Shown here in pieces: positions 1-64,000 of a stretch of 64,000 bases of DNA (positions within the stretch are counted from its first letter, which is position 1; each line of letters starts with the position of its first letter). The notes beneath the pieces are model-generated. The model saw nothing but the letters and a program-made list of their open reading frames with translations. It was not told the origin of the DNA and did no database searches. The position numbers and the translations under genes were made by a program. Where the stretch lies: assembly GCF_001006005.1 (NCBI RefSeq), contig NZ_CP011254.1, positions 4,526,001 to 4,590,000 of the forward strand, written 5' to 3'. This stretch comes from Serratia fonticola (GTDB lineage: Bacteria > Pseudomonadota > Gammaproteobacteria > Enterobacterales > Enterobacteriaceae).

Positions 1-2067
1 GAATTTGAACGTGAAATTACCCTGGCGTACCAACAACTCTCCGAGGGCGAAAGCGAAGCCTCCTTTGCCGTGCGTTCTTCCGCCACCGCCGAAGATATGC
101 CAGACGCCTCGTTTGCCGGCCAGCAGGAAACCTTCCTCAACGTGCAGGGCATTGATGCGGTGATGGTGGCGATCAAACACGTCTTCGCCTCTTTGTTTAA
201 CGACCGGGCCATCTCCTACCGTGTGCATCAGGGTTACGATCACCGTGGCGTGGCGCTTTCCGCCGGTGTACAGCGCATGGTGCGCTCCGACCTGGCTTCC
301 TCTGGGGTGATGTTTACCATCGATACCGAGTCCGGTTTTGATCAGGTGGTATTTATTACCTCGGCGTTCGGCCTGGGGGAAATGGTGGTGCAAGGTGCGG
401 TCAATCCGGATGAGTTCTATGTCCATAAACCGACGCTGCTCAAGGGCAAACCAGCCATTGTGCGCCGGAACCTTGGCTCGAAAAAAATCCGCATGGTGTA
501 CGCACCTTCACAGGATCATGGCAAGCAGGTCCGTATCGAGGATGTGCCAGAAGAGCAACGCAATCGTTTCTCTTTGACCGATGATGAAGTTCAGGCACTG
601 GCGCATCAGGCGTTGCTGATTGAAAAACACTACGGCCGCCCGATGGATATCGAGTGGGCCAAAGACGGCCACACCGGCAAGCTGCTGATAGTCCAGGCGC
701 GGCCAGAAACCGTGCGCTCCAATGAGCAGGTGATGGAACGCTACCAACTGAACGGTAACAGCACCGTGCTGGTGGAAGGGCGAGCTATTGGCCATCGCAT
801 TGGGGCAGGCCCGGTGAAGGTCATCCACAATATCAGCGAAATGGATCGCATCGAACCGGGCGACGTATTGGTCACCGACATGACCGACCCGGATTGGGAA
901 CCGATCATGAAGAAGGCAGCAGCGATCGTTACCAACCGTGGCGGGCGTACCTGCCATGCGGCGATCATTGCCCGCGAACTGGGGATCCCTGCTGTTGTAG
1001 GCTGTGGCCACGCAACGGACCTGCTGAAAGAAGGGCAGAAAGTCACCGTCTCCTGCGCCGAAGGCGACACCGGTTTTGTCTACAGCGACATGCTGGAATT
1101 CAGCGTACAAAGCTCGGAAGTCACTGAACTGCCCGAACTCCCGTTGAAGATTATGATGAACGTCGGAAACCCTGACCGTGCGTTCGACTTCGCTCGCTTG
1201 CCAAATGAAGGTGTGGGGCTGGCCCGGTTGGAGTTTATTATCAACCGCATGATCGGCGTACACCCGCGTGCCCTGTTGGAGTTCGACCAGCAAACCCCGG
1301 AGCTGCAGGCAGAAATCAAGACGCTGATGCTGGGTTATGACGATCCGGTCGAGTTCTATGTCGGTCGTTTGACCGAAGGGATCGCTACGCTTGGCGCTGC
1401 ATTCTGGCCGAAGCGCGTCATCGTACGCCTTTCCGATTTCAAATCTAACGAATACGCCAACCTGGTCGGCGGCGAGAAATATGAGCCGCACGAAGAAAAC
1501 CCGATGTTAGGTTTCCGTGGCGCGGGTCGTTACGTGGCAGACAGTTTCCGCGACTGCTTCGCCATGGAATGTGCCGCGATGAAGCGGGTACGTAATGAGA
1601 TGGGCCTGACCAACGTTGAGGTGATGGTGCCGTTTGTGCGTACCGTGGCTCAGGCGGAGGCCGTGGTGGCAGAGTTGGGGCGCCAAGGGCTCAAGCGCGG
1701 CGAGAACGGGCTGAAAGTGATCATGATGTGTGAGATCCCATCCAACGCTTTGCTGGCCGATCAGTTCCTTGAGCACTTCGATGGCTTCTCTATCGGTTCC
1801 AACGATATGACGCAGCTCACGCTGGGGCTGGATCGCGATTCCGGAGTGGTCTCTGAGCTGTTTGACGAGCGCAATGAGGCGGTCAAGGCGCTGCTTTCCA
1901 TGGCGATCCAGGCGGCCAAGCGTCACGGCAAATATGTCGGCATCTGTGGGCAAGGCCCGTCAGACCATGCGGACTTTGCCGAGTGGCTGATGGATCAGGG
2001 GATTGATAGCCTGTCACTTAACCCTGATACCGTGGTGCAGACCTGGGTTAATTTGTCACAACGATAG
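1..2067 (+). CDS. ppsA: Phosphoenolpyruvate synthase (5' end outside window)
   Basis: Cytoplasmic gluconeogenic enzyme that makes PEP, AMP and phosphate from pyruvate and ATP. The reading frame is open from base 1, so the N-terminus is cut by the window edge: 688 residues are visible against about 792 in E. coli, so roughly 100 are missing. Seen: the end of the ATP-grasp nucleotide-binding domain ([11 protein letters not shown]), the swivelling phosphohistidine domain with the catalytic-His motif [14 protein letters not shown], and the C-terminal TIM-barrel pyruvate/PEP domain ([27 protein letters not shown]). The gene stands alone and is followed by a short palindromic repeat and a terminator. 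Identification is near certain. The regulator PpsR would normally be encoded divergently upstream, outside the window. Confidence 0.97.
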
Positions 2068-2069
2068 TT

Positions 2070-2096
2070 GTAGGGGCGCTGCATGCTGCGCCCGTC
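2070..2096 (+). repeat. Short palindromic dispersed repeat, copy 1 (3' of ppsA)
   Basis: GTAGGGGCGC-TGCATGCT-GCGCCCG followed by TC. The arms GGGCGC/GCGCCC surround a GCATGC core. It begins two bases after the ppsA stop codon. Near-identical copies lie at 25035-25059 (opposite orientation) and 32435-32461. It is REP-like in size and symmetry. Confidence 0.8.
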
Positions 2097-2132
2097 AAGT
2101 TAAATAACATTGCCATTTTTTCATTAATTGCC

Positions 2133-2162
2133 AACCGCCGGTTAAACCTGGCGGTTTTTTTA
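2133..2162 (+). terminator. Rho-independent terminator of ppsA
   Basis: Inverted repeat AACCGCC...GGCGGTT followed directly by a run of T, 65 bases after the ppsA stop codon. Confidence 0.85.
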
Positions 2163-2184
2163 TATCGGCGGGTTATTTTGCACA

Positions 2185-2305
2185 AAAAAAAGCCCATCAA
2201 AAGACGGGCAAAGACTACACACAGCAATTCAGTGATTCGGGGTTACCTTGTTAGCTGACCTGACTGAAAGACAATGCATGGAAAGCAATGATTTTCAGCA
2301 AGATA
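2185..2305 (-). ncRNA. rprA: RprA small regulatory RNA
   Basis: Read on the minus strand, the 3' half matches E. coli RprA closely: an ACTGAATTGCTGTGTGTAG block, then TCTTTGCCCGTC, loop TTTT, GATGGGC and an oligo-T tail. E. coli RprA is also found next to ydiK in the same orientation. RprA is an Hfq-binding RNA that activates rpoS translation. The 5' half is recognisably different from E. coli, so the start is set from the promoter (-10 TAGTAT at 2313-2318), giving about 120 nt against 106. The 3' end is firm; the 5' end is inferred. Confidence 0.88.
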
Positions 2306-2312
2306 GAGTTTT

Positions 2313-2341
2313 ATACTAGGCAGTTATCTGGCGCGTGTCAT
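2313..2341 (-). promoter_or_regulatory. rprA promoter
   Basis: On the minus strand: -35 ATGACA (2336-2341), 17-bp spacer, -10 TAGTAT (2313-2318). The position fits the start of the RprA transcript. Confidence 0.65.
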
Positions 2342-2355
2342 TAAGAATCGTCCCA
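2342..2355 (-). promoter_or_regulatory. RcsB box upstream of rprA
   Basis: TGGGACGATTCTTA on the minus strand (plus strand TAAGAATCGTCCCA) matches the RcsB-type box TAAGAATATTCCTA. It directly abuts the -35 element, as expected for the Rcs-activated rprA promoter. Confidence 0.7.
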
Positions 2356-2483
2356 ATAAAATAGCCTGGATTGTACGGGTTCATTGCGAGAACAGGTATT
2401 TGAATGGCATCAAATATTGCAACAAGTGAGTCAGCAGAATAATTATCGGCAGCGATGCGGCGGGGAAAGGGAATAATCGGGTT

Positions 2484-2513
2484 AATCGCCTGCCCAATGA
2501 ATGAGCAGGCGAT
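2484..2513 (-). terminator. Hairpin after ydiK
   Basis: ATCGCCTGC/GCAGGCGAT stem a few bases past the ydiK stop codon. No clear T-run follows, so it may be a weak terminator or a 3'-protecting hairpin that separates ydiK from rprA. Confidence 0.4.
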
Positions 2514-2520
2514 GTAGGGA

Positions 2521-3621
2521 TCACAACTGTTCTAAATCTTTGGCGACTTCTTCCAGATCGGCGGTGGGCTCTGGAGCTTCGTTCACCCAGGCGCTAACCA
2601 ACCGATAAGAGACCGCCAGCACGACTGGGCCGATAAACAGGCCAATCATCCCGAAGGCCAGCAGGCCACCGATAACGCCTGACAAGATCAGAATCAACGG
2701 CAAGTCGGCACCCATGCGGATTAGCGCCGGGCGCAGGAAGTTATCCAGCGTTCCGACCACGCAGCTCCACACCAATAGCACGGTGCCCCAGGTGGTGTCA
2801 CCGGTCCAGTACAGCCAGATGATGGCCGGGATCAAGACCAACAATGGCCCCAGTTGGGCGAGGCAAAAGATGAACATCACTACGGTCAGCAAGGTGGCCG
2901 CTGGAATGCCAGAAATGGCCAACCCAATACCGCCCAGGATCGACTGCACCAATGCTGTCACCACCACGCCCAATGCAACGGCACGGATCGCTTGCCCGGC
3001 CAGTAACACGGCCGCATCGCCCCGAGTGGAAGCAAGGCGCACGGCAAAATGGCGGATCGCCATGCCAACCTGTTCACCGCGGGCGTACAGCAGGGCACTG
3101 AACAATAACATCAGCGAACAATGGATCAGGAAACGGCCAATATGCGCCGCCTGGGTGACAAACCAGGTGGCCGTCTGGCCAAAGTAAGGTTGAATTTTGG
3201 CCACCAGGGCGTTACCACCGGTGTTCACCAACAGATGATAGCTGTTATAGACTTTGTGCCCGATCACCGGAATGGAGCGCAGCCACTCCAACTGTGGAAC
3301 ATGGAGCTGCCCCGGTGAGTTCACCCAAGCCACGACTGGCGCGCTGTTATCCACCAAACTGCTGATCAGCAGGGCAATAGGCAGCACAAACAGCAAGAGC
3401 AGCAGGATAGTCATCGCCACCACGGCCAGCGACCGGCGGCCCCACAGCAGGTTTTGTAGCTTAATCAGTACCGGCCAGGTGGCGATCACCACCATCGATG
3501 CCCAGGCAAATCCCAGAATAAAGGGTTGAATGACCCAAAAACTGGCGACGATCATAATGGCGATAAACAGCACACCAAAAATTATCGTCGGTAAATCGTA
3601 GCGGCGTTGCGGTTGTGTCAT
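2521..3621 (-). CDS. ydiK: AI-2E family inner-membrane protein YdiK
   Basis: 366 residues against 370 in E. coli YdiK. It belongs to the AI-2E transporter / PerM superfamily. Several long hydrophobic segments are visible from residue 15 onward (IIFGVLFIAIMIVASFWVI, then LVLIPAIIWLYW and VIGGLLAFGMIGLFIGPVVL near the C-terminus). The family signature region with conserved Pro and Gly lies in the last third (SGVIGGLLAFGMIGLFIGPV). The start codon has TAGGA upstream. Substrate and role are not established for YdiK; a permease function is inferred from the family. It is transcribed toward rprA, as in E. coli. Confidence 0.93.
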   Translation of the reverse strand: MTQPQRRYDLPTIIFGVLFIAIMIVASFWVIQPFILGFAWASMVVIATWPVLIKLQNLLWGRRSLAVVAMTILLLLLFVLPIALLISSLVDNSAPVVAWVNSPGQLHVPQLEWLRSIPVIGHKVYNSYHLLVNTGGNALVAKIQPYFGQTATWFVTQAAHIGRFLIHCSLMLLFSALLYARGEQVGMAIRHFAVRLASTRGDAAVLLAGQAIRAVALGVVVTALVQSILGGIGLAISGIPAATLLTVVMFIFCLAQLGPLLVLIPAIIWLYWTGDTTWGTVLLVWSCVVGTLDNFLRPALIRMGADLPLILILSGVIGGLLAFGMIGLFIGPVVLAVSYRLVSAWVNEAPEPTADLEEVAKDLEQL

Positions 3622-3998
3622 GAATGCGTTTTCATCCTAATGAGTTAATTCCTTGGTACCCTTTTATCATGGAGCATTTTTGGCAACTTTCACAGCCAGG
3701 CGCACATTTTGCCGCGAATTTTGGTTTGGGATACAGCCTTTCATTATTAAACGCAGCGGAATAACCGCCAGACTTCCCTCTTCCTAAAGCGCAGCCATCG
3801 GCTGCGCTATCATTTTCCCCGGCCAAATAATGCCAAATTCAGGATGTACAAGCGGCAAAACACCCGCCATTATGAGGTAGATAGCGATGATGCAGGGGCG
3901 GGTAACGGCCCTTGCGGTTATCGTGATAATAAAAGACAGGGGAGGGCCAGTTCCGGGCCCGATTAAGCAATTAAGAGCAGACAGAGTCAAACAAGCGA
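3622..3998. other. Divergent intergenic region ydiK/ydiJ
   Basis: 377 bp between divergent genes. It contains a perfect hairpin AGCGCAGCC-ATC-GGCTGCGCT at 3788-3808, with no T-run on either side. I see no convincing small gene: the 64-codon minus-strand frame here has no ribosome site and no recognisable product. Confidence 0.5.
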
Positions 3999-6900
3999 AT
4001 GATCCCACAAATTTCTCAGGCACCCGGCCTCGTTCAACGGGTGCTGGACTTTTTGGCCGCGTTAAAACAGAGCGGATTCAACGGCGATACCGCCACTAGC
4101 TATGCCGATCGGCTGACGATGGCGACGGACAACAGCATTTACCAATTGTTGCCCGATGCGGTGGTGTTTCCTCGCTCAACCGCCGATGTGGCGTTAATCG
4201 CCCGGCTGGCCGACGAAGAGCGCTTCAAGGCACTGACCTTCAGCCCGCGCGGTGGCGGCACCGGCACCAATGGACAGGCACTTAACACCGGCATAGTGGT
4301 TGATATGTCGCGTTACATGAACCGCATTCTGGACATCAACGTCGAGCAGGGTTGGGTGCGGGTAGAAGCTGGGGTGATTAAAGACCAGCTCAACCAGTAT
4401 TTACGACCGTTCGGCTATTTCTTCGCGCCGGAGCTTTCCACCAGCAACCGAGCTACCCTTGGCGGTATGATCAATACCGACGCGTCTGGCCAGGGTTCGC
4501 TGGTGTACGGCAAAACTTCAGACCATGTGCTGGGGCTGCGGGCGGTGTTGCTGGGGGGCGAAATGATCGACACCCGCGTCATGCCGACGCCGCTGGCGGA
4601 AACGATTGCCCAGGAAGATACGCCAGAGGGGCGGATCTACCACACCGTGCTGAACCGTTGCCGCGAGCAACGGGCGCTAATCCTGGAGAAATTCCCCAAG
4701 CTTAACCGCTTCCTCACCGGCTACGATCTGCGCCACGTGTTGAGCGACGATCTGCAAACCTTCGATCTGACCCGCATTCTGACCGGTGCCGAAGGGACCT
4801 TGGCCTTTATCACCGAAGCGCGGCTGGATATCACACCGCTGCCGAAGGTGCGACGCCTGGTAAACGTCAAATATGACTCTTTCGATTCGGCCCTGCGCAA
4901 TGCGCCCTTTATGGTGGAAGCCAAGGCGCTGTCGGTGGAAACCATCGACTCCAAGGTGCTGAATCTGGCCCGCGAAGATATCGTCTGGCACTCGGTCAGT
5001 GAACTGATCACCAATGTGCCGGATAAAGAGATGCTCGGGTTGAACATCGTTGAGTTTGCCGGTGATGATAAGGAACTGATCGACGGCCAGATGGAAGCGC
5101 TGTGCGAGCGTCTGGACGATCTGATCTCCGAGCAGCAGGCTGGCGTGATCGGTTATCAGATTTGCGGCGATTTGACCGGCATTGAACGCATCTACAATAT
5201 GCGCAAAAAGGCGGTTGGGCTGTTGGGTAACGCCAAAGGGCAGGCCAAGCCCATCCCGTTTGCCGAAGATACCTGCGTGCCGCCGCAGCACCTGGCCGAT
5301 TACATTACCGAGTTCCGCCAACTGTTGGATAGCCATAACCTGAGCTACGGTATGTTCGGCCACGTTGATGCAGGGGTGCTGCACGTGCGCCCGGCGTTGG
5401 ATATGTGCGATCCCCAGCAAGAAGTGCTGATGAAGCAAATCTCTGACCAGGTGGTGGCGTTAACCGCGAAGTATGGTGGCTTGCTGTGGGGGGAACACGG
5501 GAAGGGCTTCCGAGCGGAGTATAGCCCGGAGTTCTTCGGCGAGGAGCTTTATGAAGAACTGCGCCGCATCAAGGCCGCATTTGATCCGCTCAATCGCCTC
5601 AACCCGGGCAAAATCTGCCCGCCGCTGGGCGTTGATGCCGTCATGATGAAAGTGGATGCGGTGAAACGCGGCACACTGGATCGTCGCATTCCGATTGATG
5701 TCCGCACCTCATTCCGTGGTGCGATGGAGTGTAACGGCAACGGACTCTGTTTCAACTTTGACGTGCACAGCCCGATGTGTCCGTCGATGAAGATCACCGC
5801 TAATCGGATCCACTCGCCGAAAGGCCGTGCGGCTCTGGTGCGCGCATGGTTACGGTTATTGGCAGAGCAGGGCGTCGACCCCGTCGCGCTGGAAAAGCAG
5901 TTGCCGCAGCAGCGCCTCAGCTTCCGCACCCTGGTCGAGAAAACCCGTAATAGCTGGCATGCAGGCAAGGGTGAATATGACTTCTCCCATGAGGTCAAAG
6001 AAGCGATGTCTGGCTGCCTGGCCTGTAAAGCCTGTTCGACCCAGTGCCCGATCAAGATCGACGTGCCGGGCTTCCGTTCGCGCTTCCTGCAGCTTTACCA
6101 CACCCGCTATCTGCGCCCGATGCGTGACTACATGGTTGCTGGCGTCGAGAGCTATACCCCGTTGATGGCCAAAGCGCCGAAGGTGTTCAACTTCTTCTTC
6201 AAGCAGCCATGGGTGCGCGAACTGAGCCGCAACAGCATCGGCATGGTGGATTTACCGCTGCTTTCCAGCCCAACGTTACGCCAACAACTGTCGGGCCATA
6301 GCGCGTTCAGCATGACGCTTGAACAGTTGGAAGCATTGAGCGAAAGCCAGCGGGAACAGCATGTGCTGGTGGTGCAGGATCCGTTTACCAGCTATTACGA
6401 TGCCCAGGTCGTGGCAGACTTTGTACGGCTGGTGGAAAAGCTGGGCTACAAGCCGGTGCTGTTGCCGTTCTCACCGAACGGCAAGGCACAGCATATCAAA
6501 GGCTTCCTGACGCGCTTTGCCAAAACGGCGCGCAAGACTGCGGACTTCCTTAACCGGGTAGCCAAACTGGGGATGCCGATGGTGGGTGTCGATCCGGCGC
6601 TGGTGCTATGTTACCGCGACGAGTATCAAGAAATTCTCGGGGCCGAACGGGGGAGTTTCCAGGTGCAACTGGTCCATGAATGGTTGCAAAAGTTGCTGGC
6701 AGAACGTGCGGAACAGCCTGCCACCGGGGAAGCCTGGTATCTGTTTGGCCACTGTACCGAAACCACCGCATTACCGGCGAGTACCCAGCAGTGGGCTGAC
6801 ATCTTTGCCCGTTTTGGCGCCAAGTTGGAAAACGTCAGCGTGGGTTGCTGTGGCATGGCGGGCACTTACGGTCACGAAGCCAAGAATCTGCAAAATTCGC

Positions 6901-7055
6901 TGGGGATTTATGAGCTATCATGGCATCAGGCGCTACAACGTTTGCCAAGGCAACGCTGTCTGGCGACCGGTTATTCTTGCCGCAGCCAGGTTAAACGCAT
7001 TGAAGGCAATGGCGTGCGGCATCCATTACAGGCACTTCTGGAGATGATTGCGTGA
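3999..7055 (+). CDS. ydiJ: D-2-hydroxyglutarate dehydrogenase YdiJ (FAD/Fe-S oxidoreductase)
   Basis: 1018 residues, full length for YdiJ. Domains in order: an N-terminal FAD-binding PCMH-type domain ([14 protein letters not shown] and [21 protein letters not shown], residues about 80-170), an FAD-linked oxidase C-terminal domain ending near residue 550, a ferredoxin-like 4Fe-4S domain (MECNGNGLC...MCPS, then [12 protein letters not shown]), and a C-terminal cysteine-rich CCG domain ([13 protein letters not shown]). Family knowledge: it oxidises D-2-hydroxyglutarate made as a by-product of SerA and passes electrons on. The start ATG gives [10 protein letters not shown], identical to the E. 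coli start. The stop overlaps the menI start by 4 bases (GTGA), so the two are co-translated. Confidence 0.95.
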
Positions 7056-7468
7056 AGCTGTGGAAACGTGAAACAACGCTGGAACAACTCAACCAAAGCG
7101 GCGAAGGATGTATGGTGGCCCATGTGGGCATTCAGTTTACCCGCTTGGAAGATGACTATTTAGAGGCGGTGATGCCCGTCGATCACCGCACTACCCAGCC
7201 GTTTGGCCTGTTACACGGCGGGGCTTCGGTGGTACTGGCCGAGTCGATGGGTTCAATGGCGGGTTATCTGTGCACCGAAGGGGAACAAAAGGTGGTGGGG
7301 CTGGAGATTAACGCCAACCACCTGCGCGCGGTATTTAAAGGGCAGGTGCGCGGGGTTTGTCGTGCGTTACACGCTGGCCGCCGCAATCAGGTCTGGCAGA
7401 TCGAGATCTTCGACGATCGCGATCGCCTGTGCTGTACCTCGCGGCTGACCACGGCTGTATTGGAGTAA
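7052..7468 (+). CDS. menI: 1,4-dihydroxy-2-naphthoyl-CoA thioesterase MenI
   Basis: 138 residues, hot-dog fold thioesterase (E. coli YdiI, 136). It hydrolyses DHNA-CoA in menaquinone synthesis. Family motif [16 protein letters not shown] carries the catalytic region, followed by [26 protein letters not shown], conserved with E. coli. It starts at GTG inside the ydiJ stop (GTGA overlap) and is followed by a hairpin at 7475-7498 shared with the convergent downstream gene. Confidence 0.94.
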
Positions 7469-7474
7469 CTCCTA

Positions 7475-7498
7475 CCCCGCAGGTTTTCGCCTGCGGGG
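7475..7498. terminator. Shared hairpin between menI and the convergent gene
   Basis: Perfect stem CCCCGCAGG / CCTGCGGGG with loop TTTTCG, placed between two convergent stop codons. The T-run is poor on both sides. Confidence 0.6.
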
Positions 7499-7504
7499 CA
7501 AACG

Positions 7505-7909
7505 TTACAGCTGGAACGGTACCCGTTTCACAAAATCCTTCTGAAAAGCGGTAGCCTTGTCCCAGCCGCCTTCCATCGAATATTTCTGGCAAATCAGCGT
7601 TAGCGTATGCCGGGCAAAATGATAGCACTGCACGCGGAACAGCTGACAACGCTGTGGGTTGTTGATCTCGACGATCAGCCGGTTATGCAGTTTGCTCAGC
7701 GCATGCAGATAACTCTCGTCATCGCCATTTTCTAGGCATAAATTCGCCATGCCCAAGCTGACACCGTTGTAACGCTTCAGATGATTGATGTTGCATTCCG
7801 GCCGCTGTAGCGCCGCTTCCGCCATATAGAAATCCACCGTGGCATCACGGATGTTGAACTTGTATTCATCAATTTTGCTCAGCAGCCACGCATTCATCGA
7901 GATAGCCAT
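7505..7909 (-). CDS. Hypothetical protein with its own Fur box
   Basis: 134 residues, not recognised. It is not the 62-residue E. coli YdiH that occupies a similar position. No signal peptide or membrane segment. The sequence is mostly helical-looking, with five cysteines (PECNIN, ANLCLENGD, QRCQLFRVQCYHF, LICQKYS) and a conserved-looking aromatic/His cluster YHFARHTLTLI near residue 95-105. A near-perfect Fur box lies just upstream (7930-7948), so expression is probably induced by iron starvation. It is divergent from sufA with a second Fur box near that gene. ATG at 7909 is chosen for a weak TGGA upstream; ATG at 7897 is possible. A role in iron or Fe-S metabolism is inference from position only. 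Confidence 0.7.
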   Translation of the reverse strand: MAISMNAWLLSKIDEYKFNIRDATVDFYMAEAALQRPECNINHLKRYNGVSLGMANLCLENGDDESYLHALSKLHNRLIVEINNPQRCQLFRVQCYHFARHTLTLICQKYSMEGGWDKATAFQKDFVKRVPFQL

Positions 7910-7929
7910 AGGTCCACGCCCAATTAAAG

Positions 7930-7948
7930 CTTAATGATAATCATTATC
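7930..7948 (-). promoter_or_regulatory. Fur box upstream of the unknown gene
   Basis: Contains AATGATAATCATTATC, matching 17 of 19 positions of the Fur consensus GATAATGATAATCATTATC. It lies 21 bp before the start of the minus-strand gene. Confidence 0.85.
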
Positions 7949-8310
7949 ATATTTGCAGCTGTGGCGATGATCAATGCTCCCCGCAGATTTTTTTCTGTTG
8001 TGGGTCTTTTGACCCTCACGGGCTAAAAACACGCGAGCGACTAGACTTAAAGCAGGGAAAGGCATTTTTCAGACAGACAAAATGCAGAAATAGGTATTTT
8101 CTATGAATGTTTAAAACAGACGACTTATCCGATGCTATAACCTTGTCGGGGCAGCGGGATAAGCCGTACGAGATATGATGAATTGCTATGAATTCAGAGG
8201 GATAAAAATTATCCCCGAGTCTATTTTGCCTGGATACGCCATCAGTTTATCGTGTTGCCGAGCGTAAATCCGGGCGTTTGGTAAATACCCCCGCAAAACA
8301 AACGGTTGAA

Positions 8311-8327
8311 GTGATAATCATTATCAC
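8311..8327 (+). promoter_or_regulatory. Fur box of the suf operon
   Basis: Perfect 17-bp palindrome GTGATAATCATTATCAC, 57 bp before the sufA start codon. It matches 15 of 19 Fur consensus positions. Iron-replete repression of suf by Fur is known in E. coli. I could not place IscR or OxyR sites with confidence in the remaining upstream sequence (7949-8310). Confidence 0.85.
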
Positions 8328-8384
8328 TAACATGGGCGGTAAGCCAGATCGGCTGTAGTAAAACACGAATGTGAGGTAGGCCAT

Positions 8385-8756
8385 ATGCATACGGAAGATG
8401 TTGGTACTTTTTCCTTGGCAGACAACGTCTGGCAAGGCATTTCGCTGAGCGACAGCGCGGTGAAGCAGATAATCAGACTCATGCAGCAGGATGCCCAGGT
8501 GAAAGGGTTGCAACTCGGCGTCAAACAATCTGGCTGTGCGGGCTTTGCCTACGTACTGGATTTGACCCGCGAACCAGCCAGCGACGATCTGTTGTTCGAA
8601 CGTGACGGGGCCAAGCTATTCGTGCCGCTCAAAGCGATGCCGTTTATCGATGGCACCACGGTAGATTTTGTTCGGGAAGGGCTGAATCAGATGTTCAAAT
8701 TTAATAACCCTAAAGCTCAGAACGCCTGCGGATGCGGTGAGAGCTTTGGCGTTTAA
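8385..8756 (+). CDS. sufA: Fe-S cluster assembly A-type carrier SufA
   Basis: 123 residues (E. coli 122). Carries Fe-S clusters from SufBCD to apoproteins. The three cluster cysteines are present: C51 in [10 protein letters not shown] and C115/C117 in ACGCGES near the C-terminus. GAGGTA precedes the ATG. First gene of a six-gene operon with short gaps or overlaps throughout, under a Fur box. Confidence 0.97.
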
Positions 8757-8770
8757 GCGATGCAATCAAC

Positions 8771-10270
8771 ATGACACGAAGCAACGTAGAAACAGCGAAA
8801 GATGTACCGGCTTGGGTCAGCGAAGGTCGCTACAAGGAAGGATTCTTTACCCAACTGGCCACCGATGAGTTGGCCAAAGGTATCAACGAAGAGGTGGTAC
8901 GCGCCATCTCGGCCAAGCGTAACGAACCCGAGTGGATGCTGGAATTCCGCCTGGAGGCTTACCGTGCCTGGCTGCAAATGGAAGAGCCACACTGGCTGAA
9001 AGCTAACTATGACAAGCTGAACTATCAGGATTACAGCTACTATTCAGCGCCGTCCTGCGGCAGCTGTGATGACGCCTGCGGTTCTCAGCCTGGGGCGGAG
9101 CAGCAGCCTGGCGCCAGTACGGAAAACGGCTACCTGACCAGCGAAGTTGAACTGGCGTTTAATCAACTGGGTGTACCGGTGCGTGAAGGTAGTGAAGTGG
9201 CGGTAGATGCCATTTTCGACTCGGTTTCTGTCGCGACCACTTACCGTGAAAAGCTGGCGGAGAGCGGGGTGATCTTCTGCTCGTTCGGTGAGGCCATTCA
9301 CGACCATCCAGACTTAGTCCGTAAGTATCTGGGCCGAGTGGTGCCGCATAACGACAACTTCTTTGCCGCACTCAACGCTGCGGTGGCTTCCGACGGCACC
9401 TTCGTCTACGTGCCGAAGGGCGTACGCTGCCCAATGGAGCTTTCCACCTATTTCCGCATTAACGCCGCGAAAACCGGTCAGTTTGAACGCACCATTCTGA
9501 TTGCCGATGAAGGCAGCTATGTCAGCTACATTGAAGGCTGCTCAGCGCCGGTACGCGACAGCTATCAACTGCATGCGGCGGTAGTAGAAGTGATCCTGCA
9601 TAAAGACGCCGAAGTGAAGTATTCCACGGTGCAAAACTGGTTCTCCGGCGGCGGCGAAAGCAAGGGCGGCATTCTTAACTTCGTCACCAAGCGTGCGCTG
9701 TGTGAGGGCTCAGGGTCCAAAATGTCCTGGACACAGTCTGAAACCGGCTCGGCTATCACCTGGAAATACCCAAGCGTGATCTTGCAGGGCGACAACTCGA
9801 TCGGTGAGTTTTTCTCGGTGGCGCTGACCAGCGGCTACCAACAGGCGGATACCGGCACCAAGATGATCCACATTGGTAAAAACACCAAGTCGACCATTAT
9901 TGCCAAAGGGATCTCCGCTGGGCATAGCCAAAATACCTATCGTGGGCTGGTGAAGATCCTGCCCGGGGCGGAAAACGCCCGTAACTTTACCCAGTGCGAC
10001 TCGATGCTGATCGGGCCCAATAGCGGGGCGCATACCTTCCCCTATGTGGAAACGCGCAATAACAGCGCCCAGCTTGAGCATGAGGCTACCACCTCGAAGA
10101 TTGGTGACGACCAACTGTTCTACTGCCTGCAACGGGGCATCAGCGAAGATAACGCCATCTCGATGATCGTCAATGGTTTCTGTAAAGACGTGTTCTCCGA
10201 GCTGCCGCTGGAGTTTGCCGTAGAGGCACAGAAGTTACTGGCTATCAGCCTGGAACACAGCGTCGGTTAA
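8771..10270 (+). CDS. sufB: Fe-S cluster scaffold subunit SufB
   Basis: 499 residues (E. coli 495). Forms the SufBC2D scaffold on which clusters are built. The family beta-helix core is clear ([56 protein letters not shown] region, [23 protein letters not shown]). The Cys-rich insert [14 protein letters not shown] at about residues 95-110 is a usual feature of the enterobacterial protein. It starts 14 bases after the sufA stop. Confidence 0.97.
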
Positions 10271-10313
10271 GCACCCGTATTTATAGCGCAGCAGCGCGAT
10301 CAGAGGACACAGC

Positions 10314-11060
10314 ATGTTAAGTATCAAGAATTTGCACGTCAGCGCCGAAGGAAATGAAATCCTCAAAGGGCTGAGCCTGGACATCAAACCGGGCGAAGTG
10401 CACGCCATTATGGGGCCCAACGGTTCCGGCAAAAGCACGCTTTCCGCCACGTTGGCTGGCCGGGAAGAGTATGAGGTCACCGCAGGTGAAGTGACGTTTA
10501 AAGGCAAAGATCTGTTGGAACTGGCTCCTGAGGATCGGGCCGGTGAGGGCGTATTCCTGGCGTTCCAGTACCCGGTAGAGATCCCCGGCGTCAGCAACCA
10601 TTTCTTCCTGCAGACCTCGGTGAATGCGGTGCGTAATTACCGTGGCCAAGAGGCGCTGGATCGCTTCGACTTCGCTGACTTTATCGAACAGAAGATTGAG
10701 TTGCTGAATATGCCAGCGGATTTGTTGACCCGTTCGGTCAACGTCGGTTTTTCCGGCGGCGAGAAGAAACGCAACGACATCCTGCAAATGGCCGCGCTGG
10801 AGCCAGAGCTGTGCATTCTGGATGAAACGGATTCTGGGCTGGATATCGATGCCCTGAAGATCGTCGCCAACGGCGTCAATTCGCTGCGTGACGGCAAGCG
10901 CGCCTTTATTATTGTCACCCACTATCAGCGCATTCTCGATTACATCAAACCGGATTACGTTCACGTGCTTTCCCAGGGGCGCATCGTGAAGTCCGGTGAT
11001 TTCTCATTGGTGAAACAGTTGGAGGAGCAGGGCTATGGCTGGCTTTCCGACCAACAGTAA
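10314..11060 (+). CDS. sufC: Fe-S assembly ATPase SufC
   Basis: 248 residues, soluble ABC-type ATPase. Walker A GPNGSGKST at residues 34-42, signature FSGGEKKRND, Walker B ELCILDETDSGLD, H-loop ITHY-type IIVTHYQR. ATP hydrolysis drives the SufBC2D conformational change. The last 26 bases overlap the start of sufD, indicating translational coupling. Confidence 0.97.
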   Translation: MLSIKNLHVSAEGNEILKGLSLDIKPGEVHAIMGPNGSGKSTLSATLAGREEYEVTAGEVTFKGKDLLELAPEDRAGEGVFLAFQYPVEIPGVSNHFFLQTSVNAVRNYRGQEALDRFDFADFIEQKIELLNMPADLLTRSVNVGFSGGEKKRNDILQMAALEPELCILDETDSGLDIDALKIVANGVNSLRDGKRAFIIVTHYQRILDYIKPDYVHVLSQGRIVKSGDFSLVKQLEEQGYGWLSDQQ

Positions 11061-12321
11061 TTCACGGGCATTACAGCAGTTGTACAGCCTGTTCGAAGCG
11101 CGCGGCGGCGAGCGTTCTGCGCATGCGTTAGCCCATTGGCAGCAGGTTTTGCGCCAAGGCTGGCCGACTCGCAAGCAGGAAAACTGGAAATATACTCCGC
11201 TGGAAGGCTTGCTGGAGCAGCAGTTTCTGGAGCCTGCGGAGAACGTGTTCAGCGCGGAGCAGCGCGACAAACTGGCGTTGAAGATCGATGCGTATTGCCT
11301 GGTGTTTGTCGATGGGCGCTTATGTCCACAACTGAGCGATGAGGATCTTGGCGACTACCGGTTGACCAGGGTGGCCTATGATGCGGCACTAACGTTGCCG
11401 GAACCGATCCAACCTGAAATCTTTCTGCATTTGACCGAAAGCCTGGCGCAGGAAACCAGCGTGATTAGCCTGGCGGCGGGCAAAACTCCGGTTAAACCGC
11501 TCTATCTGTTGCATATCAGCACCGGTCGCGAGCAGCCCGGAGAAGTGAATACGCTGCATCACCGGCACCATCTGGAGATTGCGAGTGGTGCACGAGCTTC
11601 GGTCATCGAACACTATGCCAGCGTCAGTGCTGCGGCTCATTTCACCGGTGCGCGCCTGACCGTGACGGTGGGCGATAATGCCGAGCTGCATCATTGCAAA
11701 CTGGCGTTTGAGAGCCAGGCCAGTTACCACTTTGCCCATAACGACCTGATGATAGGCCGCGACGCTCGAGTTAAAAGCGATAGCTTCCTGCTGGGAGCTG
11801 GGCTGACTCGCCACCACACCAGTGCGCAGCTAAACGGTGAGGGGAGCAATGTGGTAATCAATAGTTTGGTGTTGCCGGTGGGTAAAGAGGTGTGCGATAC
11901 CCGTACCTATCTGGAACACAACAAAGGCTACTGCGAAAGCCGCCAACTGCACAAAACGGTGGTCAGCGATCGGGCCAAAGCGGTGTTTAACGGCATGATC
12001 AAGGTCGCGCAGCACGCGATCAAAACCGACGGCCAAATGAACAACCACAACCTGTTGTTGGGCAAGGTGGCGGAGGTCGATACCAAACCGCAGTTGGAAA
12101 TCTACGCCGATGATGTCAAATGCAGCCACGGTGCCACCGTGGGCCGCATCGATGAAGAGCAGCTGTTCTATCTGCAATCGCGCGGTATTGATAAGCACGC
12201 GGCGCAGCAGATGATCATCTTTGCCTTTGCCGCTGAACTGACGGAGGGCATTGCCGATCCGATCATACGGGAGTTGGTGCTGGCGCGTATCGCCGATCGT
12301 TTACCCCAGGAGGCGGCATGA
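11035..12321 (+). CDS. sufD: Fe-S scaffold subunit SufD
   Basis: 428 residues (E. coli 423). Paralogue of SufB without its Cys insert. Conserved [11 protein letters not shown] near residue 45-55, the beta-helix core and the C-terminal helical region [27 protein letters not shown], including the SufD His in KCSHG. The ATG at 11035 lies inside sufC and gives the family start MAGFP. The stop overlaps the sufS ATG (ATGA). Confidence 0.96.
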
Positions 12322-13538
12322 GTTATCCCCTGGAACGAGTACGTAGCGATTTTCCCTTGCTGGGCCGGGAGGTCAATGGGCAACCGTTGGCTTATCTGGA
12401 TAGTGCTGCGAGCGCGCAGAAGCCACAGAGCGTGATTGACCGCGAACTGGATTTCTACCGTCACGGTTATGCCGCAGTGCACCGCGGTATCCATACGTTG
12501 AGCGCAGAAGCTACCCAGCAGATGGAGGCCGTGCGTGAGCAAGTGGCGCGTTTTATCAATGCGGGTTCTGCAGAAGAAATCGTGTTCGTGAAAAGCACTA
12601 CTGAAGGCATCAATCTGGTGGCTAACAGCTTTGGCCGCCATTTGCTGACGGCGGGTGATAGCATCATCATCACCGAGATGGAGCACCACGCCAACATTGT
12701 GCCGTGGCAAATGCTGGCGCAGGAGCGAGGCATCACGCTGCGTGTCTGGCCATTGCAGCCAGACGGCACCTTGGATCTGGCGCAACTGCCGGGCCTGATC
12801 GATGCCTCCACCAAGCTGTTGGCGATCACCCAGGTATCGAACGTGCTGGGAACCGTCAACCCACTGAGTGAGATCGTTCCCGTGGCCAAAGCGGCTGGGC
12901 TGAAGGTGCTGGTGGACGGCGCTCAAGCGGTAATGCATCAGCGTATCGATGTTCAGGCGCTCGACTGTGATTTCTATGTGTTCTCCGGCCACAAGCTGTA
13001 TGGGCCAAGCGGTATCGGCATTCTGTATGGCAAGCAGGCGTTACTGGAACAGATGCCACCGTGGGAAGGCGGCGGCGCGATGATCCAACGGGTCAGCCTG
13101 ACGCAAGGCACGACCTTTGCAGCGCCACCATGGCGTTTTGAGGCCGGTTCACCTAATACGGCGGGGATGATGGGGCTAGGGGCGGCCATCGACTATGTCG
13201 AGGCTTTGGGGCTGGAAAATATCCACGATTACGAGCAATCTTTAATGCGCTACGCATTGGATGGATTGCAGCAGGTGCCAACACTGAAGATTTATGGCCC
13301 TGCACAGCGTGCCGGTGTGATTGCCTTTAACCTGGGTGAACATCATGCCTACGACGTGGGCAGTTTCCTGGATCAATACGGCATTGCGATCCGCACTGGG
13401 CACCACTGCGCCATGCCGCTGATGGAGTTCTACCAGGTACCAAGTATGTGCCGTGCCTCGCTGGCGTTGTACAATACCCGCCAGGAAGTGGATCGGCTGG
13501 TCGCCGGTTTGCAGCGCATCCACAGCTTGTTAGGCTAA
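12318..13538 (+). CDS. sufS: Cysteine desulfurase SufS
   Basis: 406 residues, PLP-dependent fold type I. PLP lysine K226 in SGHKLYGP; persulfide cysteine C364 in [17 protein letters not shown] around residues 200-206 for the cofactor ring. Takes sulfur from cysteine and hands it to SufE. Overlaps sufD by four bases. Confidence 0.97.
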
Positions 13539-13555
13539 TCATTAAAGGGAGCCCC

Positions 13556-13972
13556 ATGGCGCATTTGCCGGACAAAGATAAATTGGTGCGTAACTTTTCC
13601 CGCTGCCTGAACTGGGAAGAGAAGTACCTGTATGTGATCGAACTGGGTAGCCAGTTGCCACCGTTGGATGAAAGCGAGCGGCAGGCGGCTAACCTGATTT
13701 CTGGCTGTCAAAGCCAGGTCTGGATCGTGATGAGCAACAACGCGCAAGGGCAGGTAGAGTTTCATGGTGATAGCGATGCCGCTATCGTCAAGGGGCTGCT
13801 GGCGGTGGTGTTTATTGTTTATCACCAGCTTACGCCGCAGCAAATTCTCGATCTGGATATACGCCCATTCTTCAGTGAACTGGCCTTGAGCCAACATCTG
13901 ACGCCTTCTCGTTCTCAAGGTTTGGAGGCGATGATCCGCGCTATTCGCAGTAAAGCGGCCCAGCTTGCCTGA
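13556..13972 (+). CDS. sufE: Cysteine desulfuration protein SufE
   Basis: 138 residues, the same length as E. coli SufE. Sulfur-acceptor cysteine C51 in [10 protein letters not shown]; conserved [19 protein letters not shown] at the C-terminus. The frame is open further upstream into sufS, but the ATG at 13556 has AAAGGGAG in front and gives the family start [10 protein letters not shown], so it is chosen. Last gene of the suf operon. No strong terminator is seen in the next 100 bases. Confidence 0.96.
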
Positions 13973-14092
13973 CCGGATATCCCAAGGCTTATTGATGGCA
14001 CGTTATGTCAATGAGCCTTTACAATTCCTGCCAAATCCCGTCTTTTTTCTATAAATCATAAGTGTTTCAGCCGCTTACCTGTTTACGAGTCA

Positions 14093-14124
14093 TTGACAAT
14101 TCCTGCGTTTGATTACGTTATAAC
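14093..14124 (+). promoter_or_regulatory. Candidate ldtE promoter
   Basis: TTGACA at 14093-14098 with GTTATAAC at 14117-14124. The spacer is 18-20 bp depending on the -10 register. It lies in the 281-bp gap between sufE and ldtE, about 130 bases before the ldtE ATG. Confidence 0.4.
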
Positions 14125-14253
14125 ATGTTGATTTTTTGCAATTTATTGCCTTTAAATCGGATCTTGCTAATATCGAACGAGCATTTATCTTATTTACCTG
14201 CTGGCCAGCGACCGCTAGCCTTGCAATGAACCGTAATAACAATAGGGATCAGA

Positions 14254-15273
14254 ATGAAACGTGCGTTGACTCTAATGGGCGTGCTATTCGCCACCGTACT
14301 GACCGGCACCCAGGTCGCCAGTGCGAACGAATACCCATTGCCGCCGCCAGGCAGCCGTCTGATTGGTGAGAATACGATTTACAACGTGCCAAATGATGGC
14401 CGTTCGCTGGAAGCCATTGCGGCTGACTACAAGATTGGGCTATTGGGCATGCTGGAAGCCAACCCGGGTACCGATCCCTATCTGCCTAAACCGGGGACGG
14501 CGCTGACGATCCCAACACAGATGCTACTGCCGGATACCCCACGCGAAGGGGTCGTGGTTAACCTGGCGGAACTGCGTTTGTACTATTACCCGAAAGGGGA
14601 AGATAAGGTGATCGTCTATCCGATCGGTATCGGCCAGACCGGTATGAATACGCCACTGAAGGTGACCTCGGTCAGCCAGAAGATCCCGAATCCAACCTGG
14701 ACGCCAACTGCCAACATCCGCAAGCGCTACCAGTCACAGGGCGTGACTCTGCCTGCGGTAATACCGGCTGGGCCAGAGAATCCGATGGGGCTGTTTGCCA
14801 TGCGTCTGGCCATGGGGCACGGTGAATACCTGATCCACGGCACCAATGCCAACTTTGGTATCGGGATGCGCGTGAGCTCAGGTTGTATCCGCCTGCGCCC
14901 GGACGATATCGAAGCCCTGTTCAACCAGGTGCCACAAGGCACCAGAGTGCAAATCGTCAATGAACCGGTGAAGGTCTCCGTTGAACCAGACGGCAAACGC
15001 TATGTAGAAGTGCATCAGCCATTGTCGAGAGTGGCCAGTGACGACCCGCAGACCATGCCGATCGCGCTTTCTAAAAATCAGAAAGCCTTTGCTACCGATC
15101 CACAGACCGATAAGGCAATGCTCGACAGCGCCATCGTACGGCGTTCTGGCATGCCGGTGCTGGTCAGTGTAGGGCAAGACCCTTCTGAGGTCACTACGCC
15201 GCCTACAGCGCTTCCTGGTGAGGGAGCTGACACCTCTGGCGAGACTGGCGCACCGATTAGCTCGGTGAACTAA
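14254..15273 (+). CDS. ldtE: L,D-transpeptidase LdtE
   Basis: 339 residues (E. coli YnhG/LdtE 334). Signal peptide MKRALTLMGVLFATVLTGTQVASA, then a LysM-like segment (residues about 40-90) and a YkuD catalytic domain with H195 (LIHGTNANFG) and C211 (VSSGCIRL). It makes 3-3 cross-links in periplasmic peptidoglycan. It sits beside lpp, the lipoprotein whose attachment to peptidoglycan is catalysed by sister enzymes. The C-terminal 40 residues are Pro/Thr/Gly-rich and probably disordered. A terminator follows. Confidence 0.95.
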   Translation: MKRALTLMGVLFATVLTGTQVASANEYPLPPPGSRLIGENTIYNVPNDGRSLEAIAADYKIGLLGMLEANPGTDPYLPKPGTALTIPTQMLLPDTPREGVVVNLAELRLYYYPKGEDKVIVYPIGIGQTGMNTPLKVTSVSQKIPNPTWTPTANIRKRYQSQGVTLPAVIPAGPENPMGLFAMRLAMGHGEYLIHGTNANFGIGMRVSSGCIRLRPDDIEALFNQVPQGTRVQIVNEPVKVSVEPDGKRYVEVHQPLSRVASDDPQTMPIALSKNQKAFATDPQTDKAMLDSAIVRRSGMPVLVSVGQDPSEVTTPPTALPGEGADTSGETGAPISSVN

Positions 15274-15296
15274 ACCTTGATGGTGCGAACGTAGTG

Positions 15297-15327
15297 GGGT
15301 CCGGCATTTAGCCTGGCCCTTTTTTTT
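15297..15327 (+). terminator. Terminator of ldtE
   Basis: GGGTCCGG...CCTGGCCC stem (one mismatch, one wobble) followed by eight T. Confidence 0.75.
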
Positions 15328-15382
15328 GTGCCTAAGGTATGGGGTGGGATGGGATGATGTGCAGGGCTATTTATTTATAGGC

Positions 15383-15413
15383 AAAAAAAAACGGTGCACA
15401 ATGTGCACCGTTT
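15383..15413 (-). terminator. Terminator of lpp
   Basis: Minus strand: ACGGTGCAC...GTGCACCGT stem followed by a run of nine T, a strong intrinsic terminator just after lpp. Confidence 0.92.
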
Positions 15414-15431
15414 TCAATAACCGAAGCAAAC

Positions 15432-15689
<258 letters not shown>

Positions 15690-15711
15690 TTAATCTCCAT
15701 GTAGCGTTACA

Positions 15712-15741
15712 AGTATTACACAAACTTTTTTCGAAAGAGAA
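15712..15741 (-). promoter_or_regulatory. lpp promoter
   Basis: -10 TAATACT on the minus strand (15712-15718) followed by a leader (GTAACGCTACATGGAG...) that is the same as in E. coli lpp. The -35 is weak and the upstream sequence is strongly AT-rich, as in the E. coli promoter. Confidence 0.8.
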
Positions 15742-15920
15742 TAAATTTTTTGTATTAAGGCCCTTTATTTTGATCGTTCGCTCAAACTTGCATCTGGTTT
15801 TGCAAAATAGTTAAAAAATCGAAGGAAAACAGCCTGATTCTATGGGACAACTCTCAAATGAAATTGGCAAAATAAACCGCTTTAATGGTTGCGTTTTTCT
15901 GAAAGTGCGTTATTGCAGAT

Positions 15921-15946
15921 AAAAAAAACGCCGCTAAGCGGCGTTT
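15921..15946 (-). terminator. Terminator of pykF
   Basis: Minus strand: AAACGCCGCTTAGCGGCGTTT stem-type inverted repeat ending in a run of eight T. Confidence 0.92.
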
Positions 15947-15975
15947 GGGTCATAGACTTGTTGTCACGTTTATTA

Positions 15976-17388
15976 TTACAGCACGTGAACCGAGGCAGTA
16001 TTGGTGGTGCCGCTTGGTACCAGAGCACCAGAAACCATCACTACGACGTCGCCTTTCTGTGCCAGGCCGCTCGCCAAAGCAACTTCTTTACCAATGCGGT
16101 AGAAGTCGTCGGTAGAAGCGATTTCTTTGACCATCTGAGTGGTGATGCCTTTGCTCAGGATCAGCTGACGGGCAGTGACTTCGTTGGTCGTCAGCGCCAG
16201 GATCACGGCGTTAGGGAAGTACTTACGCACGGATTTGGCTGATTTGCCGCCGCTGGTGGCAACCACGATCAGTGGCGCGTCCAGTTTTTCGGCAGTTTCT
16301 ACCGCACCGCGGCACACCGCTTCGGTGATACGCAGTTTACGGTTGTCGTTCAGGGTGTCGATACGGCTAGGCATCACGCGATCGGTACGTTCGCAGATGG
16401 TTGCCATGATGGTAACGGCTTCCAGCGGGTATTTACCCTTGGCGCTTTCACCAGACAGCATCACCGCATCGGTACCGTCCAGGATGGCGTTGGCAACGTC
16501 ACCGGCTTCTGCACGGGTAGGGCGCGGGTTCTTGATCATTGAATCCAGCATCTGGGTCGCGGTGATAACCACTTTGCGTGCGCGGTTACACTTCTCGATC
16601 ATCATCTTCTGCGCGAAGATCACTTCTTCAACCGGGATTTCAACACCCAGATCGCCACGAGCTACCATGATGCCGTCAGACGCTTCGAGGATCTCGTCGA
16701 AGTTGTTCAGGCCTTCCTGGTTTTCGATCTTGGAGATGATCTGAATGTTTTCGCCACCGTGGGCTTTCAGGTGCTCACGGATTTCCAGCACGTCGGAACG
16801 CTTACGGATGAAGGAAGCCGCAACGAAGTCTACGCCTTGCTCACAACCGAAGATCAGGTCACGTTTGTCTTTTTCGGCCAGCGCTGGCAGCTGAATGGAA
16901 ACACCTGGCAGGTTAACGCCTTTGTTTTCGCCCAGATCGCCGCTGTTCAGTACTTTACAGATCACTTCGCTTTCGGTAACCGCAGTCACTTCCATACCGA
17001 TCAGGCCATCGTCCACCAGGACGGTGTTGCCAATTTTCAGGTCGGCAGCAAAGCCAGGGTAAGTTACCGCAACGCGCTCTTTGTTGCCGATAACGCTCTG
17101 GTCGGTGGTGAAGGTGAAGGTCTGGCCAGCAACCAGGGCTGCATCAACGCCGCCTTCCAGCTTCATGGTACGGATTTCCGGGCCTTTGGTATCGAGCAGG
17201 ATACCGGCGTTTTTACCGGTTTTGGCAATTACCGCACGCATGTTCTTGATGCGGTTACCGTGTTCTTCATAATCGCCGTGGGAGAAGTTAAGGCGCATTA
17301 CGTTCATGCCCGCGTTCAGCAGGCTGGTCAGCATTTCTTCCGACTCGGTTTTCGGGCCGATAGTACAAACAATTTTGGTCTTTTTCAT
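15976..17388 (-). CDS. pykF: Pyruvate kinase I
   Basis: 470 residues, the same size as E. coli PykF, the fructose-1,6-bisphosphate-activated glycolytic enzyme. Conserved KIVCTIGP start, MRLNFSHG, the catalytic-Lys region [10 protein letters not shown], metal-binding EIPVE and the pyruvate kinase signature TATQMLDSM, then the C-terminal allosteric domain. A Cra operator lies just downstream of a TATAAT promoter in the 200-bp leader, consistent with Cra repression. Confidence 0.98.
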
Positions 17389-17611
17389 GACGATTTTTTC
17401 TGCAAGTTGTGATGGATAATAAAACTAACGGTACCGGCGGCTAGGCCATCGGTAAGGGATTTGGGCTGTGCCTGGCAATGCAAAACATAGTTAAGGATAG
17501 GTGACCTTGGTCGAAATGGGGTGGAAAAATTCGGCCGATGCCCAGGTGCGGGTAAGCTGCGCAAAAAGCGAGGATGAGAATTTGTTGTAATTGCGTTTTC
17601 GCAGATCAAGG

Positions 17612-17625
17612 GCTGAAACCATTCA
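17612..17625 (-). promoter_or_regulatory. Cra (FruR) operator of pykF
   Basis: GCTGAAACCATTCA fits every position of the Cra consensus RSTGAAWCSNTHHW. It lies 15-30 bases downstream of the predicted -10 for pykF, a position where Cra would block transcription. Confidence 0.75.
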
Positions 17626-17642
17626 ACTGAAAGACGTTGCGC

Positions 17643-17671
17643 ATTATAAGGCTATGCGGCTGGAAACAAAA
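17643..17671 (-). promoter_or_regulatory. pykF promoter
   Basis: Minus strand TATAAT (17643-17648) with a weak -35 (TTTTGT, 17666-17671) at 17-bp spacing. The Cra site follows. Confidence 0.65.
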
Positions 17672-17817
17672 CAAAAAACCGCAGCTGTCGGCAGTTTTGT
17701 ACATAAAGTCAGCAAATGTGGCGCAAATTGGCCGCCTGCCAGCGGGTTTGTTGCGCAAATAGCATTACTGTAACGGATTATGTTTTCGAAAAAAATAAAG
17801 TGACGGCCTTCACGCTT

Positions 17818-18123
17818 TCAAACATTTTGCTGAATTTCCAACAGGACTCCGTCATCCAGACAGAAACAGCCAAATACGGTAGCGGCAGGGATCGCCAACG
17901 TTTCCTGGGCCATCAGAGTATGCACGTCACTGCCGACGGTGAACTCGAAGATACCAGAAAGGATGCGGATGTGTTGGGGGTAGGGGCGTTTTTGCAGTTG
18001 GTCGAAGGTGCCTGCGGCAAACTTGACTTCCCAGGCGGTGCTCCCATCGCTCATTAACCCTTGGCGGCGGGCGAGGCCATTGTCGAGTTGTTCGAACGGC
18101 AGTTGTGATTTAAAAACCGACAT
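17818..18123 (-). CDS. Small cupin-like hypothetical protein
   Basis: 101 residues from the ATG at 18123, chosen because GGAGGTAA sits directly upstream; an in-frame ATG five codons earlier overlaps that ribosome site. Not firmly recognised. The pattern IRILSGIFEFTVGSDVHTLMAQETLAIPAATVFGCFCLDDGVLLEIQ looks like a single cupin barrel, recalling the PpnP (DUF1255) nucleoside phosphorylase group in layout, but the similarity is weak. Stands alone between pykF and the tRNA genes, with no signal peptide. Confidence 0.7.
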   Translation of the reverse strand: MSVFKSQLPFEQLDNGLARRQGLMSDGSTAWEVKFAAGTFDQLQKRPYPQHIRILSGIFEFTVGSDVHTLMAQETLAIPAATVFGCFCLDDGVLLEIQQNV

Positions 18124-18245
18124 CAAAATTACCTCCATCAGGATACTGCGCTGATGATACGCGACGGGCTGACGCTCTGTCCGGTATTACTGTTAAATTG
18201 GGTTGCCGTTAGGCGAGAGATAATACTGGGAAGCGAAACAAGAAG

Positions 18246-18322
18246 TGGTGCGTCCGAATGGACTCGAACCATCGACCCCCACCATGTCAAGGTGGTGCTC
18301 TAACCAACTGAGCTACGGACGC
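18246..18322 (-). tRNA. valW: tRNA-Val (anticodon GAC), copy 2
   Basis: 77 nt on the minus strand, acceptor stem GCGTCCG/CGGACGC, encoded CCA end. The anticodon loop TTGACAT gives anticodon GAC. T-loop GGTTCGAGTCC. It is the downstream copy of a tandem pair separated by 21 bases. Confidence 0.97.
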
Positions 18323-18343
18323 ACTGTGCTACTTTCAGGAATT

Positions 18344-18420
18344 TGGTGCGTCTGAATGGACTCGAACCATCGACCCCCACCATGTCAAGGTGGTGCTCTA
18401 ACCAACTGAGCTACAGACGC
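18344..18420 (-). tRNA. valV: tRNA-Val (anticodon GAC), copy 1
   Basis: 77 nt on the minus strand. Same sequence as the neighbouring copy except for a compensated base pair in the acceptor stem (GCGTCTG/CAGACGC). Anticodon GAC and CCA encoded. E. coli also has two tRNA-Val(GAC) genes at this place. Confidence 0.97.
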
Positions 18421-18578
18421 ATCTTTTTCCTCTCTGTCATGGCTGACAGCGGGGACGAATATTAACGAGCAACCTGGCCGCTGGCAAGGGGAAAAACGCA
18501 ATTTTATTCGGTATTTCACGCGATTGCTGAGCTTATGTGCAGTAAGGCGGTTTTTTCTGCAATGGCTGGCGAGGAACT

Positions 18579-18605
18579 CGCCGGTTTGCCTGGGACAAAC
18601 CGGCG
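18579..18605 (-). terminator. Hairpin after mdtK
   Basis: TCGCCGGTTTG/CAAACCGGCGA stem starting 7 bases past the mdtK stop codon. Little T-run, so terminator activity is uncertain. Confidence 0.5.
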
Positions 18606-18612
18606 AACGCTA

Positions 18613-19989
18613 TTAACGGGTGGAACGCTGCAAAATCAACGCCGGGGGTTGGCGCTGTAACCAACGCATCCGCAATACCATCATGATGGCGGCGAAGGTC
18701 AGGCCAATAATAAAGCCGAACCAGAATCCGCTAGGCCCCATCGCTGGCACGATGTAGTCCGTCAGCGCCAGCAGATAGCCGCTTGGCAACCCGAGAACCC
18801 AATAGGCCACAAAGGTGATGTAGAAGATCGCCCGGGTATCTTTATAGCCCCGCAGAATACCGCTACCGATCACCTGGATGGAGTCGGATATCTGATAAAT
18901 CGCCGCCAACAGCATCAGATGGGAGGCCATGGTCACGACCGCAGGGTTATCGTTATACAGTAGGGCGATAGACTCGCGGAACGCGGCGGTGAACAATGCC
19001 GAGCAACTGGCCATTGCTATGCCTACGGCAATCGCCGCATAGGCGGCAATCCGAGCGCCCTCTACCGAGCCTTCGCCCAGACGGTGTCCAACGCGAATGG
19101 TTGCCCCAACGCCGAGCGACAGCGGCAGTACAAACATCAGTGAGCTGAAGTTCAGGGCAATCTGGTGCCCGGCCACCGCGACGATGCCCAGCGGTGAAAC
19201 CAATAATGCCACCACGGCAAACAGCGTCACCTCAAAGAACAAGGCCAGGGCAACCGGCAGACCAATGCCGATCAGGCGTTTTAACGCCTGCCAATCCGGG
19301 CCACGATGTGCGCCTTCCTCCAGCTTGATATCCCGCAGCGAGGACGCACGTTTGGCATACCAGCGCATCATCAGGAACATCATCCAATACACGCTGGCGG
19401 TGGCGACACCACAACCGACGCCGCCCATTTCCGGCATGCCAAACTTGCCGAAAATCAATATGTAGTTGATAGGGATGTTGATCAACAGCCCCAAAAAGCC
19501 TATGACCATGCCGGGCTTGGTTTTGGATAAACCTTCACACTGGCCACGGACGACCTGAAAGAACAAATAGCCGGGAGCTCCCCACATAATGGCATGCAGG
19601 AAACCAACGGCCTTTTCAGCCAGCAGCGGATCGATGTTGTGCATCATGTCGATCACCAGTTGGCTGTTATAAATCACGGCGATAATGAGTAATGAAACCC
19701 CTGATGCCAACCAAAAGCCCTGGCGCACCTGATACGCGATACGATCGCGGCGGCCCGCGCCGTTGAGCTGGGCGATCACCGGGGTCAAGGCCAGCAGTAA
19801 ACCGTGGCCGAACAGGATGGTCGGCAGCCAGATAGAGGTACCGACGGCAACGGCGGCCATATCTGTGGCGCTATAAGAGCCAGCCATGATGGTATCGACC
19901 ACGCCCATTGCGGTTTGGGATATTTGCGCGATGATGACCGGAATTGCGAGGGCCAATAAACTACGCGCCTCAATAAAGTACTTCTGCAC
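18613..19989 (-). CDS. mdtK: MATE family multidrug efflux pump MdtK (NorM)
   Basis: 458 residues (E. coli 457) with the 12 membrane segments of a MATE exporter. Conserved [26 protein letters not shown] start, [20 protein letters not shown], and the second-half MATE signature [20 protein letters not shown]. Exports cationic drugs and fluoroquinolones in exchange for Na+/H+. Starts at GTG (19989), as in E. coli, with AGGTG upstream. Divergent from ribC. Confidence 0.96.
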
Positions 19990-20269
19990 GTATACACCTT
20001 TCTAATTATTTATGGGGAAGGGGTGTCGCTGCATCAGCAACAACTAAAAACTGCGGAATATGCCGAAAAGATTGTACCTGCTAGCCGGGGTTAAGCAAAG
20101 GTTGTAAAGAAATAGTTATGCTCGTCGTCTTGAAACTACAGTGCTGTTAGCCCCTCAGGGCATAAACTAGGCAAGCACTGTTTTTTTGCCGTTGTGCGTT
20201 TGGTTTTCTGCCGTAACTGGGGCAAACTGCTTACAGCGCGTTGAACATAGTCATAAAGAAGAGGCCAAC

Positions 20270-20920
20270 ATGTTTACCGGTATCGTACAAGGCACCGCCC
20301 CGCTGGTTGCCATTGATGAAAAACCCAACTTCCGTACCCACGTTGTTGAAATGCCTGATGAGCTGTTACCAGGGCTGGAGTTGGGGGCCTCGGTGGCCCA
20401 CAACGGCTGCTGTCTGACTGTCACGGAGATTGCAGGCAATCGCGTCAGCTTTGATTTGATCAAAGAAACTCTGCGGTTGACCAATCTTGGCGATCTTAAA
20501 CTGGGTGATGTGGTCAATCTGGAAAGAGCCGCCAAGTTTAACGATGAAATCGGCGGACACTTGATGTCCGGGCATATTATCTGTACTGCGGAAGTCACCA
20601 AGATTTATACCTCGGAAAATAATCGCCAGATCTGGCTGCGTATGCCGAATATCGATTTGATGAAATATGTGCTGCATAAGGGTTTCATCGGCATCGATGG
20701 CATTAGCCTGACCATAGGCGAGGTGGTCAATAACCGTTTCTGCGTGCATTTGATCCCGGAAACCCTCGAGCGCACCACGCTGGGTAAAAAGCGCCTGGGG
20801 GATAAGGTCAATATAGAAATCGATCCGCAAACTCAAGCGGTGGTGGATACCGTCGAGCGTGTGCTAGCTAATCGTGAGGCTGCATTAGCTGTCACCAAGC
20901 CGTCTGTACCCAAAGCCTGA
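20270..20920 (+). CDS. ribC: Riboflavin synthase alpha chain
   Basis: 216 residues (E. coli RibC, named ribE in some species, 213). Two homologous lumazine-binding barrels: [13 protein letters not shown]...CCLTVTEI...SGHI and [13 protein letters not shown]...ETLERTTL. Joins two 6,7-dimethyl-8-ribityllumazine molecules to give riboflavin. The frame is open further upstream, but the ATG at 20270 with AAGAAGAGG in front gives the universal MFTG start. Confidence 0.97.
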
Positions 20921-20956
20921 TAACCCTGCACCAATAACCACACTTAGGAGCCAAAC

Positions 20957-21250
20957 GTGAAGTTTTACGGGAAAACGATGATGCTAGCGGCGCTGTTGGC
21001 GCTGACCGCCTGTTCAAGCTCCTCAGAACAGGCGAACTCACAGACTGCCGAGGCTGAAGATGATACCTGTGGTGCATCGCAGTATCAGAATTATGTGGGT
21101 AAACCGCTGTCTGCGTTGGACGGGGTTAATATTCCCCAGCAGGTACGGACTATTCCTTATAACTCGATGGTAACCATGGACTTCAATCTAAAGCGCTTGA
21201 ACTTCCTGGGTGACAGTGAAGACAAAATCATTCGCGTTTATTGCGGTTAA
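20957..21250 (+). CDS. I78-family peptidase inhibitor lipoprotein
   Basis: 97 residues from a GTG start with TAGGAG upstream. Lipoprotein signal with lipobox LTAC (residues 16-19) followed by a Ser-rich linker. The mature part has the I78 inhibitor pattern: CGASQYQNYVGKPLSAL, then VRTIPYNSMVTMDFNLKRLNF and the ending IIRVYCG. Family members inhibit serine proteases. The two Cys (CGAS and YCG) could form a disulfide. It lies 36 bases after ribC, in the same direction. Function here is inferred from the fold signature. Confidence 0.85.
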   Translation: MKFYGKTMMLAALLALTACSSSSEQANSQTAEAEDDTCGASQYQNYVGKPLSALDGVNIPQQVRTIPYNSMVTMDFNLKRLNFLGDSEDKIIRVYCG

Positions 21251-21255
21251 TAACC

Positions 21256-21288
21256 CTTTACCCCAACCCTGTGGGTTGGGGTAAAGGA
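21256..21288. terminator. Shared terminator between the I78 gene and cfa
   Basis: Perfect 14-bp stem CTTTACCCCAACCC / GGGTTGGGGTAAAG, with ATTTT on the plus-strand side, between convergent stop codons. Confidence 0.85.
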
Positions 21289-21290
21289 TT

Positions 21291-22442
21291 TTAGCGGGGA
21301 ACTCGCAGACCGCCTTCGACGCCTTTAGGGCTGAATACCACCTGCCAAAGTTGAATATCGCGAGCGCGGAACGCTCCTGCGCAGGCATTAAGGTAATAAC
21401 TGAACATCCTTTCAAAACGTTCGGAATAGCGCGATGCCAGCTGTGGCCAGCTCTGTTTGAAACGTTCATACCAGGCCATCAGGGTGCGATCGTAATCTGC
21501 GCCGATATTATGCCAATCTTCCATGACGAAACGGCCTTCGCTGGCCTGGGCAATATGTTTCACCGACGGCAGGCAGCCGTTGGGGAAGATGTATTTATTG
21601 ATCCACGGATCAACGTTCATATCGGTCTCGTTGGACCCTATGGTATGCAACAGGAAAATGCCATCAGGTTTTAAATTACGTTCCACCACCTCGAAATAGG
21701 TTCGGTAGTTCTTCGGCCCAACGTGTTCGAACATGCCGACCGAGACGATGCGGTCAAACTGCTGGTGGAGATCGCGGTAATCCTGCAGCAGAATTTCCAC
21801 GTCCAGCCCGGCACAGCGCTCTTGCGCCATTTTCTGCTGTTCGGCGGAGATGGTGACCCCCACCATGGAAACGCCGTAGTGCTTGGCCGCATAAGCAGAC
21901 AGACCGCCCCAGCCACAGCCGATATCCAATACCCGCATACCGGGCCGCAGGTGCAGTTTTTCGCAAATTAGCCGTAGCTTGGCCTCTTGCGCTTCTTCCA
22001 ACGTCGTGGCCTGTTGCCAATAGCCGCAGGAATATTGCATATAGGGATCCAGCATCTGGGTAAACAAATCGTTACCCAGATCGTAATGCTCTTTGCCAAC
22101 GATCCAGGCACGTTTTTGGGATTGCAGATTGGTCAGGCGGGCGGCGGCAATACGCAAGATATCCTTCAGGTGGTGGGGCAGTTTCTTTTCCAGGCCAGCT
22201 GCGACAACCCGCTGAAAAAATATGTCCAGCCGTTCGCACTCCCACCAACCGTCCATATAGCTTTCGCCCAGCCCCAGAGAGCCGTCTTGCAGTACGCGTT
22301 TAAAGAAATTGGGATTATTGATCTGAATATCGAAAGGGCGTGAACCATTGATTTCAATGCCGGCCATGCTAAGCATTTCATGAGCGATACGATACCAATG
22401 GTTATCCTGGATGCTCAGATCTTCTATACACGATGAACTCAT
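21291..22442 (-). CDS. cfa: Cyclopropane-fatty-acyl-phospholipid synthase
   Basis: 383 residues (E. coli 382). SAM-dependent methyltransferase that cyclopropanates membrane lipid double bonds in stationary phase and acid. SAM motif VLDIGCGWGG at residues 171-180, DYRDLHQQFDRIVSVGMFEHVG, and the family YWQQA...AQEAKL region. Its 340-bp upstream region is long, as in E. coli, where cfa has two promoters; I could not place them with confidence. Confidence 0.97.
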   Translation of the reverse strand: MSSSCIEDLSIQDNHWYRIAHEMLSMAGIEINGSRPFDIQINNPNFFKRVLQDGSLGLGESYMDGWWECERLDIFFQRVVAAGLEKKLPHHLKDILRIAAARLTNLQSQKRAWIVGKEHYDLGNDLFTQMLDPYMQYSCGYWQQATTLEEAQEAKLRLICEKLHLRPGMRVLDIGCGWGGLSAYAAKHYGVSMVGVTISAEQQKMAQERCAGLDVEILLQDYRDLHQQFDRIVSVGMFEHVGPKNYRTYFEVVERNLKPDGIFLLHTIGSNETDMNVDPWINKYIFPNGCLPSVKHIAQASEGRFVMEDWHNIGADYDRTLMAWYERFKQSWPQLASRYSERFERMFSYYLNACAGAFRARDIQLWQVVFSPKGVEGGLRVPR

Positions 22443-22782
22443 AGCTTCTCCATCACCTTCTTCTGACTTATGATCCTGCAGAATTTAGCGTAGACAATTT
22501 CTACAGGGACATACGTATACCTACGGTAAAAATTCACCGTGGTGTCTGAAATCCGACTTGAACAGAGGAAATTTAAGAGACTCCCTGCGTCAAAGGACGC
22601 GGGTAAATGCAACCTTAAATAAAGTGTGATGCCATCCACGTACGCAGCAGTTGCTGCAATAAGATCTTAGTATAACTGTTATTCTAAAAGGTCGTTTTTG
22701 AGTATAGGCTTGCCGAGGCGTAGACTCAACTGCAAATCGCGCTCGGCAAGAATTTTCATTAAGTGACTATTTACATAGGTAA
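22443..22782. other. Intergenic region upstream of cfa
   Basis: No gene seen: the 66-codon minus-strand frame has no homology or ribosome site. It holds the cfa leader and promoter. On the minus strand a TATACT hexamer with a poor -35 lies at about 22667-22672. A 9-bp-stem hairpin lies at 22709-22750. Confidence 0.5.
22709..22750 (-). terminator. Hairpin after punC
   Basis: CTTGCCGAG/CTCGGCAAG arms with a 24-base loop, 33 bp past the punC stop codon. AATTTT follows on the plus strand only, so its direction as a terminator is unclear. Confidence 0.4.
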
Positions 22783-23988
22783 TTATGATACGGAGTCGGC
22801 ATGCTCCTGCCGTGTTACCTGAGTTTCATCCGTTCCTTTCCCACGCTGGATCAGATAGCCCAAGGCCGCTAAAAATACGGTAGCAACCATTACGGTAGCC
22901 GTGGCTAACAGCGGTTGGGCGATAAATGCCGAAACCAACAGGCTGGCGATAAAACATAAACCCAATTGTAGCGTGTTTTGCAGCGCAGCAGCTTTGCCAC
23001 TGTTGTTGGGGAAGGGCATCAACGCATTGGCCACTAAAATAGGATAGCTGGCACCGTTTACTAACGCCATAAAGCAGAACGGGATCAGCAGAGTGGTCAG
23101 CGTCGGTTCGCTCAGGGTGGCAATCAGATACAGCGCTACCATGCTGATGCCATAAGCTACCAACAGCCATGGCAGCAAGGTTTTGCCAGAAATGCGATTT
23201 AAGGCGCTACGGCAGCTGTAACCTCCTAATAAGAAAGCCAGCGTTTGTGGCACATAACTCAGGCCAATATCATTGGGGCTATACCCCATATCGCCAAGGA
23301 TAAAGGGGGAGCCCGTCAGCCAGGCAAAGAAACCGGCAGAACAGGCGGCAAAAACCATCACGTTGCCGCTGAAGACCGGGGATTTCAAGATCTGCATAAA
23401 GCCAAGGCTGGGCTTTTTATCGGCGGAAGGTACCAGTCTGCTGCGGTCTTTCAGCAGTAAGGTGGGGATCAGCAGCAGGGCAGTGATCCCCAGCAGCACG
23501 GCGAAGATGGCCCGCCATCCCATATGGTTGAGCAACCAGGCGCCCAGCAGCGGGGCCAGCGCTGGAGAGAGGGCAACCAGCGGCATAATGGAGGCAAAAA
23601 CGCGGTTGGCTTTGCCATCGCGGTAGCGATCGACCACGATCGCCTGCCAGGTGACGGCGGCGGAACACACGCCAATGGCTTGAATAAAGCGCAGTGACCA
23701 CAGTTGTGCCACGTTCTCGACCCAAAGCATACCGAGGCAGCCGACGGCGAACAGCGCCAGGCCAATCAATAACACGGGCTTACGGCCAATACGGTCGGAC
23801 AGCGGCCCCCACAGCAACTGGGCAAAGGCAAAGCCTGCCAGGAAGATACTCAGGCTGGCGCTGATCGCCCCAGCGGAGATTTGCAGATCCTGCTGCATTG
23901 CCCCAAAGGCGGGCAGGTACATATCGGTAGCCAGATAGCCCAACATGCTCAGGCCGGCCAGGTAGAACATAAATCCAAAATTTCGCAT
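22783..23988 (-). CDS. punC: Purine nucleoside MFS transporter PunC
   Basis: 401 residues (E. coli YdhC 403), 12 membrane segments, MFS drug:H+ antiporter-1 type. MFS loop motif [16 protein letters not shown] between segments 2 and 3; [17 protein letters not shown] region as in E. coli. Reported role in E. coli: uptake of purine nucleosides, activated by PunR. Divergent from punR with a 125-bp shared region. The C-terminal tail is hydrophilic. Confidence 0.93.
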
Positions 23989-24113
23989 TGCTATTTCTCG
24001 TTAAAATTATGTTGTCGCAGGTTTTGAAGCGCCGGCAAGTGTATACGGCTGGATCTCTGCTTGTGAAACGGTAATATTTGCAAGATGCTGTTAAAAAATT
24101 TGAAGGCAAACAT

Positions 24114-25091
24114 ATGTGGTCTGAATATTCACTCGATGTGGTAGATGCGGTAGCGCGGACCGGCAGTTTCAGCGCGGCGGCACAGGAGTTGCACCGAGTT
24201 CCTTCTGCGGTGAGCTATACGGTACGCCAACTGGAGCAATGGCTGGCGGTACCGCTGTTTGAACGCCGTCACCGCGATGTGGAACTGACGCCAGCGGGGG
24301 CGCTATTTGTTAAGGAGGCGCGGGTTGTTATCAAAAAAATGCTCGATACCCGACGACAGTGCCAGCAGGTGGCCAACGGTTGGCGCGGGCAACTGCGGAT
24401 TGCGGTCGATCTGATCGTCAAACCTCAGCGCAGCCGCCAACTGGTGCTGGATTTTTATCGCCATTTCCCCGACGTGGAACTGATAGTGCAGCCGGAAGTA
24501 TTCAACGGCGTATGGGATGCGCTAGTCGATGGCCGAGCGGAGATGGCCATTGGTGCAACGCGGGCGGTGCCGGTGGGTGGCGGTTTTGCCTTTCGCGATA
24601 TGGGCTTTATGAATTGGCTCTGCGTAGTACATGCTAAACATCCGCTCGCCGCCTTGCAAGGAAAGCTGCGCGACGATCAGCTACGGCCCTATCCCTCGTT
24701 GCTGTTGGAAGATACTTCGCGCAATTTACCCAAGCGGGTGACCTGGTCGCTGGACAACCAGCGGCGGCTGACCGTGCCGGACTGGGTTTCGGCGGTAGAT
24801 TGTTTGCGTGCCGGGCTGTGTGTGGGCATGGTGCCTGCACATCGCGTATTGCCGTTGGTGCAAAGTGGCGAACTGGTGGTGTTGACACTGCATGAGCCTT
24901 TCCCGCCCAGCGCTTGCTGCCTGACCTGGCAGCAAAACGCCCAGTCTCCGGCCATGGCCTGGCTGCTGGACTATCTGGGCGATAGCGAAACGCTCAATCA
25001 GGAATGGCTCAGTGAAGAGGACCCGGGGGGGAATCGGGCGCAGCATGCGGCGCCCCTACGGAGAAATATGGGGTTAAGGCACAGTATTTAG
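24114..25091 (+). CDS. punR: LysR-type regulator PunR
   Basis: 325 residues from the ATG at 24114 ([15 protein letters not shown], the same start as E. coli YdhB); an upstream in-frame start at 24078 is less likely. N-terminal winged helix-turn-helix ([24 protein letters not shown]), then a periplasmic-binding-like effector domain. Activator of divergent punC in E. coli. The C-terminus is unusual: after NQEWLSEE the last ~20 codons run through a copy of the dispersed palindromic repeat (25035-25059) and the tail bears no likeness to the E. coli ending. The stop codon overlaps the convergent purR stop (TTAG). Confidence 0.93.
25035..25059 (-). repeat. Short palindromic dispersed repeat, copy 2 (inside the 3' end of punR)
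   Basis: Minus strand GTAGGGGCGCC-GCATGCT-GCGCCCG, nearly identical to the copies at 2070-2096 and 32435-32461. Here it is translated as part of punR. Confidence 0.8.
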
Positions 25092-26113
25092 CGGCGGTAA
25101 TCGACAAAAGGACCATCGGCGACTGAGCGGCGCTCGATGAGTTTTGGATGCACTTCAATCACCTGCGATTCTTCACGCTTGCTGATGATGCGATCCAACA
25201 GCATGGTAAAGGCCATTTCGCCCAGTCGCTCTTTCGGCTGGTGAATGGTGGTCAGCGCCGGGGTGAAGTAGCGGGCATTACGCACGTTGTCGTAGCCAAT
25301 AACCGAGATATCCTGCGGTACACGCAACCCCAGCTCATCGGCGGCACAGATCGCCCCCATGGCCATAATATCGCCGCCACAGAAAACGGCGGTTGGACGA
25401 TGCTTTTGCGACAGGATCTGATGCATGGCTTTGTAGCCAGATTCAGGCTCGAAATCCCCCTGCACGATCCATTCTTCGCGCACTTCGATGTTGGCTTCCT
25501 TCATGGCTTTCAGAAAGCCCTGGTGGCGACCTCCACCGGTATTACGCGCCAGTTGACCAGGAATTGCACCGATGTCCCGGTGGCCACGTTCGATCAGGTA
25601 GCGGCCTGCCAGGTAACCGCCCTCGAAGGCATTGTCGATAATGGTATCGGTGAAGTCTCCGCGTGCGGTACCCCAATCCATCACTACCATGGGAATATTA
25701 CGGTAATCTTCCAGCATGCCCAGTAGCTGATCTGGATATTCTGAGCACATCACCAGCAGGCCATCGACGCGCTTTTGCGCCAGCATCGCTAGATAGGCTT
25801 GCTGTTTATCCAGATTATTGTGCGAGTTACACAAGATCAGGGTATAGCCTTTGCTGTAGCAGCTGTTTTCTACCGCTTCGATCACTTCGGCAAAATAGGG
25901 GGCCTCGCTCGAGGTGGCGAGCAAACCGATCGATTTGGTGTGATTGACCTTGAGGCTGCGGGCGACGGCGCTGGGTGAATAGTGCAGCTCTTTGATGGCG
26001 GCCCAAACGGCCGTTTTGGTATCTTCGGCGACGAAACGCGTTTTATTGATAACGTGCGATACGGTAGTGGTAGAAACGCCAGCGCGTTTGGCCACATCTT
26101 TAATCGTTGCCAT
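25088..26113 (-). CDS. purR: Purine repressor PurR
   Basis: 341 residues, as in E. coli. LacI family: helix-turn-helix [30 protein letters not shown], hinge helix SPSAVARSL, then the hypoxanthine/guanine-binding core. Represses purine synthesis genes. An in-frame start eight codons upstream exists, but ATG at 26113 gives the family N-terminus. A PurR-type operator lies 47 bp upstream, so autoregulation as in E. coli is likely. Confidence 0.97.
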
Positions 26114-26159
26114 GTAAAAAATGACTCCTAAACCCACATGTTACAGCATGTAAGTATGA

Positions 26160-26175
26160 TGTTAATCGTTTGCCT
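26160..26175 (-). promoter_or_regulatory. PurR operator (autoregulatory)
   Basis: Minus strand AGGCAAACGATTAACA agrees with 14 of 16 positions of the PUR box ANGCAANCGNTTNCNT. Located between the purR start and ynhF. Confidence 0.65.
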
Positions 26176-26437
26176 ACGTAGATCCTTTCCCAGATAAGCG
26201 AAAACTGAGTTTTTAGTGCTGAAGTCGTAAATCGCTTGAACAGGGAGGGGCAGTTTATCGGTACGCAGTTGTGAACTGCGGATTTTGTCGCATATTGAAG
26301 AAAAGTGGAAGAGCTAATCGGTAATTATCAGCGGGGAAAGCATAACAAGATTTTAATCACGAACTGTGGGAAAATGATTTGACGTATAAACTGTGTGGCT
26401 TATGCTCTTGAAAAGCCAATCTGAGAGGGAGTTGTAT

Positions 26438-26527
26438 ATGGATACCGATTTGAAGATGTCATTACTCACCACCGTGGGTGCCTTGGCAATGATTATTGCT
26501 TTCAGTTTTATTGCCGCATTGAACTGA
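26438..26527 (+). CDS. ynhF: Small inner-membrane protein YnhF
   Basis: 29 residues, too short for ordinary gene finding: MDTDLKMSLLTT followed by a single hydrophobic helix and the end AALN. E. coli YnhF is also 29 residues, starts MSTDLKFSLVTT and lies between purR and sodB. GAGGGA lies nine bases before the ATG, and a terminator follows. It is a single-span membrane protein of unknown function. Confidence 0.88.
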   Translation: MDTDLKMSLLTTVGALAMIIAFSFIAALN

Positions 26528-26544
26528 TCCGCAGCAGAAAAACA

Positions 26545-26572
26545 AAGGCGCAGCTTGATGCCGCGCCTTATT
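26545..26572. terminator. Bidirectional terminator between ynhF and sodB
   Basis: AAGGCGC/GCGCCTT stem with ATTATT on the right and AAAAACAAA on the left, so it can serve ynhF (+) and sodB (-). Confidence 0.8.
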
Positions 26573-26591
26573 ATTAGCTAGTCACCCGCCG

Positions 26592-27170
26592 TTAAGCCAG
26601 GTTTTCTGCCACGAACGCCCAGTTCACCAACGCCCAGAAGTTTTCCAGGTACTTTGGCCGCGCATTGCGGTAGTCGATGTAGTAAGCATGCTCCCACACG
26701 TCAACGGTCAATAACGGAACGTCTGCGCCGGTCAGCGGGGTTGCCGCATTTGAGGTGCTGACGATCGCCAGACTACCGTCCGCTTTTTTCACCAGCCAAG
26801 TCCAGCCCGCGCCGAAGTTTTTCACGGCGGCATCGGTGAATTGCTCTTTAAAGGCGGCGAAGGAGCCGAATGACTTATTGATGGCCTCTGCCACTGCGCC
26901 CGTTGGCTCGCCACCACCTTGCGGTGATAAGCAGTGCCAATAGAAGGTGTGGTTCCAGACCTGAGCGGCGTTATTGAACACGCCGCCGGTGGAGGTCTTG
27001 ACGATCTCGACCAGGGATTTGCCTTCGAACTCGCTGCCTTTCACCAGATTGTTCAGGTTAACCACGTAGGTGTTATGGTGCTTGCCATAGTGGTATTCCA
27101 GCGTTTCTGCGGAAATGTGCGGTTCGAGAGCGTTTTTCTCATATGGTAATGCAGGTAATTCAAACGACAT
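26592..27170 (-). CDS. sodB: Iron superoxide dismutase
   Basis: 192 residues. Metal ligands H27, H74, D157 and H161 are all present. Q70 in [10 protein letters not shown] is the position that marks the iron form. Cytoplasmic removal of superoxide. The leader ends AAAAGGAGAAAGCAATG, very like the E. coli leader, where the small RNA RyhB pairs over the ribosome site, so RyhB control is likely. E. coli ydhP, next to sodB there, is absent here. Confidence 0.98.
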
Positions 27171-27352
27171 TGCTTTCTCCTTTTATAGACAATACGCCTC
27201 TCCGACGCTGCAGGCCTAAGGGGCCGAGGGCGGAAAAACGCAATTGCACCACTTTTGTTATGGTTATTAATCTTAACAACTTTCGGGGGGAAAAGAACAT
27301 CCAAAGTGTGCCAAGTGACTGATTGTTTAAAGTTGCAGCGGGAGATTGAGAG

Positions 27353-27379
27353 CACGGCCGAGCAGTTGGCTCAGCCGTG
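27353..27379 (-). terminator. Hairpin after mepH
   Basis: CACGGCTGAGC/GCTCGGCCGTG stem 6 bp past the mepH stop codon, without a T-run. Confidence 0.45.
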
Positions 27380-27384
27380 AAAGG

Positions 27385-28200
27385 TTAACGGATGGTGGTA
27401 GGGGTCACTACGCGGCGGGCACCAATGTAATGGTTCTGCCAATAGTCGTTATCCAACTGACTGATGCGAATTTCTTCACCGGTGCGCGGTGACTGGATGA
27501 ACTTACCGTTACCAAGATAGACTCCAACGTGATCGGCGGTGCCACGGTTGTTGATGCGGAAGAACACCAGATCGCCTTTCTCCAGCTCATTACGCTTGAT
27601 CGGCGCTGCATCACGCAGGTGGTACATTTCGTTGGCGGTACGCGGCATTTTGATTTTCACCACGTCTTTGTACGCGTAATAAATCAGCCCGCTGCAGTCG
27701 AAGCCTGTACCAGGTGAAGACCCACCCCAGCGGTAGGGTTTACCCATTTGCCCCATCAGCTTGGCCATGGCGGTCTGCTTGGCGTGCTGATAACGTTTTT
27801 TGTGAGCGGCGGAAAGTTTTAACGGCTTTTCGCGGCCAGCTAATTTTGCCGTAGCTTTGCCTTCTTCACGATGGCGACCATAACCTTTTTTATAGCCTTT
27901 TTTAGGCGGAGTTACTTTTAGCTTGGCCGTTTTGGTTGCCTGGCTTTTGGTTTTAACGCTGGTGGTTTTTTTGGCGGTCTTTAAGGTTGCTGGTTTGGTT
28001 TTTAGCGTTTTCGGAGGGGTGGCTGCCTTCACTTTTTTATTGGCTTTCACCGCTTTCTTTTTCTTGCGGTCGTCTGGCCGGGCTTCATTAACGTGACTCT
28101 TGCGCTGCTCGGCAGAAACACGTGCCTGTGGCGCAGCGTGCGCCAAATTGAAGAAGAGCTGCGTAAATAGCAGCACAAAAAGTGTAATAATTAACCGCAT
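27385..28200 (-). CDS. mepH: Murein DD-endopeptidase MepH
   Basis: 271 residues, as in E. coli YdhO. Signal peptide (MRLIITLFVLLFTQLFFNLAHA), then about 100 residues very rich in Lys (KTLKTKPATLKTAKKTTSV) and a C-terminal NlpC/P60 domain with catalytic C169 in GTGFDCSGLIYYAY and a His in TADHVGVYLGNGKFI. Cuts D-Ala-mDAP cross-links to allow cell wall growth. The basic linker probably binds the anionic wall. Confidence 0.94.
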   Translation of the reverse strand: MRLIITLFVLLFTQLFFNLAHAAPQARVSAEQRKSHVNEARPDDRKKKKAVKANKKVKAATPPKTLKTKPATLKTAKKTTSVKTKSQATKTAKLKVTPPKKGYKKGYGRHREEGKATAKLAGREKPLKLSAAHKKRYQHAKQTAMAKLMGQMGKPYRWGGSSPGTGFDCSGLIYYAYKDVVKIKMPRTANEMYHLRDAAPIKRNELEKGDLVFFRINNRGTADHVGVYLGNGKFIQSPRTGEEIRISQLDNDYWQNHYIGARRVVTPTTIR

Positions 28201-28613
28201 ATCGACATTACCAACCTTGGCTCCGAAACAGAAATCGAATGAGTCACAGTATTCCCGAAATTCACCCTATAAAACAGCGTGGATCTCATAAATACTAATC
28301 CATATTGTGAGAAAACGTTAATGGCATTTTTTTTGTTGCAAAATCAAACGCCTGGCGCCTAAAAAAGCGACAGAGATCATGTGGTTGGCTTATTGCTCTC
28401 CGGCATTGGGCAGGGCAAATATAATAGTGAAACGTCCCGATTAAAAATGTTATTCTGGGGCCATGTTTTAACCGGTTCGGTGTGTCCGCCGCTTTTGCTA
28501 AGGCAATCAGAGAATGTCCCTGCAAAAGATGGCGTTTTCTTGGCACCGGTCCTGCCGCTACAATAGCCAGTGTGATGCATGTTGTAGCCATGATGTGGCT
28601 TGAGGAAGCAATA
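28201..28613. other. Divergent intergenic region mepH/grxD
   Basis: 413 bp. It holds the leaders of both genes. A TATAAT at about 28421-28426 and a TACAAT at about 28559-28564 are possible -10 elements for grxD, each with a poor -35. The several short frames here have no recognisable product and I reject them. Confidence 0.4.
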
Positions 28614-28958
28614 ATGACGACGATTGAAAAAATTCAGCAGCAAATTTCTGCCAACCCGATCCTGCTGTATATGAAAGGCTCACCGAAATTGCCAAGCTGC
28701 GGTTTCTCTGCTCAGGCCGTGCAGGCGCTTTCAGCCTGTGGCGAACGTTTTGCCTATGTTGATATTCTGCAAAACCCGGACATCCGCGCCGAGCTGCCAA
28801 AGTACGCAAACTGGCCAACCTTCCCGCAGCTGTGGGTCGATGGTGAACTGGTTGGCGGCTGCGATATCATCATCGAGATGTACCAGCGCGGTGAACTGCA
28901 GCCGTTGATCAAAGAAACGGCCGAGAAGTATAAAGATCAGGAAGACCAGCAGCCTTAA
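28614..28958 (+). CDS. grxD: Monothiol glutaredoxin GrxD
   Basis: 114 residues (E. coli 115). CGFS active site at C29 (KGSPKLPSCGFS); WPTFPQLWVDGELVGGCDI is the glutathione-binding signature. Holds a bridging [2Fe-2S] cluster and helps deliver Fe-S clusters. The frame extends upstream, but ATG at 28614 has TGAGGA in front and gives the family start. It is followed by a strong bidirectional terminator. Confidence 0.97.
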   Translation: MTTIEKIQQQISANPILLYMKGSPKLPSCGFSAQAVQALSACGERFAYVDILQNPDIRAELPKYANWPTFPQLWVDGELVGGCDIIIEMYQRGELQPLIKETAEKYKDQEDQQP

Positions 28959-28980
28959 TGGCGCAGGTTTTTACCAAATA

Positions 28981-29020
28981 AAATCGGGCGGCACCTTTAA
29001 CAGTGCCGCCCGATTTTTTT
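28981..29020. terminator. Bidirectional terminator between grxD and rnt
   Basis: AATCGGGCGGCAC/GTGCCGCCCGATT stem followed by seven T on the plus strand, with AAAT on the other side. Confidence 0.92.
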
Positions 29021-29043
29021 ATGTCTGTCAGTTTGCCAGCAAG

Positions 29044-29691
29044 CTATTGCGATTCAACGTTGGCAATCGGCCAGCCACCGAGACGTTTCCAGCGGTTAAC
29101 CAGTTCACAGAACAGTTGGGCGGTTTGCTGGGTATCATACAGGGCTGAGTGCGCCTGGCTGCTGTCAAACGGCATGCCAGCGGCAATACAGGCTTTAGCC
29201 AGCACCGTCTGCCCCAATACCAGCCCGCTAAGCGCAGCGGTATCAAAGGTGGCGAAAGGATGGAACGGGTTGCGCTTCAGGCTGGCACGTTCGGCGGCAG
29301 CCATCAGGAAGCTGTGATCAAAATTGGCATTATGCGCCACGATGATTGCCCGGTTACACCCCTGATCCTTAAGGCCTTTACGTACGGCTTTGAAAATCGC
29401 ATGCAGCGCATCATATTCACTCACTGCACCACGCAGTGGGTTATGTGGATCGATACCGTTGAAGGCCAGCGCTTCCGGTTGCAGGTTCGCCCCTTCAAAC
29501 GGCTCTACATGAAAATGCAGTGTTTCATCTTGCTGCAACCAACCATTTTCATCCATTTTCAGCGTGACGGCGGCAATCTCTAGCAGCGCATCGGTCTGAG
29601 CATGAAACCCAGCGGTTTCCACATCAATAACAACGGGATAAAACCCACGGAAACGGCCACTCAGGGCGTTAAGATCACTTTTTTCGGCCAT
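29044..29691 (-). CDS. rnt: Ribonuclease T
   Basis: 215 residues from the ATG at 29691, the same length as E. coli; the in-frame ATG at 29724 lacks a ribosome site. DEDD 3'-5' exonuclease: ExoI motif [10 protein letters not shown], Exo[12 protein letters not shown], Exo[12 protein letters not shown]. Trims the 3' ends of tRNA and stable RNA. In E. coli the helicase gene lhr lies next to rnt; here grxD follows directly. Confidence 0.96.
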
Positions 29692-29793
29692 CAGTTTCTT
29701 ATCTTTAGCGAATTCAGCGCGCATTATGACAAATTTCTTGTCTTGGTGCAGCGGAGATAGAAAGCAGGGCGCAGGGTGCGCCCTGGAGAAACC

Positions 29794-30201
29794 TCAGTTA
29801 CCGAGGCCGTGACCTGCGTGCTTGTTCTCGATCAGTTCAATCTTGTAACCGTCCGGATCTTCGACGAAGGCAATCACGGTGGTACCGCCCTTGACTGGGC
29901 CGGCTTCGCGGGTGACTTTGCCACCGGCCTGACGGATGTTGTCGCAGGTGGCTGCTACATCATCGACGCCCAGTGCCAGATGACCAAATGCGGAGCCCAT
30001 GTCGTAGCTGTCTACGCCCCAGTTATAGGTCAGCTCGATGACCGAGCCTTCGCTTTCATCGCTATAACCCACGAAGGCCAACGAGTATTTGTACTCGGTG
30101 TTTTCGCTGGTACGCAGTAAGCGCATGCCTAATACCTTGGTATAGAAGTCGATGGAGCGTTGCAGATCGCCGACACGGAGCATGGTATGGAGTAAGCGCA
30201 T
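29794..30201 (-). CDS. gloA: Lactoylglutathione lyase (glyoxalase I)
   Basis: 135 residues, as in E. coli. Ni-binding residues H5, E56, H74 and E122 are all present. Converts the methylglyoxal-glutathione hemithioacetal to S-lactoylglutathione. Downstream of nemR-nemA in the same direction, as in the E. coli nemRA-gloA operon. Here the 312-bp gap to nemA contains a 97-bp inverted-repeat element, which may change co-transcription. Confidence 0.98.
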
Positions 30202-30362
30202 AATTTCCTCTGATTGGATATGCCGCGGCTGACGGCAGGTGACTTGAACAGCGTCAGACAGTATAGCCTTGTCGCATAAGGCAATTCAACGCGTGCGGTT
30301 GGTGATGGGGTAGGTTACGTTGTCACAAACAAAAAATAGCTGCGGATAATAGTGCAGCAGGC

Positions 30363-30459
30363 GGGAGCCATACAGAACGCCGACACGCCGTGGATCCATC
30401 CATGGAGGCTCGTATCGCGCATCCATGCGCTCAACGGTCGGCTAACCTGTATGGCTCCC
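30363..30459 (-). repeat. 97-bp inverted-repeat element, copy 1 (nemA-gloA gap)
   Basis: Bounded by perfect 13-bp inverted repeats GGGAGCCATACAG / CTGTATGGCTCCC. Its reverse complement matches 45529-45625 at 85 of 97 positions by eye, with weaker similarity continuing into both flanks (about 30342-30497). Internal short palindromes such as GCGCATCCATGCGC are present. No coding capacity. MITE- or ERIC-like in layout, but the sequence is not ERIC. Confidence 0.8.
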
Positions 30460-30513
30460 ACCCGGCTCAGCCTTGAGGCGTCGCGGTATTAAGCGCACCT
30501 ATTTAGCTGAGCT

Positions 30514-31611
30514 TTACAGTGTCGGGTAATCTGTATAACCCTCGGCACCGCCGCCGTAGAAGAAATCGGCACGCTGCTCGTTGAGTGGAGCCTGCTGTTT
30601 AAAGCGTTCCACCAGATCTGGGTTGGCGATATAGCTGCGACCAAAGGCGACGGCATCAATAAAGCCTTGGGCGATCAACTCTTCCGCTTTCTCCGCCGTA
30701 TAGGCACCCGCGCCAATAATCACGCCTTGGAAGTGTGCTCTTACTGCATCGCGGAAGGCGGTTGAGTAAGGCTTGCCACCGGCCCAATCCGGCTCGGAAA
30801 TATGCAGGTAGGCGATACCGCGTTTATTCAGCTCTTCGATCAGATACAGCGCCGCTTCTTCCTGATCTTCGCCGTTGTCCAAGCCATTGAACGGGCCCAA
30901 CGGTGAGATACGGATACCAACGCGATCGGCACCGATTTCGGCAATGCTGGCATCGACCACTTCCAGCGTCAGACGGGTACGGTTTTCAATGCTGCCACCG
31001 TATTGGTCGGTACGTTGGTTGGACGCCGGAGACATAAACTGGTGCAGCAGGTAACCGTGCGCGGCGTGCAGTTCAATATAGTCAAAACCGGCCTCACGCG
31101 AGTTGGCAGCAGCCTGGCGGAAATCGTTGACGATCCCCGGGATTTCGTTGGTTTCCAACGCACGTGGGGTTGAGGTTGGCACACGAACCCAGGCACCGGT
31201 TTCATCACGCACCGTGGTGCGGGTTTCGGCATTGATCGCTGAAGGCGCGACCGGAGCCTGCTGGCCCGGCTGCAAGCTTGAGTGGGAGATACGCCCTACG
31301 TGCCACAGCTGCACGGCAATATGGCCCTGTTTGTCATGTACCGCCTGGGTGATTTTTTTCCACGCGGCGATTTGTTCTGGGGTATGCAGACCGGGAGCTC
31401 CGGCATAACCTTTCGCCTGGAAAGAAATCTGGGTGGCTTCGGTGATCAGCAGGCCAGCGCTGGCACGCTGTGCATAATATTCCGCCATCAACGGCGTTGG
31501 GATGTCACCTGGCTCGATGCTGCGCAGACGAGTCAGCGGAGCCATGAACACACGGTTGGGGAGGGTGGTGTGGCCAACTTTGAGCGGAGAGAACAATTTT
31601 TCAATCTTCAT
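30514..31611 (-). CDS. nemA: N-ethylmaleimide reductase NemA
   Basis: 365 residues, as in E. coli. Old yellow enzyme family FMN flavoprotein: [30 protein letters not shown] start, substrate-binding [19 protein letters not shown] (His-Ala-Ala-His), and phosphate-binding [12 protein letters not shown] and [10 protein letters not shown]. Reduces electrophiles such as N-ethylmaleimide and nitro compounds. A NemR-type palindrome lies 18 bp upstream of its start. Confidence 0.97.
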
Positions 31612-31628
31612 AGTGCATCCTATAGTAT

Positions 31629-31644
31629 TAGACCAGTCGACTAG
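31629..31644 (-). promoter_or_regulatory. Second NemR-type operator, directly upstream of nemA
   Basis: TAGACCAGTCGACTAG in the 81-bp gap between nemR and nemA. The left half equals that of the perfect operator at 32316-32331 and the right half is degenerate. Confidence 0.5.
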
Positions 31645-31692
31645 TGATGATAAACAATATCGCTACAATGTCTTTCGGGTAAAAAAGGGAGT

Positions 31693-32298
31693 TTATGGCT
31701 GCGCTGGGCGCAACAGCAATTCGATACTTTCCAGCGCACAGGTCAGTGGGGCGACCGAGTGGCGGATTTTAGCCCGCAACGATGCGCCCAACCACAGCGA
31801 ATACAGCGTTTCCGCCGTGGCCGCTGGGCTCATGGTGACAGCCAGTGAACCTTCACGGATGCCGCGTTCGATCGCGTCTTGCAGATGACCGATCACGCGG
31901 CTGGTGCCCGCTTCCAAGGCATGGCGCATAGGTTCAGAAAGATCGCTGACCTCTGCGGAGAGTTTCACTGCCAGGCAAGCGTTATGGCACTCACTACGGC
32001 AGTGGAAGCTGATGGCCTGGGCGTAATAACTTAATAACTGATTACGCGCATCGCTGCGGCTGTCAGCAAACAGAGCCTGCATTTGAGCGTCGTAATGGGC
32101 AAAATAGCGTTGCAACATTGCTTCGCCGAAGGCTTCCTTCGAGCGAAAATAGTGATAGAACGACCCTTTGGGCACGCCAGCGGTAGCGAGCAACTCACTG
32201 AGGCCCATGCCGGTAAAACCAAGGCGCAGGCTGAGCGTTTCGCCGGTAGCGAGCAGATGTTCTCGGGTATCCCCGTTGCAATTCGTCTGTTTTGTCAT
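31693..32298 (-). CDS. nemR: TetR-family electrophile-sensing repressor NemR
   Basis: 201 residues (E. coli 199). HTH MGLSELLATAGVPKGSFYHYFRSKEAF nearly identical to E. coli. The Cys-containing sensor stretch CHNACLAVKLSAEVSDLSEPMR is at the same place as the E. coli stretch with redox-active C106. Represses nemA and gloA and is relieved by electrophiles and bleach. A perfect operator palindrome lies 17 bp upstream of its start. Confidence 0.95.
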   Translation of the reverse strand: MTKQTNCNGDTREHLLATGETLSLRLGFTGMGLSELLATAGVPKGSFYHYFRSKEAFGEAMLQRYFAHYDAQMQALFADSRSDARNQLLSYYAQAISFHCRSECHNACLAVKLSAEVSDLSEPMRHALEAGTSRVIGHLQDAIERGIREGSLAVTMSPAATAETLYSLWLGASLRAKIRHSVAPLTCALESIELLLRPAQP

Positions 32299-32315
32299 AA
32301 TGAAAATGAGAATAA

Positions 32316-32331
32316 TAGACCGATTGGTCTA
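32316..32331 (-). promoter_or_regulatory. NemR operator upstream of nemR
   Basis: Perfect palindrome TAGACCGATTGGTCTA in the nemR leader, the expected form of a NemR box. Confidence 0.8.
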
Positions 32332-32434
32332 GGTCAAGTCGCAGATAAAAAAACCGGTAAAAAAATTCCCGGCTCTGACGGTAAACAGTCGACCAACTTA
32401 CATTCTATCGAGGTGCTGCACAAGACCTCATACC

Positions 32435-32461
32435 GTAGGGGCGCCGCATGCTGCGCCCGTC
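32435..32461 (+). repeat. Short palindromic dispersed repeat, copy 3 (3' of the eptA-type gene)
   Basis: GTAGGGGCGCC-GCATGCT-GCGCCCGTC, overlapping the stop codon of the minus-strand gene by one base. Same repeat as 2070-2096 and 25035-25059. Confidence 0.8.
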
Positions 32462-34098
32462 TAGTTGCGACAGCGCTGCAGAATATCCAGGTCGGGCTGA
32501 TATTGCCTTGTCTGCACGTTTAACATACCCAACAGGGTGTGGAACAGATTATCCTGTGAAACCTTATCGGTCTCCGCCAGGGATTGCAGGCATTGGCGGT
32601 TAATGCCGAAGTTGCGTTCATAATCGGCCGACATCCACATCAGGAAAGGCACGTGGGTCTGCTGAGAAGGGGCGAACATATACGGCGTACCGTGCAGATA
32701 CATGCCATTCTCCCCGAGCGATTCACCGTGATCGGAAAGATAGACCATCGCCGTATTGAATTTGCCGCTGTATTGCTGCAACAGCTTGATGGTGTTGTCC
32801 AGCATGGCGTCGGTGTACAGTAGCGAATTGTCGTAGGTATTCACCAGTTGCTCGTGGGTACAGTCCTGGATCTGGTTGCTGTCACAGGTTGGTGAGAACT
32901 GTCGTAATTCTGGCGTACTGCGGCGATAGTAGGCCGGGCCGTGGCTCCCCATCTGATGCAGTACGATCACACCGTCCCCTTGCAGGCCGTTGATATAATC
33001 GTCCAGTTTATGCAGCAGCACATTATCCATGCAGACATCGCCGTCGCAATACTGTGAAAGCTTCAGTTTGGTCATGTCGATATGTGGGATACGATCGCAG
33101 GCGCCCTTACAACCGCCGTCATTCTCGCGCCACAGCAGGTTGACTCCGGCATGTGCCATCACGTCCAGTATGCCTTCCTGGTGTGCGGCCAAGGTGGCGT
33201 CGTAATCGCTGCGTGGCATGTTGGAGAACATGCAGGGCACGGAGATAGCCGTTTCGGTACCGCAGGAACTGGCATTCTTGAAATAAACCACATCGTCCTG
33301 CTTCAAGCGGGGATTGGTCTCCCGTGAGTAACCACCTAGCGAAAAATTCTCCGCCCGCGCGGTTTCACCGACCACCAGTATCACCAGGGTCTTCTTGGCC
33401 TGGCTGCTAATCACCGGGCCTAAATGGGCATCTTCACCAATTTTGACCAGCGGCAGATTTTGGTGGAAATAGCGGTGTTGAGCGTACTTGATGGTGCCAG
33501 CCACAAAATTGCTTGGGGTGAGCATTTTCACCACGCTTTTATTGTTGCGGATCAGCGAGGCGTAATCTTTGTAGAACAACGCCGCAACCAAAAGGATCAC
33601 CACCACGGAAAGCATCACATTGGCCGCGCGCAGGCCAATCATGTACCACCAAGGGCGGGTTTTATTGATGCGTACAAAGCACACGAAAACGGCAGGCAAA
33701 ATACCCAGCAACAGCAGCCATAGCCCCATACGAGGGGTGAGCAACGCCGTCGCTTCCTGCGGGTTGGTCTCGAAGGCGTTCTGCATCATATTGCCATCAA
33801 TCACCACGCCGTAGCTGAACATAAAATAGTTGGCCGCCGCGCTGCCGAGCAGCAACAGAATAACCAGAGGTTTACGCAGGAACGGAATGGTTAATACGCT
33901 GAAGATAATATTCAGGGCACAGAAAATAACCACCGGCATAGTCGCCGCAAAAATGATGCTATGTACGCTATCAAAGGTGATATATGACCAGGCCTGGTGA
34001 ATAAATAGCAGGTTCTGGAAAAGCGTGAAGAATAGGGCGCAAGCCAGGATAAAACCCAAGCTGTTGCATTGTAATGATTGACGTAAGCGCATTGCCAA
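32461..34098 (-). CDS. eptA: Phosphoethanolamine transferase, EptA type (lipid A modification)
   Basis: 545 residues (E. coli EptA 547). Five N-terminal membrane segments, then a periplasmic alkaline-phosphatase-like domain: metal motif VVGETARAENFSLGGY, catalytic Thr in SCGTETAISVPCMFS, HQMGSHGPAYYRR, and the zinc-site SDHGESLGENGMYLHGTPY. Six or more periplasmic Cys for disulfides. Adds phosphoethanolamine to lipid A, lowering polymyxin binding. TTG at 34098 is chosen because AGGA lies seven bases before it; ATG at 34092 is the alternative. No pmrAB genes are nearby. Absent at this place in E. coli. Confidence 0.88.
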   Translation of the reverse strand: MAMRLRQSLQCNSLGFILACALFFTLFQNLLFIHQAWSYITFDSVHSIIFAATMPVVIFCALNIIFSVLTIPFLRKPLVILLLLGSAAANYFMFSYGVVIDGNMMQNAFETNPQEATALLTPRMGLWLLLLGILPAVFVCFVRINKTRPWWYMIGLRAANVMLSVVVILLVAALFYKDYASLIRNNKSVVKMLTPSNFVAGTIKYAQHRYFHQNLPLVKIGEDAHLGPVISSQAKKTLVILVVGETARAENFSLGGYSRETNPRLKQDDVVYFKNASSCGTETAISVPCMFSNMPRSDYDATLAAHQEGILDVMAHAGVNLLWRENDGGCKGACDRIPHIDMTKLKLSQYCDGDVCMDNVLLHKLDDYINGLQGDGVIVLHQMGSHGPAYYRRSTPELRQFSPTCDSNQIQDCTHEQLVNTYDNSLLYTDAMLDNTIKLLQQYSGKFNTAMVYLSDHGESLGENGMYLHGTPYMFAPSQQTHVPFLMWMSADYERNFGINRQCLQSLAETDKVSQDNLFHTLLGMLNVQTRQYQPDLDILQRCRN

Positions 34099-34179
34099 AT
34101 CTGGATCCTGCCATGAGGTAATGCGCCGAAATTTACCAGATGAAACTTAAGATAACCTTAGACGTAGTGAGCGGCAGGA

Positions 34180-34206
34180 CAGCGGCTGCAACGATTACAG
34201 CCGCTG
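34180..34206 (-). terminator. Hairpin after the SDR gene
   Basis: CAGCGGCTG/CAGCCGCTG perfect 9-bp stem 9 bases past the SDR stop codon, without a T-run. Confidence 0.45.
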
Positions 34207-34214
34207 GCGGACGA

Positions 34215-34856
34215 TTAATAGGCAGCGGTAAACTGTGCCTTGATGAACTGCGGTTTTTCAACTTCGTCGATAATGGCAACCGCGAGGTCTTCTACCGAAA
34301 TATTGGCCGGTGCGTCCCCCTTCATCAGCAATTGTGTCGTACCCAAACGGAACTGGCCGGTACGCTTGCCGGGTTCCAGCAACGCGGCAGGAGAAAGGTA
34401 GGTCCAATCCAACTGGGTTTCTTTTTTCAACGCATTACGTAAATCCCGTACCGCCTGGGCCCCTGGACGAATATTTTCCGGGAACTGCGGGGTATCAACC
34501 AGCTCAACTCCTGGAGCCACTTCCAGGCTGCCGGCACCGCCAACGTACAGCAGGCGTTTAACCGCGGATTGTTTTACCGCCGCCAGGATCTGCTGAGCAC
34601 CTTTAGCGGTTTTCTCATACAGATCTGCTTCTGCCCAACCTGGGTTATAGGCGCTGATCACGACATCATGGCCAGCTAACTGTTGTGCCAACCACGGGCC
34701 GTCGGCCACGTCACCCAGGGCGATGGTGAGATTGGCATTATCCGGCAGATCTTTTTTCTGACGGGCGATGGCGGTCACTTGCAGGCCGCGGGCCAAAGCT
34801 TCATCGACTACGCGGCGGCCAACAAAACCGGTTGCTCCAATAATGGCGACTTTCAT
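34215..34856 (-). CDS. NAD(P)-binding SDR-type epimerase/NmrA-like protein
   Basis: 213 residues. Rossmann start MKVAIIGATGFVGRRVVDEAL with GXXGXXG; D-rich second strand LTIALGDVADG; no classical SDR Tyr-X3-Lys catalytic pair, so it is an atypical or NmrA-like SDR. Cytoplasmic; substrate unknown. Divergent from a LysR regulator across 138 bp, a common arrangement in which the regulator controls the oxidoreductase, possibly in quinone or aldehyde stress (inference). Confidence 0.85.
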   Translation of the reverse strand: MKVAIIGATGFVGRRVVDEALARGLQVTAIARQKKDLPDNANLTIALGDVADGPWLAQQLAGHDVVISAYNPGWAEADLYEKTAKGAQQILAAVKQSAVKRLLYVGGAGSLEVAPGVELVDTPQFPENIRPGAQAVRDLRNALKKETQLDWTYLSPAALLEPGKRTGQFRLGTTQLLMKGDAPANISVEDLAVAIIDEVEKPQFIKAQFTAAY

Positions 34857-34994
34857 GAGGTCTCTCCTGTGAAATGTTTTTTAACGGGTTGCCGTACCAC
34901 TCAGTGGCGGTGCAGTAGAAATACTATAAGCCTTAACAATGTGGCTGATTAGTGCCATATTTATGCTTTCTTGATTAAGTAAAACTTCATAATC

Positions 34995-35924
34995 ATGGAT
35001 AAACTGAATCGAATGGCGGTATTCGCCACCGTGGTGGCCGAGGGATCTTTTGTTGCGGCGGCCCGTCGGCTAGAGATGACGCCTTCTGCGGTCAGCCAGC
35101 ATATGAGGTCGCTAGAAAAGTCGTTGGGCGTGCCGTTATTGCACCGCTCGACTCGCCGCTTGGCACTCACCGATGCGGGGGAAGCCTTTTACCCCGGCTG
35201 CGAAGCCATGTTGCAGGAAGCACAGCGCGCGGAGCAGCGGCTGGCGGAACTGCGGGATACATTGGTGGGCGAACTACGTATTGCCACCACCGTCGGGATC
35301 GGTAGCGGCCCCTTGGCGGAGGCCCTGGCTCCCTTGCTGCTGGCGCACCCAAAGCTGACGCTGCGCATTCTGGCAGACGACCAGGTGGTGGATATGATCG
35401 AGCAGCGGGTAGATATCTCACTGCGCGTAAATCTACAACTGGCAGATACCAACCTGATTGCTCACCCGCTGACCGCCTGGCCCATGGTGCTCTGCGCCGC
35501 GCCGCGTTATCTTAGCCAGCATGGCGTGCCAGAAACGCCCCAGGAACTGGTGCAACACCGCTGGATCACCGGCAGCGGTCACGGGCTGCATCTCGATTTA
35601 CATCACCATGCGGGTGAAACATTCAAACTACGCCTGGCGGCGGGGCAGGTTGTCAGCGGTAGTATGAACGTGATCCGGGCCTTTACCCGCAATGGTCTGG
35701 GGATTTCCGGCCAACCGCTGTATGAAATTGGTGACGAACTGCGCCGGGGAGAATTAATCGCCCTGTTACCGCAGTGGCGGCCTGCGCCATATCGGCTGCA
35801 TGCGTTGACTCTGGAACGGGTTCTGCCGGAGAAAACGCGCCAGGCGCTGCACTATTTGCGAGAATATTTTCGCCGTCATGGGGAAAAGCCACTTGCCAAT
35901 GGCCCCGATGACGTCTTCAATTAG
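34995..35924 (+). CDS. LysR-family transcriptional regulator
   Basis: 309 residues. N-terminal winged HTH (GSFVAAARRLEMTPSAVSQHMRSLEKSLGVPLLHRSTRRLALTDAG type, residues about 17-60) and a LysR effector domain of the CrgA/AaeR-like subgroup. Divergent from the SDR gene and probably its regulator. Followed after 21 bases by ydhL in the same direction. Confidence 0.9.
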   Translation: MDKLNRMAVFATVVAEGSFVAAARRLEMTPSAVSQHMRSLEKSLGVPLLHRSTRRLALTDAGEAFYPGCEAMLQEAQRAEQRLAELRDTLVGELRIATTVGIGSGPLAEALAPLLLAHPKLTLRILADDQVVDMIEQRVDISLRVNLQLADTNLIAHPLTAWPMVLCAAPRYLSQHGVPETPQELVQHRWITGSGHGLHLDLHHHAGETFKLRLAAGQVVSGSMNVIRAFTRNGLGISGQPLYEIGDELRRGELIALLPQWRPAPYRLHALTLERVLPEKTRQALHYLREYFRRHGEKPLANGPDDVFN

Positions 35925-35945
35925 CATGACAACGCAGGAGGACGT

Positions 35946-36185
35946 GTGGCGCAGCAACTCGAGTTCTTTGACATCCCAAGCCCGTGCCGTGGCATTTGCC
36001 AGGCCGATGAGCGCGGCTATTGTCGTGGTTGCCTGCGCAGCCGCGAGGAGCGCTTTGGCTGGATGCAAATGAACGATGTCCAGAAAAAGGACGTTCTGCG
36101 CCTGTGTCGCCAGCGTTACCTGCGTTCATTGCGTACCGGCAAGCAGCCAGAAGAGATCCCGCCAGAACAGCCCTCGCTGTTTTAA
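35946..36185 (+). CDS. ydhL: DUF1289 protein YdhL
   Basis: 79 residues, as in E. coli. Cys-rich DUF1289 signature: SPCRGICQADERGYCRGCLRSREER, then W and LCRQR. The four Cys suggest metal binding; function unknown. Starts at GTG (35946) with AGGAGG ten bases upstream. The C-terminal PEQPSLF-type ending is conserved. Confidence 0.92.
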   Translation: MAQQLEFFDIPSPCRGICQADERGYCRGCLRSREERFGWMQMNDVQKKDVLRLCRQRYLRSLRTGKQPEEIPPEQPSLF

Positions 36186-36293
36186 CTTTATTGCTGATTT
36201 TCTCGATCTGCCGCACGTTAAGGCCACTTTTGCGTTTCCTACGGCTTGGGCGCTTGTGTATGCTGGCGTTAACTATTGTCATGAGGTTTAACA

Positions 36294-37190
36294 ATGCTGA
36301 ATCGTATAAAGCTGGCACCACTTGGGCCCGAGTTCTCACGCATGATTTGCGGCTACTGGCGTTTGATGGAGTGGGGCATGTCACCGCAGCAGTTGCTGAC
36401 GTTTATCAAGCAACACGTTGAGCTAGGGGTGACCACGGCGGACCACGCGGATATTTATGGTGGCTATGCCTGTGAGCAGGCTTTTGGCGAGGCTATCAAG
36501 CTACAGCCCTCGGTGCGCCAGGGGATGGAGCTGGTGTCGAAGTGCGGCATCGCTACCACCGCCAAGCCAGGTAACCCAATCGGGCATTACATCACCGATC
36601 GCGAGCATATTGTGCACAGCGCAGAGCAGTCTTTATCGCACCTGCATACGGACTACCTGGATTTATTGTTGATCCATCGTCCCGATCCGTTGATGGAGGC
36701 CGATGAGGTAGCAGAAGCCTTTGTGGCGCTGCATAAAAGCGGCAAGGTGCGCCATTTCGGCGTTTCGAACTTTACGCCAGCACAGTTTTCCTTATTGCAG
36801 TCGCGTCTGCCGTTCTCACTGGTGACCAACCAGGTCGAGATATCCCCGATTTATCAGCCAGCGATCCTCGACGGCACCTTGGATCAATGCCAGCAACTGC
36901 GTATTAAACCGATGGCCTGGTCTTGCCTGGGTGGCGGGCGGTTGTTCAGCGATGCTGAATTCCAGCCGTTACGCGATGAGCTGCAAACGGTGGCACAAGA
37001 GATTGGTGCCGAAACCATTGAGCAGGTGGTGTATGCCTGGGTGATGCGTCTGCCTTCGGCACCGCTGCCAATTATCGGTTCCGGCAAGATCGAACGCGTA
37101 CGTTCGGCCCTGAAGGCGCAAGAGCTGGCCTTGAGCCGCCAGCAGTGGTTCCGCATTCGTAAAGCGGCACTGGGTTACGACGTACCTTAA
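36294..37190 (+). CDS. ydhF: Aldo/keto reductase family oxidoreductase YdhF
   Basis: 298 residues, as in E. coli. AKR barrel: HADIYGGYACEQAFG carries the Asp and Tyr of the catalytic set, KCGI supplies Lys, and LLLIHRPDPLM supplies His. NADPH-binding IIGSGKIERVRSAL near the C-terminus. Physiological substrate unknown. Confidence 0.93.
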   Translation: MLNRIKLAPLGPEFSRMICGYWRLMEWGMSPQQLLTFIKQHVELGVTTADHADIYGGYACEQAFGEAIKLQPSVRQGMELVSKCGIATTAKPGNPIGHYITDREHIVHSAEQSLSHLHTDYLDLLLIHRPDPLMEADEVAEAFVALHKSGKVRHFGVSNFTPAQFSLLQSRLPFSLVTNQVEISPIYQPAILDGTLDQCQQLRIKPMAWSCLGGGRLFSDAEFQPLRDELQTVAQEIGAETIEQVVYAWVMRLPSAPLPIIGSGKIERVRSALKAQELALSRQQWFRIRKAALGYDVP

Positions 37191-37229
37191 GTTGAGCAGG
37201 TAAGGCTGGCATTGTGCCAGCCTTTGCCA

Positions 37230-38567
37230 CTACTTCACTTGCATAACGCTGAAGGTTTCGTTTTTATATGCCAAGGTGACAACTTGCAGCCCTTGGCTTG
37301 GTTGCCATGAGGAATCTGGCAACCGCTTGTTAAAGAATGCATTCAGTATTAGCGGGTGGGTGAAGACGATCACTTTACCCTGGCTAAATTCATATTTTTG
37401 ACCGATAGCGGACAGGAACTTATCCAAACGGTAGGCGGCAATCTCGCCATTCTCGCCTTCATCTGGCGCAACAAAGCGGATCAGGTTGTTGGCAGAGAAC
37501 AGGTTTCTCGCCGCTTCGCTCTGGTCGTTTATCAGCGTTGCCACCTTTTCTGCCTCCCAGTGCCCCAGGAACATTTCGTTCAATTGGTTATCTTGCTGAA
37601 CCGGGATTTGATGGTCAGCCATCACGCGTTGGGCGGTTTTGTAGCCACGCCCCAACTCGCTGCTATAAGCCGCGATAAACCGGGTGGATTTTAGTGTGCG
37701 GTGTAATTGCTGGTTAGCCTTTTCGCCCGCGTCGGTGAAGTCTGAATCTGTGGTGCCTTCCATGACACCAGCCTGCTGCAATTGGGTCAGCGGATTAACG
37801 ACCAGAGTGATTTCCAGCGGTGGCAGGGCCTTTGCTCTGGCGTAGCCAGATTTAAGATAATCGGTATTATTAAAATCGATAAGATGGAATTGGCCATCCT
37901 TGAACTCCAGCACCGAGACGCTGGTATTAGCTAACCCGGCCAGTGGTTGGTTGGCGCGGTATTTTTGCAGGTAGAACGCCATTGATGAGTGGGCGGTAAC
38001 CAGAATATTACCATCCTGATCGGCATGCTGTGTGGCAATCTGTCGCAATGCACCTTCAAAGCGCGCCGAAAAATCAGCCATATTTTCGGCATTGACCGGG
38101 GATTTGAACGCGGGATCGTTATAGGCGCCGAAATAGAACGCGAAGTCGTTGCCAGAATGGCCGAATTTATCCGTCAGATCGTCAATTCGGCCTCCTTCGG
38201 CGTCGCCCCACGAGATATCTTTCAGATCGTCAATCTGCTTCACCTGTATGTTGCGGCCACGCAAAATCTGGTTGGCGGTTTCATAGGCCCGGCCCAAGGT
38301 GCTGCTATAACCGGCGATAAACTCTACTTCTGCCAGCCCCAACCCTAAACTGCTGGCGTCATAACGGCCTTTTGGGGTCAATTGGGCGTTACCGCCACCG
38401 CCGATGGTCATTTCCTTGATATTGGAGTAGGTCTGCCCGTGGCGAACTAAATAAAAGCGCAGCGTTTTTGTCTGTTCTGTGTTGGCCTGATCTTGCGATA
38501 GCGCTGCGGTGGGCTGCCATATCATGGCTAAAAACAGAGTGACCAGCGGGATTATTTTCTTTTTCAC
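37230..38567 (-). CDS. Periplasmic two-domain histidine phosphatase, second domain degenerate
   Basis: 445 residues with a signal peptide (MKKKIIPLVTLFLAMIWQPTAALS). Two tandem phosphoglycerate-mutase-like domains. Domain 1 (about 35-240) is intact: LVRHGQTYSN with the phospho-acceptor His, SSTLGRAYETA, ISWGDAEGG and VTAHSS. Domain 2 (about 255-445) keeps the fold (YSSELGRGYKTAQ, FLGHWEAEK, FTHPLI), but the RHG motif is replaced by VVNPLTQL, so the nucleophilic His is lost. Substrate unknown; phosphatase activity of domain 1 is inferred. It lies between ydhF and sodC, where E. coli has no gene. Confidence 0.85.
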   Translation of the reverse strand: MKKKIIPLVTLFLAMIWQPTAALSQDQANTEQTKTLRFYLVRHGQTYSNIKEMTIGGGGNAQLTPKGRYDASSLGLGLAEVEFIAGYSSTLGRAYETANQILRGRNIQVKQIDDLKDISWGDAEGGRIDDLTDKFGHSGNDFAFYFGAYNDPAFKSPVNAENMADFSARFEGALRQIATQHADQDGNILVTAHSSMAFYLQKYRANQPLAGLANTSVSVLEFKDGQFHLIDFNNTDYLKSGYARAKALPPLEITLVVNPLTQLQQAGVMEGTTDSDFTDAGEKANQQLHRTLKSTRFIAAYSSELGRGYKTAQRVMADHQIPVQQDNQLNEMFLGHWEAEKVATLINDQSEAARNLFSANNLIRFVAPDEGENGEIAAYRLDKFLSAIGQKYEFSQGKVIVFTHPLILNAFFNKRLPDSSWQPSQGLQVVTLAYKNETFSVMQVK

Positions 38568-38806
38568 GCACTATTCCTTTTAATTATCAGCAAGATTTCA
38601 GCTTAAGAAATAAATGGCGCTGGGACCTTTGTGTTAATGACACTTGCCGATGCAGGGTGGCAGAAAACCAAGGAATAACGGGAGGAAGGTCACAAAATAT
38701 TATAACCGACTCAGTGGCTGCGCTGATTAACGGCGGTTTCCACTGTGGCAGGATTTATTCGGTATATACTCCCTAAGGACTATAACTATCGCATGGAGAT
38801 TGAGTG

Positions 38807-39331
38807 ATGAAACGTTATTGGTGTGCGGCATTGGGTTTGATGGCCTGTGGCGTTGCGCAGGCGGCAACGGTTGATGTCGAAATGAATCTGGTGACCGGCC
38901 AGGGAATTGGTCAGGACATTGGTAAAATCACAATTAGCGAAACGCCTTATGGCCTGTTGTTTACCCCGCAGCTGAAAGCCTTGCCTGCTGGTGTGCACGG
39001 TTTTCACGTTCATGAGAAAGGCAGTTGTGAGCCGGGTATGAAAGACGGCAAGGCGGTAGCCGCACTGGCTGCGGGTGGCCACTTTGACCCTGAAAAAACC
39101 AGCAAGCATCTCGGGCCTTATGATGCCAACGGGCATTTAGGCGATTTGCCAGCAATCTATGTCACGGCGGACGGTATGGCTGACACCCAGGTCCTGGCTC
39201 CGCGCTTGAAGAAAATCAGCGAAATCGAAGGCAAAGCGCTGATGGTACACGCCGGGGGGGATAACCACTCCGATCAACCCAAGCCTCTGGGTGGTGGTGG
39301 CGATCGCTTCGCCTGTGGCGTAATCAAATAA
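38807..39331 (+). CDS. sodC: Periplasmic Cu-Zn superoxide dismutase
   Basis: 174 residues (E. coli 173) from the ATG at 38807, with GGAG upstream; a GTG one codon earlier is less likely. Signal peptide MKRYWCAALGLMACGVAQA. Cu/Zn ligands in HGFHVHEKGSC, AAGGHFDPE, GHLGDLPA and MVHAGGDNHSD; disulfide Cys in GSC and RFACGVIK. A TATACT -10 lies about 40 bases before the start. Confidence 0.97.
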   Translation: MKRYWCAALGLMACGVAQAATVDVEMNLVTGQGIGQDIGKITISETPYGLLFTPQLKALPAGVHGFHVHEKGSCEPGMKDGKAVAALAAGGHFDPEKTSKHLGPYDANGHLGDLPAIYVTADGMADTQVLAPRLKKISEIEGKALMVHAGGDNHSDQPKPLGGGGDRFACGVIK

Positions 39332-39345
39332 ATCAGCCGCCCGCG

Positions 39346-41373
39346 TCAGCCTGGCGTGGGCGCTGTTACCGCTTCCGGTGGAATGATCGCCTGCTGCAAT
39401 TGTTGCAGTGAGCAGTACAGCCGCCAAATCAAACCCGCCAAATCACGTGCTGCCTGTTCTGGATGCTGGGCAAGCGCGTTACTCATACGCTGCAGCTCCT
39501 GCAAGGTGGCGTCCAACGACGCATGCTGCACCCCTTTCTCAGTCATGACTCCCTTCAAACAATGAATACAGACGTCGCGCACGGCGGCCAGCGGATCTGA
39601 ACGGGTTTGCCAATCACGCAGTTGCCAGACCACGTGGCTGCAGTTCAGCAGCACGACTCCCCAACGCAATAGCCAGGTGCGAGCCTCCTGATCCAGGCTT
39701 TGATTCAGTTGACTGATGCGGTGATAGATACGCGACTCAAACTGGCTTTCGCTTTGCTGCGGTTTCTTACTCAACTGATCGATAAAATCACGGCGTAACG
39801 CGCGGATAATCCGTCGGCTTTTGCGTTTGTCCGAACTGGGCCGCAGGATTTGGAACGCCAATCCGGCCAACAGCACGCCGGCAATCTTGGCGAGACTGTC
39901 ATTGATATAGCCCTGATAATCGTAGCTCGGCGGGTTGGTCACGGCGAGAAACGATCCCATAAACACGATCAACTGACCCCAGAGTGGGGCATAGGGGGGA
40001 TTTTGCAGTTTCATCATCTGCATCGTGACCAGGGTCGGGAACAGGAAGGCGCAGAACACCCAGAAGTCGTCGATCTGGATCATCAGGCCAAACTTCATCA
40101 CAAAGCAGAAGGCAAACAGCAGGGAAACGGCCTTCAGTAAGGTGGTGATGGATTTGATCGGCGAAGGGGTAGAGGAATAGAGCACGCAACTTATCGCGAT
40201 CAGCGTCAGCGCAGAGCTACCGGCGTCCCACTGGGTAGTGATCCAATAAGCGCAACCGATCAGGATGCACAAGAAGGTGCGAAGCCCGTTGTAGGCGGCC
40301 TCAACGCTGTCGGTATGGCGCGCGAGTGAGGTAACCCGCGGTGGTTCGATATCGCTGACCTGGGTAGCGCTTTCCAGCCGTTGTTGCCAACGGGTACAGC
40401 GCAGATAGAGCCAGCAGAAGTGGCGCAGGCGCAGGAAGAAGGCCCGATGGCGATAATCGGCTGGATCCTGGGGGGCGATGGCGACCAGAATATGAGCCAG
40501 CCGGTATTTATCTGTGGTGGGGTCGCGTAATTCATTCAACACCTGCTCCAACACCGCCGCCAGATTCTCCGGACGATCTGGCCAGTTTAACAACATGCGG
40601 CGCAGGCTGGAGATGACGCTGGTGATGCGCAATTGCTGGTGCAGCATGTAGTTGAGGATATTGTTTTGCCGACGCAGCCGGTAATGGCTCCAGAAGGCCT
40701 GAATTCGCAGCAGGTTCATGGTCAGGATCTGGCCGATAACGCCCTCGTGGGAGGTACGCATCCGCAGGCTGATTTCCGGTTGCCACAGCATGGCGGCGTG
40801 TTCCAGCAGGCGTAAGTGCATGCGGCGTAGCGATACCAGCAAAGTCTCACCATCCGACGTGCTTGGCAGGATCATCATCATCAGGCCGCCGCACAGGATA
40901 CCGGTGATCACCTCACAGACGCGTGCCTGGGTGATATCAAAAATTTGCTGGGTGTCGGTAATATTAACCGTGCCAAACACGATGATCGCGGCGGTATAGC
41001 CCGCCAGGGCAAAGGCGTAGGAGACATTGTTCTGGTAGTGGTTGGAAATGTAGGTGCACAGCCCCAACCAACTGGCAATCGACAGGGTGAACAACCAGGG
41101 ATCGTTCAGGCAACCGGCAATCAGCAGTGAAGCCATGGCACCGATCAGGCTGCCAAAAATGCGGCCAATGCTCTTGCTGATCACGCCGCCAACCGTCGGG
41201 AAGCTAACGACCGCGGCGGAAGTCAGTGCCCAATAGGGCTCATCCAGCTGTAGAACGAAGGCGACCCATAGCGCCAGGCACATTGCCAGGGTGTTGCGTA
41301 ATGCATAGCGCCACTGCCCTGCGGTGGCTTTACCCCAGGGCGAGCGCTTCCATTCAAGAAAGGGCAGGTTCAC
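39346..41373 (-). CDS. ydhK: FUSC-family efflux membrane protein YdhK
   Basis: 675 residues (E. coli 670). Two blocks of about five membrane segments (residues 25-170 and 360-500), each followed by a cytoplasmic helical domain: the aromatic acid exporter / FUSC architecture shared with AaeB. GTG start (41373), three bases after the ydhJ stop, so ydhI-ydhJ-ydhK form one operon. Acts with the HlyD-type YdhJ. Substrates unknown. Confidence 0.93.
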
Positions 41374-41376
41374 ACA

Positions 41377-42240
41377 TTAGTCCTGCTGATGAATTGAAAT
41401 GGTGCAGGTGGTACCGGCTACCAGAGTCAGGTCGGCCGGAATATCGAACAGCTTGATACGTACCGGCACCCGCTGTGCCAGGCGCACCCAAGGCACGTTG
41501 GGTTTCACATCCATCAGCAAGTCACTGCTGCTGTCGGCGCTTTGGTCGTAAATGGCCCGGCCAATGCTTTCAACTACCCCTTGCAGCCGAATATTGCCGT
41601 TATACAACACGATATCCGCCTTGCGACCCTCTCTGATATGCCTGAGCTTGGTCTCTTCGAAATAACCGAGCACATAGAACGAATGGATGTCTACCAGCGC
41701 CACCAACGGCGTTCCTGCGGTGGCGTAGTTGCCGACGCGGGCCTGTAAATTGGTGATGTAACCGTCGGTTGGGGCATAGATCCGCGTCTTGCTGAGGTTC
41801 CATTTGGCCTGTTCCAGATTGGCCTGAGCCGCCTTATACGAGGCTTTCATGGAGGCGGCGGCCAGGTTTGACTCATCCAGATCTTCAGAGGAGATGACGT
41901 TACGGGGCAGGCTGCGGCGGCGGGCCGCTTCATGGTCGGCCTTGGCCATATCGGCCTGCGCTTTGGCTAGTGCCGCCTCGGCATTGTCCAACGCAATTTG
42001 GTAAGGCACGGGATCAATGCTGAAAATCAAGCTGCCCGCAGAAACGAACTGGTTATCATGAACTAGTATCTTCTCTAATCTACCAGAGACTTCCGGAGTA
42101 ATATTGACCAGCTCAGCCCGCACCTTACCGTCGCGTGTCCAAGGGGATTGCATGTAGTAATTCCATAACCACCAGCCGGCACAAAGCGCGATGGCGCAAA
42201 CAATAACCGTCGAAAAATACTTTAATGTCTTATGCTTCAT
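41377..42240 (-). CDS. ydhJ: HlyD-family membrane fusion protein YdhJ
   Basis: 287 residues (E. coli 285). N-terminal membrane anchor (YFSTVIVCAIALCAGWWLWNYY), biotinyl-lipoyl halves (VSGRLEKILVHDNQFVSAGSLIFSIDP and IYAPTDGYITNLQARVGNYATAGTPLV) flanking a helical hairpin. Periplasmic adaptor of the YdhJK efflux pair. Three bases from the ydhI stop. Confidence 0.94.
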   Translation of the reverse strand: MKHKTLKYFSTVIVCAIALCAGWWLWNYYMQSPWTRDGKVRAELVNITPEVSGRLEKILVHDNQFVSAGSLIFSIDPVPYQIALDNAEAALAKAQADMAKADHEAARRRSLPRNVISSEDLDESNLAAASMKASYKAAQANLEQAKWNLSKTRIYAPTDGYITNLQARVGNYATAGTPLVALVDIHSFYVLGYFEETKLRHIREGRKADIVLYNGNIRLQGVVESIGRAIYDQSADSSSDLLMDVKPNVPWVRLAQRVPVRIKLFDIPADLTLVAGTTCTISIHQQD

Positions 42241-42243
42241 GAG

Positions 42244-42480
42244 CTACCAACTCGCTAGGAGCCACAGGGAACCGCTGACGGTAATGACGAAGATGGACAG
42301 ATCCATCAGCATAGGGTGCCAGATATCACCGGAGTACATCCAGTCGCGTAGCAAATGATGCACCAGCAGCCAGAAGACTAAACCGAGTAAGAAAGCTTTA
42401 AATAGAGGTGGGAAATAAAGCGATGCACCCAGCACCAGATCGGGCAGTGGTGACGCAGTATGGAGCCAAGTCGTATTCAC
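42244..42480 (-). CDS. ydhI: DUF1656 small membrane protein YdhI
   Basis: 78 residues, exactly the E. coli length, starting at GTG (42480). The frame stays open for 33 more codons upstream, but that part runs into the slyA promoter and has no homology. Two membrane helices; [20 protein letters not shown] and [18 protein letters not shown] are the DUF1656 signatures. First gene of the ydhIJK operon; family members accompany FUSC/HlyD pumps. Confidence 0.92.
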
Positions 42481-42631
42481 GTTAGCAATCCCGATGAGTG
42501 AATATGAAGGATGTTTGCATAGAGGATAACCAATTACCGATAAAAATGTGTCTATTTTTGCGATTTGGATTATATACATTTGTGTTTTTAATGTTAATTA
42601 ACCAAAATGGGCTACACTTTGGGGAGTAATG

Positions 42632-42643
42632 TTAGCATGCTAA
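42632..42643 (+). promoter_or_regulatory. SlyA-binding palindrome
   Basis: TTAGCATGCTAA, one base off the preferred SlyA site TTAGCAAGCTAA. It lies 17 bp before slyA and between the divergent ydhI and slyA starts, fitting autorepression and control of ydhIJK. Confidence 0.8.
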
Positions 42644-42659
42644 CTATAAGGAGGGGGAA

Positions 42660-43094
42660 GTGGAATCAACGTTAGGTTCAGATTTAGCACGATTAGTTCG
42701 TGTTTGGCGTGCGCTGATCGATCATCGGCTAAAGCCGTTGGAGCTTACACAAACGCATTGGGTGACATTGCACAATATCAATCGATTACCGCCAGAACAG
42801 TCGCAAATCCAATTGGCAAAAGCGATAGGTATTGAGCAGCCTTCATTGGTTCGTACTTTGGATCAACTGGAAGAAAAAGGGTTGATCACCCGACACACCT
42901 GCGCTAACGATCGCCGTGCCAAGCGCATCAAATTGACCGAGGCGGCAGAGCCGATTATTCGTGAAGTGGATAGTGTGATCACGTCGACCAGAGGCGAAAT
43001 TCTCAGCGGTATCTCGGCAGAAGAAGTAAGACTTTTAGTTGGTCTGATTAGCAAGCTGGAACAGAACATCATCGAACTGCAAGAAAAACAATAA
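42660..43094 (+). CDS. slyA: MarR-family transcriptional regulator SlyA
   Basis: 144 residues, as in E. coli/Salmonella. Winged helix [30 protein letters not shown] and the basic wing [14 protein letters not shown] are nearly invariant. Relieves H-NS silencing and responds to aromatic carboxylates. GTG start with a very strong AAGGAGGGGG ribosome site. The operator palindrome overlaps its leader. Confidence 0.97.
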
Positions 43095-43137
43095 ATCCAG
43101 CGCCTTTATTATTATGCTTAGTCACAGCAACAAACAG

Positions 43138-43166
43138 AAACCGGAGGCCCAGGGGCCTCCGGTTTT
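43138..43166. terminator. Shared terminator between slyA and slyB
   Basis: AAACCGGAGGCCC/GGGGCCTCCGGTTTT stem with T on the right and AAACAGAAA on the left, between convergent genes. Confidence 0.9.
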
Positions 43167-43183
43167 GCATTCAGGCAAGGACG

Positions 43184-43648
43184 TTACAGTGGAGACACGG
43201 TAACGGTACTGCCATTTTGCGCCATACGAACGCGCTGGCCTGGGCTGAATTTAGTCGACCCGGCTTTCTGTACCACTACGATATTTTCTTTATTATCGGT
43301 TTTGATTTCCAGCTCCCAAGCGTTGCTACGGCTAGCTGCGCTACCGACGCTGTCGCCTACCACACCACCGGCTACGGCGCCCGCTGCAGTTGCCAGGCTA
43401 CGGCCTGTGCCGCCACCAATGGTATTCCCCAGGAATCCACCCAGGACTGCGCCGCCGATAGTGCCAAGCATGCTTGAGCCTTCACCGCCCTGAATTTGCA
43501 CCGGGCGTACGGACACCAAGGTCCCAAAGGTCACGGTTTGTACCTGTTTGGCCTGAGAGGCGGAATAGACATCACCGGACGCGGTTTGGTTTGCACAGCC
43601 CGCCAGTGTGACGGAGGCGAGAGCGACAACAAGAAGACGCTTGATCAT
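43184..43648 (-). CDS. slyB: Outer-membrane lipoprotein SlyB
   Basis: 154 residues (E. coli 155). Lipobox LAGC (residues 15-18) after MIKRLLVVALASVT, then a glycine-zipper 2TM domain (IGGAVLGGFLGNTIGGGTGRSLATAAGAVAGGVVGDS) and RFSPGQRV-type C-terminus. Start at 43648; an upstream in-frame ATG lacks a signal sequence. PhoPQ-induced in enterobacteria; protects outer-membrane integrity. I could not define a PhoP box with certainty. Confidence 0.96.
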   Translation of the reverse strand: MIKRLLVVALASVTLAGCANQTASGDVYSASQAKQVQTVTFGTLVSVRPVQIQGGEGSSMLGTIGGAVLGGFLGNTIGGGTGRSLATAAGAVAGGVVGDSVGSAASRSNAWELEIKTDNKENIVVVQKAGSTKFSPGQRVRMAQNGSTVTVSPL

Positions 43649-44016
43649 ATAAAGCTCCTGCAGTTGGTAATCCAGATCTGGGAGATAGGCCCAAACCAAG
43701 TTCTATAAATCTTACAGCAATTATGGTTGAATCGGTTTGATATCACCCATGTGTTGCCTTCTGTATACAGCTTAGCTTTTCTCTGTTCAACCAATAATAA
43801 ACGGTGGTTTAACTTTGTGACAGAACTGAAAACAAATAACCGGCGCTTTATCCTCCTCTGAATTGTTTATTATGTAACCAATACTCGACATAAAATAAAC
43901 AACTTCGCTCACAGGCTGTAAAAAAGACATCATAATTCATGGCGTTAATCGCACAATTCTGGTCTATTTAAAGGGTGAAAACGGTTGCAACCTGGAAAGG
44001 GTAAAGGATAGTGCTG
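43649..44016. other. Divergent intergenic region slyB/anmK
   Basis: 368 bp, AT-rich, holding the promoters of slyB and anmK. GTTTA-type words (TGGTTTAAC at about 43805, TTGTTTATT at about 43862) recall PhoP half-sites, but the spacing does not fit a full box. No gene or repeat seen. Confidence 0.4.
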
Positions 44017-45138
44017 ATGAAGTCAGGCCGCTATATTGGTGTTATGTCTGGCACCAGTCTGGATGGGATCGACGTGGTGCTTGCCGCGATCGATGAACGT
44101 ATGGTGGCGCAACAGGCAAGCTATAGCCACCCAATGCCGATCCAACTGAAAAAAGAGATTCTGGGGATGTGCCAAGGGCAGCAGACCACGCTTTCTGCCG
44201 TAGGACGGTTGGATGCCCAGTTGGGCACGCTGTTCGGTGAAGCGGTGCTGGGGCTGTTAAAGCAAACCGGTATTCCTGCCCATGAAATCACCGCCATTGG
44301 CTGTCATGGCCAAACGGTGTGGCATGAACCGGAGGGCGAGACGCGCTTTTCGATGCAGCTTGGGGACAATAACCGGGTGGCGGCATTGACCAATATCACT
44401 ACCGTGGGGGATTTTCGCCGCCGTGATATGGCCTATGGTGGCCAAGGCGCGCCCTTGGTTCCCGCGTTTCATCAGGCTTTGTTGGCTCACCCAACCGAGC
44501 GCCGTATGGTGCTGAATATTGGCGGCATCGCCAACCTGTCACTGCTACTGCCCGGCGCACCGGTGCGCGGTTTTGATACCGGGCCGGGGAATATGCTGCT
44601 GGATGCGTGGGTATGGCGCCACCGCTCAAAACCTTTTGATAAAGACGGCCTTTGGGCGATGGAAGGGCGCGTCTGCTTACCGCTATTGCAACAGATGTTG
44701 GCCGATCCTTATTTCGCCTTACCGGCACCGAAAAGTACCGGTCGGGAATATTTCAATATCAGTTGGCTGGAAAAACAGCTGGCGACGTTGCCAGGGTTAA
44801 CTCCGGTGGATGTGATGAGCACGCTGGTGGAGCTGACCGCCACCACCATCTGCGAGCAGGTGATGCTGGCTGGGGGCTGCGAGCGGCTGCTGGTCTGCGG
44901 TGGTGGTGCCCGTAATCCACTGCTGATGGCGCGAATGTCCGCTTTACTGCCGGGGACCGAGGTGGCTACCACCGATCACTTTGGAGTCAGTGGGGATGAC
45001 ATGGAGGCGTTAGCCTTCGCCTGGCTGGCATTCCGGACCATTTCCGGTCTGCCGGGAAATCTGCCCTCGGTTACCGGTGCCAGTTGTGAAACTCTGCTGG
45101 GTGGGATTTATCCGGTTTTGCCGTTGGGCTACCGCTAG
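44017..45138 (+). CDS. anmK: Anhydro-N-acetylmuramic acid kinase
   Basis: 373 residues (E. coli 369). ASKHA fold: [26 protein letters not shown], the catalytic [29 protein letters not shown] and [12 protein letters not shown]. Converts recycled anhMurNAc to MurNAc-6-phosphate. ATG at 44017 has AAAGGA eight bases upstream; the GTG at 44011 is too close to it. Confidence 0.97.
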
Positions 45139-45182
45139 CTCTGTTAGGATAAAGAAAGGGTTAATATCTTAAGGAGCACCAG

Positions 45183-45500
45183 ATGAAAAAAATAGCGATG
45201 GTTGTCGGGGTTCTCGTGTTGGCGGGTTGCAGTTACGTAGTCCCGCAAAAAAGCGAAACGCTGCACTATCAATGCGGAACGACGCCGCTCACCGTAGAGC
45301 TCAATGGTGAAGAGAGCACGGTCAGCTTCCTGATGGACGGCGAACAGCTGAAGCTGAAACAGGTGCTGGCGGCGTCCGGTGCCAAATACAGCGACGGTAA
45401 ATATACCTTCTGGTCGAAAGGGCCAAATGCCTTTATCGAGCGCAATGATAAAGTGATCATGAGCGACTGCGTGCTGGCTCAAGACGCGAACCACGCTTAA
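45183..45500 (+). CDS. mliC: Membrane-bound lysozyme inhibitor of C-type lysozyme
   Basis: 105 residues (E. coli MliC/YdhA 109). Lipobox VLAGCS after MKKIAMVVGVL; mature domain with HYQCGTTPLTVEL, SGAKYSDGKYTFWSKG and the second Cys in SDCVLAQ. The SGA-x-Y-x-DG segment is the inhibitory loop of the family. Its stop lies at the outer edge of the second inverted-repeat element. Confidence 0.94.
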   Translation: MKKIAMVVGVLVLAGCSYVVPQKSETLHYQCGTTPLTVELNGEESTVSFLMDGEQLKLKQVLAASGAKYSDGKYTFWSKGPNAFIERNDKVIMSDCVLAQDANHA

Positions 45501-45528
45501 TACCGCGCCACTGAAGCCTGAGGCAGGT

Positions 45529-45625
45529 GGGAGTTGTGCAGGTTAGCCGACCGTTGAGCGCAAGGATGCGCGATATGAGCCTCCAAGGATGGATTTACGG
45601 CGTGTCGGCGTTCTGCATGACTCTC
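45529..45625 (+). repeat. 97-bp inverted-repeat element, copy 2 (mliC-pdxH gap)
   Basis: Same length as copy 1 (30363-30459) and opposite in orientation. Ends GGGAGTTGTGCAG / CTGCATGACTCTC. Against copy 1 the arms carry two compensatory pair changes (C-G to T-A, A-T to G-C) and three changes to G-T pairs, so pairing is kept throughout. Weak similarity extends to about 45497-45645. Confidence 0.8.
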
Positions 45626-45730
45626 ACCTGTTGCATTATCGGGGGAGCTATTTGCTAGCTGAATGATTGAGATCCTGCTGCTACAGGCGCAGAATATGAC
45701 AACGAATTTACCGCTTGGTTGCTAATCCAG

Positions 45731-46384
45731 ATGACTGATAATAATGAGTTTGATGTGGCGGATCTGCGCCGTGAATATACCCGTGGCGGTCTGCGCCGTA
45801 ACGATCTGACTGCCAACCCCCTGGATTTGTTCGAACGCTGGCTCAAACAGGCTTGTGAGGCGCGTCTGGCCGATCCTACCGCCATGTGCGTCGCTACCGT
45901 GGACGAGCAGGGGCAGCCTTTCCAACGCATCGTGTTGCTAAAGCACTTCGATGACCAGGGCCTGGTGTTTTATACCAACCTGGGCAGCCGCAAAGCGCAA
46001 CAACTGGCGCAAAACCCGCATATCAGCCTGCTGTTCCCGTGGCATATGCTGGATCGCCAGGTGATCTTCCTCGGCAAGGCCGAGCGGCTGTCAACGCTGG
46101 AAGTGATGAAGTATTTCAACAGTCGGCCCAAAGACAGCCAGATCGGCGCTTGGGTGTCGCAACAGTCAACACGCATTTCTGCCCGTGGCATCCTCGAAAG
46201 CAAGTTCCTCGAACTGAAGCAAAAGTTCCAGCAAGGGGAAGTGCCATTGCCCAGTTTCTGGGGCGGTTTCCGCGTCAGATTCGACTCCGTTGAGTTCTGG
46301 CAAGGGGGCGCGCACCGCTTGCATGACCGTTTCCTGTATCAACGCGAGGGAAATGACTGGAAAATTGACCGACTGGCACCCTGA
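45731..46384 (+). CDS. pdxH: Pyridoxine/pyridoxamine 5'-phosphate oxidase
   Basis: 217 residues (E. coli 218). FMN enzyme that makes pyridoxal 5'-phosphate. [27 protein letters not shown] and [11 protein letters not shown] for FMN, and the C-terminal signature [24 protein letters not shown] stretch and KIDRLAP end. ATG at 45731 is chosen by alignment with the family start; the ribosome site is weak. Confidence 0.97.
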
Positions 46385-46525
46385 TAGACGGAAAATCCCC
46401 CTTAAGCGCTGGCACTGATGCCGCTGGCGCTTTATTCTATGCGCTACCCCGAATTTTGTGATTTTCGCCAATGGGCGAAGGCCGTGTACCGGCAAAGGTG
46501 CATTCGTTTATACATGGAGAAATTG

Positions 46526-47800
46526 ATGGCTAGCATCAACCTGATTCAACAACTGCAAGAGCGGGGCCTGGTGGCTCAAGTGACGGACGAGGAAGCGTTA
46601 GCAGAGCGACTGGCGCAAGGGCCAATTGCACTGTATTGCGGCTTCGATCCGACCGCTGACAGCTTGCATTTGGGCCATCTGGTGCCTCTGCTGTGCCTGA
46701 AGCGTTTCCAACTGGCCGGCCATACGCCGGTAGCGTTGGTAGGTGGCGCGACCGGTATGATCGGCGACCCAAGCTTTAAAGCCGCCGAACGCAAACTCAA
46801 CACCACGGAAACGGTCAACGAATGGGTCGAGAAAATCCGCAAGCAGGTTTCTCCGTTCCTCGATTTCGACTGTGGCAGCAACAGCGCCATTGCGGCCAAC
46901 AACTACGATTGGTTTGGCGGCATGAACGTGCTGACCTTCCTGCGTGACATCGGTAAACACTTCTCGGTTAACCAGATGATCAACAAGGAAGCGGTCAAGC
47001 AGCGCCTGAACCGTGATGATTCCGGGATCTCCTTCACCGAGTTTTCCTACAACCTGCTGCAAGGGTTCGACTTCTCCGAGCTGTATAACCGCCATCAGGT
47101 GGAGCTGCAGATCGGGGGTTCAGACCAGTGGGGCAACATCACCTCGGGTATCGACCTGACTCGCCGCATGCACCAGAAACAGGTGTTTGGCCTGACGGTG
47201 CCGTTGATCACCAAGTCAGACGGTACCAAGTTTGGTAAAACCGAAGGCGGTGCGGTATGGCTGGCTCCGGAAAAAACCAGCCCGTACAAATTCTACCAGT
47301 TCTGGATCAACACCGCGGATGCGGACGTTTATCGCTTCCTGAAGTTCTTCACCTTCCTGAGCATTGAAGAGATTAATGCGCTGGAAGAAGAAGACAAGAA
47401 CAGCGGCAAAGCGCCGCGCGCCCAGTATGTGCTGGCAGAGGAAGTGACCGGTATGGTGCATGGCGCTGAGGGCTTGGCCGCGGCGAAACGTATCACCCAG
47501 AGCCTGTTCTCTGGCGCATTGCATGATATGACCGAGGAGGACTTTGCGCAGTTGGCTCAGGATGGCATGCCAACCATCAAGCTGGAGAACGATGCCGATC
47601 TGCAACAGGCATTGGTTAATGCGGAGCTGGTTCCTTCTCGTGGCCAGGCTCGCACCATGATCGGTTCCAACGCGGTGACCATCAACGGTGAGAAGCAATC
47701 CAACCCAGAATATCTGTTTACCGATAGCGATCGCTTGTTTGGCCGTTACACGCTGCTGCGTCGTGGCAAAAAGCATTACTGCCTGATTGACTGGAAATAA
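46526..47800 (+). CDS. tyrS: Tyrosyl-tRNA synthetase
   Basis: 424 residues, as in E. coli. Class I synthetase: HLGH (48-51) for [16 protein letters not shown] for tyrosine binding, KFGKT in place of KMSKS, and a C-terminal S4 RNA-binding domain ([20 protein letters not shown]). The frame extends upstream, but ATG at 46526 has GGAG before it and gives the conserved start. In E. coli pdxY lies between tyrS and gstA; it is absent here. Confidence 0.98.
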
Positions 47801-47817
47801 TCTGTTTTGATGCTGAC

Positions 47818-47846
47818 AAGGGGCCCAATGTGGCCCCTTTCTTTTA
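47818..47846. terminator. Shared terminator between tyrS and gstA
   Basis: AAGGGGCC/GGCCCCTT stem followed by TCTTTTATT on the plus strand, between convergent genes. Confidence 0.85.
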
Positions 47847-47854
47847 TTCTGGGT

Positions 47855-48457
47855 TTATAGCCCTTCGGCACTTAACGTCGCAGCCACCGCCGGGCGAGCC
47901 GCTACGCGATCGAAATAAGCCGTCAGGTGTGCATGCTTCGTGAGATCAAACTGTAACGCCTTCGCCCAACGCAACACGGTGAACAGATACGCGTCCGCCA
48001 CGCTGAAACGCTGGCCCAACAGGTAATGCTGCTTTTCCAGCACCGAGTCCAGATAGCTGAACTGGCTAGCCAGCTTATCGCGGGCAATCGCTTTATATTC
48101 GTCCGGCGTCTTCGGGTTAAACAGCGGGCTGAAGCCTTTATGCAACTCGGTGGCCACGTAGTTCAGCCATTCGATCGCATGATAGCGAGAAAGCGTGCCA
48201 GCGGCCGGGATCAGGTTACGATCCGGTACACGATCCGCCAGGTATTGCACAATCGCCACGCCTTCGGTCAGCAAGCTGCCATCGTCAAGTACCAACGCCG
48301 GGACTTGCCCCTTCGGGTTGATCGCCAGATAGTCGGCACCACTTTCGGTTTTCTTGTGAGCTAAATCGACTTTCTCTGCGGTGAAATCCAACCCGGCCTC
48401 ACGTAATACGATGTGAGGGGACAGGGAACAGGCGCCAGCTTTATAGAACAATTTCAT
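47855..48457 (-). CDS. gstA: Glutathione S-transferase (beta class)
   Basis: 200 residues (E. coli GstA 201). Thioredoxin-like N-domain with the beta-class Cys10 ([11 protein letters not shown]) and [23 protein letters not shown] for glutathione binding; helical C-domain with [18 protein letters not shown]. Cytoplasmic detoxification enzyme. Confidence 0.95.
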
Positions 48458-48554
48458 CGAAAACTCCTTGATGGTGATGAAGGACAGGCAGGTTTAACCT
48501 CCCATCCTAGTCCTAGGCCAGAAAAATTACAGCGGTTTTGCCAACAATATTTTA

Positions 48555-49436
48555 TTACTTCATCAGAGTGAGCGCTGGCATCTGCGCCAGTAAATCGGCG
48601 ATTTGCTGCTGCAACGCCTGTGGTGCCGTTTGCATAGGAGAACGAAGCTCGTTTTTTATCAGCCCCTGCTGAGATAGCGCCGCTTTAACCGGGCCTGGGT
48701 TCGGATAGCTGAACATTTGCTGGATCATCGGCAGCAGGGTATAGAAATTGCTGCGTGCGGCGGCCAGATCGCCTTGCACGACTTGTTCAACCAGAGCAAC
48801 AAAGCGTTCCGGGTGCAGGTGTGCCGCAGCGGAAATCGCGCCAGTTCCTCCCAAACATAGCGTGGTCAGGATCAGATGGTCTTCGCCGGTCAGCACGTCG
48901 ATCTCGCCGTCCTGGATCAGCGCCATGGTGGCCTCGGGGCAGCCGCCACAATCTTTGATCGCCTTGATTTGCGGGTGGCGGGCGAGTTGTCGCAGCGTTG
49001 CCAGCTCAAAGGTTGCTCCTGTGCGATAAGGTACGTTATATAAAATCACCGGCACGCGAGAGGCATCGGCAAGGCGGGTAAAATACTCCACCAGGCCCGC
49101 CTGCGAAGGGCGAATATAGTATGGGGCGGGGATCAGCACACCGGCGATATCGCGCTGGTTGATGGCTTGCTGCATCTGCAAGGTGCTAGCCATGTTATTT
49201 CCGGAAAGGCCCATGACCACCTGGCAGGCTGGCACCACCTCGAGAACGGTATCCAGCACCGCCAACTGTTCTTCTTTGCTCAGGGCCGCGGCTTCGCCGG
49301 TTGAACCGCAGACCACCACGCCAGCGACGCCTTTGGCGATCAGATGCTGAGCCAGCCTTTTGACTGCCGGGAAATCTACGTCGTCATGATTGAATGGGGT
49401 AACCAGTGCTACCCAAATACCGGAAAATGAAGCCAT
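48555..49436 (-). CDS. DapA-family synthase/aldolase (DapA paralogue)
   Basis: 293 residues, class I aldolase TIM barrel. Schiff-base Lys K161 (IKAIKDCGG), Y133 and R138 (ILYNVPYRTG), and the GSTGEAAALS phosphate/carboxylate loop are at DapA positions, so 4-hydroxy-tetrahydrodipicolinate synthase activity is possible. The lysine feedback histidines of E. coli DapA (H53, H56) are not kept. A second DapA or an aldolase of another substrate are both possible. SD AGGAG at ideal spacing, but it can be hidden in a hairpin (see leader). Not at this place in E. coli. Confidence 0.85.
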   Translation of the reverse strand: MASFSGIWVALVTPFNHDDVDFPAVKRLAQHLIAKGVAGVVVCGSTGEAAALSKEEQLAVLDTVLEVVPACQVVMGLSGNNMASTLQMQQAINQRDIAGVLIPAPYYIRPSQAGLVEYFTRLADASRVPVILYNVPYRTGATFELATLRQLARHPQIKAIKDCGGCPEATMALIQDGEIDVLTGEDHLILTTLCLGGTGAISAAAHLHPERFVALVEQVVQGDLAAARSNFYTLLPMIQQMFSYPNPGPVKAALSQQGLIKNELRSPMQTAPQALQQQIADLLAQMPALTLMK

Positions 49437-49441
49437 GTAAA

Positions 49442-49527
49442 ACTCCTGCTGCGTGACCGACTAGGAGTCAGATGAGAAAACCAGAGAGGAGTATCGCGTT
49501 GCACACCATCCAGTCAGCTCATCTGAC
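49442..49527 (-). promoter_or_regulatory. Structured leader with SD-hiding hairpin upstream of the DapA-like gene
   Basis: Reading the mRNA: GTCAGATGAG (49527-49518), ACTCCT (49492-49487), CTCATCTGAC (49476-49467), ACTCCT (49468-49463), then the Shine-Dalgarno AGGAGT (49447-49442). The 10-bp arms pair perfectly with each other. Either ACTCCT can pair with the Shine-Dalgarno. The second pairing overlaps the 10-bp hairpin by two bases, so the structures compete. Confidence 0.6.
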
Positions 49528-49544
49528 GGGACAGCGCGCCCCGG

Positions 49545-49640
49545 TCAAATGAGCGGCTGTTTCTTCGAAGTAAGCGCCAAAGCTTCACCCACGGTCAACG
49601 CGGTTTGCTGCGGTGTGGCCTGTTGGATGAAAGGGGTCAT
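49545..49640 (-). CDS. Candidate leader peptide, 31 codons
   Basis: Small frame MTPFIQQATPQQTALT... ending KKQPLI, between the predicted promoter and the hairpins of the DapA-like gene. Weak ribosome site (GAGAT). No run of one amino acid is seen, so a classical amino-acid attenuator is not obvious. It could be a leader peptide, a small protein, or chance. No homologue recognised. Confidence 0.35.
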   Translation of the reverse strand: MTPFIQQATPQQTALTVGEALALTSKKQPLI

Positions 49641-49670
49641 GGCGATCTCGTAACCAGTGAATGTCACCCG

Positions 49671-49699
49671 ATAGTGGACAGGTCACGGTTAGCTGTCAA
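49671..49699 (-). promoter_or_regulatory. Predicted promoter of the DapA-like gene
   Basis: Perfect -35 TTGACA (49694-49699, minus strand), 17-bp spacer, -10 CACTAT (49671-49676). This would give a leader of about 225 nt. Confidence 0.55.
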
Positions 49700-49761
49700 T
49701 GGATAACCAGATGATAATAGGGATATTAATAATGGCAGGGTGCATATGAATCTGGCTTATC

Positions 49762-49787
49762 AAACAGAAACCCCGCCGAAGCGGGGT
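49762..49787 (-). terminator. Terminator of the 87-residue hypothetical gene
   Basis: ACCCCGCTTCGGCGGGGT stem-loop followed by TTCTGTTT on the minus strand, 7 bp past the stop codon. Confidence 0.8.
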
Positions 49788-49793
49788 CTGTGA

Positions 49794-50057
49794 TCAACGA
49801 TGTGGGCGCGTGCTGATGGAGGCAGTCCAACTGAAGGTGGCACCTGTTGGCTGTGCCCGGTTGGCTTTGCGTTCTGCGCGGGTCGCTTTGGCAATCTTTT
49901 CACGCGCGGCCATAATGCGATCGATGGCTTCGTCTTTAATTCTATTATGTTCGGAGTTGGTCAACTGGCGCTCGAGGTTTTTGCTTGCTCTGTCCAGATC
50001 GGTTTTTACTTCACGTTGTTCGCTTTCTGTCATCTCTTTCAGCGTTAGTCTCTTCAT
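49794..50057 (-). CDS. Small charged hypothetical protein
   Basis: 87 residues from ATG 50057 (MKRLTLKEMTESEQREVKTD); the longer in-frame start at 50144 overlaps the neighbouring gene. Strongly charged and helical up to residue 70 (DRIMAAREKIAKATRAERKANRA), then an unusual tail ATFSWTASISTRPHR. No membrane segment. I do not recognise it with certainty. Own terminator downstream. Confidence 0.7.
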   Translation of the reverse strand: MKRLTLKEMTESEQREVKTDLDRASKNLERQLTNSEHNRIKDEAIDRIMAAREKIAKATRAERKANRAQPTGATFSWTASISTRPHR

Positions 50058-50140
50058 TTTGGCAACCTGTGTTGTGAAGTTGACTTTCAGTGTACAGCAT
50101 TTATGGCAAAGATATTGTTCTGAAGTTATCAACGAGCCTA

Positions 50141-50806
50141 TCAAACTTCTTCCAGTAGTTCGCTGAGAAAGCGGCGCATGCGTTCGGTGCGTAATGCCGC
50201 CATCCTTCGGCCTGCCGCAGTCTGAAAACCTTCCTGTAGTTTGAACAGCTTGGTTTCGAAGTGATCCAGAGTGAATCGCTTGTCATCATACTGGCGCTGT
50301 TGCGCCAGCGGGTCGGCGGCATCGTATAGGGCACTACGCATGCGGCCACCGATGTAGAAGCAGCGGGCAACGCCGATCATGCCAATCGCATCCAGCCTGT
50401 CGGCATCCTGCAGGATTTTGGCCTCCAGCGTTTGCGGCGGAATAGCGGCAGAAAAGCTGTGAGCCTCAATCGCGTGCGCGGTCTTGTTGATATTCTCATC
50501 AGACCAACCAAGGGTTGCCAGCGCGATGCCGGCTTTTTCTGCCGCCATGCGGGAGGCCAGATGGCGCTGAGGGGAGTTTTTCTCTACTGCAACGCAGTCA
50601 TGCAGCAACACGGCGGCACACAGAATTTGCTGGTCTCCCCCTTCATCCTGGCTGATTTGGCGACAATTTTTCCACACGCGGTGCAGGTGGGCCACATCAT
50701 GCGAGCCATCATCGCCCTCTAGCGTCAGCGGCAGTAACTCCTGGGCTAATGCTTGAAATGGAGAGAAGGGTTGTAACAGCTCTGGGGAGACAGTTGGAGA
50801 ATGCAC
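50141..50806 (-). CDS. HD-domain phosphohydrolase (YedJ-like)
   Basis: 221 residues. HD metal site: SHDVAHLHRVWKN (first His), LLHDCVAVEKN (HD) and ILQDADRLDAIGMIG (last Asp), the layout of E. coli YedJ, to which it shows clear similarity (HSFSA, DDKRFTLDHFETKLFKL). Probably a nucleotide or phosphate ester hydrolase; substrate unknown. Confidence 0.87.
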   Translation of the reverse strand: MHSPTVSPELLQPFSPFQALAQELLPLTLEGDDGSHDVAHLHRVWKNCRQISQDEGGDQQILCAAVLLHDCVAVEKNSPQRHLASRMAAEKAGIALATLGWSDENINKTAHAIEAHSFSAAIPPQTLEAKILQDADRLDAIGMIGVARCFYIGGRMRSALYDAADPLAQQRQYDDKRFTLDHFETKLFKLQEGFQTAAGRRMAALRTERMRRFLSELLEEV

Positions 50807-50844
50807 AAATCGATCCTTATCAATAGGCTGGAAGTGAGGAGGGA

Positions 50845-51114
50845 TTACTCGTTGTGAAGGTTGCCGTATTTGTTGTCGTACTCGCGCCGATAGCCGCGCG
50901 CCTTATTGCGATCGCGTATCCATAGATAGCCGCAAACCAGGGCCACCAGCGTTGAAAATGAGACATTACGCATATCCCGGTCATAATAAAACACCAACAA
51001 TGCATCCAGCGCCGCCACCAGGGCAATCCACTTATACATGTGCGACTGCCGCCGCGTTGCGGCGTTAAGGCGTTTCAACTGTCTGGCTTCATGCAAAACC
51101 GGCTTTTGCTGCAT
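50845..51114 (-). CDS. Small two-helix membrane protein, hypothetical
   Basis: 89 residues from ATG 51114 (MQQKPVLHEARQL). Two hydrophobic segments (WIALVAALDALLVFYY and FSTLVALVCGYLWI) between basic ends. Function unknown; no similarity recognised. Confidence 0.7.
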   Translation of the reverse strand: MQQKPVLHEARQLKRLNAATRRQSHMYKWIALVAALDALLVFYYDRDMRNVSFSTLVALVCGYLWIRDRNKARGYRREYDNKYGNLHNE

Positions 51115-51301
51115 AGTCACTCATCATCAATCAGTCCAGTTGCTAAATTAGCAGATTATTCCCGACAGCGTCATAGCGGATAATGGCTGTTATGTCACTT
51201 TCTGCATCGGTTTAAAAATCATGCGCTGACGGATTGAAATCGGCCAAAAACATGATAGGTTATTTATTCACTATTTCCGGTTTTATATTCAGTAGGTGGC
51301 G

Positions 51302-51613
51302 ATGATTGTCAGAACCTGGCACGGCTGCGTGCCGCTACAACATCGGCAAGGATTTGCCGATCATTTGCATGTCACAGGCGTCAAGCATGCTAAAGAGATT
51401 GCGGGCAACCGTGGGGCTTTTGTCAGGCAAGAAGTGCAGGGAGAGTATGCGCATTTCTTTCTGGCAACCTATTGGACCTCGCTGGAGGCCATCAAGTGTT
51501 TCGCGGGTGAAGCCTATCAGGTGGCGGTCACTTATCCGGATGATGAAGCCTTCGCGCTGATCTCCGATCCTTACGTATTTCACCATCAGGTTGATGAAAT
51601 CGTCGAGCTTTAA
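51302..51613 (+). CDS. Antibiotic biosynthesis monooxygenase (ABM)-domain protein
   Basis: 103 residues. Ferredoxin-like dimeric alpha-beta barrel pattern: MIVRTWHGCVPLQHRQGFADHL, GNRGAFVRQEV..HFFLATYWTSLEAIKCFAGE. Related to small heme- or quinone-related monooxygenases, but many are of unknown function. Followed by a SnoaL-like gene 31 bases downstream, probably one transcript. Confidence 0.75.
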   Translation: MIVRTWHGCVPLQHRQGFADHLHVTGVKHAKEIAGNRGAFVRQEVQGEYAHFFLATYWTSLEAIKCFAGEAYQVAVTYPDDEAFALISDPYVFHHQVDEIVEL

Positions 51614-51644
51614 CCTCGGATTCAACGTTATGCAGGGGATTACG

Positions 51645-52025
51645 ATGAACAGCAAAACAGTACGCCCAGAAGAGATCGTGCAACAGCAGCTTGATGCCTA
51701 CAATGCCCGTGATATCGACGCCTTTATGGCCTGCTGGGCCGATGATGCGCTGTATTATCAGCATCCGGATACGCTGCTTGCCCGTGGTAAAGGTGAAATT
51801 CGTGAGCGTCATCTTGCCCGATTCCAAGAGCCTAGCCTATACGGTGAGCGAATCAAACGTATGGTGGTGGAGAATTTGGTCATCGACCAAGAGGTGGTCA
51901 CGCGCAATTTTCCACAGGGACGCGGGAAGATGGACGTTATTGCCATCTATGAGATTGAGCAAGGAAAGATCGCCAAGGCCTGGTTTAAGATTGGGCCTTG
52001 TGAACTGGATGAGGGCGCGTTATAG
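51645..52025 (+). CDS. SnoaL-like / NTF2-fold protein
   Basis: 126 residues from ATG 51645 (AGGGGATT upstream). QQQLDAYNARDIDAFMACWADDALYYQHPDTLLARGKGEIRERH is the typical N-terminal half of a steroid-isomerase-like NTF2 domain, and IYEIEQGKIAKAWFKIG the last strands. Catalytic role unknown. Confidence 0.78.
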   Translation: MNSKTVRPEEIVQQQLDAYNARDIDAFMACWADDALYYQHPDTLLARGKGEIRERHLARFQEPSLYGERIKRMVVENLVIDQEVVTRNFPQGRGKMDVIAIYEIEQGKIAKAWFKIGPCELDEGAL

Positions 52026-52030
52026 CGCCC
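52013..52030. terminator. Hairpin between the SnoaL-like and RidA genes
   Basis: GGGCGC-GTTATA-GCGCCC spanning the SnoaL-like stop codon, between convergent genes. No T-run. Confidence 0.4.
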
Positions 52031-52036
52031 CCTGAT

Positions 52037-52414
52037 TTACAGTGCCAAAATGGCTTCGATCTCGACGTTGAGATCGGGCGAAAACAGGGCGCTGACGGCA
52101 ACCAAAGAACTGGCAGGGAGCGCACCGTCCAGATAGTCGAACAGGACGTCACGGATGGCGGCCAGGTCGGCTATCTCGGTCAGAAAAACGGTGATTTTGA
52201 TCAGTGATTTAAGATTGGTGCCTTCGCTGGCAGCCACGGCCGCCAGTTGTTCCAGTATGGCGCGAGCCTGGTCTTGTACCGCTTGCCCCTGGGCTTCGGT
52301 GGCAAAGGCTGTCAGGCCAGAAACGTACAGCGTATCGGCGTGGCGTACCGCGTGCACATAGGGCCCACCTGGCTTAGGTAATTTTGTATAGTTGGTACGT
52401 TTGAGTAATGACAT
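52037..52414 (-). CDS. RidA family protein
   Basis: 125 residues from ATG 52414 (MSLLKRTNYTKLPKPGGPYVHAVRHADTLYVSG); the longer upstream frame covers a divergent gene and is not real. YjgF/YER057c/UK114 fold: GTNLKSLIKITVFLTEIADLAAIRDVL and ASSLVAVSALFSPDLNVEIEAIL. The catalytic Arg of true RidA (in R-[ST]-x-V near residue 105) appears as SSLVAV, so imine deaminase activity is doubtful. Confidence 0.85.
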   Translation of the reverse strand: MSLLKRTNYTKLPKPGGPYVHAVRHADTLYVSGLTAFATEAQGQAVQDQARAILEQLAAVAASEGTNLKSLIKITVFLTEIADLAAIRDVLFDYLDGALPASSLVAVSALFSPDLNVEIEAILAL

Positions 52415-52537
52415 GATGACCCCACGAGATGACCAAGAGCACGCACTCATCAGCACGTGCAGCCGAAAGTTTTGCAGGATGCTGCCTGATAATACTATCA
52501 TCCCAGGCAGTCGTTCACGCAATAAGGGTGCATAAGG

Positions 52538-53395
52538 GTGATCAACCAGGCATTTATTCCTTATCTGCAACGTTGGCAACTTGAGCCAGACGGGCCAGCA
52601 TTTGAAACCCATAGCAGCCTGTTGATGCCGGTACGCTATCAAATGATGCCTGCAATGCTGAAAATTGCCCGCGAACAGGAAGAAAAATTTGGCGGCCAGC
52701 TGATGTGCTGGTGGCGTGGAGAAGGTGCTGCGCGGGTGCTGGCCTGGCATGATGACGGCATTTTGCTGGAAAGGGCCATGGGGCCTTTATCATTGGCACA
52801 GCTGGTACGCAACGGTGAAGACCAACGGGCAACCGCTATTCTGTGCAAGGTCATTGCTCGATTGCATGCGCCACGAGATGAACCTTACCCTGAACTGATC
52901 CCCTTGCATCAGTGGTTTAATGCCCTATGGCCCGCAGCGCAGGCTCACGGAGGCATGCTGCGCTTGAGTGCCACCGCTGCGGCAGAACTGTTGACCAGCC
53001 CGCGGGATCAAGGGGTGTTGCATGGGGATATTCACCATGACAACGTGCTGGATTTTGCCGAACGCGGCTGGCTAGTGATCGATCCCAAGCGTCTGTATGG
53101 CGAGCGTGGATTTGATTACGCCAATATCTTCTGCAACCCCAATTACGGTGTCGCCACCGATCCCGATATCTTCCATCGTCGCGTTGAACAGGTTTGCTCG
53201 CTGGCTGGCTTGGAACGTTACCGTCTGCTGCAGTGGATCCTGGCCTGGGCGGGGCTTTCCGCGGCCTGGTTTTTGGAAGATGGTGAGCAAGCGGATATCG
53301 ATTTTCGCGTAGCAGAACTGGCAGCGCGTGCCTTGGGTATCGCACTGCCGCAGGGTGATAGCGGATTTATCCTGCCAATCGTTGAGAGCCAATAG
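52538..53395 (+). CDS. APH(6)-like streptomycin 6-phosphotransferase family kinase
   Basis: 285 residues. Kinase loop HGDIHHDNVLD (162-172) and metal-binding IDPKRLYGERGFDYAN (181-196) are typical of the APH(6)/hydroxyurea phosphotransferase family, with MCWWRGEGAARVLAW and LLERAMG in the N-lobe. Starts at GTG 52538 with ATAAGG upstream; divergent from the RidA gene. Members inactivate streptomycin by phosphorylation. Whether this chromosomal copy does so is not known. Neighbouring genes give no metabolic clue. Confidence 0.85.
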   Translation: MINQAFIPYLQRWQLEPDGPAFETHSSLLMPVRYQMMPAMLKIAREQEEKFGGQLMCWWRGEGAARVLAWHDDGILLERAMGPLSLAQLVRNGEDQRATAILCKVIARLHAPRDEPYPELIPLHQWFNALWPAAQAHGGMLRLSATAAAELLTSPRDQGVLHGDIHHDNVLDFAERGWLVIDPKRLYGERGFDYANIFCNPNYGVATDPDIFHRRVEQVCSLAGLERYRLLQWILAWAGLSAAWFLEDGEQADIDFRVAELAARALGIALPQGDSGFILPIVESQ

Positions 53396-53401
53396 CGGGA
53401 T

Positions 53402-54586
53402 TCAAGGCATTTTGCGCCGTGGTAATGAGAAAATAGCGTATGCCAGTACACCGCCAATCAGCCCCCAGAACGCAGCCCCCACGTTTAACAACGTCAGCCC
53501 GGAAGCGGTGATCAGAAAAGTGATCACCGCAGCGTCCCGCTGTTTATCATCCTGGAGCGCGCGTTGCAAACTACCTGCAATGGTGCCTAATAACGCCAGC
53601 CCGGCGATGGTATGGATCAAGGTTACCGGCAGCGCGCTGAACAGCATGCCAATGGTACCGCCAAACACCCCGGCTAACAGATAAAAGCCGCCGGCGGCCA
53701 CGGCAGCCATATAGCGGCGTTTGGGATCGGGATGAACGTCCGGCCCCATACAGATGGCGGCGGTGATGGCCGCAATGCATACCGTAAAACCGCCAAAGGG
53801 GGCCAGCACCAGAGCCGTCAGGGCAGTCCAACTGATTAATGGCGAAGTGGGGACGTCATACCCGCCAGCCTTGAGAGTGGCGATGCCAGGCGCGTTCTGC
53901 GAGGCCATCGTCACGACAAAGAAAGGAATACCTATGCCCAGCAACGTCGACAGCGTGAAGTGCGGAGCGATAAATTCCGGCTTGGCGAAGGATAGCGTTT
54001 GTTGGGTGAAATGAATGTTACCCTGTAACGCTGCGATGATCAGCCCGGCCAGCAACGTCAGAACGATCCCGTAACGCGGCAGATAACGGCGGGTGAACAG
54101 ATACACCAGGCACATACCGGCGCTGAGAGAAAAGTTGATCTGCAAGGAAGCAAAGGCATCCAACCCGAAGCGGAGCAATATTCCGGCCAGCATCGCTGCC
54201 GATATGGCCTGCGGGATATGGTTCATCAACCTGGCAAACAGGCCGGTGACACCACACAGCAGGATTAGCCCACTGGCGAAAATAAATACCCCGATGGCCT
54301 CATTGAGCGGGGTACCGGGCAAGCTGGTGACCAGCAACGCGGCACCAGGCGTCGACCAGGCGGTGAGGATTGGCGTACGGTAATAGAGCGAGAGCCCCAA
54401 CGAAGTGATACCCATGCCTAGACCAAGCATGCTCAACCAGCCGCCAATTTGTATCGGGCTTGCCCCCGCAGCAGCAGCGGCCTGGAAGATAATCGCTGCA
54501 GAACTGGTATAGCCTACCAGCACGGCGACAAAACCGGCAACGATGGCAGAAAAGGAGATATCACGTAATGAGAGTGCAGGACGCAT
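53402..54586 (-). CDS. benE: Benzoate/H+ symporter family protein BenE (YdcO)
   Basis: 394 residues from ATG 54586 with GGGAG upstream (MRPALSLRDISFS); the upstream extension covers the operator region. About 12 membrane segments; FVAVLVGYTSSAAIIFQAAAAAG, LTAWSTPGAALLVTSLPGTPLNEAIGVF and VTMASQNAPGIATLKA are BenE hallmarks. Divergent from a SutR-type regulator, as ydcO/ydcN in E. coli. Confidence 0.92.
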   Translation of the reverse strand: MRPALSLRDISFSAIVAGFVAVLVGYTSSAAIIFQAAAAAGASPIQIGGWLSMLGLGMGITSLGLSLYYRTPILTAWSTPGAALLVTSLPGTPLNEAIGVFIFASGLILLCGVTGLFARLMNHIPQAISAAMLAGILLRFGLDAFASLQINFSLSAGMCLVYLFTRRYLPRYGIVLTLLAGLIIAALQGNIHFTQQTLSFAKPEFIAPHFTLSTLLGIGIPFFVVTMASQNAPGIATLKAGGYDVPTSPLISWTALTALVLAPFGGFTVCIAAITAAICMGPDVHPDPKRRYMAAVAAGGFYLLAGVFGGTIGMLFSALPVTLIHTIAGLALLGTIAGSLQRALQDDKQRDAAVITFLITASGLTLLNVGAAFWGLIGGVLAYAIFSLPRRKMP

Positions 54587-54601
54587 AACCGCTCCCGAGT
54601 A

Positions 54602-54656
54602 TTGTGCGTTATAACGGTCGAATTGACGGAGCATAGCATCGTGCGTTATAGCGCAC
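54602..54656. promoter_or_regulatory. Candidate SutR operators in the benE/sutR gap
   Basis: TTGTGCGTTATAACG (54602-54616) and TCGTGCGTTATAGCG (54639-54653) are near-identical direct repeats 37 bp apart. The second is part of the inverted repeat GTGCGTTATAGCGCAC (54641-54656), which overlaps the -35 of the TATAAT (54664-54669) promoter of sutR. Confidence 0.6.
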
Positions 54657-54696
54657 AAGGGGCTATAATCGCCGCAGGTTTTTCAGGAGAATAGCT

Positions 54697-55260
54697 ATGC
54701 AGGATCTTGCCAGCCATTTGGCGCAAACGCTGAAGTCATTACGTACGCAACGCGGTTGGAGCCTTAATCAGGCTGCCGAAAATACCGGCGTCAGCAAGGC
54801 GATGCTGGGGCAGATCGAACGGGGCGAGTCCAGCCCAACGGTGGCGACCTTATGGAAAATTGCTACCGGGTTTAACGTGGCTTTCTCTGCCTTTCTGGAA
54901 ACGGCGCCGTTACAGCCGGCAGCTATGTTGCATCGTTATGGCGAGTTGCCAATCTTCAATCAAGACAATGCCGACATGCGTGTGGTGCCGCTTTTCCCGT
55001 TCGACCACCAACTGGGTTTTGATATGTTTGTCATCGATTTAGCCCCTGGCGCGCTCAGTGAATCCTCGGCTCATGAGCCGGGCGTGATTGAACATGTCAT
55101 TGTCATCAGTGGCCAACTTGAACTGGCGATTAACGGTGAGTGGCATAGCCTTGCCAGCGGAGAAGCCATGCGTTTCCAGGCGGATTGCCCACATGCGTAT
55201 CATAATGCCAGCGCAGAGCCGGTACGTATTCACGACTTGATCCATTACCCCCTGGTTTAA
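54697..55260 (+). CDS. sutR: XRE-cupin transcriptional regulator SutR (YdcN)
   Basis: 187 residues (E. coli 178). N-terminal Cro/C1 HTH (RGWSLNQAAENTGVSKAMLGQIERGESSPTVATLWKIATG) nearly matching YdcN, and a C-terminal cupin (HEPGVIEHVIVISGQLELAINGEWHSLASGEAMRFQADCPHAY). In E. coli it regulates sulfur-use genes and lies divergent from ydcO, the same arrangement as here, though at a different chromosomal place. Confidence 0.92.
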   Translation: MQDLASHLAQTLKSLRTQRGWSLNQAAENTGVSKAMLGQIERGESSPTVATLWKIATGFNVAFSAFLETAPLQPAAMLHRYGELPIFNQDNADMRVVPLFPFDHQLGFDMFVIDLAPGALSESSAHEPGVIEHVIVISGQLELAINGEWHSLASGEAMRFQADCPHAYHNASAEPVRIHDLIHYPLV

Positions 55261-55330
55261 ACCGGATTTATTCGCAGCAGTGAATTTTGACGTGCAAAAA
55301 GGGTGCTCACGGACCGCCTCCCAGCAAGTT

Positions 55331-55354
55331 ACGGATGGGGCGAACCCCATCCGT
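55331..55354 (-). terminator. 3' hairpin of the hok transcript
   Basis: ACGGATGGGG-CGAA-CCCCATCCGT hairpin 10 bp past the hok stop codon. Probably the 3' end structure of the stable toxin mRNA. Confidence 0.6.
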
Positions 55355-55363
55355 GGGATCGCC

Positions 55364-55516
55364 TTACCGCTGTTTCAGGCAAGACAGAATGGCGGCAATT
55401 TCCGTTGTTCCTTGCCTGACGCGTAATTCACACAGCGAATCACGTGTTATCCAGATGACTGCGATCAGCGTCACACAGATAACGATCAGGCATAAAACCA
55501 GCAGTTTTTGCGGCAT
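55364..55516 (-). CDS. hok: Type I toxin, Hok/Gef family
   Basis: 50 residues: MPQKLLVLCLIVICVTLIAVIWITRDSLCELRVRQG-type sequence with one membrane helix, the conserved TR-SLCE-R motif and a C-terminal EIAAILSC, as in Hok (52 residues). Depolarises the inner membrane. AAGGAGG ribosome site eight bases upstream. The frame is open 38 codons further upstream over the leader, as the mok-type overlapping frame would be. An antisense sok-like RNA is predicted opposite the leader (55571-55628). Confidence 0.88.
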   Translation of the reverse strand: MPQKLLVLCLIVICVTLIAVIWITRDSLCELRVRQGTTEIAAILSCLKQR

Positions 55517-55535
55517 TCTTAACCTCCTTGTCCCT

Positions 55536-55564
55536 TGATTTTGGGATTTTAAGAGGCTAACCTC
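55536..55564 (+). promoter_or_regulatory. sok antisense promoter
   Basis: -35 TTGATT (55536-55541), 17-bp spacer, -10 TAACCT (55559-55564), on the strand opposite hok. Same position relative to the hok ribosome site as the R1 plasmid sok promoter (AGAGGCTATCCT there, AGAGGCTAACCT here). Confidence 0.65.
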
Positions 55565-55570
55565 ACCTTG

Positions 55571-55628
55571 CTTAGGAGTGAGATCGGCCTCGGATTGATG
55601 TAAATCGGTCCGGGGCTTTTCTCTTTCC
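55571..55628 (+). ncRNA. sok: Sok-like antisense RNA
   Basis: Complementary to the hok leader upstream of its ribosome site. The 3' end CCGGGGCTTTTCTCTTTCC resembles the R1 Sok end ACGGGGCTATCTTCTTTCT. Length about 58 nt (R1 Sok 64). It would block translation of the overlapping leader frame and so of hok. Boundaries are inferred. Confidence 0.6.
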
Positions 55629-55754
55629 ATCCTTTACCAAATGCTCCAGACGGAAAGATCCAGAGCACCCACCTGCAGTCTACTTAATACCCATGCTGTT
55701 GAATGCGCACGATTGTTCAGATAGCGAAGCGTTTCGCAATTTTTCTGTGCATCA

Positions 55755-55788
55755 TAAAAAAACGCCGAAGCTAGGCTCCGGCGTTTTT
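55755..55788 (-). terminator. Terminator of dtpA
   Basis: AACGCCG...CGGCGTT stem flanked by A-run and T-run on both sides; serves dtpA (-) and could also stop plus-strand transcripts. Confidence 0.88.
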
Positions 55789-55809
55789 GAGGTCAGGTTA
55801 CAGCAGAGA

Positions 55810-57318
55810 TTAGAGAGCAGCAGCTTTCGCTTTTGCTGCCGTATCTTCTGCGGTATCCAACGTCATGCGATACAGCTTCGGTGCGGTCAGCATCATCAGC
55901 ACGGCGATCACTGCCGTGGCGATACCAATCTGCATAAACACGTGGCTATAGATAGCCAAAGAAGCATGCGCATCGTTGATGTCGCTTGGGACGGCGGTCA
56001 GACCCGCGACCTTACCGGCGATCAGCGCGGCGGCGGCGGTGGTCAGGAACCAGGAGCCCATGATAAAGCCCATCAGGCGTTGTGGTACCAACTGGGCGAC
56101 CATGGCCAGACCCAGACCAGAGATCATCAACTCACCGATACTCTGCAGCGCATAGCTCAAGATTAGCCAGTTAACGGACACGATGCCCTGGTCGTTGGCG
56201 AAGCTTGCGCCCCACGGCAGCACCAGGAATGCACCGGAACACAGGATCATGCCGAAGGCAAACTTGTGCGGCATTGGCAGACGATCGCCCATCTTGTTAT
56301 ACAGCGCGGCGAGAATAGGGCTGGCCATCATGATCCAGAACGGGTTCAGTGCCTGATACTGCTCTGGTTCAAAAGCGATCCCCAGAATATTGTGCTCAAC
56401 GTTGTGGATAGCAAAGAAGTTCAGTGAGGTTGGCATCTGGCTGTACAACACGAAGAACACCACCGCTTCGAGCATCAGCAGGAAGGCCACGATCATTTTA
56501 CGACGAGCGGCACCGTGTAAGGCGAAGGTTTCCTTGGCGAACACGATGACGATACCCACAGAGATGATAGCCAGTGCCCAGCGTGCGATAATCTGGTTGT
56601 GCAGCAACCAGCTGGAAATGGCGATCAACGCCACTACACCAACGATCACCATCAGCAGTTTTTTGACCTGCAGGGGCTTAAAGTCAGGTTTTGAACCGTA
56701 TTGCTTAACCCAGCCGTGGCACATCATAAAGTTGACCAGAGTGATCAGCATCCCCACCACGCTCAGTGAGAAGGCGACGCTCCAGCCATATTTGGCCGCT
56801 AGCCATGGGGTTGCCAGCATGGAGAAGAATGAGCCGATGTTGACGGACATATAGTACATGGTAAATGCACCGTCCAAACGCGGATCGTCTTTCTCATAGC
56901 AGGTAGACAGCAGGGAAGAAGGGTTGGCTTTAAACAGACCGCTACCCACGGCGATGGTGGCCATCCCCAGGTAAACCCAGAAAATATCATGGCCAGAATA
57001 GGCCACCATGGCGTAGCCGGCGGCCAGCACAATGGCTCCCAAGACGATCACCCGCTTGGAGCCAAGAACTTTATCCCCCAACCAGCCACCAATGGCCACG
57101 AAACCGTACACCAGCGCGCTGAATGAGGAGAACAGCGTAATCGAGTCGGCTTCACTCAGGCCAAGCATCTTGACCAGATAGACCGCCATGATGCCTTGCA
57201 GACCGTAGTAGCCGAAACGTTCCCAGAGTTCAATCGAGAAGATCAGGTAGAAGGCCTTAGGTTGCTTAAACGCGTTAAGGCTAATGTTTTCCGAAGAATT
57301 GTTGTTTGCAGTTGACAC
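55810..57318 (-). CDS. dtpA: Dipeptide/tripeptide:H+ symporter DtpA
   Basis: 502 residues (E. coli 500) from GTG 57318 with AGAGGTACC upstream, the same GTG start and N-terminus (VSTAN) as E. coli; the 64-codon upstream extension is not homologous. POT family: [40 protein letters not shown] and the [15 protein letters not shown] signature, ExxERFxYY motif present. 14 membrane segments. Imports di- and tripeptides. Confidence 0.97.
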
Positions 57319-57860
57319 TGGTACCTCTGGTTTTTTCACTACCCGTATTGTCAGGACGGGAAAAGCAGAATGTGATGCAGGGCTGCACACTTCTGCATTT
57401 TTATAGGATGAATGCCGGCGGTTAATGTTCACTATCTTTGTCAACGTGGCAAGCTTTTTGACATGTTCTGTTACATATAACATAGGCAACGCTATGCAAC
57501 TATGTTGCAAATGTTATGCAGTATTAACGTTTGCCATTTTTAAATTTGCCGAGTTTTTGTTTTGATTAAAAGCTATCCTGAATTAATTTAGTTATATCTT
57601 CTGCTATTTAAGTCATATCCAGTCCATATCAATGCTCATGATTGATTAGGCCTTGGTTTGTTGTGCATAAATTGGGTTATGCAAAATATCTGAAAATGAA
57701 CAGATCGGTAGTGAGGTTTGTAAATGAGATGTGATCGTCAAGACGTGAGGTTAACCACAATTTTTGACTAATTTTACGGTTGAAAATATCTGAAACAGCG
57801 AGTTTGTAGGGTAATCCCGGGTTCCACCAAGGTTAATGCTGCCCGACGTCACATTTTTGA
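57319..57860. other. Long AT-rich intergenic region between nth and dtpA
   Basis: About 540 bp with no gene. It contains the dtpA promoter region; TGTTACATATAACATA (57469-57484), an OmpR-like word with arms TGTTA/TAACA (dtpA is OmpR-dependent in E. coli); the hairpin GCAAC-TAT-GTTGC (57496-57508); and an exact direct repeat AAAATATCTGAAA at 57683-57695 and 57783-57795, 100 bp apart. Confidence 0.45.
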
Positions 57861-57911
57861 TAAAAAACCGGAGGGAAGAGTCGCGGACACGGATCGCCGT
57901 GCCCGGTACTC
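57861..57911 (-). terminator. Terminator of the rsx-nth operon
   Basis: Right after the nth stop codon: GAGTACCGGGCACGG/CCGTGTCCGCGACTC stem with one internal mismatch region, then on the minus strand a T-run 12 bases later (GGTTTTTTATC). Confidence 0.65.
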
Positions 57912-58553
57912 TCAATCAAGCGGATAGACCTTCTCTTTAAACTCGCATAGGTCTTCGATAATGCATGAACCGCAGCGCGGTTTACGGGCGATACAGGTAT
58001 AGCGGCCATGCAGGATAAACCAGTGATGGCAGTCGACTTTAAACTCGGCGGGAACCACTTTCAGCAGCTTCTCCTCTACCTGCGCCACGTTTTTCCCTGG
58101 GGCGAAGTGGGTGCGGTTACAGACGCGGAAGATATGGGTATCAACAGCAATGGTTGGCCAACCGAAGGCCGTATTCAACACCACATTGGCCGTTTTGCGC
58201 CCCACGCCGGGCAGGGCTTCGAGTGCAGCGCGATCTTCCGGCACTTCACCCTCATGCTTTTCCAGCAGGATGCGGCAGGTTTTAATCACGTTCTCGGCTT
58301 TGCTGTTAAACAGGCCGATGGTTTTGATGTACTCCTTGACGCCGTCTACCCCTAACGCCAGCAAGGCCGCTGGCGTGTTGGCAACCGGGTAGAGCTTGGC
58401 CGTGGCCTTGTTAACGCTGACGTCGGTTGCCTGAGCGGAGAGCAGCACGGAAATTAACAGCTCAAAAGGGGTGGTATACACCAGCTCGGTGGTCGGATGC
58501 GGGTCGTTATCCCGCAAGCGGGTCAGGATCTCCAGGCGTTTCTCTTTATTCAT
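57912..58553 (-). CDS. nth: Endonuclease III
   Basis: 213 residues (E. coli 211). Bifunctional DNA glycosylase/AP lyase for oxidised pyrimidines. Catalytic K120 in the helix-hairpin-helix ([13 protein letters not shown]) and D138 (VDTHIFRV). [4Fe-4S] cluster Cys 187, 194, 197 and 203 with CX6CX2CX5C spacing. Overlaps rsxE by four bases (ATGA), so it is the last gene of the rsx operon, as in E. coli. Confidence 0.98.
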
Positions 58554-59251
58554 AGCGCTTTCTCTACGTGTCCCTGTTCCATGTTAGGTTCAACTGCCAA
58601 GGCCTTGGCTTTACGCGCCTTCATTTTTTCGTCAATCAGATATTTGGTTGCCAGCATCAAGCCCAGACCGATAAAGGCACCCGGTGGCAGCATAGCCAGC
58701 AGGAAAGGGGTGTCGAAATGGACAATCTCAATGCGCAACACCTTGGCCCAACTGCCCAGCAGCAGGTCAGCGCCATCAAATAGCGTACCGTTACCAATCA
58801 GCTCGCGTAGCGAGCCCAGCACAAACATGGCACTGGTGGCACCAAGGCCGATGGCCATACCGTCGATCAATGCCAGTCCTACCGGTTTTCGCGCCGCTAC
58901 TGCTTCAGCTCGGCCCACCACGATGCAGTTGGTGACGATCAGCGGGATAAAAATCCCCAACGACTGATACAAGCCGAAAGCGTAGGCGTTGATCAGCATT
59001 TGCACGATACTCACCGCGGCAGCAATGATCATCACATAAATCGGAATGCGGACCTCACTCGGGATCCAACGACGCAGGGCGGAAATAGAACCGTTGGTAA
59101 TGGTCAGCACCAGCGTGGTGGCCAGCCCAAGCCCCAAGGCGTTGGTGGCAGTTGACGTTACCGCCAGCAGCGGGCACAGCCCCAATAATTGCACTAACGC
59201 AGAGTTGTTTTTCCACAACCCCTGTACGATTAACTCTTTGGCTTCACTCAT
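58550..59251 (-). CDS. rsxE: Rsx (Rnf) electron transport complex subunit RsxE
   Basis: 233 residues (E. coli 231). Six membrane segments: [33 protein letters not shown] and [19 protein letters not shown] contain the conserved Cys pair (LC and NC) that holds a membrane-embedded Fe-S site in RnfA/RnfE. ATGA overlap with rsxG upstream and nth downstream. Confidence 0.97.
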
Positions 59252-59877
59252 TCGCTGGCTCCGCAGGCAGGCAAGGTATCCAGTTTAGGCGGCAGCGTCT
59301 CCATAAACAACGCTGTACGACGCACGGCGTTGACCACTGCTCGCGGGGTGATGGTAGCCCCAGTGAACTGATCAAACATGCCGCCGTCTTTCTTCACTGC
59401 CCAACGTTTATCATCCGGACCGTCGATCTTTTTACCGCTGAAGAAGGTGATCCAGTCGGTGATACGTAATTCGATTTTGTCGCCCAGCCCTGGCGTTTCG
59501 TGATGTTCTATCACGCGGGTTCCCAATACCGTGCCGTTAAAATCGGCCCCGACCAGCAGTTGGATCGCCCCAGAATAACCGTCTGGCGCGGTCGTTTCCA
59601 ACGCGGCTGCCACCAGTTGACCATTCTTGCGGGCCAGATACAGATGATGCGGCGCGCCGTTGCCTAACGCCGGATCGCTGACCAGCAGGCATTCGCTCTG
59701 CATATCGTTGTCATAATGTTCCGGCGGGACGACCTGGTCCAGCAGCGCTTTTTGTTGCAACGCCGCCTGGTGAGCAATAGTGGTTTTGGTTAACTGGTAC
59801 ACCACGGCGGTCAGGCCGGTGGTGACAGCGGCAAACACGGCCAGTGTGGTGCCATGCTTTCTCATGGAATTAAGCAT
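59248..59877 (-). CDS. rsxG: Rsx complex subunit RsxG
   Basis: 209 residues (E. coli 206). N-terminal membrane helix ([21 protein letters not shown]) and a periplasmic FMN-binding domain; FMN is attached to a Thr in [11 protein letters not shown] (flavinylation motif). [17 protein letters not shown] is conserved. Overlaps rsxE. Confidence 0.96.
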
Positions 59878-59886
59878 AATGACTCC

Positions 59887-60972
59887 TCAACGGTGGCCAT
59901 ACACGCGTGGCTGCGTGTAGTGATCGATCAAAGGCACGGTAATGTTGGCCAGCAGTACGGCAAAGGCTACCCCGTCGGGATAACCGCCATACACGCGGAT
60001 CAGCCAGACCAGCAAGCCAACCAGGCCGCCGTAAATCAGCCGACCTTTGGGCGTGGTAGAGGCACTGACCGGGTCGGTGGCTATAAAGAAAGCCCCGAGC
60101 ATAGTGGCCCCGGAAAACAGGTGGATCAGCGGGGAAGCCTGATGGGCCGGATCTAACGTCCAGGCTAATCCTGAGCACAGGGCAATGACGGCCACCATGC
60201 TGAACGGGATTTGCCAGTGGATCAGCTTACGACCCAGCATAAACAGGCCGCCGAGCAGGAAGCCCAGGTTAATCCACTGCCAGCCGATACCGGCCAGGGT
60301 GCCACCGAACAGCGGTTGCTGGAGTACCTGTTCGACCGAGTGGCCGCTGCGTAGGCCGGTTTTAAAACCGTCTAATGGCGTCGCCTGGCTGATGCCATCA
60401 ACGCCCATCTGCAATTCGTGCAGAGTGGCTCCCTGGGCGGTGTGGCCACTGAAAATAGCTAGCAGGGTATCCGGCAGGGTCAGGGCGGTTGCGCGCAGCT
60501 CTTCCGGCGGTAACCAACTGGTCATCTGTACCGGGAAGGAGATTAGCAGCACCACGTAACCCACCATGGCCGGGTTGAAAGGGTTTTGCCCCAGTCCGCC
60601 GTATAGCTGTTTGGCGATCACAATGGCGAAGAAGGTGCCGATAACGATCATCCACCAGGGAGCCAGCGGTGGCAGGCTAATGCCCAGCAACAGCGCAGTG
60701 AGCAGGGCGGAATTATCTGCCAGCCGTGTCTTGACTGGCTGTTTACGTAGCGCAAGAATGGCGGCCTCGGCCCCGAGGGCGGTCACCATGGCCAGCGCGG
60801 TCTGAATAAGGTTGCCATAGCCAAAGAACCACACCTGTGCGGCCATGCCGGGAATGCAGGCCAGCATAACCCAAAGCATGATGCGGCTGGTGCTTTGCTG
60901 GTTATGGGTAAACGGAGAGCTGGCGATGTGTAAGCCCTTGGGGGCTGCCTGTTGTACCGGCCTGAACTTCAT
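59887..60972 (-). CDS. rsxD: Rsx complex subunit RsxD
   Basis: 361 residues (E. coli 352). Ten membrane segments; the FMN-carrying Thr lies in [32 protein letters not shown] and [18 protein letters not shown] are RnfD signatures. In E. coli rsxD follows rsxC directly. Here 1.2 kb separates them, with an AraC-type gene in opposite orientation between, so rsxDGE-nth must have a promoter of its own in 60973-61267 or elsewhere. Confidence 0.96.
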
Positions 60973-61188
60973 AGAATAACTACCATTTCTTTGCCATGTT
61001 AATCAGTGCATTCACGGTGCGGGCACCGGGGGAAATTACAGCGCTGCATTCTACCTCAATCATATGCCGGGTAATACGTGCTAATCATAAGGATATTCAG
61101 CTTTTGCGGTGAGAAAAAGCCAGGCTGGATGTAAAACGTGCAGTATGGGTTGTCATACTGATGATCGAGCTGCTATTTTTGGACTGCT

Positions 61189-61218
61189 TTGCGCACGGAA
61201 TAACAACTTTCATATAAT
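61189..61218 (+). promoter_or_regulatory. Promoter of the AraC-type gene
   Basis: -35 TTGCGC (61189-61194), 18-bp spacer, -10 TATAAT (61213-61218), 50 bases before the start codon. A GCAC-N8-ACAA block in the spacer weakly recalls a marbox. Confidence 0.6.
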
Positions 61219-61267
61219 TAACGCAGGTTACTATCCTGAGCATTTTTGAAGTAGCGAACATCTAATA

Positions 61268-62161
61268 ATGACTAATGAAGATATTTTATTTATTGAAGAG
61301 CTGATTGAATGGGTCGAAATTCATCTGGAAACGCGGCCCAATCTGGATGAAGTTGCGCGTATCTCCGGCTACTCCAAGTGGCACCTGCAGCGTAAGTTCA
61401 AGCGTATCACCGGTATCCAGCTCGCCACCTATATTCGCTCACGCATTCTTACCCGTGCGGCGGTCGCGCTGCGCATCAGCAATCGTACGATTATCGATAT
61501 CTCCGATGAATTGGGCTTTGATTCACAGCAAACCTTCACCCGGATGTTTAAGCAACGTTTTGGCATTACGCCAAACCGCTACCGTACCATGGAGAAATGG
61601 GACGTGAAGAGCCTGATGCCGCGCTTCGACTTCGAAGCCGTATATGAGGCGGGTTTCTATCCGGAGATTCAACGGCTGACGTTGCCAGATACGCACCTGG
61701 TCGGTTTTACACGTGAGATGGAATTTGATACTGCCCAAGAGATGGCCATTTCTTCCTGTATCGCCATGAAGGGGGAAATCTTTAATGACTTCTTCAAAGG
61801 GCTGAATATGGAGTGCCACAAGGTTTACAGCATCCATTCTGACAATGAGCGCGGCGAAGGCGAGTGTTCAGTCACGCATACCATGGCGGTGGAGCCGGAA
61901 TTCAAGAAGGACATCCTTTCTGGTCACAAGATTGAAGATATTCGCTTGCCAGCGCGTGAGTACATCGCGATTACCCATCAGGGGACGGCCAAAGAGTGCG
62001 TGAAATTTATCTCTTACCTGATCTCGCATGTGATGCCAGGGCTGCGTAATGAAGTACGCGGAAGCGTAGAGATGGAGATGATCGAAGCTAAGGCGTGGAA
62101 CCAGGATGCGAAACTGCGGCAGATCGATGTCAATTACACCTACCTGATTTCTATCGATTAA
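61268..62161 (+). CDS. AraC-family regulator of the Rob/SoxS/MarA type with GyrI-like domain
   Basis: 297 residues (E. coli Rob 289). N-terminal double HTH, residues about 8-105: DEVARISGYSKWHLQRKFKRITG and the second helix pair with FDSQQTFTRMFKQRFGITPNRYR, very close to Rob, SoxS and MarA, including the DNA-reading WHLQR. C-terminal GyrI-like effector domain, about 118-297, as in Rob. It lies between rsxC and rsxD, facing rsxC and divergent from rsxD. Rsx reduces SoxR to shut off soxS, so a SoxS/Rob-like protein here suggests a joint redox circuit (inference). Confidence 0.9.
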   Translation: MTNEDILFIEELIEWVEIHLETRPNLDEVARISGYSKWHLQRKFKRITGIQLATYIRSRILTRAAVALRISNRTIIDISDELGFDSQQTFTRMFKQRFGITPNRYRTMEKWDVKSLMPRFDFEAVYEAGFYPEIQRLTLPDTHLVGFTREMEFDTAQEMAISSCIAMKGEIFNDFFKGLNMECHKVYSIHSDNERGEGECSVTHTMAVEPEFKKDILSGHKIEDIRLPAREYIAITHQGTAKECVKFISYLISHVMPGLRNEVRGSVEMEMIEAKAWNQDAKLRQIDVNYTYLISID

Positions 62162-62162
62162 G

Positions 62163-62190
62163 TGGGGCCTTGCATTCGGCAAGACCCCAT
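62163..62190. terminator. Shared hairpin between the AraC-type gene and rsxC
   Basis: GGGGCCTTGC/GCAAGACCCC stem with one wobble pair in the 34-bp gap between convergent stop codons. Confidence 0.6.
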
Positions 62191-62195
62191 ACCGC

Positions 62196-64000
62196 TTACT
62201 CTTTATCTACCATCGCCAGTTGCTGAGCGGCCTTTTTTGCCTTGACTCGGGCCAGCGCGGCAGCAACGGCGGCCTTGCGTGGATCTTCCGGTTCAGCCGT
62301 AGGGATGGGGTCCTCGTCAACTTGCGGTTGAGAAAGCTCAGTTTGCTGCGCCGCCTTTTTCGCCTTCACGCGGGCCAGCGCGGCAGCAACGGCGGCCTTG
62401 CGTGGATCCTCCGGTTCAGCCGTAGGGTTGGGTTCTTCGTCAACTTTTGGTTGAGAAAGCTCCGCTTGCTGTGCGGCCTTTTTGGCTTTGACTCGGGCCA
62501 GCGCGGCGGCAACGGCGGCCTTGCGTGGATCTTCCGGTTCAGCCGTAGGGATGGGTTCCTCGTCAACCTGCGGTTGTGAAAGCTCAGCCTGCTGCGCGGC
62601 CTTTTTCGCCTTCACGCGGGCTAATGCCGCCGCTACCGCAGCCTTACGCGGATCCTCTGAAGCTACAGTTTCCGCCACGCTTTCAGCGTCTTGTGCCTGC
62701 GCCTCTTTCTTGGCTTTGACTCGTGCCAATGCTGCAGACACGGCCGCTTTACGTGGATCTTCATCTTGCACCGCTGCGGCAGGCATTTCACTAGTTTGCT
62801 CGAGCTTGCGCTCTCTAGCCTGTGCTTTACGCGCTTCGCGGGCAGCAATGGCAGCGCTGTTATCCGGCTCCTGGCCGCTGATAGCAACGCCAGCAGCCTC
62901 ACTGTTTTTGCTGCGAACGCGAGCCAAAGCCGCCTGAACGGCATCTTGATCGCTGTCGGTCAGTTTCACCGCGGCCTTTTTATGACGCTCTTCGCGCGCC
63001 AGCTTCTCACGCTCTAAGCGGGCCAGCTTGGCTTCATAACGTGCCTTGGCTTCGGCGGTACGTGCCGCTTCCTGATCCAACGCGTTAATCTCGGCCTTCT
63101 CTTGGCGATAATATTGCACCAGCGGAATATTGCTGGGGCAAACGTAGGCACAGGCACCACATTCGATACAGTCGAACAGGTTGTGCTTACGCGCCTTCTC
63201 GTGCTCTTCGCCACGGCTGAACCAGTAAAGCTGCTGCGGCAACAGCCCGGCAGGGCAGGCATCAACGCACAGCCCACAGCGAATACAGGACTGCTCTGGT
63301 TCTTGTACGGCCATTTCGTCAACCGTCGGGGCCAGTAAGCAGTTGCTGATTTTGACAATCGGCACGTTTAACGTTGGCAACGTAAAGCCCATCAGCGGGC
63401 CGCCCATTACCACCATCTGTTGGGATTGAGGTTGATAGCCGCCAAAGGCCAGCAGGTGTTGCACCGGCGTGCCGAGGCGCGCCCAGACGTTGCCCGGTCG
63501 GCTCATGGCCTCACCGGTTAAGGTGACGACGCGTTCAATCAACGGCTCGCCATCGACAATCGCCCGCTTGATGGCAAAGGCGGTGCCCACGTTCTGCATC
63601 AGCACGCCGATGGTGGACGAACGCTTGCCGTGAGGCACTTCTTTGCCCGTCAGAATTTTGGTTAACTGCTTGGCACCACCAGAAGGGTATTTGGTAGGGA
63701 TCACCCGCAGGGCGATGCCATCCTGCCCGCGCAAAGCGGCTTTCAGCGCGGCGATGGCTTCCGGCTTGTTATCTTCGATGCCGATCAGCGTCACTTTGGG
63801 TTGTAACAGGTGGCGCAGGATCTGGGTGCCTTCGATAATCTGAGCGGCCTGTTCCTGCATCAGCCGGTCGTCGGCGGTGATATAGGGCTCGCATTCGGCA
63901 GCGTTGAGGATCAGGGTTTCCACCTCTTCACGGCCACCTTGCAGCTTACTGGCCGTTGGGAAACCCGCGCCCCCCAGTCCGGCAATCCCGGCCTGATGAA
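62196..64000 (-). CDS. rsxC: Rsx complex subunit RsxC (5' end outside window)
   Basis: Open to the window edge; about 600 residues of RsxC are visible. The frame runs through [20 protein letters not shown] (NADH/FMN-binding region) into [21 protein letters not shown], then two [4Fe-4S] motifs [12 protein letters not shown] and [12 protein letters not shown], a long charged helical linker, and five C-terminal repeats of [19 protein letters not shown]. The GTG at 63923 is internal, not a start. The peripheral subunit feeds electrons from NADH to the complex. It faces the AraC-type gene, and rsxA and rsxB are expected beyond the window. Confidence 0.96.
62205..62770 (-). repeat. 123-bp tandem repeats within rsxC
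   Basis: The motif (A/C)GTGGATC recurs at 62278, 62401, 62524 and (as CGCGGATCC) 62647, each 123 bp apart, and once more about 104 bp on. It encodes 41-residue units that are nearly identical in DNA sequence, so copy number may vary by slippage or recombination. Confidence 0.9.

Follow-up and report, generated by a model that had tools for sequence, protein, structure and literature searches.

A Rob-like AraC-type regulator gene between rsxC and rsxD divides the rsx operon of Serratia fonticola

The rsx (rnf) operon of Serratia fonticola is divided between rsxC and rsxD by a gene for a Rob-like regulator of the AraC type, which is read in the direction opposite to that of the rsx genes. The loci compared here mark this split as a conserved clade feature of Serratia, Yersinia and Gibbsiella and not as a one-off. 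An operon cut in two, the second half of which appears to carry a promoter of the rsxA type, is better supported by these comparisons than the local redox feedback originally proposed for the locus. In searches of one open-licence library, judged by title, no paper on a split of rsxC and rsxD by an AraC-type gene as a locus arrangement was found.

Layout of the divided locus

The window, that is, the whole stretch of 64,000 nucleotides that was analysed (contig NZ_CP011254.1, positions 4,526,001 to 4,590,000), contains an rsx/rnf operon in which RsxC, RsxD and RsxG all score above their equivalog cut-offs (Table 1). Gene order and products are those of the E. coli rsx operon. In E. coli K-12, however, rsxC and rsxD touch (0 nt from the rsxC stop to the rsxD start), whereas in the window they are 1223 nt apart, split by the regulator and with a second, putative promoter, which confirms the gap of 1.2 kb given in the original prediction; the locus is not an undivided rsx operon with contiguous rsxC and rsxD. 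The spacer is made up of 34 nt between convergent stops, the regulator gene, and 295 nt between the regulator and rsxD. The regulator is thus antisense to the rsx genes, convergent with rsxC and divergent from rsxD, and rsxG, rsxE and nth lie downstream of rsxD, overlapping or 9 nt apart.

Table 1. Coordinates of genes and putative control elements of the divided rsx locus, as positions in the window
Feature	Position	Strand	Evidence
nth	57912-58553	-	ORF; name from position and E. coli gene order
rsxE	58550-59251	-	ORF; name from position and E. coli gene order
rsxG	59248-59877	-	345.3 bits, cut-off 178
rsxD	59887-60972	-	599.6 bits, cut-off 415
Serratia-Yersinia shared block, putative rsxD promoter	61041-61097	-	alignment, up to 21/30 columns shared
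Putative -10 TAGAAT of the rsxDGE-nth promoter	61048-61053	-	30/30 aligned intergenic regions
Upstream box AATATCCTT, 44 bp before the -10	61089-61097	-	rsxA promoter box at same spacing
Marbox-like conserved stretch over the -35 of the regulator gene	61190-61210	+	Serratia and Gibbsiella only; count not above shuffles
Putative -10 TATAAT of the regulator gene	61213-61218	+	sequence and alignment
Rob-like AraC-GyrI regulator, 297 aa	61268-62161	+	ATG start, complete ORF; HTH_18 and GyrI-like Pfam domains
Hairpin between convergent regulator and rsxC stops	62163-62189		z -3.5 (+ strand), -3.6 (- strand); no T-run
rsxC, 5' end beyond the window	62196-64000	-	622 bits, cut-off 345

The strong hairpin between the two stops also folds in six other Serratia loci (z -3.9 to -6.7), where the letters of its arms differ. 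A terminator shared by the regulator and rsxC had been predicted; the hairpin stands, but it lacks a T-run and is not listed by the terminator scan. A 123-bp tandem repeat (3.6 copies, 85% match) occupies 62220-62657 in the RsxC tail, and the length of the rsxC frame differs among relatives, reaching about 1000 aa in locus L101. Elsewhere in the window, a sok antitoxin RNA (Rfam RF01794, 91.6 bits) lies at 55514-55670 on the minus strand and overlaps a short open reading frame (55364-55630, minus strand), the C-terminal part of which we take to be Hok-like.

Identity and distribution of the regulator

The regulator scores above the Pfam cut-offs for HTH_18 (73.6 bits, cut-off 33.6) and for the GyrI-like domain (33.5 bits, cut-off 26), which places it among AraC regulators with a GyrI-like domain and, with its open reading frame, confirms the complete antisense AraC-GyrI regulator of 297 residues described earlier. 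Its closest equivalog is RobA (NF012228), for which its 209.7 bits lie below the cut-off of 380; against the SoxS equivalog (NF007584) it scores 112.4 bits, below 174, and it is 297 aa long compared with about 107 aa. Like Rob (right origin-binding protein), it joins an AraC-type HTH to a GyrI-like domain in about 290 aa. Its HTH segments, nearly those of MarA, Rob and SoxS, and its domains support the prediction of a Rob/SoxS type, and those segments are near-identical to the segments of Rob. It is, however, 33% identical to Rob, and the S. fonticola genome carries a separate Rob (L033) which is 72% identical to that of E. coli. By its sequence, then, the regulator is Rob-like and is not Rob. 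An AlphaFold2 model of middling confidence (mean pLDDT 74.9, pTM 0.63) matches MarA and Rob in fold in its N-terminal domain and BmrR/BrlR-type domains in its C-terminal domain, although identity to these GyrI-like drug-binding domains is 9-18%. Two more Rob-like proteins with both domains are encoded in the same genome (L034 and L035, 47% and 38% identical to E. coli Rob).

Y. pestis is said to have two MarA-like proteins, MarA47Yp and MarA48Yp, reportedly the subject of work by Udani and Levy in 2006 and by Lister in 2010, and MarA47Yp is said to be named for 47% N-terminal identity. In its N-terminal part, the Y. pestis orthologue of the regulator (P0025) shares 47.6% identity with E. coli MarA. 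In a Y. similis genome two MarA-like proteins are found at 46-47%, the regulator orthologue and Rob (the latter 68.5% identical to E. coli Rob), and another at 35%. The regulator gene probably corresponds to one of the two Y. pestis proteins; Rob and the regulator orthologue are too alike in their identity to MarA for a name to be assigned by it. An excerpt of PMC6176095 describes drug sensitivity and virulence in Y. pestis KIM as regulated by MarA47 and MarA48.

Among named genomes, 31 loci were retrieved by search; 29 of them had an orthologue of the regulator (19 Serratia, including S. rubidaea with a broken frame, and 10 Yersinia). RsxD adjoins the regulator divergently in all 29, and RsxC lies on its far side in 22, the contig ending first in the other seven. 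Matches in Hafnia and Citrobacter in this search were to the HTH only, with no match to RsxC, RsxD or RsxG in the locus; the Gibbsiella regulator (P0016) was also retrieved by protein search. Among 392 genomes of the family, RsxD was found in 292 (E <= 1e-60) and the regulator in 23 (E <= 1e-48). In 18 of the 392 the regulator lies within about 0.7 kb of rsxD. One of these 18, S. rubidaea (L029, G162), has a regulator frame broken by a number of small frame changes, the assembly being 91% complete; it was left out as evidence, and the frame is intact in G016 of the same genus, unlike that of S. rubidaea. The other five regulator-positive genomes (genera g103 and g49) carry relatives at 36-40% identity located away from rsx, 11-68 kb from it on the same contig in four and on a separate contig in one, and in all five rsxC and rsxD are contiguous.

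Of 274 RsxD-bearing genomes outside the split group, 31 were read, picked by score or special features and not at random. In 29 a frame on the same strand overlaps rsxD or ends at most 37 nt away; RsxC was matched in 28 of these contiguous loci; in the other, L056, where the stretch is short, it went unmatched. The remaining two are reduced genomes with rsxC-rsxD spacers of 149 nt (L095, G029) and 523 nt (L097, G118), in which the regulator query gave no match at E <= 0.001. Long open frames in G358 and G230 were considered as an RsxC-RsxD fusion, which was rejected; in L108 and L109 an rsxC frame ends immediately ahead of rsxD. A link of the split to a 12-residue N-terminal extension of RsxD was likewise rejected, the extension being found in non-split genomes as well.

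In a tree for which long branches call for caution, the Serratia, Gibbsiella and Yersinia regulators group together with support (98/98) and apart from Rob, the g103 and g49 proteins being their sisters (97/91). In a tree of 30 selected RsxD rows Serratia and Yersinia do not form one clade (p-AU 0.0104); L095 and L097 are placed among the Serratia rows, as is the contiguous L107 on a long branch. The two trees do not separate a single gain followed by losses from repeated gains or from transfer. The neighbours of the g103 and g49 sister genes gave no hint of origin.

Promoter regions of the two halves and of the regulator

Alignment of 30 regulator-rsxD intergenic regions (20 from Serratia or Gibbsiella, 10 from Yersinia) showed that 85 of 301 window columns are conserved and common to both groups, with the densest shared columns at 61066-61102 (up to 21/30). 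Read towards rsxD, the shared block consists of an AATAnCC-type box, CGTATTAC, and TAGAAT. The box is recognisable in 29 of the 30 regions, being lost in Serratia sp. Ag1, and in Y. aldovae it stands 45 instead of 44 bp from the -10. This block, as a putative promoter, supports the earlier expectation that rsxDGE-nth has a promoter of its own.

Similar letters stand 44 bp before the -10 of rsxA in the Serratia and Yersinia loci read, in E. coli, with which the window thus shares box and spacing, and in L107, L110 and L111. The rsxA box was unseen in 15 of the 19 non-split loci for which the sequence upstream of rsxA was read; for nine of these 15 the script found no -10. When rsxA and rsxD promoter profiles were compared for the 22 genomes with both, the best match scored 12.57 and lay at zero shift, ahead of 4.75 for the next best of the 13 values listed, and none of 20000 and none of 3000 column permutations reached the observed 9-mer score, a count that ignores relatedness and is not an exact probability. 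A scoring matrix for the block, built from 29 regions, gave -18.4 or lower upstream of rsxD in all 23 contiguous loci, two of which belong to a single genome; among the 30 split regions one scored -31.7 and is taken to be that of Ag1. One of the two spaced genomes without the regulator keeps the block (8.4 in L095, -18.2 in L097). In L095 a tandem duplication of about 25 bp lies over the block. The window matches the IscR type 2 consensus at 14 of 16 positions upstream of rsxD, and such a site is a candidate there but not at rsxA (median P against shuffles 0.05 in 30 rsxD regions and 0.35 in 22 rsxA regions). The main text of a Yersinia IscR ChIP-seq paper (PMC8262890) contains neither 'rsx' nor 'rnf'.

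On the side of the regulator, a CGCAC..AATAACAACTTT stretch before the -10 near 61213 is common to Serratia and Gibbsiella and absent in Yersinia. Marbox counts are not above those of shuffles in single sequences, and the S. fonticola genome has one occurrence of the marbox-like pattern with a single mismatch and two with three mismatches. The regulator had been predicted to have its own promoter; a likely -10 in the stretch conserved in Serratia and Gibbsiella agrees with this, but Yersinia lacks the stretch and a promoter scan of 57000-64000 was at chance level (4 found, 4.8 expected).

In another reading, to which we give limited weight, the regulator would directly control the divergent rsxDGE-nth promoter, and the two Rsx halves would be uncoupled by design. 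The divergent layout is kept in both genera, the conserved block lies inside the shared intergenic region, and within the block the rsxD strand of the window matches a marbox in part (10/14 specified positions). However, rsxA of E. coli is preceded by the same box at the same spacing, and no regulator of this kind lies in its rsx locus; the GCAC letters of the marbox match occur in only 4 of the 30 regions, and G029 retains the block without giving a match to the regulator query. It is a little less likely still that the regulator is a bystander with targets elsewhere, its insertion neutral for rsx and its position merely inherited. The sister proteins encoded away from contiguous rsxCD genes agree with such a bystander, but its position and orientation are constant in all 29 named loci and the promoter block at rsxD is conserved.

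SoxR, SoxS and control of the divided operon

Rsx belongs to a SoxR-reducing system in E. coli, according to an excerpt of PMC11729352. In the S. fonticola genome the E. coli SoxR protein finds matches of 28-34% only, and SoxR, the target of such a system, was not found there. Across 43 chosen genomes (18 split, 5 with sister proteins and 20 others; the E. coli control was positive), the SoxR family was above cut-off in 13, namely 4 of 18 split, 0 of 5 sister-protein and 9 of 20 others, with 0 of 5 in Yersinia. SoxR was not above the family cut-off in 14 of the 18 split-locus genomes, that of S. fonticola included. SoxR is patchy, and its lack does not single out the split genomes; in many genomes Rsx, which is widely kept, probably has a role other than reducing SoxR. 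SoxS was above cut-off in 3 of 18 genomes searched and in 0 of 15 split genomes tested, where the best scores reach 150.9 bits against a cut-off of 174. S. fonticola encodes a 147-aa SoxS/Rob-like protein (149.9 bits, below the SoxS cut-off), which shares 58% identity with SoxS and 74% with the N-terminal part of Rob.

Where a lineage has neither SoxR nor SoxS, the Rob paralogue embedded in rsx might serve as a one-protein stand-in for SoxRS, its BmrR/BrlR-like domain sensing redox-cycling compounds directly and its location coupling a mar-type regulon to Rsx expression; we regard this as improbable. The SoxR-Rsx-SoxS-like local feedback of the original prediction is unlikely in this organism and, among the readings considered, has very little in its favour: the regulator resembles Rob and SoxS, Rsx acts on SoxR in the E. 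coli system and four split-locus genomes have SoxR, but the feedback is unsupported where SoxR and SoxS fall below their cut-offs, and in its SoxR form it is contradicted for S. fonticola, where the loop would be without its sensor unless a diverged SoxR was missed.

The explanation we favour overall, and hold to be moderately probable, is a split operon with an autonomous activator acting in trans and shared control of both halves. An autonomous gene for a Rob/MarA-type activator would have inserted at the rsxC-rsxD junction of a locus ancestral to those of Serratia and Yersinia and been retained there. In the sequence the operon is divided into rsxABC and rsxDGE-nth, and the antisense regulator separates the two units. 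The box and its 44-bp spacing, common to the putative rsxDGE-nth and rsxA promoters, suggest that one shared factor probably controls both halves and keeps them in step. Subunit stoichiometry set in two parts, as had been suggested, is possible; co-control is likelier. The regulator itself probably acts in trans as a MarA/Rob-type activator that would bind mar/sox/rob-type sites with its strongly conserved DNA-binding domain, its GyrI-like domain presumably sensing small molecules. As no SoxR was found in S. fonticola, the regulator is placed here outside any SoxR-Rsx-SoxS loop. The Serratia regulator might perhaps activate itself through the marbox-like stretch over its -35. Several observations count against this split-operon explanation: the rsxA box is unseen in most non-split loci, just one of the two regulator-less spaced genomes keeps the rsxD block, the box is lost in Ag1, marbox counts do not exceed those of shuffles, Serratia and Yersinia are not one RsxD clade, so that a single gain is not shown, and the 147-aa SoxS/Rob-like protein is present.

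The divided locus offers a natural test of how a membrane complex stays balanced after its operon has been divided; the half that was separated appears to carry a promoter with an rsxA-type box at the rsxA spacing. Many genomes in which no SoxR was found have kept Rsx, and a regulator probably of the multidrug-resistance type can now be assigned to a defined locus across Serratia and Yersinia.
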